Source of the DNA: Nitrospinota bacterium
GTDB taxonomy: Bacteria > UBA8248
Assembly (NCBI GenBank): GCA_009839615.1
Contig: VXPH01000280.1
Span: 1-49,070, forward strand
Length of the DNA: 49,070 bases
Direction: 5' to 3'
The notes beneath the pieces are model-generated. The model ran no database searches, was not told the origin of the DNA, and saw only the letters and a list, made by a program, of their open reading frames with translations. How positions within the stretch are numbered: the stretch's first letter is position 1; each line of letters begins with the position of its first letter. Of the stretch, positions 1 through 49,070 are shown piece after piece. The position numbers and the translations under genes were made by a program.

Positions 1-265
1 GCCCAGCCCAACCCCCCCCCCCCCACGCGCCCTCGGGGGGGCGGTTTTCCAGTCGAGAGGGACGTCCCCTTTACCCTTCCCAAAGGAGTCTTTTTCAACA
101 ACTCCTTGAGTGGAGTGAACTTCAAAAGGGTGCGCGCACCCCGAAATCACATGCCGGGACTTTTTCAACAACTCCAAAGCGGGGGGTGTTTTGCCCCCAA
201 ATGTTTTAAGATGCGCGCGTCAATCTTTTTTCTCTTCAAATCATCGACCTGGAAGGACGATTCAG
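1..265. other. Gene-free window start with short repeats
   Basis: No gene is supported here. The stretch holds a run of 13 C (12-24), and the 15-base word TTTTTCAACAACTCC twice (91-105 and 161-175, 70 bases apart). The same word, slightly changed and on the other strand, recurs around 10813 and 11045, so this may be the remnant of a small repeat family. A GGAAGG ribosome-binding site at 251-256 belongs to the gene starting at 266. Confidence 0.5.
91..175. repeat. Pair of 15-base direct repeats
   Basis: TTTTTCAACAACTCC occurs exactly at 91-105 and 161-175. Its reverse complement, GGAGTTGTTGAAAAA, resembles the terminal repeat GGGGTTGTTGGAAAA of the element at 10813 (13 of 15 bases). No coding function is seen. 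It is probably an intergenic repeat fragment. Confidence 0.5.
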
Positions 266-1990
266 ATGGCGGGGAACATCGCGGAAGAACGCCACGAGAC
301 CGACGTGTTGATCGTGGGCGGGGGCGCGGCGGGCACGATGGCCGCCTTCGAGTGCGCGCAGGCGGGCGTGAGCGTCATCCAGGCCACCAAGGGCAGGGCA
401 ACCAGCGGTACGACGACAGTGGCGCGTGGCGGATTCGCGGCGGCGATGGCGCCGGGCGACAGCCCCGAGCTTCATCTGCAGGAAATCCTCAAGTACGGCG
501 GTGAACTCATCGACCCCGAACTGGCGAGAACCTGGGTGTACGACATCATCGACGTGGTGCATGACCTGCGCGAGTGGGGTGCGGAGTTCATCACGGACGA
601 TAAGGGTGACCTCGACCTCAAGATGTTCCCGAGCCACACCTATCCCCGCGCCCTGCACCATCACGACACCACCGGCAACATGGTCACCAAGGTGCTCTCG
701 AAGCGTCTCCGGGGCGACGCGCGCATCGGCCAGCATCCCCATGTGGCCATCGTGGACCTCATCACCGAAGATGGTCGCGTCATCGGCGCATGGGGGGTGG
801 ATTACTCGCGCGGCTGCCTCATGGTCTACGCCGCGCGCGAGGTGATTCTCGCCACGGGCGGCGGGAGCGGCCTTTTCTACGTGAACGACAACCCGCCGCA
901 GGTGACGGGCGACGGCTACGTGCTGGGTTTCCGGGCGGGCGCCTCTCTGCTCGGGGTCGAGATGATCGACTTTCAGGCCATGTGCTGCGCGCCCGAGGAG
1001 CTTTTCGGCTTCGCGCCCCATCCCACCGGCTTCATCAACGCGGGCGCCATATTCCTGAACCAGGAGGGCGAGGCGTTCCTGAAGCGCTATTTCCCCGACA
1101 CGGCGGAGAAGAGCACGCGCAGCGAGGTCATCCTCGCCATGGCGAAGGAGATTCACGCAGGAAGAGCGGGCCTCACGGGCGGCATCTACATGGACGCCAC
1201 CCGGGTCCCCATGGAGACCATCCAGAGACAGATTCCCCACGTGTACAAGACGTGCCTCTCGCGCGGCATCGACATCACGAAGACGCCGCTGGAGGTGGCT
1301 CCGGGGAGCCACACCTGGCTCGGTGGGCTTGAGATCGACGTCAATGGAAAAACGCTCGTGCCGGGCCTTTGGGCCGCGGGCGAGACGGGGGGCGGCATCC
1401 ACGGCGGCAACCGCATCGGCGGCTCCGCACTTTCAGCCTCATTGGTCTACGGGAGGCGGGCCGGGAAGGCGGTCTCGGCGCAGGTAAAAGCGAGTGGACA
1501 GGACGCGCCTGCGGTTTTCGGCGGCATTCCCGAGGCGGAGCGCGCCTGGCTGGAAGCGCTCATCGAGCGCGAAGAGGGACCTTTGCAGAAGGACGTGCGG
1601 ATGCGCTGCAGGATGCTCGCGCACGAGAAACTCGGCCCCATCCGGGACGCCGGGGGCTGCCGGGACGCGCTGGATGAATATGCGCGCATCGAGAATGAGG
1701 ACATCCGCCACATGCGCCTCGATGACGGCGCGCGCACGTCGGAGAAAACGAAAGGCCAGGAACTCGAAAGCGCGCTCTCGGTCCGGAACCTCGCGCTTCT
1801 GGGAAAGCTCCTCGCCACCGCCGCGCTGAACAGAAAAGAGAGCCGGGGGGCGCATTTCCGGCTGGATTATCCCGAGACGGACGAAGCGGACTGCAGTTTC
1901 GTCACGCGCCTCACGCTCGGAGCAGACGGCGGGATTGCGTTCGATAAGGATTCGCTCAAGACATATACGCCCGCAGCGGCCCGGGAATAG
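266..1990 (+). CDS. FAD-dependent oxidoreductase, SdhA/FrdA-like flavoprotein
   Basis: Predicted 574-residue cytoplasmic flavoprotein of the succinate dehydrogenase/fumarate reductase family. The FAD-binding GGGAAG lies at residues 18-23. A conserved C-terminal part of the FAD domain, containing AAGETGGGIHGGNRIGG, sits near residues 370-385, followed by a helical C-terminal domain. The ATG at 266 is chosen because GGAAGG lies about nine bases upstream and the family homology starts there. Around HPTG the protein lacks the canonical RGEGG stretch that carries the catalytic Arg of true fumarate reductases. No iron-sulfur or membrane subunit lies nearby. A soluble oxidoreductase acting on an unknown substrate is therefore more likely than respiratory SdhA. 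It leads an operon with a beta-hydroxyacid dehydrogenase 27 bases downstream. Confidence 0.85.
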   Translation: MAGNIAEERHETDVLIVGGGAAGTMAAFECAQAGVSVIQATKGRATSGTTTVARGGFAAAMAPGDSPELHLQEILKYGGELIDPELARTWVYDIIDVVHDLREWGAEFITDDKGDLDLKMFPSHTYPRALHHHDTTGNMVTKVLSKRLRGDARIGQHPHVAIVDLITEDGRVIGAWGVDYSRGCLMVYAAREVILATGGGSGLFYVNDNPPQVTGDGYVLGFRAGASLLGVEMIDFQAMCCAPEELFGFAPHPTGFINAGAIFLNQEGEAFLKRYFPDTAEKSTRSEVILAMAKEIHAGRAGLTGGIYMDATRVPMETIQRQIPHVYKTCLSRGIDITKTPLEVAPGSHTWLGGLEIDVNGKTLVPGLWAAGETGGGIHGGNRIGGSALSASLVYGRRAGKAVSAQVKASGQDAPAVFGGIPEAERAWLEALIEREEGPLQKDVRMRCRMLAHEKLGPIRDAGGCRDALDEYARIENEDIRHMRLDDGARTSEKTKGQELESALSVRNLALLGKLLATAALNRKESRGAHFRLDYPETDEADCSFVTRLTLGADGGIAFDKDSLKTYTPAAARE

Positions 1991-2017
1991 ACGCGGGTAG
2001 AGGAGAGGAACCAGGAT

Positions 2018-2908
2018 ATGGCGCAGGTGAAAGTTGGGGTGGTCGGTTTGGGGAACATGGGGCGCGGCGTCGCAGGCAATCTGCACAAGGCGAAAATCCC
2101 CTTGATGGTCTGGGACGTGATGCCCGAGGCGAGAGAACCCTGGGAGAGAAAGCGGGGCGTGGAGGTTCTCGAACCGGGCGAGATGGCGGGCCAGGCGGGC
2201 ATCATCATCTTCGTGGTCCCCGGATCGCCGGAAATCGAAGAAGCGCTCAAGGGAAGGGGGGGCGTTCTGGCGAACGCGCGCAAGAACCTGGTGCTCTATG
2301 ATTTCACGAGTTCGGACCCCGCCGTGAGCCGAAAGATCGCCCGCCGTGCGAAGGCGAAGGGAGTGGCCTTTCTCGACGCCGGCATGAGCGGCGGGGCGAC
2401 GGGCGCGGCCGCGGGCACGCTGACGCTCATGATAGGCGGGGACGAGCGGGCATACCGCCGCACGAAGCGCTTCTTGACCCCCATCGCGGACAACCTCTTC
2501 TATCTGGGCGAAAGCGGCGCGGGCCACGCCATGAAGCTGATCCACAACATGGTCTGCCACTCCATCTTCATGGCGACTTGCGAGGGGGGGAAGCTCGCCG
2601 AGCGGGTGGGGCTCAAGGTCGAGGACATGATCGAGGTGTTCAACGTCTCGAACGCGCGTAGCTACGCGAGCCAGTTCCGCTTCCCGAATCATATATTGTC
2701 GGAAAAATGGGACGGTAAATCACGCGTCTACAACATGATCAAGGACGTCGGCATGGCCGTGAACATGGGGAAGAAGCACCGGGCGCATACCGAGCACGGC
2801 GAAGCCACGCTCGGGTTTCTGGAAAAAGCCGTCAAGCGCGGGATGATCGAAAAAGATTTCACGTTGTTGTATCGTGATTACGAGAAGATCGTGAAGACGC
2901 GCTTGTAG
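2018..2908 (+). CDS. NAD(P)-dependent beta-hydroxyacid dehydrogenase (HIBADH family)
   Basis: 296 residues, the usual length for 3-hydroxyisobutyrate/tartronate-semialdehyde reductase-type enzymes, which oxidise a beta-hydroxy acid with NAD(P). The Rossmann motif GLGNMG starts near residue 10. The substrate-binding signature DAGMSGG is near residue 125, and the catalytic-lysine segment GHAMKLIHN near residue 170. AGGAGAGGA sits about eight bases before the ATG. It follows the FAD oxidoreductase and precedes the UbiX-like gene in the same direction, so it is probably in the same catabolic operon. A paralogue lies at 28774. Exact substrate not assigned. Confidence 0.9.
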   Translation: MAQVKVGVVGLGNMGRGVAGNLHKAKIPLMVWDVMPEAREPWERKRGVEVLEPGEMAGQAGIIIFVVPGSPEIEEALKGRGGVLANARKNLVLYDFTSSDPAVSRKIARRAKAKGVAFLDAGMSGGATGAAAGTLTLMIGGDERAYRRTKRFLTPIADNLFYLGESGAGHAMKLIHNMVCHSIFMATCEGGKLAERVGLKVEDMIEVFNVSNARSYASQFRFPNHILSEKWDGKSRVYNMIKDVGMAVNMGKKHRAHTEHGEATLGFLEKAVKRGMIEKDFTLLYRDYEKIVKTRL

Positions 2909-2933
2909 GTTCGCTTATAACTGGAGCTATCCG

Positions 2934-3548
2934 ATGAAACTGGTGGTGGGCGTAACTGGCGCTTCCGGCTCGATATACGGCGTACGCTTGATGGAGGTGT
3001 TGCACGACGCGTATCCCGAAGTGGAGACCCACCTCGTCGTCTCCAAGGCGGGCATCCGCGTCCTGACCTACGAGACGGACGTGGACCTCGCAAAGCTCTC
3101 ATCGTGGGCGAGCGTGGTTCATCCCGAGAGCGACATCGGCGCGCGGCCCGCGAGCGGGAGCGCGGGATTCGACGCGATGGTAATCGCGCCTTGCTCGCTC
3201 AAGACGCTCGGTCTGATAGCTACCGGCACGGGCGATAACCTCATCTGCCGCGCGGCGGACGTGATGCTCAAGGAGCAGAAAAAACTCGTTCTCCTGCCGC
3301 GCGAGATGCCGCTCTCGGCGATTCACCTGGAAAACATGCACAAACTCGCCCTGATGGGGGTTTTCATATTGCCTGCGTCGCCGGGGTTCTATTTCAAGCC
3401 ACAGACGATGGAAGATCTGATCGATCACGTGGTGGGCAAGACGCTCACCTGCCTGGGGCTGGAACAGAACCTCTTCGAGCGCTGGCGGGGCCAGCACCCC
3501 GAGCGCAAGAGCCTCGCGGCGCGCCAGGATGGGGAGATGAACGGATGA
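2934..3548 (+). CDS. ubiX: UbiX/Pad1-like flavin prenyltransferase
   Basis: 204-residue flavoprotein of the UbiX/Pad1 family. The family attaches a dimethylallyl group to FMN to make prenylated FMN, the cofactor of UbiD-type (de)carboxylases. The N-terminus VGVTGASGSIYG is the family's FMN-binding loop. APCSLKTLG (near residue 85) and REMPLSAIHLENM (near 123) are further conserved sites. GGAG precedes the ATG. No UbiD is in the window, so its client enzyme must be elsewhere, or the gene serves this operon in another way. The stop overlaps the next start (ATGA), implying translational coupling. Confidence 0.88.
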   Translation: MKLVVGVTGASGSIYGVRLMEVLHDAYPEVETHLVVSKAGIRVLTYETDVDLAKLSSWASVVHPESDIGARPASGSAGFDAMVIAPCSLKTLGLIATGTGDNLICRAADVMLKEQKKLVLLPREMPLSAIHLENMHKLALMGVFILPASPGFYFKPQTMEDLIDHVVGKTLTCLGLEQNLFERWRGQHPERKSLAARQDGEMNG

Positions 3549-3739
3549 GCAAAAAAACGGAGATCGCCGCGCAACTCGTGAAGACGGGGCGGGATGTCTT
3601 CGGCCTTGAGGATGAGGAGCGGGTTGCCGGGTATGCCGATGAGGTGGCGGAGATGATGCAGACGCTCTCGTCCGCCTCGATCGAGAAAACGCAAGAGCCT
3701 TTTCCCCCGCTTTTCGACGCTTCCCGAGAAGAAAAGTAA
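3545..3739 (+). CDS. Small protein, possibly GatC/AtzG-like amidase subunit
   Basis: 64 residues, starting inside the stop of the UbiX-like gene (ATGA overlap). Two predicted helices are followed by a proline-containing tail, EKTQEPFPPLF. The size, acidic helix and tail resemble the small GatC/AtzG-type subunits that pair with amidases, and an amidase gene lies 1.8 kb downstream in the same operon. This assignment is inferred from pattern only. It could equally be an uncharacterised FdrA partner. It ends one base before the FdrA-like start. Confidence 0.6.
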   Translation: MSKKTEIAAQLVKTGRDVFGLEDEERVAGYADEVAEMMQTLSSASIEKTQEPFPPLFDASREEK

Positions 3740-3740
3740 A

Positions 3741-5240
3741 TTGCCGCTCGCCAGGGCCGTACTGCCTTCGTTTTATCAGGATTCCGTGAAACTCATGCGC
3801 CTGGCGCGCGAGATCGGCGAGAAGAAGGGCGTCTCGGAAGTGGCGGCGCTCATGGGCACGCCCGCGAATCATGAAATCATGCTTCAGGCCGGGCTGGCGG
3901 AAGATGGCGAGGCCTACGCCGGGTCGAACGATCTGGTGCTGGCCGTGGAGGCGGACACGCAAGAACTCGCGTATGAGGCGATTGAGGAGGCGAAGGCCTT
4001 TCTCACGCAAACGCGAGTCGCTGGCGTCGGCGCGAGCGATTTTTTGCCATCGGGCCTCGCGGGAGCGCTCGCTGGGGCGCCCGAATCCAACCTCGCGATG
4101 ATCTCCGTACCCGGCGCCTACGCCGCAAAAGAGGCCATGGACGCCCTGCGGAGCGGGCTTCACGTGTTTTTGTTCAGTGACAACGTGGCGGTGGATGATG
4201 AGGTGGCGCTCAAGCGGGAGGCCATAGAGCGCGATTTGCTCCTGATGGGTCCCGACTGCGGAACGGCGTACATCGCGGGCGCGGGTCTCGGTTTCACCAA
4301 CGCCGTGAAGCCGGGGAGGGTGGGCTGCATCGCCGCCTCGGGCACCGGCCTTCAAGCGGTGGTCTCTCAACTCGACGCCCTGGGCGAGGGAATTTCGCAT
4401 GGTATCGGCGTGGGCGGGCGCGATTTGTCCGCAGAAGTGGGCGGGCTGATGACGCTGCACGCGCTCGATTTCCTGTCGAGTGATCCGGAAACGGAAATCG
4501 TGCTTCTCATATCCAAGCCGCCGGACGCGGAGGTGCTGCCTGGAATCGAAGAGGCGCTCGAAAACTTCGACAAGCCGCACGTCGTGTGTTTTCTCGGCGC
4601 GGAAAACCCGGATTGGGCGGAGACTCTGGAAGATGCGGGCCACGCCGTGGCGACGGTTTTGAAAGGGGAAAGCTACGAGCCTGAAAATTTCTTCGCCCAG
4701 GCGGGGCTGAAGGAGAGAGTCGCTTCCCTAAGGATGGAGGAGGAAACAGCGGGTGAGGGGATTCTCGGGCTTTTCTCCGGCGGCACGCTCGCCCATGAGA
4801 GCCGCCTCATTCTGGAGGGATTACTCGGTGAAGTGTCCTGGAACGAGGCGGCGGGCCGCCACCGGATTCTCGACCTGGGCGATGACCGCTATACGGTGGG
4901 GAAACCACATCCCATGATCGATCCCGAGTCCCGCGCGGAGATGCTCTCGCAGGCGGCGATGGATGAGAACTTGGGCGTCGTCTTGTTCGACCTGATGCTG
5001 GGCAGAGCGAGTGCTCAGGACCCCGCGGGTCCTCTGGCGCGGGCGATAAAAGAGGCGAGAGGCAAGGGGAGGAGTCCACACTTCGTCGCCTCGGTCGTGG
5101 GCACAGCGGACGACCCGCAGGATGTGGACGAGCAGGTGCGGATTCTTGAGGATGCGGGCGTCGTGGTCCTGCCCTCCAACACGCAAGCGGCGCGCTTCGC
5201 CGCGGCGCTGGTGAAGCCGGAACTGCTCGAGGATGTATGA
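3741..5240 (+). CDS. fdrA: FdrA-like acyl-CoA synthetase-family protein
   Basis: 499 residues of the FdrA family. These proteins are related to succinyl-CoA synthetase, and enterobacterial FdrA takes part in oxamate carbamoyltransferase activity of allantoin breakdown. Family segments seen are VAALMGTPAN (near 35), GPDCGTAY (near 170), a glycine-rich AASGTGLQAVVSQ (near 196) and GKPHPMIDP (near 390). The start is TTG one base after the preceding stop. The product is shorter than the roughly 550 residues usual for FdrA. The missing C-terminal part seems to be encoded immediately downstream in the same frame, after a TGA (see 5244-5417). Carbamoyl or acyl transfer is therefore likely, but the substrate is unknown. 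Confidence 0.8.
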   Translation: MPLARAVLPSFYQDSVKLMRLAREIGEKKGVSEVAALMGTPANHEIMLQAGLAEDGEAYAGSNDLVLAVEADTQELAYEAIEEAKAFLTQTRVAGVGASDFLPSGLAGALAGAPESNLAMISVPGAYAAKEAMDALRSGLHVFLFSDNVAVDDEVALKREAIERDLLLMGPDCGTAYIAGAGLGFTNAVKPGRVGCIAASGTGLQAVVSQLDALGEGISHGIGVGGRDLSAEVGGLMTLHALDFLSSDPETEIVLLISKPPDAEVLPGIEEALENFDKPHVVCFLGAENPDWAETLEDAGHAVATVLKGESYEPENFFAQAGLKERVASLRMEEETAGEGILGLFSGGTLAHESRLILEGLLGEVSWNEAAGRHRILDLGDDRYTVGKPHPMIDPESRAEMLSQAAMDENLGVVLFDLMLGRASAQDPAGPLARAIKEARGKGRSPHFVASVVGTADDPQDVDEQVRILEDAGVVVLPSNTQAARFAAALVKPELLEDV

Positions 5241-5243
5241 GCC

Positions 5244-5417
5244 ATGAAAGACCTGCGCCGGAAGCCGCTACGGGTCGTGAATCTGGGGCTCGAGATATTC
5301 GCGGATGAGTTGAAAACCCAGAACGTGCCCGTGACGCACGTGCGCTGGCGGCCGCCGGCGGGGGGAAAACCCCATCTGCTCGAAATACTGGAAAAACTCG
5401 AAGAACTCGATAGATGA
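5244..5417 (+). CDS. 57-residue FdrA C-terminal-like protein, split by TGA
   Basis: Short open frame beginning with ATG three bases after the FdrA stop and in the same reading frame, so only TGA-GCC separates the two. The product has a compact alpha/beta look, with VVNLGLEIFADEL followed by HVRWRPPAGG and a final helix. I recognise this as the tail usually attached to longer FdrA proteins, and 499 plus 57 residues gives the expected family length. It may be a genuine separate subunit translated by coupling, the product of readthrough, or the debris of a nonsense mutation. Confidence 0.6.
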   Translation: MKDLRRKPLRVVNLGLEIFADELKTQNVPVTHVRWRPPAGGKPHLLEILEKLEELDR

Positions 5418-5453
5418 ATCATGGCGGGCAATACATCAGCATGGGAGTGAAAA

Positions 5454-5513
5454 ATGAGTGAGCCTTGGCGTTTGAGCCTTTCGGATGGGCTGAGATGAAT
5501 CGGGGAAGGCGGC
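5454..5513 (+). other. Detached amidase N-terminus ending in in-frame TGA
   Basis: ATG at 5454, with GGGAG six bases upstream, opens a frame encoding MSEPWRLSLSDGLR. The frame then meets TGA at 5496-5498 and continues as IGEGG directly into the amidase at 5514. Amidase-family proteins commonly begin with such a stretch (xxWRLS...LR...G.LSA.E). The TGA therefore looks like a nonsense change, for example from CGA, in the original gene rather than an intergenic gap. Confidence 0.6.
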
Positions 5514-6818
5514 TTGTCCGCTACGGAATGGACGCGCTCTTTGCTGGATCGAATCGACGCGCTCGAAGATAAAATCCTGGCGTGGGCGCACGTGGACGGG
5601 GAGGGTGCGCTCGCAGAAGCCGGAGCGATTGACGGGCGACTCGCTGAAGGGAATGAAAGCGGTCCACTCGCAGGGGGAGCCATCGGCTACAAGGACATCG
5701 TGGACGTCGCCGGTCTGCCGCGCGAGGCGAACTCGCCCTTGCTGAAAGGTGAAATAGCGGATGGGGACGCCACCGTCACGACGCGCCTGAAAGATGCGGG
5801 TGCGATCTGCCTCGGCAAGACGGTCACCACGCAGTTCGCCACCTCCGATCCCTCGCAAACGCGGAATCCGTGGAACCTGAAACACAGCCCCGGCGGTTCC
5901 AGCAGCGGCTCCGCAGCCGCCGTGGCCGTTGGGATGGTGCCGGCGGCGCTCGGAAGCCAGACGGGCGGATCGACCCTGCGCCCTGCCGCGTTTTGCGGCG
6001 TGGTGGGCCTGAAACCCACCTATGGGCGGATCCCGAGGAGCGGGCTGATCTCGGTGTCCTGGAATCTGGATCACGTGGGCGTCATCACCAGGAATACCGA
6101 GGATGCGGCGCGCGTGCTCACGGCCGTCGCGGGAGCGGACGGAATCGACGCGCAGGCACCCGACGTCGCCGTGCCCGATTACGCCGAAGCCTCCGCACCC
6201 ATGAAGCCGGAACGCGCATGTTTCTGGAAAGAGGATCTCCTCCCGCACGCGAGCGAAGAAGTGGCCGAACGCATCGAGGAGTGCGTCGCGGGTCTGAGGG
6301 CCAAGGGAGTGGACGTGGAGGAGGCGAGGCTGCCCGTGGACGTGGAGGAGATGCACGCGGCGCACCGCATCATCATGCGCGTCGAAGCGGCCGCCTATCA
6401 CGATAAGATGTTCCTGGAGAATCAGGACGCCTATGCTTCCCATATCCGGAAAAACATCTCCACGGGTCTTATGACGCCGGCGATTCATTACGTGAACGCC
6501 CTGCGTTTCCGCGCCCGCTTCATTCAGCGGATGGCGGATTACTTCCGGAACTTCGATCTCGTCATCCTGCCCTCCCATGTGGAGCGTCCTCCCGTCGCCG
6601 AAAAATCCACCGGAAACGCTTTGTTCAACGAACCCTTCACGCAGATCGGGTTTCCGGCCATCTCTCTTCCGGTGGGCCGGGGGGATGAGAATCTGCCCAT
6701 CGGGATTCAACTGGGCGGGCGCCGCTTCGGGGAGGCCGCGCTTCTCTCCGCCGCCCGCTGGTGCGAGGTGGAACTGGGCTGGGTCGCGGAGTTTCCCGAT
6801 GTTGAATCGGGGGATTGA
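5514..6818 (+). CDS. Amidase signature family hydrolase
   Basis: 434 residues from a TTG start that has GGGAAGG about six bases upstream. Amidase-signature enzymes hydrolyse C-N amide bonds with a Ser-cisSer-Lys triad. Lys60 lies in GYKD, the serine loop GGSSSGS is at 127-133, and the nucleophile is Ser153 in QTGGSTLRPA. All are present, so the core is intact. The natural N-terminus is probably the stretch from 5454, lost behind an in-frame TGA. Internal initiation at 5514 would give a product missing about 20 residues. Its operon partners, the GatC/AtzG-like small protein and FdrA-like protein, suggest action on a ureide, carbamoyl or amide substrate. Exact substrate unknown. Confidence 0.85.
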   Translation: MSATEWTRSLLDRIDALEDKILAWAHVDGEGALAEAGAIDGRLAEGNESGPLAGGAIGYKDIVDVAGLPREANSPLLKGEIADGDATVTTRLKDAGAICLGKTVTTQFATSDPSQTRNPWNLKHSPGGSSSGSAAAVAVGMVPAALGSQTGGSTLRPAAFCGVVGLKPTYGRIPRSGLISVSWNLDHVGVITRNTEDAARVLTAVAGADGIDAQAPDVAVPDYAEASAPMKPERACFWKEDLLPHASEEVAERIEECVAGLRAKGVDVEEARLPVDVEEMHAAHRIIMRVEAAAYHDKMFLENQDAYASHIRKNISTGLMTPAIHYVNALRFRARFIQRMADYFRNFDLVILPSHVERPPVAEKSTGNALFNEPFTQIGFPAISLPVGRGDENLPIGIQLGGRRFGEAALLSAARWCEVELGWVAEFPDVESGD

Positions 6819-7014
6819 CGCCGTTTCAGGCATATGCTCGCCCGGTTCAATTTCCGGCCCCGGACTGTGAGGTTTCTTGCTTTTTGCCCTGCGGTATGGT
6901 TTAAGATTTTGTAATTCAGTTATTTTAATTCAAGAGGTGGTTGCGGGGCCGAGAAGGCGGGACTATTCCATTTATTTTCCCTCCAACGCCTCTGCCGATG
7001 GTGAACCGGGTTTT

Positions 7015-7503
7015 ATGTTCAAAACGACGAAAATCGGGCACGTTGGATTCTGGACCAAAGACCTGGACCGGATGGAGGATTTCTACACCCGGGTGATGGG
7101 TTTCCAGGTAACGAGCAGAAGCGGGCCGGGCGCGAAAGTACCGGGAGGGGCTTCTGTCTTTTTGAGATGCGATGTCACCCATCATGAGGTCGTCTTCTTC
7201 CAGGCACAGGAGGATGCCTCGGGGCTGTATCCCGAATCGGGCAATTCCATGGCGGAGGCCAAGCCCGGGTTTCAGCATCTGGCTTTCGAGGTGCAGAGCC
7301 GGGGCGAGTGGCTCAAGGCGCTTCGGCACGTGAAGGAATGCGGCGTCAAGATCGAATACGGCCCCCTGGTCCATGGCCCCGAGGGAGACGGGTTTGAACA
7401 GGGAAGCGGGAACCGCGCCTTTTATTTCTGCGACCCGGATGGAAACTACATCGAACTCTATTGCGATATCGACACGTTTCGTGAAGAAGAGGAGCGTTCC
7501 TGA
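7015..7503 (+). CDS. VOC/glyoxalase-fold metalloprotein
   Basis: 162 residues, two betaalphabetabetabeta modules of the vicinal-oxygen-chelate family. The 2-His-1-Glu metal triad typical of extradiol dioxygenases and glyoxalases is visible as His9, His88 and Glu147, the last in DPDGNYIELY. The ATG at 7015 is preferred because homology starts directly there. An in-frame upstream start at 6877 would add 46 residues unlike the family. No strong ribosome-binding site is seen. The AT-rich stretch 6877-6936 upstream has weak promoter-like boxes. It precedes the TRAP transporter. The reaction is not assignable from sequence alone. Confidence 0.8.
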   Translation: MFKTTKIGHVGFWTKDLDRMEDFYTRVMGFQVTSRSGPGAKVPGGASVFLRCDVTHHEVVFFQAQEDASGLYPESGNSMAEAKPGFQHLAFEVQSRGEWLKALRHVKECGVKIEYGPLVHGPEGDGFEQGSGNRAFYFCDPDGNYIELYCDIDTFREEEERS

Positions 7504-7579
7504 TTCTCGTTTTTGGGCAAGCACTCCGGGAATCGTTTTATTTCGTGGCATCACACTATTCACCAAGGAGGAGAAACAG

Positions 7580-8560
7580 ATGAAGTACCTGAAAAACGCT
7601 GCGGTTGCAGCAGTCGCGTTCACGCTGGTGGTCGGCCTGTCGTTCTCGAGCGCCGAAGCCGCCCGCATCAAGACCTCGGTCGCCGGCGCTGCGCCGGGCG
7701 CCGCCGCCTACGTGATCTGGGGCGGTCTCGCGGCTTTGGTGTCGAAAGAATCGAAGACCGTCGAGATGAGCAACCTCACCACGCGCGGCGCGGTGGAAGA
7801 CATCCGGCTGGTCGAAAACGGCAAGGCCGAGTTCGCCCTGGGCGTGGCCACGCTCGTGCAGTTGGCGATCAAGGGCAAGAAGATGTTCAAAAAGCCCTAC
7901 AAGAACCAGTGCGGCCTGGGACCCGGCACGGTCTCGCAGTTCCACATCGCCGTGCGGAAGGACTCGGGCATGAAGAAAGTCGCCGACCTGAACGGCAAAC
8001 GTGTGAGCTTCGCTCGCCGGGGCAGCAGCACGCACTTCATGACGCGCACCATCGTCGGGCTCGCCGGCATCAAGGTGCGCGAGGAGAACCTGAACTGGAA
8101 CGTGGCGGCGGACGCCATCAAGGACGGTCGTCTCGACGCCTTCACCATCCCGAACCCCGTGCCCTCGCCGGCGGTTCTCAAGCTGGCGACCTCGCTGCCC
8201 ATCACCCTCCTTCCGGTGGACGGGAAAGTGGGCGACGGCCTCCTCAAGTCGAACGCGGCCTATTTCAAGACCGATATCATCAAGGGCGCTTACAACGGCG
8301 TCGACAAGCCGGTGCCCACCATCGGCTACGCCGCGTGGACCATCGTGGGATGCAACGTGCCCAACGACGTGGTGTATGAAGTGGCGCGCATCAACTTCTC
8401 GAAGAAGGGCCGCGAGTTCCTGCTGAAAGTGCACAAGGGCTGGGCTTCGGGCTTCGCCATGGCTCCGGGTCTGGACCAGATGGCCGCCATCGGCATGAAG
8501 GTGCATCCGGGCGCGGCGCGGTACTGGAAAGAAGTCGGCTACAAACTGCCGATGAAATAG
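7580..8560 (+). CDS. TAXI-family TRAP transporter substrate-binding protein
   Basis: 326 residues with a signal peptide (MKYLKNAAVA to ...SSAEA, cleavage near residue 27) and a mature periplasmic receptor of the TAXI family. AAGGAGG lies at 7564-7571, about ten bases from the ATG at 7580. Conserved segments include QFHIAVRKDSG and DLNGKRVSFARRGSST. TAXI receptors bind organic acids such as glutamate or other carboxylates and deliver them to a fused membrane permease, encoded next. A strong hairpin without a T-run follows the gene and may stabilise this transcript part. Confidence 0.9.
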   Translation: MKYLKNAAVAAVAFTLVVGLSFSSAEAARIKTSVAGAAPGAAAYVIWGGLAALVSKESKTVEMSNLTTRGAVEDIRLVENGKAEFALGVATLVQLAIKGKKMFKKPYKNQCGLGPGTVSQFHIAVRKDSGMKKVADLNGKRVSFARRGSSTHFMTRTIVGLAGIKVREENLNWNVAADAIKDGRLDAFTIPNPVPSPAVLKLATSLPITLLPVDGKVGDGLLKSNAAYFKTDIIKGAYNGVDKPVPTIGYAAWTIVGCNVPNDVVYEVARINFSKKGREFLLKVHKGWASGFAMAPGLDQMAAIGMKVHPGAARYWKEVGYKLPMK

Positions 8561-8578
8561 AAGTCTCACGCATTCTTG

Positions 8579-8607
8579 CCGGCCGGGGGAGGTGCTCCCC
8601 CGGCCGG
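8579..8607 (+). promoter_or_regulatory. Strong GC hairpin between TRAP receptor and permease genes
   Basis: A perfect 13-base-pair stem, CCGGCCGGGGGAG with GTG loop, lies 18 bases after the receptor stop. No T-run follows, so it is not a typical terminator. Such hairpins after binding-protein genes often slow 3' decay and keep the receptor more abundant than the permease. Confidence 0.7.
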
Positions 8608-8683
8608 TATGTTCAAGCGAAGTATCCGTTCTTGTTGAGGATGCTTCGTCGGAAATGTGGTACTTCCCTCGGGGGAACATATA

Positions 8684-10807
8684 TTGAGTTTTCGCAGCGT
8701 CTTGGAAAAAATCGGCAGCTTCCTCGGGGCGGGGCTCGCCACGACGAGGACGCTGAGGGGCCATTCCCTCTGGGCGGTGCGCGTGGTGGGTTTCATATTC
8801 GCGGCATATTTTCTCTTCGGCGCGGTGAACGGGAGTTTTACGGTCTTCGGTCCCAGAAGCCTGAAGCTGGTGCAACTCGAGTTCCCCTACATCCCGTATT
8901 ACGGGGAACAGTTCTCCCTTCCCATTTTCATCTGCTTTACGTCCGTTCTCACTTTTCTGCTCTACCCCTGCAGAGAGAATTCGCCTCAAGACAGGCCCTC
9001 TGGTTTCGACTTGCTCTGGTGCGTCTTGAGCTTCGTCGTGATGTGCGAGTTCATGTATTTTTACGATGACCGCGGTGCCCGGGCGGGCATCGTGGAATGG
9101 AACGACGTGGTGTTCGGCTTCGCCGCCGCATGCCTCGTCTGGGAGACGTGCCGCCGTGTGCTCGGTCTCGTTTTGCCGATAGTCGCCGTCGTATTCCTGT
9201 TCTACGACTGGGCGGGACCGATCTTCCCCGGTCTGCTCTCGCACAAGGGCGCAGAGTTCGGCTACGTGATGGGCTATCTCTACAGCCAGTCGGGTATCTA
9301 CGGGGTCATCACCCGCGTCTACGCGCAGGTGGTGTTCATCTTCCTGATATTCGGCGCGCTCCTCCAGGCCACGCGCGTAGGGGATGTTTTCGTCGATCTC
9401 GCCTTCGCGCTCGTGGGCCGCTTCAAGGGCGGTGCGGCGAAGGCGTCCGTGGTGTCGAGCGGCCTCGTCGGATCCATCGTGGGCAGCGGGGCGGCGAACA
9501 TCGTCATCACCGGAACATTTACGATCCCCCTCATGAAGCGCGCAGGCTTCCGGGCCACCTACGCCGCGGCGACCGAGGCGGTGGCCAGCATCGGCGGCCA
9601 CCTGATGCCGCCCATCATGGCGTCTGCCGCTTTCATCCTCGCGGCGATGACCGAGACGCCCTACTACAAGGTCGCGCTTGTGAGCCTCGTGCCGGCGCTT
9701 CTGTATTATCTTTCCGTCTTCATGTCGGTTCATTACTATGCGAGCAAGAACAACTTACAAGGCCTCTCGAAAGAAGAGTTGCCCGATTTCTGGGGCGTGC
9801 TGAAAAAAGACGGGATACTCCTCATCCCCATCGTATTGCTCATCATGCTCCTCATCCTGCAGTTCTCGCCGTTTTTCGCGGGTTTCTGGGCCATCGTCGC
9901 CGCCATCGTGGTGAGCACGATAAAGCAAAAGTGCTGGTATCTGCTGGGCGTGCAGGCGGTCGTTTTCGTCGCCAGCATCCTCTACGGCGGCGACGCGGTG
10001 TACCTCTACCTGCTGCTCGGTTGCTTCCTGGCATGGCGGCATCAGGAGGCGCGGCGCATCATGTCCGAGATCGGCGATGCGTTCGTTACGGGTTCCGTCA
10101 ATTCACTGGTCATCGGCGCGACGGCGGGCGTCATGGGCCTTGTGCTCACCGGCGTCACGCATCCCGACTTGGCCCAAAAGATGACGGCCATCATCCTTTC
10201 GTACTCGCACAACATACTCTGGCTGGCGGTGGCCCTGGTGGCGCTCGCGAGCTACATCCTGGGCATGGGGATGACGATCACGGCGAGCTACATCCTCATC
10301 GCCATCCTGGCCGGGCCCGCGCTCATGGACTTCGGCCTCTCGATGTTCACCGCGCACATGATCATCCTCTGGCTGAGTCAGGACGCGGCCCTCACGCCGC
10401 CCTTCGCCCTGGGCGCGTTCGTGGCGGCCGGCGTCGCGCAGTGCGACCCCATGCGAACGGGCTTCATATCGCTCAAGCTGGCGAAGCCGCTCTACGTCGT
10501 GCCGCTCCTGATGGCCTACACGCCGATTCTTATAAACGGACCCTGGGATCAGGTCATCCTGGTCTGGGTGAGTGCGGCCCTGGGCTTCATCTGCACCTCG
10601 GCGGCCCTGGAAGGCTATTTCCTGCGCATCCTGACGACGTTCGACCGCTGCCTGATGGGCGCGGCGGGAGTGGCCCTGTTCTGGAACGGCATGTGGTACA
10701 AGACGACGGGGCTTTCGTTGATGATCGTATCGATTGTCATGCAACTGATGCGGCCGAAGGATTTCGCAACCCCGGCGCCCGTGGAGGCGGAACCTACCGA
10801 GGGCTAG
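8684..10807 (+). CDS. TRAP transporter permease, fused 4TM/12TM (TAXI type)
   Basis: About 707 residues, an integral membrane permease in which the small (DctQ-like) and large (DctM-like) TRAP subunits are fused, with many hydrophobic segments. The typical motif GSGAANIVITGTFTIP, and GGHLMPP further on, lie near residues 268-315. It imports the receptor-bound solute with Na+ symport by family knowledge. The start is uncertain. TTG at 8684 has GGGGGAA eight bases upstream and is chosen here, while GTG at 8657 is also in frame but lacks a good site. Downstream lies the MITE-like element. Confidence 0.88.
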   Translation: MSFRSVLEKIGSFLGAGLATTRTLRGHSLWAVRVVGFIFAAYFLFGAVNGSFTVFGPRSLKLVQLEFPYIPYYGEQFSLPIFICFTSVLTFLLYPCRENSPQDRPSGFDLLWCVLSFVVMCEFMYFYDDRGARAGIVEWNDVVFGFAAACLVWETCRRVLGLVLPIVAVVFLFYDWAGPIFPGLLSHKGAEFGYVMGYLYSQSGIYGVITRVYAQVVFIFLIFGALLQATRVGDVFVDLAFALVGRFKGGAAKASVVSSGLVGSIVGSGAANIVITGTFTIPLMKRAGFRATYAAATEAVASIGGHLMPPIMASAAFILAAMTETPYYKVALVSLVPALLYYLSVFMSVHYYASKNNLQGLSKEELPDFWGVLKKDGILLIPIVLLIMLLILQFSPFFAGFWAIVAAIVVSTIKQKCWYLLGVQAVVFVASILYGGDAVYLYLLLGCFLAWRHQEARRIMSEIGDAFVTGSVNSLVIGATAGVMGLVLTGVTHPDLAQKMTAIILSYSHNILWLAVALVALASYILGMGMTITASYILIAILAGPALMDFGLSMFTAHMIILWLSQDAALTPPFALGAFVAAGVAQCDPMRTGFISLKLAKPLYVVPLLMAYTPILINGPWDQVILVWVSAALGFICTSAALEGYFLRILTTFDRCLMGAAGVALFWNGMWYKTTGLSLMIVSIVMQLMRPKDFATPAPVEAEPTEG

Positions 10808-10812
10808 CACTT

Positions 10813-11243
10813 GGGGTTGTTGGAAAAGTTTCCCTGAAGAGAGGGGTGGTTTCCAAAGGCGATGGTTTTGTAGGGGCCGCATAGTATGCGGCCCGCATGC
10901 CACGAACCGGGAGGGGCGCATGTATGTCGGACATATATGCCCGACCTACACACAAATAAATTTTCCCTTTCTTCGAGCAACGAGCCGCTTCACCCTGAGT
11001 AAAGGCGAAACTCGCGCCTGTGGGGTCAAACGCGAGCGAGGAGCGGTTGTTGAAAACTCTTCTTTGGCCGGGATTGCGATTGTAGGGACAACCCTCCGTG
11101 GTTGTCCTTTTGCAGGACGGCGACAATGAGGACAGGCACGGAGCCCTATCCCTACAAAACCATCGCGCCCTCGCGTGCCACCTCTTCACCGTCGCGTGAT
11201 TCCCATACCATCCGCGTTCAAAACGAGATTTTCCAACACCCCC
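10813..11243. mobile_element. MITE-like non-coding element with nested inverted repeats
   Basis: The stretch is bounded by near-perfect 15-base terminal inverted repeats (GGGGTTGTTGGAAAA at 10813-10827; reverse complement GGGGGTGTTGGAAAA at 11229-11243, one mismatch). Inside are a second exact 17-base inverted pair (10859-10875 and 11150-11166), a hairpin GGGCCGCAT-AGT-ATGCGGCCC (10874-10894), a near-palindrome around CATATATG (10928-10947) and GGACAACC-CTCCGT-GGTTGTCC (11086-11107). There is no coding frame of note. It sits between convergent genes. It is probably a transposase-less element or composite of intergenic repeats; the wider distribution cannot be seen here. Confidence 0.55.
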
Positions 11244-11272
11244 CTGATGTCGCCTTAGAAAATCTTTACCGG

Positions 11273-12019
11273 CTAAGCCAGGAAGAATCCCCCGTTCACG
11301 TCGATGGTGACGCCGGTGACGTGGCGTGCGTCCTCTGAGGCGAGAAAGGCGACGACGCCCGCGATGTCCCCAGGGCTGCCGATGCGGCCCAGAGGGGTGG
11401 CGGTTTCGGTCCTTTGTCTTTGCGCGTCGCTCATCTGTTCGAGGATTCGATCGGTGCCGATGACGCCCGGCGCGATCGCGTTCACGTTGATGTTGTGGGG
11501 GCCGAACTCGCGCGCCAGGTGGCGCGTCAGGCCGATGACGGCGGCCTTGGCGCTCGAATAGTGCGGACCCTGGAGCACGCTGGCCGAGCGGCCCGCGACG
11601 GAGGAGAAATTGACGATCTTGCCGCCCCTTCGCTCCTGCATGTGAGGGAGTACCGCCCAGCAGGCGCGGTAAGTGGTCTTGACGTTCATGTCGAACATCT
11701 TGTCGAAGGCCTCCTCGTCGATTTCAAGCGCCGAGAGAGGCAGACCCGCGCCGACGCAGTTGACGAGGCCGTCGATGGGGCCGTGCGCAGAAATGACCTC
11801 CCGAAAAACTTTTTTCACGTCTTCAGAATTCAGCGCATCATAGGCCACTGCGCTTGCGTCGCCGCCGCCCTTCGTGATGAGCCGAGCGGTATCCTCGCGC
11901 GATTCGGCGATGTCCATGCAGACGACGTGCGCACCCTCGCGCGCGAGCCTGAGCGCGCTCGCTCGCCCGATGCCTCCGCCTGCGCCCGTGATGATGATGG
12001 TCTTGTTCTCGAAACGCAT
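11273..12019 (-). CDS. SDR-family NAD(P)-dependent oxidoreductase
   Basis: 248 residues of the classical short-chain dehydrogenase family. The cofactor motif TGAGGGIG is at 11-18, with catalytic Ser139/140, Tyr154 and Lys158 (YSSAK). AAAGGAGG lies just upstream of the ATG on the minus strand, a near-ideal site. It reduces or oxidises a hydroxy/keto group; substrate unassigned. It is divergent from the luciferase-like gene across about 190 bases, where regulation of both may lie. Its stop borders the repeat element. Confidence 0.9.
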   Translation of the reverse strand: MRFENKTIIITGAGGGIGRASALRLAREGAHVVCMDIAESREDTARLITKGGGDASAVAYDALNSEDVKKVFREVISAHGPIDGLVNCVGAGLPLSALEIDEEAFDKMFDMNVKTTYRACWAVLPHMQERRGGKIVNFSSVAGRSASVLQGPHYSSAKAAVIGLTRHLAREFGPHNINVNAIAPGVIGTDRILEQMSDAQRQRTETATPLGRIGSPGDIAGVVAFLASEDARHVTGVTIDVNGGFFLA

Positions 12020-12208
12020 GGGTTTCCTCCTTTGGATGACGCCGCATCCTAGCCCAGGTCAGAAAAATTGTCGCGCAAGTCCCGGCGCGCTTCTCAGGTT
12101 GTGAGTAAGGTGGTATTTTGTTGTTTCCGCTCAATTGACGAATTCACCCGGAAAGGGGGGACGATGTCGATTCGACGAGTGAGGGAAGAAGACAAAGGAT
12201 GAGGTAAC

Positions 12209-13246
12209 GTGAAATTCTCGATTTTTTACGTGATTTGCCCCGAAGGGGATGAAACCGAAGCGGACGCCTACCGGAAGGTAATGGAGCAGTGCCAGGCGGC
12301 GGATGAACTCGGTTTCCATTGCGCCTGGTTCGCGGAGCACCATTTCTCCAAAGTCGGGATGTGCCCTGATCCGTTGCTCTGGTGCGCGGCGCTGGCGCAG
12401 AAGACGAAGAACATCCGCCTGGGAACGGCGATCTCCATCATGCCGTTCCATAATCCGGTGCGCCTGGCCGAGCAGGCGGCGGTAGTGGACCTGCTGAGCG
12501 GAGGCAGGCTCGAACTCGGCGTGGGGCGTGGGTCTCAGCCAAAGGAGTTCAAGACGTTCGGCGCAAAGCCGTCTGAGAGCAGAAAGCGGCTCGTCGAGGG
12601 CATGGAGATCGTATCGAGACTCCTGGAAGGCGAGCAGGTGACTTTCGAGGGCGAGTATTACCAGTGCAGGGACGTTGAAATCTTCCCCAAGCCCCTCCAG
12701 AAGCCGAGGCCGCCCATCTGGCTCGCGGGCACGAGCCCCGAGACCTACACCTACGCGGGCGAGAACGGCTTCAAGATCATGGCCTCCGCCGGCTTCAAGG
12801 GCCCGAAAGTCTACCGCGACAAAATGAAACTCTACGAGGAAGCCGTGGCGGCGGCGGGGGGAGACCTCTCCGATATCGACTACACCATGACGCACCGGTT
12901 CTACGTCTGTGAGGAGGGCGAGCAGACCGATTACCTCAAAAACTTCGAGCGCGGGCTTTCTTCTTATCTCGAATACCGCGCCAGGGTGAACGAGGTGGAG
13001 TTTACCGACGAGGAGGGAAGGCACCTCCAGCGCAACTGGAGCTACAAGCTCGACGTGCGCGAGTTCCTGAACGGCGGCGGTGTCATCGGCTCCGCCGAGG
13101 AGAACATTCAGGAGCTTTACCGTTTGAGGGATGATTTCGGGCTGAACCACGTGATTCTCGGCGTTTACGGCGACGGCATGAAGCACGAGGAATCTCTCAA
13201 GCTCCTTGAGAGATTCGCCAAAGAGGTCGCGCCCGCGATGGCCTGA
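12209..13246 (+). CDS. Luciferase-like flavin-dependent monooxygenase
   Basis: 345 residues starting with GTG, preceded by GGATGAGG. Bacterial luciferase-like TIM-barrel family (FMN- or F420-dependent). WFAEHHF (near 46), GTAISIMPFHNPVRLAEQAA (near 75-95) and LELGVGRG (near 105) are the typical conserved segments. A small cupin gene follows 59 bases later, suggesting an operon. The family oxidises diverse organic compounds using reduced flavin and oxygen. Cofactor and substrate are not known here. Confidence 0.88.
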   Translation: MKFSIFYVICPEGDETEADAYRKVMEQCQAADELGFHCAWFAEHHFSKVGMCPDPLLWCAALAQKTKNIRLGTAISIMPFHNPVRLAEQAAVVDLLSGGRLELGVGRGSQPKEFKTFGAKPSESRKRLVEGMEIVSRLLEGEQVTFEGEYYQCRDVEIFPKPLQKPRPPIWLAGTSPETYTYAGENGFKIMASAGFKGPKVYRDKMKLYEEAVAAAGGDLSDIDYTMTHRFYVCEEGEQTDYLKNFERGLSSYLEYRARVNEVEFTDEEGRHLQRNWSYKLDVREFLNGGGVIGSAEENIQELYRLRDDFGLNHVILGVYGDGMKHEESLKLLERFAKEVAPAMA

Positions 13247-13304
13247 CGCGCCGCTCCAATGGTGCGCCACCCTCTCGCGAGCGCAGGCCGGGGAGGGATT
13301 CGAC

Positions 13305-13730
13305 ATGACATACGTGTTCGACTGGGACGACGGCGAAAAGATCGAGATGGTGGGCATCGAACTGCCCCGGGGCTGGCGCATCCTCATCGACCCCCGGAAC
13401 ACGAACTCCCGAATGCTCAGCATGGGGAATCAGGACATCCCCGTCGGCGGCGGAATCCCCGTTCATCTGCATGAGAAAGAAGAGGAAATCCTCTTCTTCC
13501 ACGAGGGGGAAGCCGAGGTGCAAGTCGACGGCGAGGTCTATCAGGTCAAGGCGGGGATGACCGCCTTTCTACCCGTGGGCGTGGAGCATGGCCTGAGAAA
13601 CACCGGCGACGTTCCCCTGAAACTCCTGTGGTTCTTCTCACCGCCGGGATACGAGGAAATCTTCCGCCACATGGCGGATATCGACACGGACCACGGCAAA
13701 TACGAAGAACTGCACCCGAGGGAGATGTAG
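13305..13730 (+). CDS. Single-domain cupin metalloprotein
   Basis: 141 residues with one cupin barrel. Metal-binding residues are His54, His56, Glu60 (in HLHEKEEE) and His95, in the canonical arrangement HxH...E...H. GGGAGGGA lies upstream of the ATG. It probably acts with the upstream luciferase-like monooxygenase in one operon. Possible roles are a dioxygenase, an isomerase or a ligand-sensing protein; no choice is possible from sequence alone. Confidence 0.8.
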   Translation: MTYVFDWDDGEKIEMVGIELPRGWRILIDPRNTNSRMLSMGNQDIPVGGGIPVHLHEKEEEILFFHEGEAEVQVDGEVYQVKAGMTAFLPVGVEHGLRNTGDVPLKLLWFFSPPGYEEIFRHMADIDTDHGKYEELHPREM

Positions 13731-13787
13731 GCCAACAAAAACCTGGCGGGAAGGGTTTGGCGTGTGAAGAGCGCGCCCACACCTCCG

Positions 13788-14153
13788 TCACCTCTTCAAA
13801 TCAATCTTCTCAATCCAGTAGTACTGCGAGAGCGTCCTCAGGCCGGAGGGCGTGACGGAGACGAGTTCGGCCGTAGAGCCCTTGACACCGCGCATGCTGC
13901 CCAGATTCTGGTAGATGCGGATATGAAATTCCTCGGGCGGGAACTTCGCCGTGACGAGCAGGGCGAGCTTTCCGGTGTTGGCCGCAAGGTGCGCCTTGAG
14001 CGCAGGCGTCAAGCGCGAGGGGGCCGTCGCGTAGCCGTATCCGTAATAAAGACCGAACAGAAGGGCCGCCGCGGCGAGGAAACGCAAGGTGGGGTGCTGC
14101 GCCCAGCGGCGCTCGCTCTGGTCGCTCTTTGGGGTGGGTGTCGAAGCGTCCAT
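13788..14153 (-). CDS. Hypothetical single-pass membrane protein in ABC operon
   Basis: 121 residues with a hydrophilic N-terminus, one hydrophobic segment (residues 28-45, about AAAALLFGLYYGYGYA) and a soluble tail likely outside. It starts 3 bases after the stop of the second permease gene and is co-directional, so it is probably co-transcribed with the ABC transporter. I do not recognise the family. It may be an accessory or periplasmic domain protein of the transporter. Confidence 0.7.
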   Translation of the reverse strand: MDASTPTPKSDQSERRWAQHPTLRFLAAAALLFGLYYGYGYATAPSRLTPALKAHLAANTGKLALLVTAKFPPEEFHIRIYQNLGSMRGVKGSTAELVSVTPSGLRTLSQYYWIEKIDLKR

Positions 14154-14156
14154 CTT

Positions 14157-15017
14157 TTAGTCCGGCCTCCAGACCATGCCCCAACGCTGGATGGTCCATC
14201 TCTCGAGCGGGATGAGAAGCAGCCTGTCCGTGATCATCCACATGATGGCGATGACGAGCACGCCCAGAAACACTTCCTCGATCTTGTACTCGGCGGCGGA
14301 GACGAAGATCATGAAGCCCAGGCCGCTGTCGCCGCCTATCATCTCCGCGGCGATGAGCGCGCGCCAGCCGAAGCCCATGCTCATGCGCACGCCGGTGACG
14401 ATGCTGGGAAGGGCGCCCGGTATGTAGACCTGCGAGATGATGGCCCACCTCCCGCCGCCCATCGTCATGACGGAGTTTTCATACACCCTTGGTACGCCCC
14501 GCACGCCTAAAAGCGTGTTGAAGAAGATGAGCCAGAACACGGTGTTCAGCAGGATGAAGAGCGTCGTGAGCCAGCCGGTGCCGAACCACACGATGGCCAG
14601 CGGCACCCAGGCGATGCCCGAAATGGCGTTGGCGAAAACGCCGATGGGCTCCAGCGCATGGGCGAAGCGGCGGCTCATACCCGCCAGCACGCCCAGGGTG
14701 ATGCCCGAGGGAATGCCGATGACGAGGCTCAGTCCCACGCGGCCCAGGCTGGACAGGATGTGGTTCGTGAACAGGCACTCGTACTGCATCGAGAGCACGG
14801 CGCCCGCGCCCGCGCAGCCCTCCGAGAGCGTGTAAATCGCCTCCCAGATGGAGGCCATGGGCGGGATGTACACCGGCGGGAGCCATTCCATCGCGGTGTT
14901 CATCTGCCACATGGCGAGCAGGACGACGAAGGGGATGGTCCCCAGCAATATCTTCCGGAGCCTCTGGCGCCCGAAGCGCTTCTGGAGGCCGATGGAGGCT
15001 GTCTGGAGTACGCTCAT
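14157..15017 (-). CDS. ABC transporter permease (NitT/TauT type), second subunit
   Basis: 286 residues, a six-helix permease of the binding-protein-dependent transport family. The cytoplasmic-loop stretch near the AGMSRRFAHALEPIG segment and the EAA-type loop GARG-like region sit in the middle of the protein. The start at 15017 is chosen because its ATG overlaps the stop of the upstream permease (ATGA), a sign of translational coupling. Together with the next gene upstream it would form a heterodimeric permease for nitrate-, taurine- or aromatic-sulfonate-type substrates. Confidence 0.85.
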   Translation of the reverse strand: MSVLQTASIGLQKRFGRQRLRKILLGTIPFVVLLAMWQMNTAMEWLPPVYIPPMASIWEAIYTLSEGCAGAGAVLSMQYECLFTNHILSSLGRVGLSLVIGIPSGITLGVLAGMSRRFAHALEPIGVFANAISGIAWVPLAIVWFGTGWLTTLFILLNTVFWLIFFNTLLGVRGVPRVYENSVMTMGGGRWAIISQVYIPGALPSIVTGVRMSMGFGWRALIAAEMIGGDSGLGFMIFVSAAEYKIEEVFLGVLVIAIMWMITDRLLLIPLERWTIQRWGMVWRPD

Positions 15018-15838
15018 CTTTGCACGAGCCCCCACCTTTGGATGGTGTCCGCCTCGATGGGACGCAGGGCGAAGCGATCGATCATGATCCAGATGACGCC
15101 GATCATCACCATGCCGAGGATGACTTGGGCGGTGAGGTCCGCGTCCTGCGCGGTGAAGATCATCCAGCCCAGTCCGCGCCGGCCCGCGAGCATCTCGCCC
15201 GCGATGACGGCCCGCCAGGCGTAGCCGATGCCCAGCCGCGCCCCGGTGGCGATGTGGGGCATGGCGCTGGGGATCAGTACGTCCTTCACGATTCGGATGC
15301 GCGAGGCGCCAAGTGTGCGCAGGGCGTTCACCAGAATCATCGGGGTGCTGCGCACGCCGGTCAGGACGTTAAAGGCGATGGGGAAAAAGCAGGTGTAGAG
15401 GATGACGACGAAGACCGTCTTCTCGCTGTTGCCCCACCAGACAACGATGATCGGAAGAATGGCGATGCCCGAGATGGACTGAAAGAAGTTCATGATGGGG
15501 TAGAACATGTCCGAGACGGTGCGGTTCAGCCCCAGGGCGATGCCGAAGGGAATGCCGAGCAGCAGGCCGATGACGCTGCCGATGACGAGCCGCCAGAGCG
15601 TCTGGCCGATGTAGTTGGGCAAGAGCCCCTTCCAGATGACGTCGTAGGAGGAGAGGACGACCGAGACGGGCGAGGGCAGGTAGCGGCTCGGGTTGGGGAT
15701 GTTCTGCGAGATGACGCTCCACAGGAACAGGATGCCCAGGATGAGGAGCACGAGTTCGACCCCGCCGCCCCTGACGAACCTTCTCCACTGCCTGGACTGC
15801 GGTTTTCTCACCGGGGCCGCCTCACTACTCCTCGTCAT
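15014..15838 (-). CDS. ABC transporter permease (NitT/TauT type), first subunit
   Basis: 274 residues from an ATG at 15838 that sits inside the 3' end of the ATPase gene, with GGAGGTG about six bases upstream. The start overlaps the ATPase stop by 14 bases. Hydrophobic segments number about six, with SISGIAILPIIVVWWGNS and LGASRIRIVKDVLIP-type EAA-loop signature in the middle. It pairs with the adjacent permease. The longer frame upstream is only an extension of the overlapping ATPase reading region and lacks family similarity. Confidence 0.86.
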   Translation of the reverse strand: MTRSSEAAPVRKPQSRQWRRFVRGGGVELVLLILGILFLWSVISQNIPNPSRYLPSPVSVVLSSYDVIWKGLLPNYIGQTLWRLVIGSVIGLLLGIPFGIALGLNRTVSDMFYPIMNFFQSISGIAILPIIVVWWGNSEKTVFVVILYTCFFPIAFNVLTGVRSTPMILVNALRTLGASRIRIVKDVLIPSAMPHIATGARLGIGYAWRAVIAGEMLAGRRGLGWMIFTAQDADLTAQVILGMVMIGVIWIMIDRFALRPIEADTIQRWGLVQR

Positions 15839-16613
15839 CGAACACCTCCTCGCGCACGAGGCGGAGAATTTCATCGCGCGGGTCGGTGTAGGCCTTCTCG
15901 GAGAGCAGGTCCTTCCAGATTCGTTTTTCGCGCGGAACGTCGATTTTGACGGTGGCCTTGAGCTTCCCCGGACGGCGCGAGAAGATGAAGCACCGGTCGC
16001 CCAGGAACGCGGCCTCATCCACGTTGTGCGTGATGAAGAGTATGGTCTTGCGTGTCGCGATGGCGATGCGGTTCAGCTCTTCCTGCAGGGTGATTCTCGT
16101 CTGCGCGTCCACGGCGGCGAAGGGCTCGTCCATGAGCATCACGACCGGGTTCGCACAAAGCGTCCGCGCGAGGGCGCAGCGCTGCTTCATGCCGCCCGAG
16201 AGTTCGTGCGGATAGCGTTCCTCAAAGCCCGAGAGGCCGACAAGATCAATGAACTCCTGCACCTTCTGTTCCCGTTCGCTCTTGGGGATGCCCTGAATCT
16301 CGAGGCCGTGGCCGATGTTTCGCGCCACGGTGCGCCAGGGGAGAATGGCGTGTTCCTGAAAGACAACGCCGCGGTCCGGCCCCGGCCCCTGCACCTCCTT
16401 GCCGTCCACCTGCACACTGCCCTCGGTGTGGGGGAGCAGCCCCGCCAGGATGTTCAAGAGCGTGGTCTTGCCGCAGCCACTCGGGCCGACGACGGCGGAG
16501 AACTCGCCGTCTTCCACCGAGAGGCTCACCTGGTCGAGCGCGTGAACGTCCTCGCCCGTGTACTCGTCCGGATAGTGGTGCGACAGCCTGTCTACGACCA
16601 GTTTCGCGGGCAT
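15825..16613 (-). CDS. ABC transporter ATPase (NitT/TauT type)
   Basis: 262-residue nucleotide-binding subunit. Walker A GPSGCGKT (43-50), Q-loop Gln86, signature LSGGMKQR (138-145), Walker B VVMLMDEP (157-164) and H-loop His196 are all present, so the ATPase is functional. It drives import by the two permeases downstream. Order in the operon is receptor, ATPase, permease, permease, small membrane protein. A GC hairpin lies between the receptor gene and this one. Confidence 0.94.
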   Translation of the reverse strand: MPAKLVVDRLSHHYPDEYTGEDVHALDQVSLSVEDGEFSAVVGPSGCGKTTLLNILAGLLPHTEGSVQVDGKEVQGPGPDRGVVFQEHAILPWRTVARNIGHGLEIQGIPKSEREQKVQEFIDLVGLSGFEERYPHELSGGMKQRCALARTLCANPVVMLMDEPFAAVDAQTRITLQEELNRIAIATRKTILFITHNVDEAAFLGDRCFIFSRRPGKLKATVKIDVPREKRIWKDLLSEKAYTDPRDEILRLVREEVFDDEE

Positions 16614-16638
16614 TCGTATCGTTTCCTCTTCAAGCGCA

Positions 16639-16672
16639 ATCCGCGCCCCGGCGAAGCGCGCGGGGCGCGGAT
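16639..16672 (-). promoter_or_regulatory. GC-rich hairpin between receptor and ATPase genes
   Basis: A perfect 11-base-pair stem (ATCCGCGCCCC / GGGGCGCGGAT) with a 12-base loop lies between the ABC receptor gene and its ATPase. No T-run follows on the minus strand. It matches the arrangement after the TRAP receptor at 8579 and may similarly raise receptor abundance relative to the membrane parts. Confidence 0.65.
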
Positions 16673-16687
16673 GTCAGACGGCTTCGA

Positions 16688-17704
16688 CTAATTAAGGTCC
16701 TTGAACCACTCGGGGTGTTCCTTCATGGTCCGGTTGATGAACTGGAAGTCGAAGTATTTCTTGGGGTCGTAGGGGCGCTTCATCTTCTTCTGGGCGATGA
16801 GCTGCTTGACCGAGAAGTTGAAGGCCTTGAGCGTATTCTCGCCCAGGCGCGGGTCGTAGGTCCACCACTTGATGGTGCGCTTGATGAGGGCGGCGTCCAT
16901 GCCCCGGACGTAGCGCGCGCCGATTTTGGCGATCTCGTCGCGGTTCTTGGGGTCGCGCACGTAGGCGGCCGACTCGGACATGCCGTTCACGAACGCCTGG
17001 GTCGCCTTCTTGTCCTTGTAGACGCGCTCCGGAACGCCGTGCATGCCCGCGCAGAAGCACACGTAGTCGCCGCCGCGCGACACGATGGAAGAACCCTTCA
17101 CCTTGTCGACCATGCGGGTGAGGTAGGGCTCCCACGCCACCATGGCGTCCACGCCGCCCGAGTCGAACAGCGAGACGAGGCTCGGCGGACGCACGTTGAT
17201 GCGGCGCACGCCGCCCACGCCGATGCCGTTTCTCTCCAGCAGCGTGCGGAGATACAGATCACCGGTGGAGCCGAAGGTCGCGCCGATTTTCTTGCCCTTC
17301 AGGTCCTTTATGCTCTTGATGCCCTTTCCGGGGCGCACGGCGATGCCCACCATCTCATCCGTGGTGGATTTCTTGTAGGAGCCGCCGACGTAGCCCACGA
17401 CGCCGCGCACCTTGATGCCGCGCTCCAGCGCCGCCGGCAGGTTGGTGAAAGCAGCGGGAGCGAAGTCGATCTGTCCGGCCTTGAGCGACTTGGTGAGCTG
17501 GGCGCCCGTGTTGCGCACGACGACCTTCGCGTCCAGCCCGTTTTTGGCGAAAAAGCCCTTGTCGACGCCGACGAAGACGATCATGCCGCCGGTGTTGCTG
17601 GCGGCGCCGAGCTTGAGCGTGGGCGCCGCAGAAGCGAGGCCCGCCGCCGAAAGCGCGAACGCGAAAGCGACGGCCAGTGTGATGCGAACAATATTCCTCT
17701 TCAT
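16688..17704 (-). CDS. ABC transporter substrate-binding protein (NitT/TauT, NMT1-like)
   Basis: 338 residues with signal peptide MKRNIVRITL to ...AAGLASA (cleavage near 25) and a periplasmic binding domain of the NMT1/TauA type. The start at 17704 is chosen because GGAGG lies nearby and the signal sequence begins there; an earlier in-frame ATG would put 14 odd residues before it. First gene of the ABC operon. The ligand could be a sulfonate, nitrate-like anion or thiamine precursor; sequence alone does not decide. Confidence 0.88.
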   Translation of the reverse strand: MKRNIVRITLAVAFAFALSAAGLASAAPTLKLGAASNTGGMIVFVGVDKGFFAKNGLDAKVVVRNTGAQLTKSLKAGQIDFAPAAFTNLPAALERGIKVRGVVGYVGGSYKKSTTDEMVGIAVRPGKGIKSIKDLKGKKIGATFGSTGDLYLRTLLERNGIGVGGVRRINVRPPSLVSLFDSGGVDAMVAWEPYLTRMVDKVKGSSIVSRGGDYVCFCAGMHGVPERVYKDKKATQAFVNGMSESAAYVRDPKNRDEIAKIGARYVRGMDAALIKRTIKWWTYDPRLGENTLKAFNFSVKQLIAQKKMKRPYDPKKYFDFQFINRTMKEHPEWFKDLN

Positions 17705-17868
17705 TGCAAACCTCCAGTAATGCGTGATGAATAGAAGTGGCCCCATCTGGAAGATGTCGTGGCCGTGAGCGCGTTATGATGAAGTTTTATATCAATTCGC
17801 CGTATTGTTCGGGAAGAGTTTCCGGAATGCAAACGCCCAAGCCTGTCCGGCGCTTCGCCGCATGCGCG

Positions 17869-18705
17869 CTACTGAGCCTGTACGATGGGCGTGTCGTCGC
17901 GGTTGCCCCATTCCTTCCAGGAACTCATGTAGTTTCTCACTTTCGGGTAATCCAGAAGCCGAAGGGCGAAGTAACCGTGCGCCGCACGGTAGCCCGTCTG
18001 TCAGTAGGCGGTCACTTCTTTTTCGGGCGTGACCCCGATGGCCTCGAACTGCGCGCGAAGCTCGGCAGCAGTCTTCATTTCGCCATCGGGCGTCAGGTGC
18101 TGGAGCCACTCCTGCCAGACCGCGCCGGGGATGATGCCGCCGCGTCTGGCGCGCACGCTCGTTGCCTCCCACTCCCCTAGCGAGCGGGTGTCGAGCAGCA
18201 TGTGGTTGTCATCCTCGATGGCCGCCATCACGTCCTCGCGCGTGGCGAGGCGGTGCGGCTCGAACGCCATCTGGAAAGAAGCGGCCTGGGGCACCTCGGC
18301 GTCGCGTGTCGTCTCATAGCCCGCCCGCTCCCAGGACCTATAGCCGCCGTCGAGCACGTGCACGTCCTTGTGGCCGAAAAGCTCCAGCATCCAGAAGCCG
18401 CGCACGCTCGTGTTGCCGACGAAATCGTCGTAGAAGACGATGGTGTTCTTGAACGACACCCCCCGGTTCCCCAGCAGGAACGCCCACATGGAGAAGAAAT
18501 TCCGCAAGGGCGCTTCGTCCGAATCGTCGCTGTTCACGCCGTAGACGTCGAAATGCCGCGCGCCGGGGATGTGGCCCATCGTGTAGCGTTCACCGGGGCG
18601 CGTGTCGATGATCCTTAAATTCGGGTCGTTCATGCGTTCTTTGAGTTGCCCGGCCGACCAGAGCAGGTCGGGGTTCGCATACCCTTTCGGGTTGTCGCTC
18701 GTCAT
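17869..18705 (-). CDS. Rhodanese with TGA (probable selenocysteine) at the catalytic site
   Basis: Two-domain thiosulfate sulfurtransferase of 278 residues if TGA at 18001-18003 is read as an amino acid. The N-terminal domain (about 1-130) has Asp at the usual Cys position and looks inactive. The C-terminal domain carries the active-site loop, where homologues have Cys-Gln-x-Gly; here the frame reads TAY-TGA-QTGYRAAHGY. The frame continues for 43 more residues, with the family's ending RNYMSSWKEWGNR, before a normal TAG at 17869. A 7-base-pair hairpin 17 bases after the TGA fits a bacterial SECIS element. GGAGGAG precedes the ATG. It is probably a selenoprotein; read as a stop, it would lose the catalytic residue. 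It follows an SDR gene by 15 bases. Confidence 0.75.
17974..17990 (-). promoter_or_regulatory. Candidate bacterial SECIS hairpin
   Basis: On the minus strand ACCGTGC-GGC-GCACGGT forms a perfect 7-base-pair stem with a three-base loop that begins with G. The loop begins 17 bases after the TGA (18001-18003). Known bacterial SECIS elements have a small apical loop with G among its first two bases, at about this distance from UGA. A lower GGGC/GCCC pairing could extend it. Confidence 0.6.
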
Positions 18706-18720
18706 GGTGTTCTCCTCCGG

Positions 18721-19467
18721 CTAGTCCGTCCAGAAGCCGCCGTTCACGTCCACGGCCTCTCCGTTGATGTGAGCGGCCTCCTCGCTCGAGAGGAACAAGA
18801 CGGTGTGCCACACGTCCTCCGGCGTCGTGAGCCTGCCCATCGGGTGCGCCTTCTCGGCGTTTACGAGCATCTCGGGCGGGGACTGGAAGTGAAGGCCCGT
18901 ATCCGCCGGACCGGGCTGGATGGTGTTGATCGTCACGCCCGTCTTGGCGAGTTCGCGCGCCAGGTTGAACGTCATGGCGAGCAGGCCCGCCTTGGCGGCG
19001 GAGTAGGTGAGATTGGGGCCGATGCCCCCCATTTTCCCGGCGATGGACGCGAAGCTGACGATGCGCCCCGTGCCCGAAGCCTTGAGCGCCTCGATGGTCT
19101 CCTGGATGCAGAAATAAGGCGCGAGCAGGTTCACGTTTAGGACGACGTTCCAGTCTTCCTCTTCGAGTTCCATCGGCGGGCGAATCGGCATGTAGCCGGC
19201 CACGTTCGCCAGCACGTCGCAGCCGCCGAGCCATTCGAGCGCCGCGCGCATGGTGGCGCGGATGGCGTCCACGTCGGCCAGGTCGCATGGGAGCTTGAAG
19301 AGCTGATCGGAGGGGCCTTCTATCGCGTCGAAGGCGGGGCCTTCCCTGTCGGTGGCAAAAACCTTGGCGCCAGCCTCGATGTAGCCCTGCAGGATGCGGC
19401 TTCCCATCGCGCCCGCCGCGCCCGTGAGGATGACCTTTCGGCCCTGAAAATCAAAACGAATGGGCAT
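18721..19467 (-). CDS. SDR-family NAD(P)-dependent oxidoreductase
   Basis: 248 residues of the classical SDR family. Cofactor motif TGAAGAMG at about 15-22, catalytic Ser141, Tyr155 and Lys159 (YSAAK). CTGGAG lies upstream of the ATG. It is the first gene of a two-gene operon with the rhodanese 15 bases downstream. Whether it supports sulfur or selenium metabolism, or just shares the promoter, cannot be told. Confidence 0.9.
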   Translation of the reverse strand: MPIRFDFQGRKVILTGAAGAMGSRILQGYIEAGAKVFATDREGPAFDAIEGPSDQLFKLPCDLADVDAIRATMRAALEWLGGCDVLANVAGYMPIRPPMELEEEDWNVVLNVNLLAPYFCIQETIEALKASGTGRIVSFASIAGKMGGIGPNLTYSAAKAGLLAMTFNLARELAKTGVTINTIQPGPADTGLHFQSPPEMLVNAEKAHPMGRLTTPEDVWHTVLFLSSEEAAHINGEAVDVNGGFWTD

Positions 19468-19628
19468 TGCGCTACTCCAGTTCTGGTGTCATTGGGATGG
19501 TCCGTGAGTTCATTTCTCTACAATAGGCGGATAATACACCACAAGCCATTGGGGTTAAAGCGGGAAGGAAAAATACCTCGAAGTGGCACGTACAGACTTC
19601 GCACCCCGATTTTTTTAGGTTTTGTTTT

Positions 19629-19661
19629 GCCCATCGAGTTGTTATAATTCGCCCATCGAGT
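19629..19661 (+). promoter_or_regulatory. Promoter with flanking 11-base direct repeats
   Basis: The gap 19468-19808 (341 bases) holds a TATAAT -10 box at 19643-19648. Exact direct repeats GCCCATCGAGT sit on both sides (19629-19639 and 19651-19661), 22 bases apart, about two helical turns. A weak TTGTTT lies 15 bases upstream of the -10 box. This looks like an operator for the molybdenum hydroxylase gene starting at 19809. Confidence 0.5.
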
Positions 19662-19685
19662 GTAAGCGGAATGCCATCGCGTTCT

Positions 19686-19708
19686 ATCGAATCCGGTTGG
19701 ATTGCGAT
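19686..19708 (+). promoter_or_regulatory. Leader hairpin before molybdenum hydroxylase
   Basis: ATCGAATCC-GGTT-GGATT(G)CGAT forms a nine-pair stem with one bulged G, in the transcribed leader downstream of the TATAAT. An outer CCATCGC/GCGATGG pair (19674-19680 and 19704-19710) can also form and would compete with part of it. It does not have the size of a molybdenum-cofactor riboswitch. Role unknown. Confidence 0.35.
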
Positions 19709-19808
19709 GGAGAAGAAAGAGTGCATTCATCCGAAAATCAGACAAGGATAAAACCATAAATATGCCCTGCGGCATGTGGTTTGGCGCCGCGAACGAGTGG
19801 AGGTTGTG

Positions 19809-22094
19809 ATGGCTGAACTCTCATATATCGGGAAAAGCATACCTCGCGTCGATGGACCGGAAAAGGTGACGGGCAAGGCCATGTTCACCCTGGACCTTCA
19901 GTTGCCCAAAATGCTCCACGGGAGGCTTCTGGGAAGTCCCCTGCCGCACGCGCGAATCAAGAACATCGACACAAGCCGCGCCGAGAAGCTCCCCGGCGTC
20001 AAGCTCGTGATGACGCACAAGGACATCCCCGAGGGAGTGGAATGGGGCGTCGTACCCGTTTGCTACGACCAGCGTCCTCTCGCTTCGGACAAGGTGCGCC
20101 ATGTGGGCGACTCGGTTGTGGCTGTGATAGCGACTTCGGAAGACATCGCGGTAGAAGCGCTCGATCTGATCGACGTGGACTACGAGGAGCTTCCCACCGT
20201 CTTCGATCCGAGGGAAGCGATGCAAGAGGGTGCTCCCGTCATTCATGACAGGTATCCGGACAACATCGCCTTCGTCAAGCACATGGAATTCGGCGACGTG
20301 GACCGCATGTTCGACGAGGCGCATCACGTGAGCGAGTTGGCCACTTCCTCCTCCCGCCAGATGCACGGCTCTCTGGAGGCGCACGTCTCCATCGCCGAGT
20401 GGTCGCAAAAGGGCGACGTGACGGTCTACAACTCCTCGCAGTGCCCGAGTCTTTCGAGCCAGTATTTCTCCAAACTCCTCAAGATTCCAGAAGCCCAGAT
20501 TCGCGTGATCACGAACTACGTGGGCGGTGGTTTCGGCGGGAAGGCGACGAGTAAGTTCAACATCGATTTCCTCTCCATCATCGCCGCGAAAAAACTGGAC
20601 CTTCCCGTGAAGTTCTATTACACGCGCGAAGAGGAGTTCCTCCTGGGCACGCACCGGACGAAGCAGTACCACGTCTGGCGCCTCGCCACCGACAAGGACG
20701 GCATGCTGCTTGCGCGCGACACGCAGATGGTGGTGGAAAACGGCGGATATTCCGATTACAGCCCGGCGGTCGGCTCCATCACGGCGCACATGGGCGGGAG
20801 CATCTACAACTACAAGGCCTATCGCCACCACGCCGACGTCGTCTGCACGAACGTGCCGCCCGGCGGCGCGATGCGCGGGATCGGCAACGCGGGTTATGCG
20901 TTCGGGTCCGAACTCGCCATGGACAAGCACGCCGAGGAAATCGGCATGGACCCGGCGGAGTTCCGCATCAAGAACTTCGTACGGAGCGGCGACACCACCA
21001 TCATCGGGGCCAAGATCACGAGTTGCGGCGTATCCGAGTGCGTGGAGGAAGCGGTCAAGCGCGTGCCCTGGGGCGAGAAACAACCGAGCAGCAACGGGAG
21101 AAGGCGCGGCTACGGGGTAGCCGCAGCGGTTCATTTCACCGGTGCACGCGCCATGGGGCCGGAGACGGCGGGCGCGTTCATCAAGATGAACAAGGACGGC
21201 ACCGTGCAGTTGCTTTCGGGCACCATCGAGATGGGCAACGGCTCGGACACCACGCTCGCGCAGATTTGCGCCGAAGCGATTGGCATCCGCGTGGAGGACG
21301 TCCGGATCATCAACGGCGACACCGCGGTGAACCCCTACGGGTGGGGTGTGCGCGGAAGCCGCACGACGACCATCGACGGCGAGGCCACGCGCCTGGCGTC
21401 GGTCCAGGCGAAGAACATGCTCTTCAAGGGTGCTGCGGAACTACTCGAATGCGACCCGAACGACCTCGACGCGCGCGAGGGCAAGATTTTCGTCACCAGC
21501 TCTCCAGAGAGGGTAGTGACTCACAGCGAAGCCTATATGAAGCTGTATGAAAAAGAGGGCAGCGAGGCCGTATACACGGCGTCTTCCTACGACTCGCCGA
21601 GCGAGACGCCCGACCCCGTGACGGGCTATGGAAACTGGTCCGCCGCGTATGCCTACGGCGCCAAGGTGGCGGAAGTGGAAGTGGACACCGAAACCGGCGC
21701 GTTCGAGGTGTTGCGCGTCATCAGCACGAACGACTGCGGAACCATCGTGAACCCCGCCGGCGCGCAGGGCCAGCTGGACGGCGGCGCGCTGATGGGCGTG
21801 GGCTACGCCATGATGGAGGATTTCGAGTGTGAAGACGGCATGCCGGTGAACGCGAACTGGCTCGACTACAAAATGCCCACGACCCAGGATCTGCCCGAAC
21901 TCGAAGCCGTGCTCATCGAGACGGAGAACCCCTCGGGACCTTACGGGGCGAAAGGGTTGGGCGAGATGGCGCAATTGGGAACATCGGCGGCGATAGGCAA
22001 CGCGATCTACGACGCCGTGGGCGTTCGGATCACGTCGCTGCCGATAACGCCGGAGAAGGTGCTGGCCGCGTTGAACGCGAAAAACGGCGGATAA
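19809..22094 (+). CDS. Xanthine dehydrogenase-family molybdenum-binding subunit
   Basis: 761 residues of the aldehyde oxidase/xanthine dehydrogenase/4-hydroxybenzoyl-CoA reductase large-subunit family, which carries the molybdopterin cofactor. The N-terminal domain begins with GKSIPRVDGPEKVTG. GGGFGGKATSK, PPGGAMRGIGNAG and, near the C-terminus, GAKGLGEMAQ with the catalytic Glu are all visible. The start at 19809 has GGAGG five bases upstream. The FAD subunit follows. No [2Fe-2S] small subunit is nearby. It hydroxylates or reduces an aromatic or purine-like substrate; substrate not assignable. Confidence 0.9.
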   Translation: MAELSYIGKSIPRVDGPEKVTGKAMFTLDLQLPKMLHGRLLGSPLPHARIKNIDTSRAEKLPGVKLVMTHKDIPEGVEWGVVPVCYDQRPLASDKVRHVGDSVVAVIATSEDIAVEALDLIDVDYEELPTVFDPREAMQEGAPVIHDRYPDNIAFVKHMEFGDVDRMFDEAHHVSELATSSSRQMHGSLEAHVSIAEWSQKGDVTVYNSSQCPSLSSQYFSKLLKIPEAQIRVITNYVGGGFGGKATSKFNIDFLSIIAAKKLDLPVKFYYTREEEFLLGTHRTKQYHVWRLATDKDGMLLARDTQMVVENGGYSDYSPAVGSITAHMGGSIYNYKAYRHHADVVCTNVPPGGAMRGIGNAGYAFGSELAMDKHAEEIGMDPAEFRIKNFVRSGDTTIIGAKITSCGVSECVEEAVKRVPWGEKQPSSNGRRRGYGVAAAVHFTGARAMGPETAGAFIKMNKDGTVQLLSGTIEMGNGSDTTLAQICAEAIGIRVEDVRIINGDTAVNPYGWGVRGSRTTTIDGEATRLASVQAKNMLFKGAAELLECDPNDLDAREGKIFVTSSPERVVTHSEAYMKLYEKEGSEAVYTASSYDSPSETPDPVTGYGNWSAAYAYGAKVAEVEVDTETGAFEVLRVISTNDCGTIVNPAGAQGQLDGGALMGVGYAMMEDFECEDGMPVNANWLDYKMPTTQDLPELEAVLIETENPSGPYGAKGLGEMAQLGTSAAIGNAIYDAVGVRITSLPITPEKVLAALNAKNGG

Positions 22095-22113
22095 CGAGGA
22101 GAGGGGAGAAAAA

Positions 22114-22980
22114 ATGGCTTTTCGGCATCTACCCGCGAACAGCGCGGAGGAAACACTCGCCGCCCTGAAGGAGCATGGCGACGACGGGAAAGTATTCGCA
22201 GGCGGCGTGGCCCTCTCGATTCTCATGAAATCGGGGGTGTACGAACCCGATGTGTTGATTGATATCGCAGGGGCGAACGATCTGGATTTCATCGAAGCGA
22301 CCGAAAACGGCGGGGTCCGCATCGGGGCGAAGACGGTGCACCGCAAAATCGAAACCTCCCCGCTCGTTCAGGAGCGCTTTCCGCTGCTCGCGGAAATTTT
22401 TCACAACGTGGCGACCATTCGCATCCGAAACCAGGGCACAGTCGGCGGCAATTTGTGCTTTGCGGAGCCGGCTTCCGATCCGCCGGGCGCTTTTCTGGCC
22501 CTTGAGGCCCGGATGAACACAAGGAAGGCGGATGGAACGGAACGCGTGGTTCCCGCGACGGAGTTCTGGACGGGATACTACGAGTGCGCTCTGGATGAGG
22601 ATGAGTTGCTCTGTTCGATAGAGGTCGACCCGTTGCCCGATGGCTTCCAGACGGCGTGCACGCGCTTCACCACGCGTTCGAAAGAGGATAAACCCTGCGT
22701 CTCCGTTTCCACCGCGGTGCTCACCGAAGAAGACGGCAAAACGGCCAGGGAGGTGAGAATCGGCCTGGGCGGCGTGGAGGCCATATTCAGGCGCCTCACG
22801 GCGGTAGAAGAAGGCCTTCAGGGCAAGGAACTCAACCAGGAGAACATCGACGCCGTGCTGGCGGATACGCTCGATGACCTCGATCCTTTGACCGATATCC
22901 GCGCGAGCGGCGACTACAGGCGGCAGGTGACGCCCGTCCTGATCCGGCGGACTATCCTGAAGGCGCTGGGCGCGTCCTGA
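22114..22980 (+). CDS. Xanthine dehydrogenase-family FAD-binding subunit
   Basis: 288 residues of the CoxM/HcrB type. FAD-binding segments GGVALSILMKSG (near 30) and RIRNQGTVGGNLCFAEPASDPP (near 105-126) are present, and the C-terminal CO dehydrogenase flavoprotein domain follows. It passes electrons from the [2Fe-2S] clusters to an acceptor. It starts 19 bases after the molybdenum subunit, so it is co-transcribed. The iron-sulfur subunit that normally joins the two is missing from this operon. Confidence 0.9.
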   Translation: MAFRHLPANSAEETLAALKEHGDDGKVFAGGVALSILMKSGVYEPDVLIDIAGANDLDFIEATENGGVRIGAKTVHRKIETSPLVQERFPLLAEIFHNVATIRIRNQGTVGGNLCFAEPASDPPGAFLALEARMNTRKADGTERVVPATEFWTGYYECALDEDELLCSIEVDPLPDGFQTACTRFTTRSKEDKPCVSVSTAVLTEEDGKTAREVRIGLGGVEAIFRRLTAVEEGLQGKELNQENIDAVLADTLDDLDPLTDIRASGDYRRQVTPVLIRRTILKALGAS

Positions 22981-23183
22981 CCTGTCCGTTCGGATGTTTT
23001 CGTGTGGGGGCTGGGGAGAGAAAGCCCGGTCCCAGCGTGTCGAGCCATGGGAGAAATTTTCACTCGGGAGATGATGAAAGTTTGTGCTCCCGGCTTTCGC
23101 CTGTAAAGAGTTGCCAGCCGAGAGACGGTGTTTCATGCAGTCTTTTGGTGATTTCGCCTTACGAACCTACCACGAGGAGGTGA

Positions 23184-24497
23184 ATGATGAGGAGAGAGCG
23201 AAAAAGTCGAATAGGGATGGGGATACTCGGGTTCGTCATGGCTCTGGCGTTGTTCGTCGCGCCGGCCGCCGGGGGAGAGATAGACGATCTCAAGGCGCAG
23301 ATAAAGGCGCTCATGGAGCGGCTCGAAGCTCTCGAAGCCCGAGAGAAGAAGATGAAGGCCGATATGATGGCCGCCCAGGAGGCCGCCCGGAAAAAGGCCG
23401 TGGCCACGGGCGATTTTCCGGGTTCCTGGAAGATGCCGGGGAGCAACACTTCGGTTTCTTTCAGCGGCTACGTCAAAGTCGACGCGATTTACGATATCGA
23501 CCAGGACCTGGGCGACTCCTTTTTCATCTATGACTGGGGAGGCGGCGGGAGCGCCATTGCTCTGGATGGTGGAGCCAGCGAACCCAAAACCTCCCTGCAC
23601 GCGAGGCAAACGCGCCTCCGCTTCGACAGCCTGACGCCGACCAGCGCCGGTCAGCTCAAAACCAGAATCGAGACCGATTTTTACGGCGGCGGCAACGCGT
23701 TGCGCATGCGTCACGCCTACGCCACCTTGGGCGGGGTGCTCGCGGGCCAGACCTGGTCGACGATCATGGATGAGAACACATACGCCGACACGATTGATTT
23801 CGAAGGGCCGGTGGGCGTGATTGCCGTTCGTCGGCCCCAGGTGCGCTACAGCCAGGCCATGGGGAAGAACCTCACTGGCCAGGTTGCGCTCGAGGATCCC
23901 AACGCTCCGACGATTCTGAGTGCCGGCGGAACGGCATCCCCTCAAGAGCGCCTGCCGAACCTGACGGCGGCGCTGCGAATGAAAACGAGTTGGGGCGCTA
24001 TTAACGTATCTGGTCTGCTGGGGCAGGTTCTCTACGAAGAGGGCGCGGTGGAAGAAAACGTGACTATCTCCGCTCTTCATCTCGGCGCGAACTTCGGCCT
24101 GGGCAAGGACACCCGCCTGTGGGGCACGTTCAACGTCGGTGCAGGCGGCTTGGATAAAACCATGCTCGGGGCTTCCGCCGCCGCCATCCTGAACGCGAAC
24201 GGTGAACTGGAGGCGCTGGATTCGATGGGCGGGTTCGTCGGTCTCACACACAACTGGAGCAGTTCCGTGAGTTCGGGTTTCTATTACGGCTGGGTGGAGA
24301 ATGATTTCGAAGACTCCGCCAAGGCGGCGCATCCGACACTCAGCCAGTCGCTCCAATCAATTCATGCCAACGTCTGGTGGTCGCCTGCGCCCAAAATGCG
24401 GGTGGGCTTTGAGTACATGCATGGCTGGCGCGAGACCAACGGCGGTGATGAGGGCGACGCGGCGCGACTGCAGGTGGGGCTGGTATACAGCTTCTAG
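23184..24497 (+). CDS. DcaP-like trimeric outer-membrane porin
   Basis: 437 residues with a signal peptide (about 1-30, MMRRERKSRIGMGILGFVMA...), a short coiled coil (residues 32-70, heptad-like DDLKAQIKALMERLEALE) and a beta-barrel ending in Phe, typical of DcaP-family porins that take up dicarboxylic acids and similar anions. GAGGAGGTGA lies just before the ATG. It follows the molybdenum hydroxylase operon by 200 bases. That gap contains two hairpins, including CGGGAG/CTCCCG at about 23067-23094. A true terminator follows at 24594. Confidence 0.8.
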   Translation: MMRRERKSRIGMGILGFVMALALFVAPAAGGEIDDLKAQIKALMERLEALEAREKKMKADMMAAQEAARKKAVATGDFPGSWKMPGSNTSVSFSGYVKVDAIYDIDQDLGDSFFIYDWGGGGSAIALDGGASEPKTSLHARQTRLRFDSLTPTSAGQLKTRIETDFYGGGNALRMRHAYATLGGVLAGQTWSTIMDENTYADTIDFEGPVGVIAVRRPQVRYSQAMGKNLTGQVALEDPNAPTILSAGGTASPQERLPNLTAALRMKTSWGAINVSGLLGQVLYEEGAVEENVTISALHLGANFGLGKDTRLWGTFNVGAGGLDKTMLGASAAAILNANGELEALDSMGGFVGLTHNWSSSVSSGFYYGWVENDFEDSAKAAHPTLSQSLQSIHANVWWSPAPKMRVGFEYMHGWRETNGGDEGDAARLQVGLVYSF

Positions 24498-24593
24498 GGG
24501 TTTCAGGCGAGGTTTGAAGGCCGCCTAGCCCGACCGGGGGAGGAATATGACATAGAAGCCAGACCGGCATGAAGCCGGCTGAGCGAGATTCCT

Positions 24594-24639
24594 GAGACAC
24601 CGGGAGCAGCTTATGCGCTGCGCCCGGTGTCTCTTTTTT
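24594..24639 (+). terminator. Rho-independent terminator of the porin gene
   Basis: A long stem GAGACACCGGG-A-GCAGC / GCTGC-G-CCCGGTGTCTC with a six-base loop is followed by TTTTTT at 24634-24639. It ends the plus-strand transcript. The stop codon of the convergent minus-strand acyltransferase lies inside its loop, so the two genes share this element. Confidence 0.9.
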
Positions 24640-25291
24640 GCTGCCTTGCCGAGAGGAAATCCGCCTCGAGCTTCAGAATTGCATCCACGATGCTTTGAGC
24701 GAATTTCCTGCGGTATTCCCTGCCGTTTCTCTCCTGCGGCGGCGGGATGAGTTCTCCCACCCGGATGACGAGCCAGGGGTTGAGGATACCCCGCGGGCTG
24801 ATCAGCGTATTGGATCCCGCCATATAGACCGGAAGAACGGGTGCGCGGCTGATGGCGGCGAGAGTGGCGACGCCTTCTTTCACCTCCACCTCGGCCGTCG
24901 AATTCACGATGCCGCCCTCGGGAAATATCACCACCGCGCCGTCCAGGCCCAGGAGAGTACGCGCCATCCGGAAGGTGCTGGCGCGCGCTGTCCCCTCCCT
25001 GTCCACCGGGAAGGCGCCGAAGTAGGTGATGAGCTTCGCGAACAGGGGGTTGCGGAACAATTCCCGCTTGGCCATGTGGTACACCCGCCTCGGCAGGAAT
25101 GAGGCGAGGATCATGGGGTCGAGGTAGCTTCTGTGATTCGAGGCGACGATCAGCGGACCATCGGGCGGCACGTTGCGCATGCCGTGGACGTCGACTCCGC
25201 CGAAGGCGAGCCGGAGACCCGCCTGGAAAACCTTTTTAAGCCAGGTCGGCTGGCCGCTCGAGGGCAGGGTGGTCAGATGTTGCGTGCTCAT
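24611..25291 (-). CDS. PlsC-like 1-acylglycerol-3-phosphate acyltransferase
   Basis: 226 residues of the glycerol-3-phosphate acyltransferase family, which adds a fatty acyl chain to lysophosphatidate in phospholipid synthesis. The catalytic NHRSYLD (NHxxxxD) and FPEGGI motifs are present. The ATG at 25291 is chosen as the family's start; an in-frame start 72 bases earlier would add residues that do not look conserved. Convergent with the porin gene and sharing its terminator. Confidence 0.85.
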   Translation of the reverse strand: MSTQHLTTLPSSGQPTWLKKVFQAGLRLAFGGVDVHGMRNVPPDGPLIVASNHRSYLDPMILASFLPRRVYHMAKRELFRNPLFAKLITYFGAFPVDREGTARASTFRMARTLLGLDGAVVIFPEGGIVNSTAEVEVKEGVATLAAISRAPVLPVYMAGSNTLISPRGILNPWLVIRVGELIPPPQERNGREYRRKFAQSIVDAILKLEADFLSARQQKRDTGRSA

Positions 25292-25429
25292 CTTTTCGTT
25301 TCCGGCACCCTGATGCCGGGTTCCTCCTTGTCGGAAGTGCGACTCTCCCGAGTGTGAACCCAAGGGTTTCTGTCCGGTTCATCATATTAGAATCTTCACA
25401 CTCTCTGCAAAGCAATCGGGGTGCTGGAT

Positions 25430-27193
25430 CTATTCGCTTTCGTGCTGGTGGTGTTCCTGCTCTCGCCAAACCTTGCCGAAGGCGTGGATCACGTCCTCGG
25501 CGGTGATGATTCCCAGAAGCTCGGTCGGGTCCTCGCGGCTCACCACGGGCAGGCGCGAGATGCGCCTGTCGCCGAGTTTGGCCATCACCGAATCGAGCGA
25601 TTGGTCCGGATGCGCGTGCATGATGTATTTCTTCTTCGCTATCTCGCTCAGAGGTTTTTGCAGGATGCCCGCTGCCTGCGCCTGGCTGAAGTCGTAGTTG
25701 CTCGCCATGCCCGAAAGTTTCCCGCTCGCGTTCAGGACGGGATATCCGGTAATGGCGCTGCCTTTTGTTTTCTCGATGGCTTCTTGGATCGTGATGTCCT
25801 CGGGCAGGGTGATGACGTGGCTGACCATGGCGTCCGATACGTGGATCTCGTGGAGGAGGTGCTCGGTTTCATAATCCGGCAGCGCGACCCCGTCCTGTGA
25901 GGAAAGCGCGCTGTATATCGGCTCGGGGTGCCAGTATCTCGCGAGTGCGAGCGATATCGCGTTGGCCACCATGAGCGCGAGGATGATGTGGTAGTCCTGC
26001 GTGAGCTCGAAGATGATGAGCACCGACGTCAAGGGCGCGCGTATGACGGCGGCGAAGGCCGCGCCCATACCCACGAGCGCGTATCCGCCCGGATGGGCCA
26101 CGAAGCCGGGGAAGGCGAACTCGGCGAGAGACGCCACTGCGCCCCCCGCCATCGCGCCCATGAAAAGCGTCGGCGCGAAAATGCCGCCCAGAGAACCGGT
26201 TCCGTAGGAAACCGCGGTGGCGATGAGCTTCAAGACGAGCAGGCACAGGAGAAAGGGCAGGGCATAGCTGTGCGTGAGCGCCTTGCTCACGGCGGGATAT
26301 CCCACGGCGAACACCTCGGGAACCCAGATGCCGACCACGCCCACGAACAGGCCGCCGAGGCCGGTGGCGACGACCCCACGGAACCCCCACAGGCGCTTCC
26401 ACCCCGAGCGCACGAAGAGCAATCCCTTGATGAACGCCACGGCGACGAGCGCGCAGACGACGCCCACGAAGGCGTAGAGGAGCAGTTCCAGGGGACTGTC
26501 CAGAGCATAGGGCGGCACGGAGAATACCGGTTCGTTCCCCAGTATGGCGCGCGAGACGACCGAGGCGGAAACCGCGGCGAACACGATGGAGCCGAGCACG
26601 CGGGCGTTCAGGTCGCCCACGAGTTCTTCCAGCGTGAAAGTGACGGCGGCGATGGGCGTGTTGAAGGCGGCGGCGAGGGCGGCGGCGCAGCCCACGGGGA
26701 CGAGCGCCTGCACGCGCCGCCTTTTCAGGGAAAATATCTCGCCGACCCAACTCGCAAAGCCCGAGCAAATCTGCACGGTGGGGCCTTCACGGCCCAGGCT
26801 CGAACCCGAGCCGATGTTAAGCACCCCGATGAGGAACTTGCCTATCCAGACGCGCTTGTCGATGTGGCCGTTATGGGCGACGTAGGCGATTTTCGTCTGG
26901 GGGATGCCGCTGCCCCGGGCTTCGGGCGTGAAATAGTGGAGAAAGAGCGCCGAGAGAAAAGCGCCCCCCGCGGGGATGAGCGCCACCCAGTACCAGGCCC
27001 GGTGAATCTCGGAGAGGTCATGGGAGCCGAAGAGAACGTAATGCGCCCAGCCCAGCGCGACGTGAAAACAGACGGCGATGAAGCCGGTGAGCGCCCCCAC
27101 GATGATGGTCGTGAAGTAGAAGATGCCGTCGTCTGAGAAATCGAAATGGAGCAGCCAGCCGAGAAGGCGTATGCGAAAATTTTTCCAGCTCAC
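25430..27193 (-). CDS. ClC-type chloride/proton antiporter with CBS domains
   Basis: 587 residues. A ClC membrane domain carries GSGIP (94-98), the gating glutamate in GREGP (Glu136), and GSLGGIFAPT further on. A pair of CBS domains occupies roughly residues 440-587. The glutamate of the proton path in ClC-ec1 also seems conserved in TLEEL (residues 188-192), so a Cl-/H+ exchanger rather than a channel is likely. CBS pairs bind adenine nucleotides and gate ClC proteins. It is a single gene; a VOC gene ends close to its start. Confidence 0.9.
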   Translation of the reverse strand: MSWKNFRIRLLGWLLHFDFSDDGIFYFTTIIVGALTGFIAVCFHVALGWAHYVLFGSHDLSEIHRAWYWVALIPAGGAFLSALFLHYFTPEARGSGIPQTKIAYVAHNGHIDKRVWIGKFLIGVLNIGSGSSLGREGPTVQICSGFASWVGEIFSLKRRRVQALVPVGCAAALAAAFNTPIAAVTFTLEELVGDLNARVLGSIVFAAVSASVVSRAILGNEPVFSVPPYALDSPLELLLYAFVGVVCALVAVAFIKGLLFVRSGWKRLWGFRGVVATGLGGLFVGVVGIWVPEVFAVGYPAVSKALTHSYALPFLLCLLVLKLIATAVSYGTGSLGGIFAPTLFMGAMAGGAVASLAEFAFPGFVAHPGGYALVGMGAAFAAVIRAPLTSVLIIFELTQDYHIILALMVANAISLALARYWHPEPIYSALSSQDGVALPDYETEHLLHEIHVSDAMVSHVITLPEDITIQEAIEKTKGSAITGYPVLNASGKLSGMASNYDFSQAQAAGILQKPLSEIAKKKYIMHAHPDQSLDSVMAKLGDRRISRLPVVSREDPTELLGIITAEDVIHAFGKVWREQEHHQHESE

Positions 27194-27230
27194 AACCTCT
27201 TACCTGTCGAAAACAAAGATCGGCGGCGGT

Positions 27231-27833
27231 TCAGCGTGTGAGAACCCCTGTCGGGTGCGGGCCGACGGGCGGATGCGGGGCGGGGTCGATTCCCTCCCGG
27301 CGGAGCCTGTGCTCATACCATTCCTTCTCGACCCCGTTGGACTCGTCCATCCGGGCCAGGTCGCAGAAGATCTCAATCCGGTGGCCGTCGGGGTCGCAGA
27401 AGTACATGGCCCTGTTCTCCCCCCACGTGCCGTCGCCCTCCGGGTGCGTGGGGCTGTGCACCACCGGGCCGCGCACGATTTTGATCCCGCATTCCTCGAG
27501 CCAGTCCTTCCAGGCGAAGAACTCGGAACGGTCTTTTACCCGAAACGCGAAATGATGCAACCCCAGGTCCTTCACGGGGCCCTGATCGTCGGTTTTCATC
27601 TCTTTGAGGGCGGGCTGCTCGCCGGTGTGATATACTAGGTTCAAATCGTGATGAAGCGCGCTGCAGCGCAGGAAGCAAAGACCCGCGTTGATGGTCGGGT
27701 GCTCACCGGGATCGTGACGCTCCGAAAGCGTGAAACCGAGAATCTCGGTGTAGAATTTCAGTGATTCCTCGATGTCGGACACCTTGACGGCGACGTGCTG
27801 GAGTTCTTCAAAAGAGGTTTCCGGTCGGGGCAT
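27231..27833 (-). CDS. VOC/glyoxalase-fold metalloprotein
   Basis: 200 residues with the 2-His-1-Glu metal site (His13, His93 or His94, Glu154 in DPDGHRIEIF). AAGGAG lies upstream of the ATG on the minus strand. Related to extradiol dioxygenases. A C-terminal tail of about 40 residues is rich in Pro. Divergent from the SDR gene starting at 27926. Function not assignable from sequence; it resembles the VOC protein at 7015 in its metal site. Confidence 0.84.
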   Translation of the reverse strand: MPRPETSFEELQHVAVKVSDIEESLKFYTEILGFTLSERHDPGEHPTINAGLCFLRCSALHHDLNLVYHTGEQPALKEMKTDDQGPVKDLGLHHFAFRVKDRSEFFAWKDWLEECGIKIVRGPVVHSPTHPEGDGTWGENRAMYFCDPDGHRIEIFCDLARMDESNGVEKEWYEHRLRREGIDPAPHPPVGPHPTGVLTR

Positions 27834-27925
27834 CGTGCGTTCTCCTTGATTTTCTTTGGTTTCGCGGTGCGCTGTTCCTCGCCGGGGTCAATACTAGCGC
27901 AACTTTTCCGCAGGAGAAACACTGT

Positions 27926-28684
27926 TTGAGCCGCTTGAATGGAAAAAGGGCCCTCGTGACGGGCGCATCGCGCGGAATCGGCGAATGCGTGGCGTATCGC
28001 TTCGCTGCCGAAGGAGCGAACCTGTATCTGGCCGCCGATGGGACGCTGGAAGAACTCGAAAGCGTCGCGCGTGAATGCAAGGCAGCCGGAGGCACGGCCG
28101 CATACGGGATCTTCGATCTGGCCGAAGAAGGCGCCGCCGAGCGCATGGTGGATGCCGCCGCGAGCGCCCTGGGCGGGGTCGACGTTCTGGTGAACAACGC
28201 AGGAATCCGCGCGAGCAAGCCGTTCGGGACTTTCTCGTATGAAGATTTTCACCGCGTGGCCGCCGTAAACCTGCGCGCCCCTTTTTTCGCGAGCCAGGCC
28301 GCCCTGCCGTTCATGCGCGAGGCGGGCGGCGGGCGAATCATCCACGTCGCGAGCCAGTTGGGCTCCGTCGCGGCGCGCGAGACCGCGCTCTACAGCGCGA
28401 CCAAGGCGGCGCTCATCCAGCTCACGCGCTCGATGGCGCTCGAACTCGCGGGCGAGAACATTCTCGTGAACGCCGTCAGTCCCGGCCCTACGGCGACGGA
28501 ATATCTCAAGAAACACGCCTACAAGACGCCCGAGGAGCGCGCCCAGCGCCTCGGGACCGTGCCGATGGGGCGTTTCGGCGAACCCGACGAAATTGCGAAC
28601 GCCGTACTGTTTCTCGCTTCAGAAGATGCTTCTTTCGTGCACGGGCACAACCTCGTGGTGGACGGCGGCTATATCATTCATTGA
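27926..28684 (+). CDS. SDR-family NAD(P)-dependent oxidoreductase
   Basis: 252 residues starting with TTG, with AGGAG about ten bases upstream. Motif TGASRGIG at 12-19, NNAG at about 90-93, catalytic Ser143, Tyr156 and Lys160 (YSATK). It is followed by a beta-hydroxyacid dehydrogenase gene 89 bases later, so the two may act in one pathway on a hydroxy acid. Substrate unknown. Confidence 0.9.
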   Translation: MSRLNGKRALVTGASRGIGECVAYRFAAEGANLYLAADGTLEELESVARECKAAGGTAAYGIFDLAEEGAAERMVDAAASALGGVDVLVNNAGIRASKPFGTFSYEDFHRVAAVNLRAPFFASQAALPFMREAGGGRIIHVASQLGSVAARETALYSATKAALIQLTRSMALELAGENILVNAVSPGPTATEYLKKHAYKTPEERAQRLGTVPMGRFGEPDEIANAVLFLASEDASFVHGHNLVVDGGYIIH

Positions 28685-28773
28685 TTATTCGAGGAACTGC
28701 AAACATTTCTGTATTCGAACTGGCGGAGCGAGGGGCATTTCCCTTGCCGCCGCATTCAAAAGGAGCTTGAGCC

Positions 28774-29658
28774 GTGAGCATGAAAGTGGGAGTCGTGGGT
28801 TTGGGCGTCATGGGCGGCGCGTTTTCGGGCCACATGCTGGACGCCGGCATGGAAGTGGCGGGCTACGACCCGCTCGATGCGATGTACGAGAAATTCGAGG
28901 GCAAGAACCTGCGCCGGGCATCCTCGCCCGCGGACGCCGCCGGCGGAGCCGACCTGGTGATGACCTCGCTCCCGAACTACAGGGTCGTCGGAGAGGCGGT
29001 GACGGGCGAGGGGGGCGTTCTGGAGGGCATCTCCCCCGGCGGCATCATCGCCGACATGAGCACGGTCCCGCCCAAATTTTCGAAGGAAATGGCCGAAAAA
29101 GCGGGTGAGAAGGACGTGCGCTGGCTCGATTGCCCGGTGAGCGGCGTTGGGAAGCAGGCGGCCGTGAAGGACCTGGTGGTGATGGTCGCAGGCCCCAGGG
29201 ACGCATACGAGAAGGCGAAACCGGCCTTTGACGCCATCGGCAAGAAGACGATTTTCGTGAGCGAGCAAAACGGGCTCGCCGCCCAGCTCAAGCTCGTGGT
29301 GAACCTGGTGCTCTTCATCAACATGGCGGGGGCGTGCGAGGGCCTCACGCTCGGCCTCAAGGCGGGGATCCCCGAAGACGTCATGCTCGAAACCCTTTGC
29401 TCGGGCGCGGCGGGTTCGAATGTGCTTGAGGTTCGCGGCAAGGACATGCTGGCCGGGAATTTTCCCGAATCCGGCCCGATATGGATCGTGCTCAAGGACC
29501 TCGAATGCGCCATTGACTCCGCCAAGGACTTGGACGTGCCCGTGCCGCTCGGCGGCCTGCTGGAACACCTCTACATGGCCCAGAGAAGCAAGGGCAGGCA
29601 GCATGAGGACGGAAGTTCGCTCTTCCGCATTTACCAGGAATTGGCGAACATCGCTTGA
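28774..29658 (+). CDS. NAD(P)-dependent beta-hydroxyacid dehydrogenase (HIBADH family)
   Basis: 294 residues, GTG start with AAAGGAG upstream. Rossmann motif GLGVMGG near residue 10, CPVSGVG near residue 125, and the catalytic-lysine region LKLVVNLVLF near 170. Paralogue of the gene at 2018 and of the same overall length. The upstream SDR suggests a two-step hydroxy-acid conversion. It ends before an AT-rich convergent gap. Confidence 0.9.
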   Translation: MSMKVGVVGLGVMGGAFSGHMLDAGMEVAGYDPLDAMYEKFEGKNLRRASSPADAAGGADLVMTSLPNYRVVGEAVTGEGGVLEGISPGGIIADMSTVPPKFSKEMAEKAGEKDVRWLDCPVSGVGKQAAVKDLVVMVAGPRDAYEKAKPAFDAIGKKTIFVSEQNGLAAQLKLVVNLVLFINMAGACEGLTLGLKAGIPEDVMLETLCSGAAGSNVLEVRGKDMLAGNFPESGPIWIVLKDLECAIDSAKDLDVPVPLGGLLEHLYMAQRSKGRQHEDGSSLFRIYQELANIA

Positions 29659-29769
29659 TACGGAATGGGGGGAGGGGCGCTCCGGGGCTCAGGAGGACGG
29701 CTCGGTCTCTCGCCGCTTACATGAGGTGAATCCGCGTCTTCACAATAGCGCCGGGCGAGCAGGATGGGG

Positions 29770-29850
29770 CGATAATTTACTTTAATTGTTCATTTCAATT
29801 GGTTGAAATATAATTCTTTTTTAATTTAGAAATCAGGCATTCTTTCGCCT
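29770..29850. other. AT-rich island between convergent genes
   Basis: This is a marked AT-rich patch in a GC-rich genome, between the convergent genes ending at 29658 and 29867. It holds the palindrome TTTCAATTGGTTGAAA (29793-29808) followed by a T-rich stretch, which may work as a weak terminator for the plus strand. No gene is seen. Confidence 0.4.
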
Positions 29851-29866
29851 CGTTAACCTGCGCTTC

Positions 29867-30112
29867 CTAGCCGATAACGGATGAGCGGATAATCTGACGC
29901 AGTTCCTCGTCGTTCAGCGCGGCCATTTGCTCGAACGTGATGAGGGCCGTGGTGTCCGGGTCGCCCCGCTCTCCCCACCAGAGCCGGAAGCTCTGCTCCT
30001 GGTAGCTGTAGCGGATGTCGGCGTCGACGCCCTCGATCTCTCCGGCCAGAATGCCGCTGATGCGTTCCGCCATGATGCGGCTGTATTTTCTTTGCGCTTC
30101 GATGTCTTCCAC
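29867..30112 (-). CDS. Small hypothetical protein
   Basis: 81 residues, GTG start with GGGGAGA about eight bases upstream on the minus strand. A hydrophilic alpha-helical protein with an acidic middle (EGVDADIRYSYQE) and no transmembrane segment. It lies downstream of the metallo-hydrolase gene in the same direction but 138 bases away. I do not recognise the family. It may be spurious, although the start context is good. Confidence 0.5.
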   Translation of the reverse strand: MEDIEAQRKYSRIMAERISGILAGEIEGVDADIRYSYQEQSFRLWWGERGDPDTTALITFEQMAALNDEELRQIIRSSVIG

Positions 30113-30250
30113 GAAAGCGTCTCCCCATCTTTTTCGGTGATTTTGAATTCAGCGATACGCCGGACGGCTTCTTCTCATCCCCCGAACCGCCGCTTTTCGC
30201 TTCTTTCAGGACTCTCCTGCTATTACCAGAAGTTGGAGCGTCATGAAAGC

Positions 30251-31000
30251 CTACAGGTGATACGTCTTCCCCTCTTCGAGCACTTTGATTCTCGGTTCGT
30301 TCAGCGCCTCGATTTCCGCCGTCGTCTCGTCATGATACTGGGCTTTGATGTGAAAAATATAGACGGGAATGTCGGGCGGCATTTTCCGCATCTCCGCATG
30401 AAGCATGGCGGGGGTCAAGTGCCTGGTCATGCCCGCGAGTTCCTCCATCTTGTTCGGGAACGACACCTCGGTGATGATGGCGCGCAGGTTGTCCACTTCG
30501 GCGGCTCCCCGCCAGATGGCCTCCGTAGGCCCCGTGTCGCTGGTGTAGAGCAGCGCGCATTCCGCGTCCTGAATGATGAAGCCGAAAGTCGTCCCCTTGT
30601 GGTCGACCGCATAGGGGGTGATCCGGATGCCGCCCAAGGAGCGGGTTTCCATCTCCTCGATGGCGGAAAAGTCGAGTATCGGGGTGTCCTCGTGGCATAT
30701 CTCGCAAAAATCCGGCCAGACGGCGTTGTTGAATATGGATTTCTGGATCTGCTCCAGCACGTCGCGCGCGCCGATGACTTTGAGCGAATCCTCCCGCAGG
30801 CCGAAGATGTTGTCGGCGAGGTAGGGCAGTTCCGCGATGTGATCCAGATGCGCGTGAGACACCACGACGCCGGTGAGCCGGGCCTGCTCCTCGATGGCGA
30901 GGCCCGATGCGGCCGAACCGCCCTCGAGCAACAACTCTTCGTTGATGAGGAAAGACGTCAGATGACATCCGGGCGCTTTGCCGCCCGCGCAGCCCAACAC
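30251..31000 (-). CDS. Metallo-beta-lactamase-fold phosphodiesterase-like hydrolase
   Basis: About 249 residues of the metallo-beta-lactamase fold, with the metal motif HAHLDH at 49-54, a second His near 100 and 150 and DHKG later. It resembles cyclic-nucleotide phosphodiesterase class II-type hydrolases. GTG at 31000 is the first usual start. The conserved strand begins earlier, at an ATC codon (31010-31012) that follows GGAGGAGAGG, so the true N-terminus may be four residues longer with a non-standard start. It lies downstream of pyrK with its own promoter-like site at 31069-31098. Confidence 0.82.
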   Translation of the reverse strand: MLGCAGGKAPGCHLTSFLINEELLLEGGSAASGLAIEEQARLTGVVVSHAHLDHIAELPYLADNIFGLREDSLKVIGARDVLEQIQKSIFNNAVWPDFCEICHEDTPILDFSAIEEMETRSLGGIRITPYAVDHKGTTFGFIIQDAECALLYTSDTGPTEAIWRGAAEVDNLRAIITEVSFPNKMEELAGMTRHLTPAMLHAEMRKMPPDIPVYIFHIKAQYHDETTAEIEALNEPRIKVLEEGKTYHL

Positions 31001-31068
31001 ACGGAATTGGATGGCCTCTCCTCCGCCTGAAGTTTCGTGAAGGTGAAGAGTCTTTCGATCGCCGCCTG

Positions 31069-31098
31069 ATTATAGGCACAGCCGAATCGACTTGGGAA
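31069..31098 (-). promoter_or_regulatory. Promoter for the metallo-hydrolase
   Basis: Minus strand TTCCCA (31093-31098), 18-base spacer and TATAAT (31069-31074). It lies about 60 bases before the hydrolase start and inside the gap after pyrK. It suggests the gene can be expressed apart from pyrD-pyrK. Confidence 0.5.
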
Positions 31099-31108
31099 GA
31101 TGTTTTTC

Positions 31109-31834
31109 CTAAACCGCCTCCCACCTCCCGCTTTTGGAGCGCCTGCGCTTTCCGAAATCATCCATCTGCGCAACGGTGGAGGCGGGGAAGATGGGGCCGT
31201 CCGTACAAACGCGCCAGCCCGAGCAGGTACACTGGCCGCACAGGCCGACGGCGCACTTCATGTATCGCTCGACCGCGAAATACGTCCGCTCGGCGGGCAG
31301 TTTCGGCAGACACGCGGCCATCATCCGCTCGGGCCCGCAGACGGCGTAGCTATCCGCCTCGACGGGCAGGAGTTCCGTCACCAGTCCTTTGTGCCCCAGG
31401 GCGCCGTCTTCGGTGGCGACGTGGACGGGGCCGAGTTCCCTGAATTCCTCGTAGAAGAGAATCTCGTCCGCCGTTCGACCGCCGAGGACGAAGGAAGGCT
31501 CCTCGGAAGCGAGGGCCAGGAGCCTCAGTTCCGCAATTCCCACGCCGCCGCCGATAAGAGCGGGTCTTTTCAAGGGAGGGTAACCTTGCCCCAGGGGGCC
31601 GCGCAGCCCGATTTCGTCCCCCGGCTCCAGGGCGGCCAGTTTTTCGGTGAACGCGCCCGCTTTTTTCACGGTGACGGCGTTGAGGTAGGAGAGCGTGAAT
31701 GGTTTTTCGCCCAGGCGCGGCAGCCAGACCATCATGAACTGCCCCGGCGTGGATTCAATCTCCCGATCGAAGAAAATCGTGTGCGTCCAATCGCTTTCCC
31801 GGTGATTCTCCACGACCCTGAAAACGCTACGCAT
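31109..31834 (-). CDS. pyrK: Dihydroorotate dehydrogenase electron-transfer subunit PyrK-like
   Basis: 241 residues of the PyrK family, which holds FAD and a [2Fe-2S] cluster and passes electrons from dihydroorotate dehydrogenase to NAD+. An FTLSYLN flavin-binding segment is followed by the nucleotide-binding LIGGGVGIAE, and C-terminal cysteines in CAVGLCGQCTCSGWRVC bind the iron-sulfur cluster. The ATG at 31834 overlaps the pyrD stop by eight bases, showing coupling. Part of a class 1B dihydroorotate dehydrogenase. Confidence 0.85.
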   Translation of the reverse strand: MRSVFRVVENHRESDWTHTIFFDREIESTPGQFMMVWLPRLGEKPFTLSYLNAVTVKKAGAFTEKLAALEPGDEIGLRGPLGQGYPPLKRPALIGGGVGIAELRLLALASEEPSFVLGGRTADEILFYEEFRELGPVHVATEDGALGHKGLVTELLPVEADSYAVCGPERMMAACLPKLPAERTYFAVERYMKCAVGLCGQCTCSGWRVCTDGPIFPASTVAQMDDFGKRRRSKSGRWEAV

Positions 31835-32762
31835 GGGAGTCGCCTCCCTCCGCCGCACGATGCGCGGCCCCGATGAGGGCGGACATGGGCTCGCCATCCA
31901 GATATTCCTGAATTCCCTCCCAGATATCCCGTGTGAGGGCCGCGGCCTCGTGCGTGCTCTTTCGCATGAAGGCGGTGCCGATTCCCAGCACGCCGGCCCC
32001 CGCGAGGATGTATTCCACGGCATCCTCCCAGGTTTCGATTCCCCCGTATGCGACGATGGGGCAGCGAAAGCGCGCGTAGGCCTCATATGTCATGCGCAGG
32101 TTGATGGGCTTGAGCGCTGGGCCGCTGATGCCGCCCGTCGTGCCCGCGAGTATCGCCGCACGGCTCCGGATGTCCACGGCCAGCCCCGGCCCCAGGGTGT
32201 TGCCGCAACCTAAGGCGTCCGCGCCCGCGTTCATGCAGGATTCCGCCACGGCGAGATAGTCGCTGTTGGGCGAGAGCTTGGCGATGACGGGCTTGTCCGT
32301 CTCATCACGCACGCGCTCGATGACTTCGGCGGAGAGGGCGGGATTCTGGCCGATGCTCTCCATGATGGTCTGCTCGCCCGGCTCCTTGTTGGGGCAGCCC
32401 AGGTTCACCTCGATGGCGTCGCCGAACCTCGACATCCGGCGCGTGACTCCGGCGAACTCACCCGCGTCTCCGCCATAGACCGAGACGATGAGCTTCGCGT
32501 TCTTGAGTTTTATCTCCTCCAGGTCACGCTCCCAGTCCTCGGCACTCTGCGTCGGCAGGGCGAGGGAGTTGAGCACCGCGCCTTCGGGGGGGTATACGAC
32601 CACGGGGTTTTCGTTGCCCGGCTTCTCGCGGGGGCCGACCGATTTGGTGACGTAGCCGCCCAGGCACGCGCCTGCGCTCTCGAAAGCGGTGAAGACTTCC
32701 GGGTAGCTCAGGATGCCGCTGGCGTTGATCAGGGGCGGGTCGATCCTGGGGAGCGGTATCAC
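31827..32762 (-). CDS. pyrD: Dihydroorotate dehydrogenase catalytic subunit, class 1B-like
   Basis: 311 residues of the FMN-dependent dihydroorotate dehydrogenase family, which makes orotate in pyrimidine synthesis. NASGILSYPE near the N-terminus and EVNLGCPNKEPGE (with the catalytic Cys in GCPN) near residue 140 are visible, as is a glycine-rich phosphate-binding region near the C-terminus. Its partner PyrK overlaps its 3' end. Divergent from the haem operon across about 250 bases, which hold promoter and leader signals. Confidence 0.85.
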   Translation of the reverse strand: MIPLPRIDPPLINASGILSYPEVFTAFESAGACLGGYVTKSVGPREKPGNENPVVVYPPEGAVLNSLALPTQSAEDWERDLEEIKLKNAKLIVSVYGGDAGEFAGVTRRMSRFGDAIEVNLGCPNKEPGEQTIMESIGQNPALSAEVIERVRDETDKPVIAKLSPNSDYLAVAESCMNAGADALGCGNTLGPGLAVDIRSRAAILAGTTGGISGPALKPINLRMTYEAYARFRCPIVAYGGIETWEDAVEYILAGAGVLGIGTAFMRKSTHEAAALTRDIWEGIQEYLDGEPMSALIGAAHRAAEGGDSHA

Positions 32763-32896
32763 GGTCTGCTGCCTCAGCCGGGGTGGAATGGGCGGGCGGA
32801 CGGGCTCGATGGATGGAGTATAGAGGGAACGGGCGTCTTAAGCCAATATGAAATGAGCAGAATCCGCATCTCTCGACCCTGCAGCGTACCGGATTA

Positions 32897-32925
32897 TTGC
32901 AAAATGCCCGAAATGGTGGTCTAAA
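32897..32925 (+). promoter_or_regulatory. Promoter of the haem biosynthesis operon
   Basis: TTGCAA (32897-32902), 17-base spacer and TCTAAA (32920-32925). It lies about 90 bases upstream of the first gene (33014). The -10 box matches the consensus at four of six positions. Confidence 0.45.
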
Positions 32926-32977
32926 TGGCTTTGCTCGCCCGACTCATGGGCGGAGATGGAAGCGTTGTTTTCAAAAT

Positions 32978-33013
32978 CGCAAGGCGTGGCCTTGCGCTGA
33001 GAGGGAAAATCCC
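32978..33013 (+). promoter_or_regulatory. Leader hairpins before the haem operon
   Basis: CGCAAGGC-GTG-GCCTTGCG (32978-32996) is a perfect eight-base-pair hairpin, followed by GGGA-AAA-TCCC (33003-33013), which would pair the ribosome-binding site GAGGG just before the GTG start. A structured leader controlling translation of the first gene is possible. Confidence 0.45.
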
Positions 33014-33793
33014 GTGGTTGCCATATTGATCGCCTGTTATCTCGTGGCTGCGCTCACGCACCTGTACCTGCTCTGCACGGGCAGAACCGGGGGCGTGGTC
33101 TACGGGGTCGGGGCGCTTCTTGTCGGATTCGCCCTTCATACGCTCATGCTGGGGGTGAGCTTCGCCTCCGCTACGCCCGAGGGTTGGGGAGCGTGGTTGA
33201 GCGGCATGGCGTGGGTAATCATCCTGATGTACCTGATCGTCTACGCGCGCTACCGCGACATCGCCCTGGGCGGTTTCGCCGTGCCCGCCGCGTTCATTCT
33301 CGAGGGCTACGCCGCCGCCTTTCCCGGCGTCTGGGGAGCAGGCTCGGTCGCCGTGCAGGGCTATCTGCTCAAGGGCCACGCCGTGCTGGCACTTCTGAGC
33401 TGGGGCGCGTTCTTTCTGCTCTTCGCCTCGGCGCTCATGTATCTCGTGCAATCCCAGCAGCTGAAATCCCGAAGACCGAGCGCCTGGCTGCACCGGCTGC
33501 CCTCGCTCGATATCCTGGACGACCTGAACCACAAGATTCTCTATTTCGGCTTCGCGTTCCTGACGGCGAGCCTGCTGCTCGGCTCGATGTGGGCGAAATC
33601 GCGCCACGGCGCCTACTGGAGCCTCGATCCGGTGCGCACCTGGCCGCTCATAGTCATCTGGGGGGCATACGGCCTCCTGCTCGTCTGCCGGATCACCAGA
33701 AGCTGGAAGGGAAAGCGCTCCGCCGTTTTCTCGATGGTGGCCTTCTTCGCCGCGCTCCTCGCGTTGGTCGTCCATTTCCAGGGAGCGGGTTAG
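33014..33793 (+). CDS. CcsA/HemX-like cytochrome c assembly membrane protein
   Basis: 259 residues, about eight membrane segments. GTG start preceded by GAGGG. Members carry haem-binding histidines; here His-containing segments KGHAVLALLSWG and DLNHKILYFG are seen, and a WSLDPVRTWPLIV stretch matches the conserved CcsA WxWD-type region. It heads the haem operon and ends three bases before hemA. In other bacteria HemX/CcsA-like genes next to hemA affect GluTR or haem handling; either role fits. Confidence 0.8.
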   Translation: MVAILIACYLVAALTHLYLLCTGRTGGVVYGVGALLVGFALHTLMLGVSFASATPEGWGAWLSGMAWVIILMYLIVYARYRDIALGGFAVPAAFILEGYAAAFPGVWGAGSVAVQGYLLKGHAVLALLSWGAFFLLFASALMYLVQSQQLKSRRPSAWLHRLPSLDILDDLNHKILYFGFAFLTASLLLGSMWAKSRHGAYWSLDPVRTWPLIVIWGAYGLLLVCRITRSWKGKRSAVFSMVAFFAALLALVVHFQGAG

Positions 33794-33796
33794 ACG

Positions 33797-35104
33797 ATGT
33801 CCATCATTCTCGCCGGCGTGAGCCACCACAACACGCCGCTCAGCATTCGCGAGCGCCTCTATTTCCCGGAAGACCATATGACGGAGTGGCTCGACCGGCT
33901 GGCGGGCTACAGCGGGCTGGAGGAGCGCCTCATCCTCTCGACCTGCAACCGGGTGGAAGTCTACAGCGCAGTGGAGGATTACGATCAAGGCCTCGACGCG
34001 ATTCACCGCTTTTTTCTGGAATCGCGCGACATCGGCGAGGATGAGTTGTACGCCCACCTCTACGTCCACCGCGAGGACGAGGCCACGCGGCATCTGTTCA
34101 CCGTGGCGTCGAGCCTCGATTCCATGGTGGTGGGCGAGCCGCAGATTCTGGGGCAGGTGAAGGAAGCCTACCGGGTCGCCGAGGCCTCGGGCCACGCGGG
34201 CAAGGCGCTCACGAACCTCTTCTCCCGCGCGTTCCGCGTGGCGAAGAAAATCCGCGAGCAAACGCCGATTGGCGAATCGCCCGTGTCGGTGAGTTCCGTC
34301 GCCGTGGATCTGGCCAAAAGAATTTTCGGCTCCCTTGCGGGCAAGAACGTGCTCCTGCTCGGGGCGGGCGAGATGGGCGAGGCGGCGGCGAGGCATCTCA
34401 AGGCGAGCGGGGCCGACACCCTCCGCGTGGCGAACAGGACGCTCGCGCGCGCCCAGGAGCTGGCGGCAAAACTCGGGGGACGTGCGGTAAGTTTCGATAA
34501 CCTGGAAGGAGCGCTCATCGAAGCCGACGTCGTCATCGCATCGACGGCCTCGCAGGGCTTTATTCTTGACAAACCGACCGTGGCCGCCGCCCTGGAGCGC
34601 CGCCGCGACGCCCCGGTTTTCCTCATCGACATCGCAGTACCCAGGAACGTCGCGCCCGACGTGAACGACCTCGAAGACGCCTATCTCTACGACGTGGATG
34701 ATTTGCAGTCCGTCGCGGCGGACAACCTGCAGGGCCGTGAGAAGATAGCCCACGACGCGCGCGTGATACTCGAAAGCGAGGTGGAGACCTATCTCGCCCG
34801 CCAGAAGGCGGAGGAACTCAGGCATACCTTCGCGGCCATACGCTTCTTCGCGGAATCGATGCGCCGGGCGGAGGTCGAAAAAACTGTTCAAAGACTGCCC
34901 GAGTTAGGCGAAAGTAGCCGCGATGCGCTCGACGCCATGACGAAAGCGCTGGTCAACAAGCTGCTCCACCATCCCTTCACCGTCTTGCGCCAGATGGCGG
35001 AAGAGGACGTGGAGGGCATTTCGGTCGAATCCGTCCAGAAACTCTTCGGCGTGGAGCCTGAAAGCGATGAAGGCCCCCCCGAGCCGCCGGCCGAATCGGA
35101 CTGA
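33797..35104 (+). CDS. hemA: Glutamyl-tRNA reductase
   Basis: 435 residues. Reduces glutamyl-tRNA to glutamate-1-semialdehyde, the first step of C5 tetrapyrrole synthesis. Catalytic Cys50 in STCNRVE, MVVGEPQILGQVK (residues 112-124) and the NADPH-binding GAGEMG (near 190) are present; the C-terminal dimerisation helix follows. The start is directly after the CcsA-like gene and hemC begins four bases after the stop, so it is in a tight operon. Confidence 0.96.
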   Translation: MSIILAGVSHHNTPLSIRERLYFPEDHMTEWLDRLAGYSGLEERLILSTCNRVEVYSAVEDYDQGLDAIHRFFLESRDIGEDELYAHLYVHREDEATRHLFTVASSLDSMVVGEPQILGQVKEAYRVAEASGHAGKALTNLFSRAFRVAKKIREQTPIGESPVSVSSVAVDLAKRIFGSLAGKNVLLLGAGEMGEAAARHLKASGADTLRVANRTLARAQELAAKLGGRAVSFDNLEGALIEADVVIASTASQGFILDKPTVAAALERRRDAPVFLIDIAVPRNVAPDVNDLEDAYLYDVDDLQSVAADNLQGREKIAHDARVILESEVETYLARQKAEELRHTFAAIRFFAESMRRAEVEKTVQRLPELGESSRDALDAMTKALVNKLLHHPFTVLRQMAEEDVEGISVESVQKLFGVEPESDEGPPEPPAESD

Positions 35105-35107
35105 GCG

Positions 35108-36028
35108 ATGAGCGACACGCTGCGCTTAGGCACGCGGGGCAGTGCGCTGGCGCGCGCGCAAACGGCGGGGTTGGCTGCACAGTTGAAAGAATTGAACCCG
35201 GGCCTCGCTATGGAGGAAGTGATCGTCCGCACGCGGGGAGACGCTATGCTCGGCTCCCCGATTCACGAGTTGGGCGGCAAGGGCCTCTTCGTGAAAGAGA
35301 TCGAAGACGCCTTGCTGGGCGGCGAAATCGACGCCGCCGTCCATAGCCTGAAGGACCTGCCGAGCGAACTGCCCGAAGGACTCATTCTCGCCGCTATCCC
35401 GGAAAGGGAAGAACCCTGGGACGCCCTCGTCTCCCGGGGCGGGGAATCGATTCGTGGCCTGGCGCCCGGCAGCAGAATCGGCACAAGCAGCTTGAGGCGA
35501 ATCGCGCAGATCAGGCGCTACCGGCGTGATCTGGAAATCGTGGAACTTCGCGGAAACGTGGATACGCGCTTAGAGAAAGTGGCGGCGGGAGAGGCCGATG
35601 CTGCGGTCCTCGCGCTGGCGGGCCTGAAACGCCTTGGACTGGAGGAGCGGGCGAGCGAGTCGCTCGCGCCCGAACTCATGCTGCCCGCCGCAGGGCAGGG
35701 CGCGCTCGCCATCGAGACGAGAGTCGATGATGCGGCCACGCGCAGCCTGATGGAAAGACTGGAGCATCCGGTGACGAAACAAGCCGTGATGGCCGAGCGG
35801 GCCGTGATGGCGCGTCTCGAAGGGGGATGTCAGCTGCCCCTCGCCGTCTTCGCCGAGATGCGAACGGCCGAATTCCAGATGAAAGCCCGTCTCGCGAGCG
35901 TGGACGGGGAGCGCATGGTGGAAAAAGAACGAACGGGCCGGCCTGATGACGCGATGCGTCTGGCCGAAGACCTTGCAGAGGACGTTCTATCAAGCGGCGG
36001 CGCGGAGATATTGAGGGATGCGCGATGA
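35108..36028 (+). CDS. hemC: Hydroxymethylbilane synthase (porphobilinogen deaminase)
   Basis: 306 residues. Joins four porphobilinogen units into hydroxymethylbilane. The N-terminal RLGTRGSALARAQT, active-site HSLKDLPSELP (near 79-90) and the cofactor-attachment Cys241 in LEGGCQLP are visible, so the dipyrromethane cofactor can be held. Its TGA stop overlaps the hemD ATG (ATGA). Confidence 0.96.
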   Translation: MSDTLRLGTRGSALARAQTAGLAAQLKELNPGLAMEEVIVRTRGDAMLGSPIHELGGKGLFVKEIEDALLGGEIDAAVHSLKDLPSELPEGLILAAIPEREEPWDALVSRGGESIRGLAPGSRIGTSSLRRIAQIRRYRRDLEIVELRGNVDTRLEKVAAGEADAAVLALAGLKRLGLEERASESLAPELMLPAAGQGALAIETRVDDAATRSLMERLEHPVTKQAVMAERAVMARLEGGCQLPLAVFAEMRTAEFQMKARLASVDGERMVEKERTGRPDDAMRLAEDLAEDVLSSGGAEILRDAR

Positions 36029-36864
36029 GCAGCGCTGAAAACCAAAGATTAGACGCGCGTCCCCTCGCGGGCAAGACGATCCTCGTCACGCGTCCCGAGG
36101 AGGGCGCCTCGCGCATGGGCGGGATGCTGACGGATTTGGGGGCCTGCGTACGCGTCGCCCCTATGATACGGATCACGGAGCCCGAGAATTGGGCTGCAGC
36201 CGATGCGGCGATTCGCTCGCTGGATGCGTATCGATGGGTAATCTTCACGAGCGCGAACGGGCCGAAGTATCTGGCGAAAAGGTTTAGCAATTTGAGCGCT
36301 GCGCCCGAGGCGATCCCGGCGGGAACGTCGATCCTGGCCGTCGGGCCCGCTACGGCCGACGCGGTCGAGAAATATCTGGGGAGGACGCCCGACAAGACAG
36401 CCGAAAAGTACATGGCGGAAGGCGTCGTTGATCTCCTGGAAGAGCAGAATATGGCGGGGCAGCGGGTTTTGCTGGCCCGTGCGAAAGAGGGTAGAGACGC
36501 CATCCCCAAGGCGCTTATGAAAATGGGGGCCTCCGTGGATGACGTGTCCGTCTATCAAACGATACCTATAGGTCGTGAGGCATTGCGCGAGGTATGGGGA
36601 GAGCTTGAAGCGGGAAAAATTGATATGCTTACCTTCACGAGTTCCTCCGCGCTCGATGGGTTCATGCGGGCGGCGGGGGAGGAGACGGCGAAAGGGTGGA
36701 TGCAGCGCGCACGCGTGGCCTCCATCGGCCCTGCAACCAGCGCCACGGCGCGCGAGTGGGGCGTGGCGCCGGACGTGGAAGCCGCCGAATCGACGATTCC
36801 CGGGGTGGCCCGGGCCATTGTTTCTTATTACGGAAAACCGCAGCGAGGCGAGCAGGCCTCATGA
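36025..36864 (+). CDS. hemD: Uroporphyrinogen-III synthase
   Basis: 279 residues of the HemD family. It cyclises and inverts ring D of hydroxymethylbilane. Sequence conservation is naturally low; [11 protein letters not shown] near the N-terminus, the second domain with VSVYQTIP-like segment and [10 protein letters not shown] (near 195) fit. It overlaps hemC by four bases and is followed by hemB 16 bases later, so the operon order supports the call. Confidence 0.88.
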
Positions 36865-36880
36865 ATGGGAGTGCAAACCG

Positions 36881-37918
36881 ATGACGAGCAACGACACCTT
36901 CACCCTCTCGGCGCTCCGGAGCGACGTGAAAAACCGCACGAGGCGCACGCGGGAGACGGCCGCCATGCGGCGCATGGTGCGCGAGACGAATCTCTCCGTG
37001 GACAACCTCATCTACCCGATGTTCGTGGTCGAGGGCGAGGACATCAAGGAGGAAATCTCCTCCATGCCCGGCCAGTACCAGCTATCCGTAGACCGCCTGG
37101 TGGCCGATTGCGCGGAGATCGCCGCTCTGGACATTCCAGGCGTCATCCTGTTCGGGATTCCCGATCACAAGGACGACGTCGCGAGCGAGGCCTATGCGGA
37201 AGAGGGGGTCGTGCAGAACGCGGTGCGCGCGCTGAAAGATGCCTATCCCGAGCTTTGCGTCGTCACGGACGTCTGCCTTTGCGAATACATGGACCACGGC
37301 CATTGCGGGGTCATCGAGGGGGAGAAGGTATTGAACGACCCCACGCTCGAACTCCTCGACAGGACGGCGGTGAGCCACGCGGAGGCGGGAGCCGACATCA
37401 TCGCGCCCTCAGACATGATGGACGGGCGCGTCGGCACGATCCGCGCGGCCCTGGACGTGGGCGGTTTCGCCCAGACGCCCATCATGGCCTATTCGTCGAA
37501 ATTCGCGAGCGCTTTCTACGGGCCGTTCCGCGAGGCGGCGGAGAGCGCACCCGCCTTCGGCGACAGGAGTTCCTACCAGATGGACCCGGCCAACGCGCGC
37601 GAGGCCATGCGCGAAATCAGGCTCGACATCAAGGAGGGGGCGGACATCGTGATGGTGAAGCCCGCCCTCGTCTATCTCGACGTCATCGCCAGGGCGCGCG
37701 AGATCACGGACCTGCCCGTCGCCGCCTACAACGTCTCGGGCGAGTTCGCCATGCTGGCGGCGGCGTGCCGGAACGGGTGGCTCGACCCGGAGCGCGCTTT
37801 CATGGAAACCCTCACCTCCATTCGCCGCGCGGGTGCTGACATCATCCTCACCTACTTCGCCAAGGACGCCGCGAGAAGGCTCCGGGGGGACAGGGCGACA
37901 CCGCTATCGTGGATGTAG
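36881..37918 (+). CDS. hemB: Delta-aminolevulinic acid dehydratase (porphobilinogen synthase)
   Basis: 345 residues. Condenses two 5-aminolevulinate into porphobilinogen. The zinc-type cysteine cluster [14 protein letters not shown] (near 125-138) is present, and the two active-site lysines are in [10 protein letters not shown] (near 202) and [15 protein letters not shown] lies upstream of the ATG at 36881. Last gene of the haem operon. Confidence 0.96.
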
Positions 37919-37932
37919 AGAGCTTTGGGTAA

Positions 37933-37991
37933 GTCAATAATTGACAAAGTGCGAGATGGAGTATATTTTTATATTTGAACGAATGGTTCAA
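37933..37991 (+). promoter_or_regulatory. Promoter and palindromic operators of the PARP-like cassette
   Basis: A palindrome GTCAAT-A-ATTGAC (37933-37945) overlaps a perfect TTGACA -35 box (37941-37946). A -10 candidate, TATATT (37962-37967, 15-base spacer) or TATTTT (37964-37969, 17-base spacer), follows. A second palindrome, TTGAAC-GAATG-GTTCAA (37975-37991), covers the start point and resembles a TetR-type operator. The cassette at 38076-38870 thus has its own regulated promoter. Confidence 0.55.
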
Positions 37992-38075
37992 TAAGACTAT
38001 CGAAGCTTATGAGTGGATGTTGGACTTGGCTTTCCGCCACGGCGTATTCGCCTCACAGAAAGAAATGGTGACGGG

Positions 38076-38279
38076 ATGGGTAAGAAAAAGAAAAAGAAGA
38101 AACAAAAAGTGATCGTGTATCGCACGGGGGTGTTGAACCACGCCGATGCGGAGAGGTTCGAGAAGGCGTGCGAGGCACATCTCAAGAAAATCTCGAAATC
38201 CAAAAAAGCCGCGAGGGAGGCTCTTGTCAGGTTGGGGACCCACACGCCCGACGGACAACTCACCGAACGATTCAGGTAG
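38076..38279 (+). CDS. Small Lys-rich protein, putative partner of PARP-like protein
   Basis: 67 residues, beginning with MGKKKKKKK and then alpha-helical (HADAERFEKACEAHL, KKAAREALVRLG), ending in HTPDGQLTERFR. Strongly basic. The ATG at 38076 has only a weak ribosome-binding site. The gene lies three bases before the PARP-like gene, so the pair is co-transcribed. I do not recognise a named family. The arrangement, a small basic gene before a toxin-like gene with its own promoter, is that of an antitoxin or regulator. Confidence 0.65.
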   Translation: MGKKKKKKKQKVIVYRTGVLNHADAERFEKACEAHLKKISKSKKAAREALVRLGTHTPDGQLTERFR

Positions 38280-38282
38280 AAA

Positions 38283-38870
38283 TTGCACCGCCTGACGACG
38301 ACTTTCGTACTCGGGTATCACGGGTGCGATCAATACGTCGCCGAGCAGCTCCTTGCCGGCGAACCATTTCAAAAAAGTAAGAACGATTACGACTGGCTCG
38401 GTCCCGGAATCTATTTCTGGGAAGCCAACCCGCTCCGCGGACTCGAATTCGCGGCTGAACTCCAGAACGCATTCTGGGGTCCCGAAATTACAACGCCTGC
38501 GGTAGTCGGCGCGATTATCGATCTCGGGCTTTGTCTTGATTTAACGACGACTGCAGGTATCCGGCAGATTCGAGCCGCGCACGCGAGCTACATCTCAAAC
38601 TGTGAACAAACTGGCGACATAATCCCTACAAACTCACCGGATGAGAATTATCTCCGTCGTCAACTGGATTGCGCGGTATTCATGAAATTGCATCAAATTC
38701 GCGAAGATGATGAAGAGCAACTTGTAGACACCGTGCGCGGGGTATTTGTGGAAGGCGAGCCGGTATATGAAGGGGCCGGTTTCCGCGCGAAAACGCATAT
38801 CCAGATTTGCGTCTGCAACACCTTCAACATCAAGGGCGTGTTCCGGGTGTCGGAAGAGCAGTTGTTCTAG
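38283..38870 (+). CDS. PARP-like ADP-ribosyltransferase-fold protein
   Basis: 195 residues, TTG start three bases after the small Lys-rich gene. YHGCD (His13) and the later GPGIYFWEANP (Tyr44) match the H and Y of the H-Y-E triad of PARP-type ADP-ribosyltransferases (HG...G.GIYF). The C-terminal strand THIQICVCN carries Gln174 or His172 where PARPs have Glu, so the triad may be variant. The DNA is visibly lower in GC than its neighbours. It is likely a modifying toxin or effector of a two-gene system. No metal or membrane features are seen. Confidence 0.7.
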   Translation: MHRLTTTFVLGYHGCDQYVAEQLLAGEPFQKSKNDYDWLGPGIYFWEANPLRGLEFAAELQNAFWGPEITTPAVVGAIIDLGLCLDLTTTAGIRQIRAAHASYISNCEQTGDIIPTNSPDENYLRRQLDCAVFMKLHQIREDDEEQLVDTVRGVFVEGEPVYEGAGFRAKTHIQICVCNTFNIKGVFRVSEEQLF

Positions 38871-38919
38871 CGGCGTTCGGTTCGACCCATCATTACTCTC
38901 CCATGCGTTCCTGCCTAAA

Positions 38920-38959
38920 GCATAAAATACTTGCAATCGCACAGCATAATTTACTTGCA
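38920..38959. repeat. Tandem 16-base near-repeats in thiolase upstream region
   Basis: GCATAAAATACTTGCA (38920-38935) and GCATAATTTACTTGCA (38944-38959) match at 14 of 16 positions, 24 bases apart. They lie about 170 bases before the thiolase gene and after the PARP-like cassette. A repeated operator is possible. Confidence 0.4.
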
Positions 38960-39130
38960 GGAGCACGGATGAACGTGAAGGCTCGCATCTGGAGGGTTGG
39001 TGTTCATCTCATCACCCCCACCCGGCCCCCTTGCGCATCGCTTCGCCTTGGCGTTATGGTGAGGGCGCAAAAAAGCAGGGCAAAAACGAAAATCTTTCTT
39101 TCCTTACACTGAAGCAGGAGGAATCGGGGA

Positions 39131-40321
39131 ATGTCGGATAAAGACGTCGTTTTTCTGGGCGGAGCGCGGACACCGTTCGGCGGTTTTCTGGGCACCTTGA
39201 AGGAGAAGTCGGCCACGGAGCTCGGCGCGCTGGCGGCGAAAGAGGCGATGTCGCGCTCGGGCGTCACGCCCGGGGACATCGACCACACCGTGGTGGGCAA
39301 CGTCATCCAGTCGAACTCGGACGGCGTCTACATCGGCAGGCACGTGGCGCTGGCGGCGGGCGTTCCGCTGGAGCGGCCCGGCTACTGCGTGAACCGCATG
39401 TGCGCCTCGGGCTTCCAGGCCGTGGTGAGCGGTGCGAAGGAGATCATGACCGAAGACGCCGACGTCGTGCTCGCCGTGGGGGCGGAGAACATGAGCCTCA
39501 CCCCGCACGTGATCAGAAACTCGAGAACCGGGATGAAGCTCTTTCAGGCGCCGATGGAGGACGGCCTATACACTGCGCTCATCGATACGATGGCGAACGT
39601 GCCGATGGGCATCACGGCGGAGAACCTGGCCGAAAAATACGACCTGCACCGTGAAGCCGTGGATGAGTTCGCCGCCCTCAGCCAGGCGCGCGCGCACGAC
39701 GCGTGGGAGAGCGGACGGCTGGCCGAGGAATGCTTCGCGGTCGAGGTGAAAGAGCGGAGAAAGACCATAACGTTCGATCGCGACGAGCACCCCCGGGCGG
39801 ATTCGAACGAGGAATCCCTCGCGCGGCTTCGGCCCGCCTTCAAGGAAGACGGCGTGGTGACGGCGGGCAACGCGAGCGGCATCAACGACGGTGCGGCGGC
39901 GCTCGTCATCTCCTCGCGCGCGGCGGCCGAGCGCCTGGACCGGAAACCCGTCGGGCGGCTCGTCGCGTGGGGCGTTTCGGGGTGTGACCCCAAGATCATG
40001 GGCATCGGGCCTGCGGAGAGCAGCCGAATCGCGCTCAAGAAAGCGGGGCTCCAGCTCGACGACATGGACCTGATCGAAATCAACGAGGCGTTCTCCGCCC
40101 AGTATCTCGCGGTGGAGAAGGAACTCGGCCTCGACCGCGGGAAGACGAACGTAAACGGCGGCGCCATCGCCATCGGCCACCCCGTGGGCGCGAGCGGCGC
40201 AAGGCTCACCCTCACGATCCTGCACGAACTGAGACGCCGGGGCGGGAAATACGGCCTGGCCGGCGCTTGCATCGGCGGTGGAATGGGGCTTTCGGTGATC
40301 GTGGAGGCGTATGGGGGGTAG
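39131..40321 (+). CDS. Acetyl-CoA acetyltransferase (thiolase family)
   Basis: 396 residues of the thiolase family, which cleaves 3-ketoacyl-CoA or condenses two acetyl-CoA. The nucleophilic Cys91 in NRMCASGFQ, the general-base His in AIGHPVGASGARL (near 350), and the C-terminal Cys in GACIGGGMG are present. GGAGG precedes the ATG. With the enoyl-CoA hydratase (40546) and acyl-CoA dehydrogenase (45017) it fits fatty-acid or branched-acid beta-oxidation. Confidence 0.93.
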   Translation: MSDKDVVFLGGARTPFGGFLGTLKEKSATELGALAAKEAMSRSGVTPGDIDHTVVGNVIQSNSDGVYIGRHVALAAGVPLERPGYCVNRMCASGFQAVVSGAKEIMTEDADVVLAVGAENMSLTPHVIRNSRTGMKLFQAPMEDGLYTALIDTMANVPMGITAENLAEKYDLHREAVDEFAALSQARAHDAWESGRLAEECFAVEVKERRKTITFDRDEHPRADSNEESLARLRPAFKEDGVVTAGNASGINDGAAALVISSRAAAERLDRKPVGRLVAWGVSGCDPKIMGIGPAESSRIALKKAGLQLDDMDLIEINEAFSAQYLAVEKELGLDRGKTNVNGGAIAIGHPVGASGARLTLTILHELRRRGGKYGLAGACIGGGMGLSVIVEAYGG

Positions 40322-40462
40322 GGTTTCCCGTCGGCAGGGGCGTCATGTGCGCTCGGCGGAAGAGGAGCGCGGGGGAGTTTCTGAGGATGGAAACCCGCTT
40401 CGGCCGCCCTCATTTGGCACCGGATGGATGCCGGTTTTCGGGGCGGATTAAATCCGAAAAAT

Positions 40463-40521
40463 TCGATAAATATCGATAAATTAACGGGGTTTTTCTATAA
40501 ATTTAATTTGCTCGATACGAG
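40463..40521 (+). promoter_or_regulatory. Operator-like repeats before enoyl-CoA hydratase
   Basis: Two tandem copies of TCGATAAAT(A/T) (40463-40482) contain the inverted pair TCGATA-AA-TATCGA, and CTCG-ATA-CGAG lies at 40511-40521. A TATAAA at 40496-40501 is a possible -10 box. The region is AT-rich compared with the genes around it. Probable binding site of a regulator of the following gene. Confidence 0.45.
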
Positions 40522-40545
40522 ACTCAACAATAAGGCGGTAAACCA

Positions 40546-41328
40546 TTGAATTACAGCAACTTGATATATAAAACCGACGGCCCCGTCGCCACGTGCACGT
40601 TCAATCGTCCCAAGGCGCTAAACGCCTTGAATACAGAGACGATGGATGAACTTGCTCAGGTGATATCGGATTTCAGGGATGATAACGAGCTGAAAGTATT
40701 GATATTAACGGGTTCGGGCGATCGGGCGTTCATCGCGGGAGCGGACATCAAGGGCATGGTGGGCCGCTCTCCCCTGAGCGCGAGATGGCTCTCGGAGCAT
40801 GGAACGAAAATCCTGAGAGAGCTGGAAACCATTGGAAAACCTTCAATTGCGGCGGTGAACGGGTTCGCCCTGGGCGGCGGCTGCGAGGTGGCGATGGCGT
40901 GCTCGATTCGGCTGGCGTCCACGAACGCGCTCTTCGGGCAGCCGGAGATTAATTTGGGCATCATTCCCGGCTACGGCGGCACACAGCGCCTCCCCCGACT
41001 CGTCGGAGTGGGCCGTGCGCTGGAAATCCTCATGACGGGAGACCCGGTAAACGCCGAAGAAGCCCACCGCGTCGGCCTGGTGAACAAGGTCTGCGAGCCG
41101 GATGCCCTCATGGATGAGGCGAGGGCGCTGGCGCAAAAGCTGGCGTCCAAGAGCAAACCCGCTATCGAATTGATATTGCAGGCCGTACACGGCGGCCTGG
41201 AGGGCGGTCTCGATGAGGGTTTGACGCTCGAGACCGAGAAATTCGGCTTGGTGAGCAGCACGGAAGATTCACAGGAAGGCCTTACCGCGTTCATCGAGAA
41301 ACGCTCCGCCGATTTCCAGGATCGCTGA
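40546..41328 (+). CDS. Enoyl-CoA hydratase
   Basis: 260 residues of the crotonase family. Hydrates enoyl-CoA to 3-hydroxyacyl-CoA. The oxyanion-hole segments (AFIAGADIK near 65) and both catalytic glutamates, in GGCEVAMA and GQPEINLGIIPGYGGTQ, are present. TTG start with AAGGCGG before it. The TGA stop overlaps the following ATG by one base, so the Cys-cluster gene is coupled. A beta-oxidation role is likely, although crotonase members do many reactions. Confidence 0.92.
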   Translation: MNYSNLIYKTDGPVATCTFNRPKALNALNTETMDELAQVISDFRDDNELKVLILTGSGDRAFIAGADIKGMVGRSPLSARWLSEHGTKILRELETIGKPSIAAVNGFALGGGCEVAMACSIRLASTNALFGQPEINLGIIPGYGGTQRLPRLVGVGRALEILMTGDPVNAEEAHRVGLVNKVCEPDALMDEARALAQKLASKSKPAIELILQAVHGGLEGGLDEGLTLETEKFGLVSSTEDSQEGLTAFIEKRSADFQDR

Positions 41329-41810
41329 TGCCGGGTTCCAAGGCTGATTCCAGGAAACGAAGCAAGCCGAAAAAAGGCAAAAGCAATCTTCGCGTATGGA
41401 AGACGCCCGAGCAGAGGCGCCTCGAACGGGAAGCTCCGCAAGTCATCCCGATGTACAAGACGAACAGGGAACGCCACCTCGATGAAATCCAGAGGTGGAT
41501 GGACGAGAACCTGCCTCCTCCCGACACGCCTGAATGGGAGGCGCTCTGCACAGGATGTGGGAAGTGCTGCTACGACAAGGTCTGGGAGGGAGACAGGCTG
41601 CTCCTGTTGACCAGCGCCTGTCCGTACCTCGAAGTCGAAACGAACCGTTGCCGCGTATATCCCGAGCGTTTCGAAATAGAGCCGATGTGCCTGCCGATCG
41701 GCCCTGAAATCATCGAAATGGGGGGGCTTCCCGAGGATTGCCCTTACGTCGAGAATTTTCCGGGCTACCGGGGACCCAAAGTCGTCGACAAGAGCCTGGA
41801 CGAGATGTAG
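41328..41810 (+). CDS. YcgN/YkgJ-like Cys-cluster protein
   Basis: 160 residues with the Cys-rich signature of the YkgJ/YcgN (UPF0260-like) family. Cys74, Cys77, Cys80 and Cys81 (CTGCGKCC), then Cys98, Cys108, Cys121 and Cys138 are visible, suggesting zinc or iron-sulfur binding. A basic N-terminal tail (about 20 residues) precedes it. Function unknown. Its start overlaps the enoyl-CoA hydratase stop. Confidence 0.82.
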   Translation: MPGSKADSRKRSKPKKGKSNLRVWKTPEQRRLEREAPQVIPMYKTNRERHLDEIQRWMDENLPPPDTPEWEALCTGCGKCCYDKVWEGDRLLLLTSACPYLEVETNRCRVYPERFEIEPMCLPIGPEIIEMGGLPEDCPYVENFPGYRGPKVVDKSLDEM

Positions 41811-42056
41811 CTCTCATCCCCGAATCCCGGTTCTTTACAGGATCGCGCCGTGTATTGATCGAACCCCCCAAATCTCTACACCCACCCGGCAAATCCTTGC
41901 CGTTTCGTGTGTCTCGAAGTACCTGAAGCTATCCAATAAAACGTATTCCGTGCCATAATCATTCATCATATTCTGCCTGTGGGAAATTCCTTGAACCGAT
42001 CCATCACTCACAATTTGGATCTCCAGGCCGGTTTTATCGCATTTTCCGGTGAGCAG

Positions 42057-42114
42057 CCGGGATGCACGCGCATCCCGGGTCCGATAGCGTGCGGACGGGA
42101 GATGAGTTGCTCAT
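42057..42114 (+). promoter_or_regulatory. Three-hairpin leader before the EamA transporter
   Basis: The gap 41811-42128 (318 bases) shows nothing recognisable up to 42056. Then three consecutive hairpins follow: CCGGGATGC-ACGC-GCATCCCGG (42057-42078), GTCCG-ATAGCGTG-CGGAC (42079-42096) and ATGAG-TTG-CTCAT (42102-42114). A ribosome-binding site AAAAGG follows at 42115. The arrangement suggests a structured 5' leader regulating the transporter pair; no known riboswitch class is recognised. Confidence 0.5.
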
Positions 42115-42128
42115 AAAAGGTTGACGTT

Positions 42129-43016
42129 TTGCTTGATGCCATACACCCCAACATCCTAGCGCTTTGCTGTGCAGCGCTCATCGCATTCGCCCGCGTATCG
42201 CAGCGCTATGCGATTCCGCGCATGAGAATGCACACGGCCAACCTGATCATGGCATGTGTGACGACTACTCTCGGGTGGTTTTTCTATTGGCTGGAGGGGG
42301 CGCTCAGCCAGATTCCATATCAGGGCGTTTTCTGGTTCATGGCGATGGGTTTTTTCGGGAGTTTTTTGGGCAGGTACATCAATTTTGTTGCGATCCGCTA
42401 TACGGGGCTGGCGCGCGCGTCGGTGATGAGCCAGACCGTTCTCGTGTGGTCGTCGATTCTGGCCGTTTTCATATTGGATGAGAGCATGTCGCTCCAGAAA
42501 GCGGGCGGTATTCTGGGCGTCATGTGCGGTGCCAGTCTTCTCGTCTACAACCCCAAGGGGGATAGCGGCCGCAGGATTCCGCTTCACTACTACATCATCC
42601 CCATTGCGTCGGCGCTGATGTACGCATTTGCGCATCTGGTGGGAAAATTCGCGTTCGAGTGGATTTCCTCCTCCGCTTTCGGGATGGCGGTCGCCAACAC
42701 GACCTCACTCACGCTATTGCTGGGAATGCTGCCCTTCGCGCAAAGCCAGGGAGACCCGCCCGCAGGCGGAGAGAGAAAAGGATTTTTGGTCCTTCTCCTG
42801 GGAGCGGCACTGCAGGGATGCGGCATTTTCTTCTTCTGGTCCTCGGTGAAGCTCGGCGAGATCACCCGCGTCATCCCCCTGACTCGCCTGTCCGTTTTGT
42901 TGATCATCTTTCTCTCGTGGCTGTTGTTCCGGCAGCAGGAAAACGTGACTTGGCGCGTCGTCCTCGGTGCACTGATTGCTCTGGCGGGCGCTTTCTTTAC
43001 CGTGACGGGCAGGTAA
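42129..43016 (+). CDS. EamA/DMT-family transporter, first of tandem pair
   Basis: 295 residues, ten hydrophobic segments arranged as two EamA repeats of the drug/metabolite transporter superfamily. It starts with MLDAIHPNILAL, identical in its first eight residues to the following gene. TTG start with AAAAGG about eight bases upstream. DMT proteins export or import amino acids, nucleobases or drugs; the substrate is unknown. The tandem partner begins three bases after its stop. Confidence 0.85.
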   Translation: MLDAIHPNILALCCAALIAFARVSQRYAIPRMRMHTANLIMACVTTTLGWFFYWLEGALSQIPYQGVFWFMAMGFFGSFLGRYINFVAIRYTGLARASVMSQTVLVWSSILAVFILDESMSLQKAGGILGVMCGASLLVYNPKGDSGRRIPLHYYIIPIASALMYAFAHLVGKFAFEWISSSAFGMAVANTTSLTLLLGMLPFAQSQGDPPAGGERKGFLVLLLGAALQGCGIFFFWSSVKLGEITRVIPLTRLSVLLIIFLSWLLFRQQENVTWRVVLGALIALAGAFFTVTGR

Positions 43017-43019
43017 GCA

Positions 43020-43901
43020 TTGCTCGACGCCATCCACCCGAATATTCTGGCTCTTATCGCGGCTTGTTTCATCGCCTCCGCGCGCACCCTGTATCGTGCC
43101 GGCGTGGCGCGCCTGAGCCCGATTGTAATGAACGTTTTCATGCTCGCCGTGCAAGTGTGCTTCGGCACGACGTTTTATGTGCTGGAAGGCGGCGTGGCGG
43201 ATTGGCCGCTCGGAGGACTCCTCTGGTTCGCCGCCATGGGCATATCCGGTTCCTTCGTCGGACGTTATCTGAGCCTGGTCGGTATGAAGCTGGTGGGACT
43301 GGCGCGCTCCTCGATCGTGACCCAGACCAGCCTCGTGTGGGCGTCGTTGTTTGCGGTGACCTTCGCGGGCGAGCGGATGACGTGGCTCATCGCACTGGGG
43401 ACGCTGACCATTATGATGGGGTCGATCCTGCTTGCCTATGAAAAAGGCGAGGTTCAAAGGCGCATACCTCTGCATTATTATCTGGTCCCTTTGGGGACGG
43501 CCGTTTTATTCGCGATGACGCACGTATTCGGTAAGTTCGGACTCCAGATTATCAAATCCGCCTCCCTGGGGATGACGGCAGGCAGCATGACGGCGTTTTG
43601 CCTCGCGCTTCTTGTCCTGCCTTTATCCGTGGAGGGGAGGGCGCCCAAATCCTGGGACAAGAAAGGGCTCCTGGCTGTTTTGGGCGGCGCTTGCCTGAAC
43701 GCCATGGCCGCATTTTTCTTCTGGTCATCCATAAAAACGGGAGAGATCGTTCAGATCATCCCCCTGAATCGCCTCTCGGTGCTGCTCATCATTTTCCTGT
43801 CCTGGCTTTTTTTCAGGAAACAGGAGGCGGTGAACCTGCGCGTCGTCATCGGCGGCATCTTATCCGTCATTGGAGCCGCCGGAGTCGTTTTGGGCAAATA
43901 G
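43020..43901 (+). CDS. EamA/DMT-family transporter, second of tandem pair
   Basis: 293 residues, paralogue of the gene just upstream, with the same N-terminal MLDAIHPNILAL and the same number of hydrophobic segments. TTG start, coupled to the previous gene by only three bases. Conserved stretches include EIVQIIPLNRLSVLL (compare EITRVIPLTRLSVLL in the first). The pair may function as a heterodimer or as two substrate-specific copies. Confidence 0.85.
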   Translation: MLDAIHPNILALIAACFIASARTLYRAGVARLSPIVMNVFMLAVQVCFGTTFYVLEGGVADWPLGGLLWFAAMGISGSFVGRYLSLVGMKLVGLARSSIVTQTSLVWASLFAVTFAGERMTWLIALGTLTIMMGSILLAYEKGEVQRRIPLHYYLVPLGTAVLFAMTHVFGKFGLQIIKSASLGMTAGSMTAFCLALLVLPLSVEGRAPKSWDKKGLLAVLGGACLNAMAAFFFWSSIKTGEIVQIIPLNRLSVLLIIFLSWLFFRKQEAVNLRVVIGGILSVIGAAGVVLGK

Positions 43902-44021
43902 TTTCCCGGACAAGAAACGCTGGTGGCCGGCGAATGCGCTCCCCCTCGTTTCTCGTTCACAATGCTGATAAGGTGAAGGTACGAAACGGTTTTCCTTTTT
44001 TCGCGTTATAAGAGGCGCATC

Positions 44022-45011
44022 ATGGTGGAAGTCGGCATCATCGTGGCCCTGACCCTCAAGGGCACGTACATCGGCGACTACGATAAGCTGAGAGAAGTCG
44101 CCCAGGAGTCTGAGAGACTTGGAGTCGACTCACTTTGGCATTGCGATCATTTCGTGACGCTCGACCCCGCCTCTTACGGCAGCCAGACGGGCTTCGGCGC
44201 CCAGGATGAGAAGGAACAATCCGCCGATACCGCGATTCTGGAACCCTGGACGACCCTCGCCGCTCTCGCGCGAGACACGGAACGCTTGCGCCTGGGTACG
44301 CTGGTGTCGTGTGTGGGATACCGCCCGCCGGCCATGCTGGCGAAAACAGCGGCCACGGTGGACGTCATCAGCAAAGGCAGGGTGGATTTCGGGATTGGAG
44401 CGGGTTGGATAGAAAACGAATATCATTCCTTCGGGTATCCCTATCCCAATGCTGCCGTGCGGATTGAGCAGCTAGACGAGGCCATTCAACTGATACGCGC
44501 AATGTGGACTGAATCCGCTCCCCATTTCGAGGGCGGGTATTTCCAAATCCAAAACGGCGTTTGCGATCCGCCCCCGGTTCAAAAACCGCATCCGCCGATC
44601 TGGACGGGGGGTGAGGGACCAAAGCTGCTCGGCGTTTCGGCCCGTCAGGCGGACGGCTACAACTGCCGCTGGTGGACGCCTGAGCAGTTTCTGGAGAAAA
44701 GGCCCGGGATCGATGCGGAATGCAAAAAGGCGGGAAGAGACCCCGACGCGATAAGGGCGTCGCTCATGGTCATGGTGATTCCTGAAAAAGACAGGGCGGT
44801 GGCCCGTGCGGCTCGCGAAAAACTGAGCGTCATTCCGGAATCGGGGAGCGTCTACGGGACGCCCGATGATTGCATTGCGCGTCTCAAGGAATATCCAAAG
44901 GCTGGTGTGGACCACATCCTTGTCACCATCCCTGATCTGGATATCAACCCGCACAGGCTGACCCTGCTGGGCGAAGAGATCATACCGGCGCTTCAAGCGG
45001 GTGGAGGGTAA
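44022..45011 (+). CDS. Luciferase-like F420/FMN-dependent oxidoreductase
   Basis: 329 residues of the luciferase-like monooxygenase superfamily, closer in pattern to F420-dependent members (FGIGAGWIENEYHSFGYPYP near 127-145, HPPIWTGGEGP near 190). GAGGCG lies before the ATG. It ends five bases before the acyl-CoA dehydrogenase start, so the two are coupled. Whether it uses FMN or F420 cannot be told from sequence. Confidence 0.85.
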   Translation: MVEVGIIVALTLKGTYIGDYDKLREVAQESERLGVDSLWHCDHFVTLDPASYGSQTGFGAQDEKEQSADTAILEPWTTLAALARDTERLRLGTLVSCVGYRPPAMLAKTAATVDVISKGRVDFGIGAGWIENEYHSFGYPYPNAAVRIEQLDEAIQLIRAMWTESAPHFEGGYFQIQNGVCDPPPVQKPHPPIWTGGEGPKLLGVSARQADGYNCRWWTPEQFLEKRPGIDAECKKAGRDPDAIRASLMVMVIPEKDRAVARAAREKLSVIPESGSVYGTPDDCIARLKEYPKAGVDHILVTIPDLDINPHRLTLLGEEIIPALQAGGG

Positions 45012-45016
45012 AGAGC

Positions 45017-46162
45017 TTGTCTATCGCCACGCACACGGAATTAACGGAACAAGAAACAGCCCTCCAGGCAGAAGCCCGGGATTTCGCTCAACAAAAACTG
45101 ACTCCTGGCGCCCTGGATCGTGACCGGGAAGGTATGTTCCCCACCGATCTGTACAAAAAGGCGGCGGAGGCGGGATTCATCGGCGTCAAAATACCCGAGA
45201 GCCTGGGCGGACGCGGCTTGGGGCTATTTGACGAATGCCTCGTCATGGAGGAGCTGGCCGGTGGCGACCCGAGCTTCGCGCTCACGATCAGCGTCTCGGC
45301 GGGCCTGTGCGGGGGGCATTTGCTGCATCATGGATCGGATGCGCAGAAAGAAAGTCGCATTCGCCCTATCACAAAAGGGGCGATAGGGGCATGGGCGATC
45401 ACCGAGCGGGTCGCGGGGAGTCATGCGGCAGCTCTCGAGTGCGAGGCGAGGCGGGAGGGGGGAGCCTACATCATCAACGGTGCGAAAATGTTCGTCACGC
45501 AAGGAATGGATTTCGAGGACATGGTCATCTTTGCGCGCACGGCGGAGGGAAAAGAGGGAATCAGCGCATTTTTGATACACAAGGACGATGTAGGGCGCAG
45601 AAGCGTCCCGCTTGAGCAGACGCTCGGGATGCGATCGGCAGGTACGGCGGAAATCTTTTTCGAGAGCTGCGAGATTCCGGCGGAGCGCCTCATCGGGGAG
45701 GAGGGGGCCGGTCTGCGACAGGCAATGCAGGTTCTGAAGGATGGGAGAGTCGTGCTGAGCGCGATGTGCGTCGGTATCGCACAGGCATCGCTCGAAGCGG
45801 CGGCATCCCACGCCAAGAAGCGCGAGGCATTCGGCAAGCCGGTATCCGATTTCGCCGGTCTACGCGGAATGATGGCCGAGAGCGCCATCGACATCGTCAC
45901 GTCTCGCGAGATGGTCGTCGCTGCAGCGAAAACCCGCGACGCGGGAGGAGACAACAAGGAAGAGGTGGCGATGGCGAAACTGTTCGCCTCGGAAGCATGT
46001 CTTCGCGTATGTGACAGAGGAATACAGATTCATGGCGGATATGGCTACATCGCGGAAACGCCGGCGGGGATGTTCTGGCGCGACGCCCGGGTATTCACCC
46101 TCGGAGAAGGCACGAGCGAGGTGCACCGCAATCTCGTTTGTCGGTATCTCTTCGATTCCTGA
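45017..46162 (+). CDS. Acyl-CoA dehydrogenase
   Basis: 381 residues, FAD-dependent, oxidising acyl-CoA to enoyl-CoA. N-terminal helical, middle beta and C-terminal helical domains are apparent. The FAD/substrate stretch GAWAITERVAGSHA (near 130), the RHG-like IQIHGGYGYIAETP (near 336) and the C-terminal GEGTSEV with the likely catalytic Glu are seen. TTG start, five bases after the luciferase-like gene, with GGAGGG before it. Confidence 0.92.
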   Translation: MSIATHTELTEQETALQAEARDFAQQKLTPGALDRDREGMFPTDLYKKAAEAGFIGVKIPESLGGRGLGLFDECLVMEELAGGDPSFALTISVSAGLCGGHLLHHGSDAQKESRIRPITKGAIGAWAITERVAGSHAAALECEARREGGAYIINGAKMFVTQGMDFEDMVIFARTAEGKEGISAFLIHKDDVGRRSVPLEQTLGMRSAGTAEIFFESCEIPAERLIGEEGAGLRQAMQVLKDGRVVLSAMCVGIAQASLEAAASHAKKREAFGKPVSDFAGLRGMMAESAIDIVTSREMVVAAAKTRDAGGDNKEEVAMAKLFASEACLRVCDRGIQIHGGYGYIAETPAGMFWRDARVFTLGEGTSEVHRNLVCRYLFDS

Positions 46163-46188
46163 AGGCCGAGTCCTTGCTTAGAAACAAC

Positions 46189-46219
46189 TTGAGAATACGC
46201 CCATAACCTTCTGTTTAAT
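46189..46219 (+). promoter_or_regulatory. Promoter close to a possibly leaderless MeaB start
   Basis: TTGAGA (46189-46194) and TTTAAT (46214-46219) with a 19-base spacer. Transcription would start about 46226, only a few bases before the MeaB ATG at 46229. No ribosome-binding site is seen in between, so the mRNA may be leaderless. Confidence 0.4.
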
Positions 46220-46228
46220 AATAAAAAT

Positions 46229-47185
46229 ATGAGTGATACACGAAAAATTGAAATTCCTCAGATCCTGGACGGCATGGTTCGCCCCGCGGCCAGGCTCATC
46301 ACGTTGGTCGAAGACAACGACCCGCGCGCGAAACCCATTCTGCAGGAACTGTATCTCAAAGGCGGAAAAAGCCTGGTCATCGGCATCACGGGTCCCCCCG
46401 GCGCGGGCAAGAGCACGCTTTCCGATCAACTGATCGCCCATTATCGCGCACAGGACAAAAGAGTGTGCATCATTGCCGTGGACCCGACGAGTCCGTTCAC
46501 GGGCGGCGCCATTTTGGGCGATCGCATCCGGATGGGCAGGCACAACACGGACCCGAAAGTCTTCATCCGCAGCATGGCCACGCGCGGCCATCTGGGCGGA
46601 CTTGCCCGCGCGACGGGAGACGCGCTCTGCGTCATGGACGCCATGGGTTGGGACGTCGTGATCATTGAGACCGTGGGCGTGGGGCAGGGCGAGGTGAACA
46701 TCGTGCAGTGTGCGGACGTGGTTGTCTTGCTCCAGACGCCCGGCGGAGGAGATCACATACAGGCGGCGAAGGCGGGAATCCTGGAGATCGGTGATATTTT
46801 CGTCGTGAACAAGGCGAAGCGGGACGGCGCGGACCGGACGGTGAAGGAAATCGAGGAAATGCTAGATTTCAAGACTCATCCCGGCGAGGCGAACGCCTGG
46901 AGGCCCCCCGTTCTGAAGACGGAAGCGCTCACGGGGGAGGGAACGGAGGAGTTGGCCGCGCAGATCGAGGCGCGCATGGCCTTTTTGCAGGAACATCCCG
47001 ACGAAGCCGGACGCCTGGGACGGGAGCGCGCCCGCATCACGCTCGCAGAGGTGATGAAAGAACTCGCCGTAGAGCGACTGGGAGACGGCGTGAGAGGCGG
47101 GCGGGAGCTGGACGAACTCCTGGACGCCATCGCCGCGAGAAGAGTAGACCCCTACAGCGCGGCCGAGAAGATACTGGACGCATGA
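46229..47185 (+). CDS. meaB: MeaB/ArgK-type GTPase (methylmalonyl-CoA mutase chaperone)
   Basis: 318 residues of the G3E-type MeaB family. GTP-binding P-loop GPPGAGKS (55-62), VDPTSPFTGGAILGD (switch region, near 90-105) and IETVGVGQGEV (near 150) are present. It protects or reactivates B12-dependent methylmalonyl-CoA or isobutyryl-CoA mutase. No mutase gene lies in the window, so the partner must be elsewhere. AT-rich upstream without a ribosome-binding site, see promoter note. Confidence 0.93.
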   Translation: MSDTRKIEIPQILDGMVRPAARLITLVEDNDPRAKPILQELYLKGGKSLVIGITGPPGAGKSTLSDQLIAHYRAQDKRVCIIAVDPTSPFTGGAILGDRIRMGRHNTDPKVFIRSMATRGHLGGLARATGDALCVMDAMGWDVVIIETVGVGQGEVNIVQCADVVVLLQTPGGGDHIQAAKAGILEIGDIFVVNKAKRDGADRTVKEIEEMLDFKTHPGEANAWRPPVLKTEALTGEGTEELAAQIEARMAFLQEHPDEAGRLGRERARITLAEVMKELAVERLGDGVRGGRELDELLDAIAARRVDPYSAAEKILDA

Positions 47186-47195
47186 GGAGAAATCC

Positions 47196-47525
47196 ATGAA
47201 GGATGGGCGAGCGTTCCGGGTCGTGTTGTGCACGGCGGGTTCCGAGGAGGAGGGCGCGCGGATTGCGAAATCACTGGTCGAACAAAAGCTGTGCGCCTGC
47301 GTCAATCTGGCGCCGGGGGTGCGCAGCTTCTATCGCTGGGAGGGGGCGGTTCAGGATGATGCCGAGGTCCTGCTCATCATCAAGACCACGCAGGAAAAAC
47401 TGCAGGCCCTCTCCGATCATCTGGCGGAAATCCACGGCTATGACGTGCCGGAGGTGCTGGCCATAGCGGTCGATCAGGGCAGCGCGTCCTATCTCGAATG
47501 GCTGGCGGAGAGTTGCGCCGACTAG
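47196..47525 (+). CDS. cutA: CutA1-like divalent cation tolerance protein
   Basis: 109 residues of the CutA1 trimer family. The conserved CTAGSEEEGARIAKSLVE and CACVNLAPGVRSFYRWEG are seen near residues 12-50, with VPEVLAI near the end. GAGGAG precedes the ATG. The family binds divalent metal ions; its cellular role is not well established. Ten bases after MeaB, probably co-transcribed. Confidence 0.92.
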   Translation: MKDGRAFRVVLCTAGSEEEGARIAKSLVEQKLCACVNLAPGVRSFYRWEGAVQDDAEVLLIIKTTQEKLQALSDHLAEIHGYDVPEVLAIAVDQGSASYLEWLAESCAD

Positions 47526-47571
47526 CGCGCCTTCTTACCTCGCTTCACATTTCCCGAGAGGGAAGGCTGTT

Positions 47572-48918
47572 TCAAAGAATGGAGAGATATTTGTTGAGTT
47601 CGAAATCCGAGACGTGGGCGCGGTAGGGCGCCCATTCGAGTTTCTTGTTCTCGATGAATTTATCGAACAACTGGCTGCCGAACACGCCTCGCAGGAAATC
47701 GCTCCCCTCGGCCAGCATCGTGGCTTCATGCAGGTTGCCCGGCAGTCTTCTGATGCCTTGCTTTTTGCGTTTCTCCTCACTCATCTCGAAGACGTTCTCC
47801 TCCACGGCCGGGACCGGGGGCAGGCCCTCCTCGATTCCCGCCATTCCGGCCGCCAGCATGCAGGCGAACGACAGGTAGGGGTTGCACGCCGAATCCGGCG
47901 AACGCAACTCGATTCGCGTATCCGATTCCATGCCCTTGCGCGTGCTGGGAATGCGGATCAGATCGCTGCGGCTCTTGTGCGCCCACGTAACGAAGGCGGG
48001 CGCCTCGAACCCGGGGACGAGGCGCTTGTAGCTGTTCACCCACTGGTTGAGGACGAGCGTCATCTCGGGGACGTATTTCAGAAGGCCGGAGATGAACGCC
48101 TGGCACGTATCCGAGAGGCCGCCGGGTTTTTCGGGGTCGTGAAACGCGTTCGCCGAGCCCTGGAACAGGGAGAGATGGGTGTGCATGCCGTTTCCGTTTT
48201 CTTCGGACAGTGGTTTGGGCATGAAGGTGGCGTAGACGCCGTGCCGCATGGCGACTTCCTTGACGACGAGCCGGTAGGTCATCGCGTTGTCCGCCATGGT
48301 GAGCGCATCGCCGTAGCGCAAATCGATTTCATGTTGGCTGGGCCCGACCTCGTGGTGGCTGTATTCGACGCCAATCCCCATTTTTTCGAGGTTCAAAACC
48401 GTCTCGCGCCTCAAATCGCTCGCGATGTCCAGGGGCGTGAGGTCGAAGTATCCGCCCCGGTCGAGTGTTTCTATCGGCTGCTCGGGGGACTTGAAGTAGT
48501 AGTGCTCATACTCCACGCCCGCGTAGAACGTAAATCCCTTTTGCGCGGCGCTCTCGAGAGTGCGCCTGAGCACATATCGCGGGTCGCTCTCATAGGGGTT
48601 GCCGTCGGGGTCCTTGATGTCGCAGAACATTCTCGCCACGGCGCCGCCGTCCTGAGGGCGCCAGGGCAGCACGCAGAAGGTCGTTGGATCGGGGTGGGCG
48701 AACATGTCGCTCTCCTCGATGCGCGCGAAGCCCTCTATGGCGGCCCCATCGAAAAGGTGTCCCTCGTAAAGCGCGTTTTCGAGTTCTTCGATCGTGATGG
48801 CGAAACTCTTGAGGAAGCCCAGGATGTCGGTGAACCACATGCGGATGAAGCGGACGCCGAGTTCACGGGCCTGGTTGATTACGAATTCTCGATCTTTATC
48901 ATCGAATGCGTCAGGCAT
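47572..48918 (-). CDS. glnA: Glutamine synthetase, type I alpha-like
   Basis: 448 residues, the length of GSI-alpha enzymes, which lack the adenylylation loop. The grasp domain has DGAAIEGFARIEESDM (feedback-type Arg equivalent in the loop), and the metal/ATP motifs HHEVGPSQHEID (near 195) and ENGNGMHTHLS (near 245) are present. It makes glutamine from glutamate, ammonia and ATP. GGGAG lies upstream of the ATG. The C-terminal conserved GIRRLPGNL is present. Upstream to the window end (48919-49070) no clear promoter is seen. Confidence 0.94.
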   Translation of the reverse strand: MPDAFDDKDREFVINQARELGVRFIRMWFTDILGFLKSFAITIEELENALYEGHLFDGAAIEGFARIEESDMFAHPDPTTFCVLPWRPQDGGAVARMFCDIKDPDGNPYESDPRYVLRRTLESAAQKGFTFYAGVEYEHYYFKSPEQPIETLDRGGYFDLTPLDIASDLRRETVLNLEKMGIGVEYSHHEVGPSQHEIDLRYGDALTMADNAMTYRLVVKEVAMRHGVYATFMPKPLSEENGNGMHTHLSLFQGSANAFHDPEKPGGLSDTCQAFISGLLKYVPEMTLVLNQWVNSYKRLVPGFEAPAFVTWAHKSRSDLIRIPSTRKGMESDTRIELRSPDSACNPYLSFACMLAAGMAGIEEGLPPVPAVEENVFEMSEEKRKKQGIRRLPGNLHEATMLAEGSDFLRGVFGSQLFDKFIENKKLEWAPYRAHVSDFELNKYLSIL

Positions 48919-49070
48919 GGTGCACTCCCGGTGAGCCGGTGTTTTTCGTCAAAGCAATTCAGCCTATATCGTGAATGTTACGTATTGGTTTCGGGGCGAC
49001 ATTTTTTCATTGCATCGAAAAAGACGCAGAACTGCAGGTATCACGACGATTCCCCGATGAATTTGTACCC
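48919..49070. other. Upstream region of glnA to window end
   Basis: 152 bases upstream of glutamine synthetase on the minus strand. No terminator, gene start or strong promoter is recognised. A TATAGG-like box is the only -10 candidate. Confidence 0.3.

Follow-up and report, generated by a model that had tools for sequence, protein, structure and literature searches.

Selenocysteine-containing rhodaneses of COG2897 were first described in 2005 as a new family of selenoproteins in Sargasso Sea data (PMC1088965), were found again in the GOS in 2008 (PMC2398784) and are listed in two reviews (PMC9312934 and PMC13188914, the latter placing them as UxxG 'form 4', cd01449). The remark in an earlier note on this DNA that rhodanese-like selenoproteins had already been proposed from metagenomes is thus borne out by the 2005 and 2008 papers. 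The published proteins are two-domain rhodaneses of the SseA type with a UxxG motif, a SECIS just downstream and widespread Cys homologues. Bacterial SECIS elements are hairpins located immediately downstream of the UGA codon, with a small apical loop that bears a G (PMC1088965). In the tandem rhodanese RhdA of Azotobacter vinelandii, Cys230 is the active-site residue, and the enzyme in which it is mutated to Ala no longer binds glutathione or scavenges thiyl radicals (PMC3458005).

Here, a stretch of 49,070 nucleotides from a Nitrospinota bacterium (the window) was analysed, in which a rhodanese gene carries an in-frame UGA at the catalytic position. Judged from its sequence, this gene very probably encodes a selenocysteine-containing rhodanese and carries a bacterial SECIS. 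Rather than a new kind, it is a well-supported further case of the published COG2897 group, with which it shares all of the traits given above; the likeness is one of family and motif. In contrast to the published cases, the bacterial lineage is identified, and a conserved neighbourhood, the machinery, orthologues and synonymous constraint are shown. A literature search on selenoproteins in Nitrospinota found nothing useful. The features of the gene are as follows:

17869..18705, minus strand: predicted selenocysteine-containing two-domain rhodanese (SseA/RhdA type), 278 codons plus TAG stop (PF00581, Foldseek)
18001..18003, minus strand: in-frame UGA, residue 235, presumably read as selenocysteine (aligned with RhdA Cys230; 16 orthologues)
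17872..18000, minus strand: C-terminal stretch of 43 codons past the UGA (protein-level purifying selection)
17974..18000, minus strand: the first nine codons past the UGA, Q-T-G-Y-R-A-A-H-G, synonymously frozen (pS 0.05 against about 0.5 elsewhere)
17974..17990, minus strand: SECIS-like hairpin, 7-bp stem ACCGUGC/GCACGGU, triloop GGC at 17981-17983 (folding, recoding control, synonymous conservation)

Reading frame and catalytic loop

The frame opens with the ATG at 18705, its codons extend from 18705 to 17872, and it closes with the TAG at 17871-17869; a single UGA, codon 235 of 278, is its only interruption. Re-reading of the frame confirmed the initial observation that it halts at the TGA at 18001-18003 and resumes for 43 residues up to the TAG. 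These residues are QTGYRAAHGYFALRLLDYPKVRNYMSSWKEWGNRDDTPIVQAQ, and the QTGYRAAHG directly after the UGA is the usual context of a rhodanese active-site loop. Four other UGA-interrupted frames with a hairpin in the window were discarded, since the translation flanking the UGA was, by eye only, unlike an active-site motif.

When the UGA was read as a residue, PF00581 matched the protein in two stretches (E 6.8e-33), and the AlphaFold2 model and Foldseek agreed on the presence of two rhodanese domains. The alignment-based AlphaFold2 model (mean pLDDT 95, pTM 0.92) displayed residues 235-238 as a loop between the strand 230-234 and the helix 239-250. The best solved matches in Foldseek were A. 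vinelandii RhdA (1e0c), which was the closest, and the T. thermophilus rhodanese 1uar. U235 aligned in sequence with the catalytic Cys230 of RhdA (1e0c, 1h4k), which has the same tandem rhodanese fold and in which CQTHHRS is aligned with the UQTGYRA found here; the two proteins differ by Cys230 versus the predicted Sec, by HH versus GY within the loop and by S versus A. As in the catalytic loop of tandem rhodaneses, U235 is located at the start of the C-terminal loop, which also contains the arginine R240; at least 90% of the aligned homologues have Arg at this position. The protein was not classed as a 3-mercaptopyruvate sulfurtransferase because its score with the equivalog model NF008557 was 140.3 bits, below the curated cut-off of 250.

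The UGA was present at residue 235 in 16 of 16 close orthologues, the window's own gene included, which are 73-100% identical to the window protein and stem from separate genome assemblies; for one of them, L047, the codon is numbered 234 as the match starts one residue later. A TGC or TGT turned into TGA by an assembly or sequencing error is thereby excluded, as the same TGA would have had to arise in all 16 assemblies and down to 73% identity; nothing was found in favour of such an error, and the chance of it is negligible. Alignment position 235 was C or U in all 23 homologues examined. Outside the orthologue group the aligned homologues have Cys there, save for the distant UGA-bearing L052, so that the alignment of homologues which the earlier note had called for returned only Cys or UGA at exactly that position.

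Under translation table 11 the UGA is a stop, the frame is truncated to 234 amino acids, and gene callers using this table would end the rhodanese right before the catalytic residue. If this were the true end, the gene would be a pseudogene or would encode a truncated protein devoid of the catalytic residue. Such a reading is very improbable given that the UGA is common to 16 genomes, that the catalytic loop and a C-terminal WKEWGNR motif are retained, and that purifying selection past the UGA is as strong as before it. Among the 16 orthologues, pN/pS was 0.24 upstream of the UGA and 0.25 beyond the SECIS, and from the similarity of the two values it follows that the part past the UGA is translated and is under selection at the protein level.

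Hairpin, synonymous constraint and selenocysteine machinery

When the U of the UGA is counted as nucleotide 1, the hairpin pairs from A14-U30 to C20-G24 and encloses the triloop G21 G22 C23. The small G-bearing apical loop immediately downstream of the UGA is what characterises a bacterial SECIS. The hairpin had been described from the outset as having seven pairs and a G first in its triloop, 17 bases after the TGA; the pairs and the loop G stand, whereas the 17 nucleotides are the distance to the loop G (nucleotide 21), the stem itself beginning 10 nucleotides past the UGA. In the E. coli fdhF SECIS the key G and U are nucleotides 23-24, and the layout observed here agrees with this.

A stem of at least 7 pairs with a G-bearing loop at the same distance arose in 17 out of 20,000 synonymous recodings of the same 12 residues with the local codon usage. 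As a further chance control, 2,081 ordinary codons in genes nearby were examined, and 28 of them were followed by a comparable stem with a G-bearing loop. The folding energy of the hairpin was not significant relative to shuffled sequences (z -0.5 to -1.9). Since the hairpin was not separated from the shuffles, the z-scores are not used as evidence, and the significance of the hairpin rests on its conservation. In the 16 orthologues the stem was almost invariant, the sole change being U30 to C in L048 with the loss of one pair.

Synonymous sites displayed the constraint clearly. Mean pS across the 16 orthologues was 0.051 in the nine SECIS codons, as compared to 0.509 in the part before the UGA and 0.541 in the part past the hairpin, and the nine-codon windows around the UGA were among the lowest in pS of the whole gene. 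The CGT codon for Arg in the frozen stretch was found in 16 of 16 orthologues, yet accounts for only 5 of the 126 Arg codons nearby. The constraint was limited to approximately two codons before through nine codons after the UGA. A longer alternative fold, in which sequence upstream of the UGA would pair with the hairpin region, was set aside on account of this narrow span.

The genome (3.57 Mb in 280 contigs, 94% complete) contained all four components of the selenocysteine machinery for which the earlier note had suggested a search. The selB (381 bits) and selA (582 bits) genes were detected near each other on contig C97, selD (333 bits) on contig C100, each above its family cut-off, and a tRNA-Sec with anticodon UCA (75.9 bits, also above cut-off) on contig C7. 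The 18 genomes of the phylum that were compared all belong to one family. A selB match above the cut-off was missing in four draft relatives, three of which (G005, G014 and G015) are 67-79% complete and the fourth (G013) 91%.

Reading through the UGA by other means, for instance by a near-cognate tRNA inserting Trp or Cys or by a code in which UGA is sense, would likewise yield selection past the codon. This alternative is nevertheless highly unlikely: the genome holds the complete selenocysteine machinery, the synonymous constraint is of the SECIS type and does not reach beyond the codons that surround and directly follow the UGA, and the homologous residue is Cys and not Trp. Moreover, TGA is the terminal stop in the orthologues L040, L043, L046 and L047, so that UGA does not serve as a sense codon throughout. 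A TAG reported in genome G049 was found to be the normal gene end.

Selenocysteine as the catalytic residue, as first proposed for this frame, is supported by the machinery, the conserved UGA, the Cys or U in homologues, the constraint on the hairpin and the alignment with Cys230. In the proposed mechanism SelB and Sec-tRNA would bind the hairpin 10 nucleotides downstream and decode UGA 235 as selenocysteine.

Gene neighbourhood and predicted chemistry

The rhodanese gene is part of a string of genes on the minus strand, of which the following are its neighbours:

18721..19467, minus strand: short-chain dehydrogenase (SDR) just upstream (PF13561, E 3.1e-46; conserved neighbour)
16688..17746, minus strand: SsuA/NMT1-like ABC transporter substrate-binding protein, downstream (PF13379, PF09084; synteny)
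15825..16613, minus strand: ABC transporter ATPase, belonging to the string (PF00005; synteny)
14157..15811, minus strand: two ABC transporter permeases, 15014-15811 and 14157-15035 (PF00528; synteny)

The short-chain dehydrogenase adjoined the rhodanese in all compared loci of the selenocysteine orthologues, and the binding protein followed it in most of them, short contigs limiting the comparison. With the curated sulfonate model TIGR01728 the binding protein scored 119 bits, below the cut-off of 163.5. On the plus strand, opposite to the rhodanese, a divergent molybdenum hydroxylase was located at 19776-22980, consisting of the large and the FAD subunits. Its large subunit was nearest to the models of 4-hydroxybenzoyl-CoA reductase and xanthine dehydrogenase, all under cut-off, and the hydroxylase was found beside the selenocysteine rhodanese within the genus as well as in several others, as far as short contigs allow the comparison.

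The enzyme probably carries out sulfur-transfer chemistry. In the UQTGYR loop, the selenolate of Sec would take sulfane sulfur from a donor as a selenosulfide, candidate donors being thiosulfate, 3-mercaptopyruvate or a persulfide, and this sulfur would then be passed on to an acceptor. The job of the rhodanese may be linked to its conserved neighbours, the dehydrogenase and the sulfonate-type transporter.

Selenocysteine might also be inserted into an enzyme working mainly in thiol or peroxide redox reactions rather than as a sulfurtransferase. Most uncharacterised selenocysteine proteins are expected to be redox enzymes (PMC9312934), and Cys230 of RhdA serves in the scavenging of glutathione thiyl radicals (PMC3458005). 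Against this, the protein lacks a UxxC motif with a resolving Cys, the loop and the fold match sulfurtransferases, and the neighbouring transporter resembles those for sulfonate uptake, although under cut-off; a mainly redox role is unlikely, if still worth some weight. With sulfur transfer retained as the preferred reading, it is conceivable but doubtful that this lineage-specific selenocysteine sulfurtransferase, with its dehydrogenase and sulfonate-type transporter beside the molybdenum hydroxylase, performs a dedicated sulfane-sulfur step in organosulfur uptake and breakdown or when the molybdenum cofactor is sulfurated, and that Sec is truly catalytically better there than the Cys form of the sister lineages.

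Cysteine relatives and other UGA-containing genes

In the phylogenetic tree, the 16 proteins with predicted selenocysteine formed one clade (support 100/98) nested among Cys-containing relatives. The Cys proteins L049 and L059 adjoined this clade, the branching order of the two being weakly supported, and another Cys clade was located outside. A single change from Cys to Sec is apparently the simplest reading for the clade on the basis of this tree. The distant UGA-bearing proteins L052 and L065 were found elsewhere in the tree, which overall contains at least three changes between the Cys and Sec labels.

The Cys orthologue L049 (genome G007, contig C187) is located downstream of SDR genes, as are the selenocysteine genes. 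It is 69% identical to the window rhodanese and has a CQTGYRSAH loop, but differs from it by a TGC codon, by the absence of the hairpin, which is also absent in L059, and by an extra SDR gene that separates the rhodanese from the conserved one. Genome G007 retains selB, and the Cys in L049 is therefore not explained by missing machinery. The lineage thus provides a clean natural experiment, with Sec and Cys orthologues approximately 70% identical within one bacterial family and no hairpin in the Cys form. Its defined genes make it possible to ask what a sulfurtransferase gains from selenocysteine, a question that dates from the 2005 prediction.

Two more genes with an in-frame UGA were noticed in the genome of the window. 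The selD gene (L010, G000:C100:3018-3980, minus strand) has its UGA close to the N terminus (KAGG-U-GSKLGPEDL); the hairpin downstream of it has the triloop GGA at nucleotides 21-23, and selD is itself a probable selenoprotein gene. L065 (G000:C133:6129-6947, minus strand) is a second two-domain rhodanese, 31% identical to the window rhodanese, in which a UGA takes the catalytic position (VLY-U-RLSHRAS); its hairpin has 9 bp, and the triloop GUC occupies nucleotides 23-25. As predicted by folding, the window rhodanese, selD and L065 are three UGA genes of one genome with a common hairpin layout. Four further genomes of the genus contained single-UGA matches scoring like L065.

L052 (G056:C58:25810-26616) is a rhodanese of another bacterial family, 40% identical to the window protein and with a UGA at the catalytic position. 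The fold downstream of its UGA, a 6-bp stem with an 8-nt loop, is different from and weaker than the hairpin of the window.
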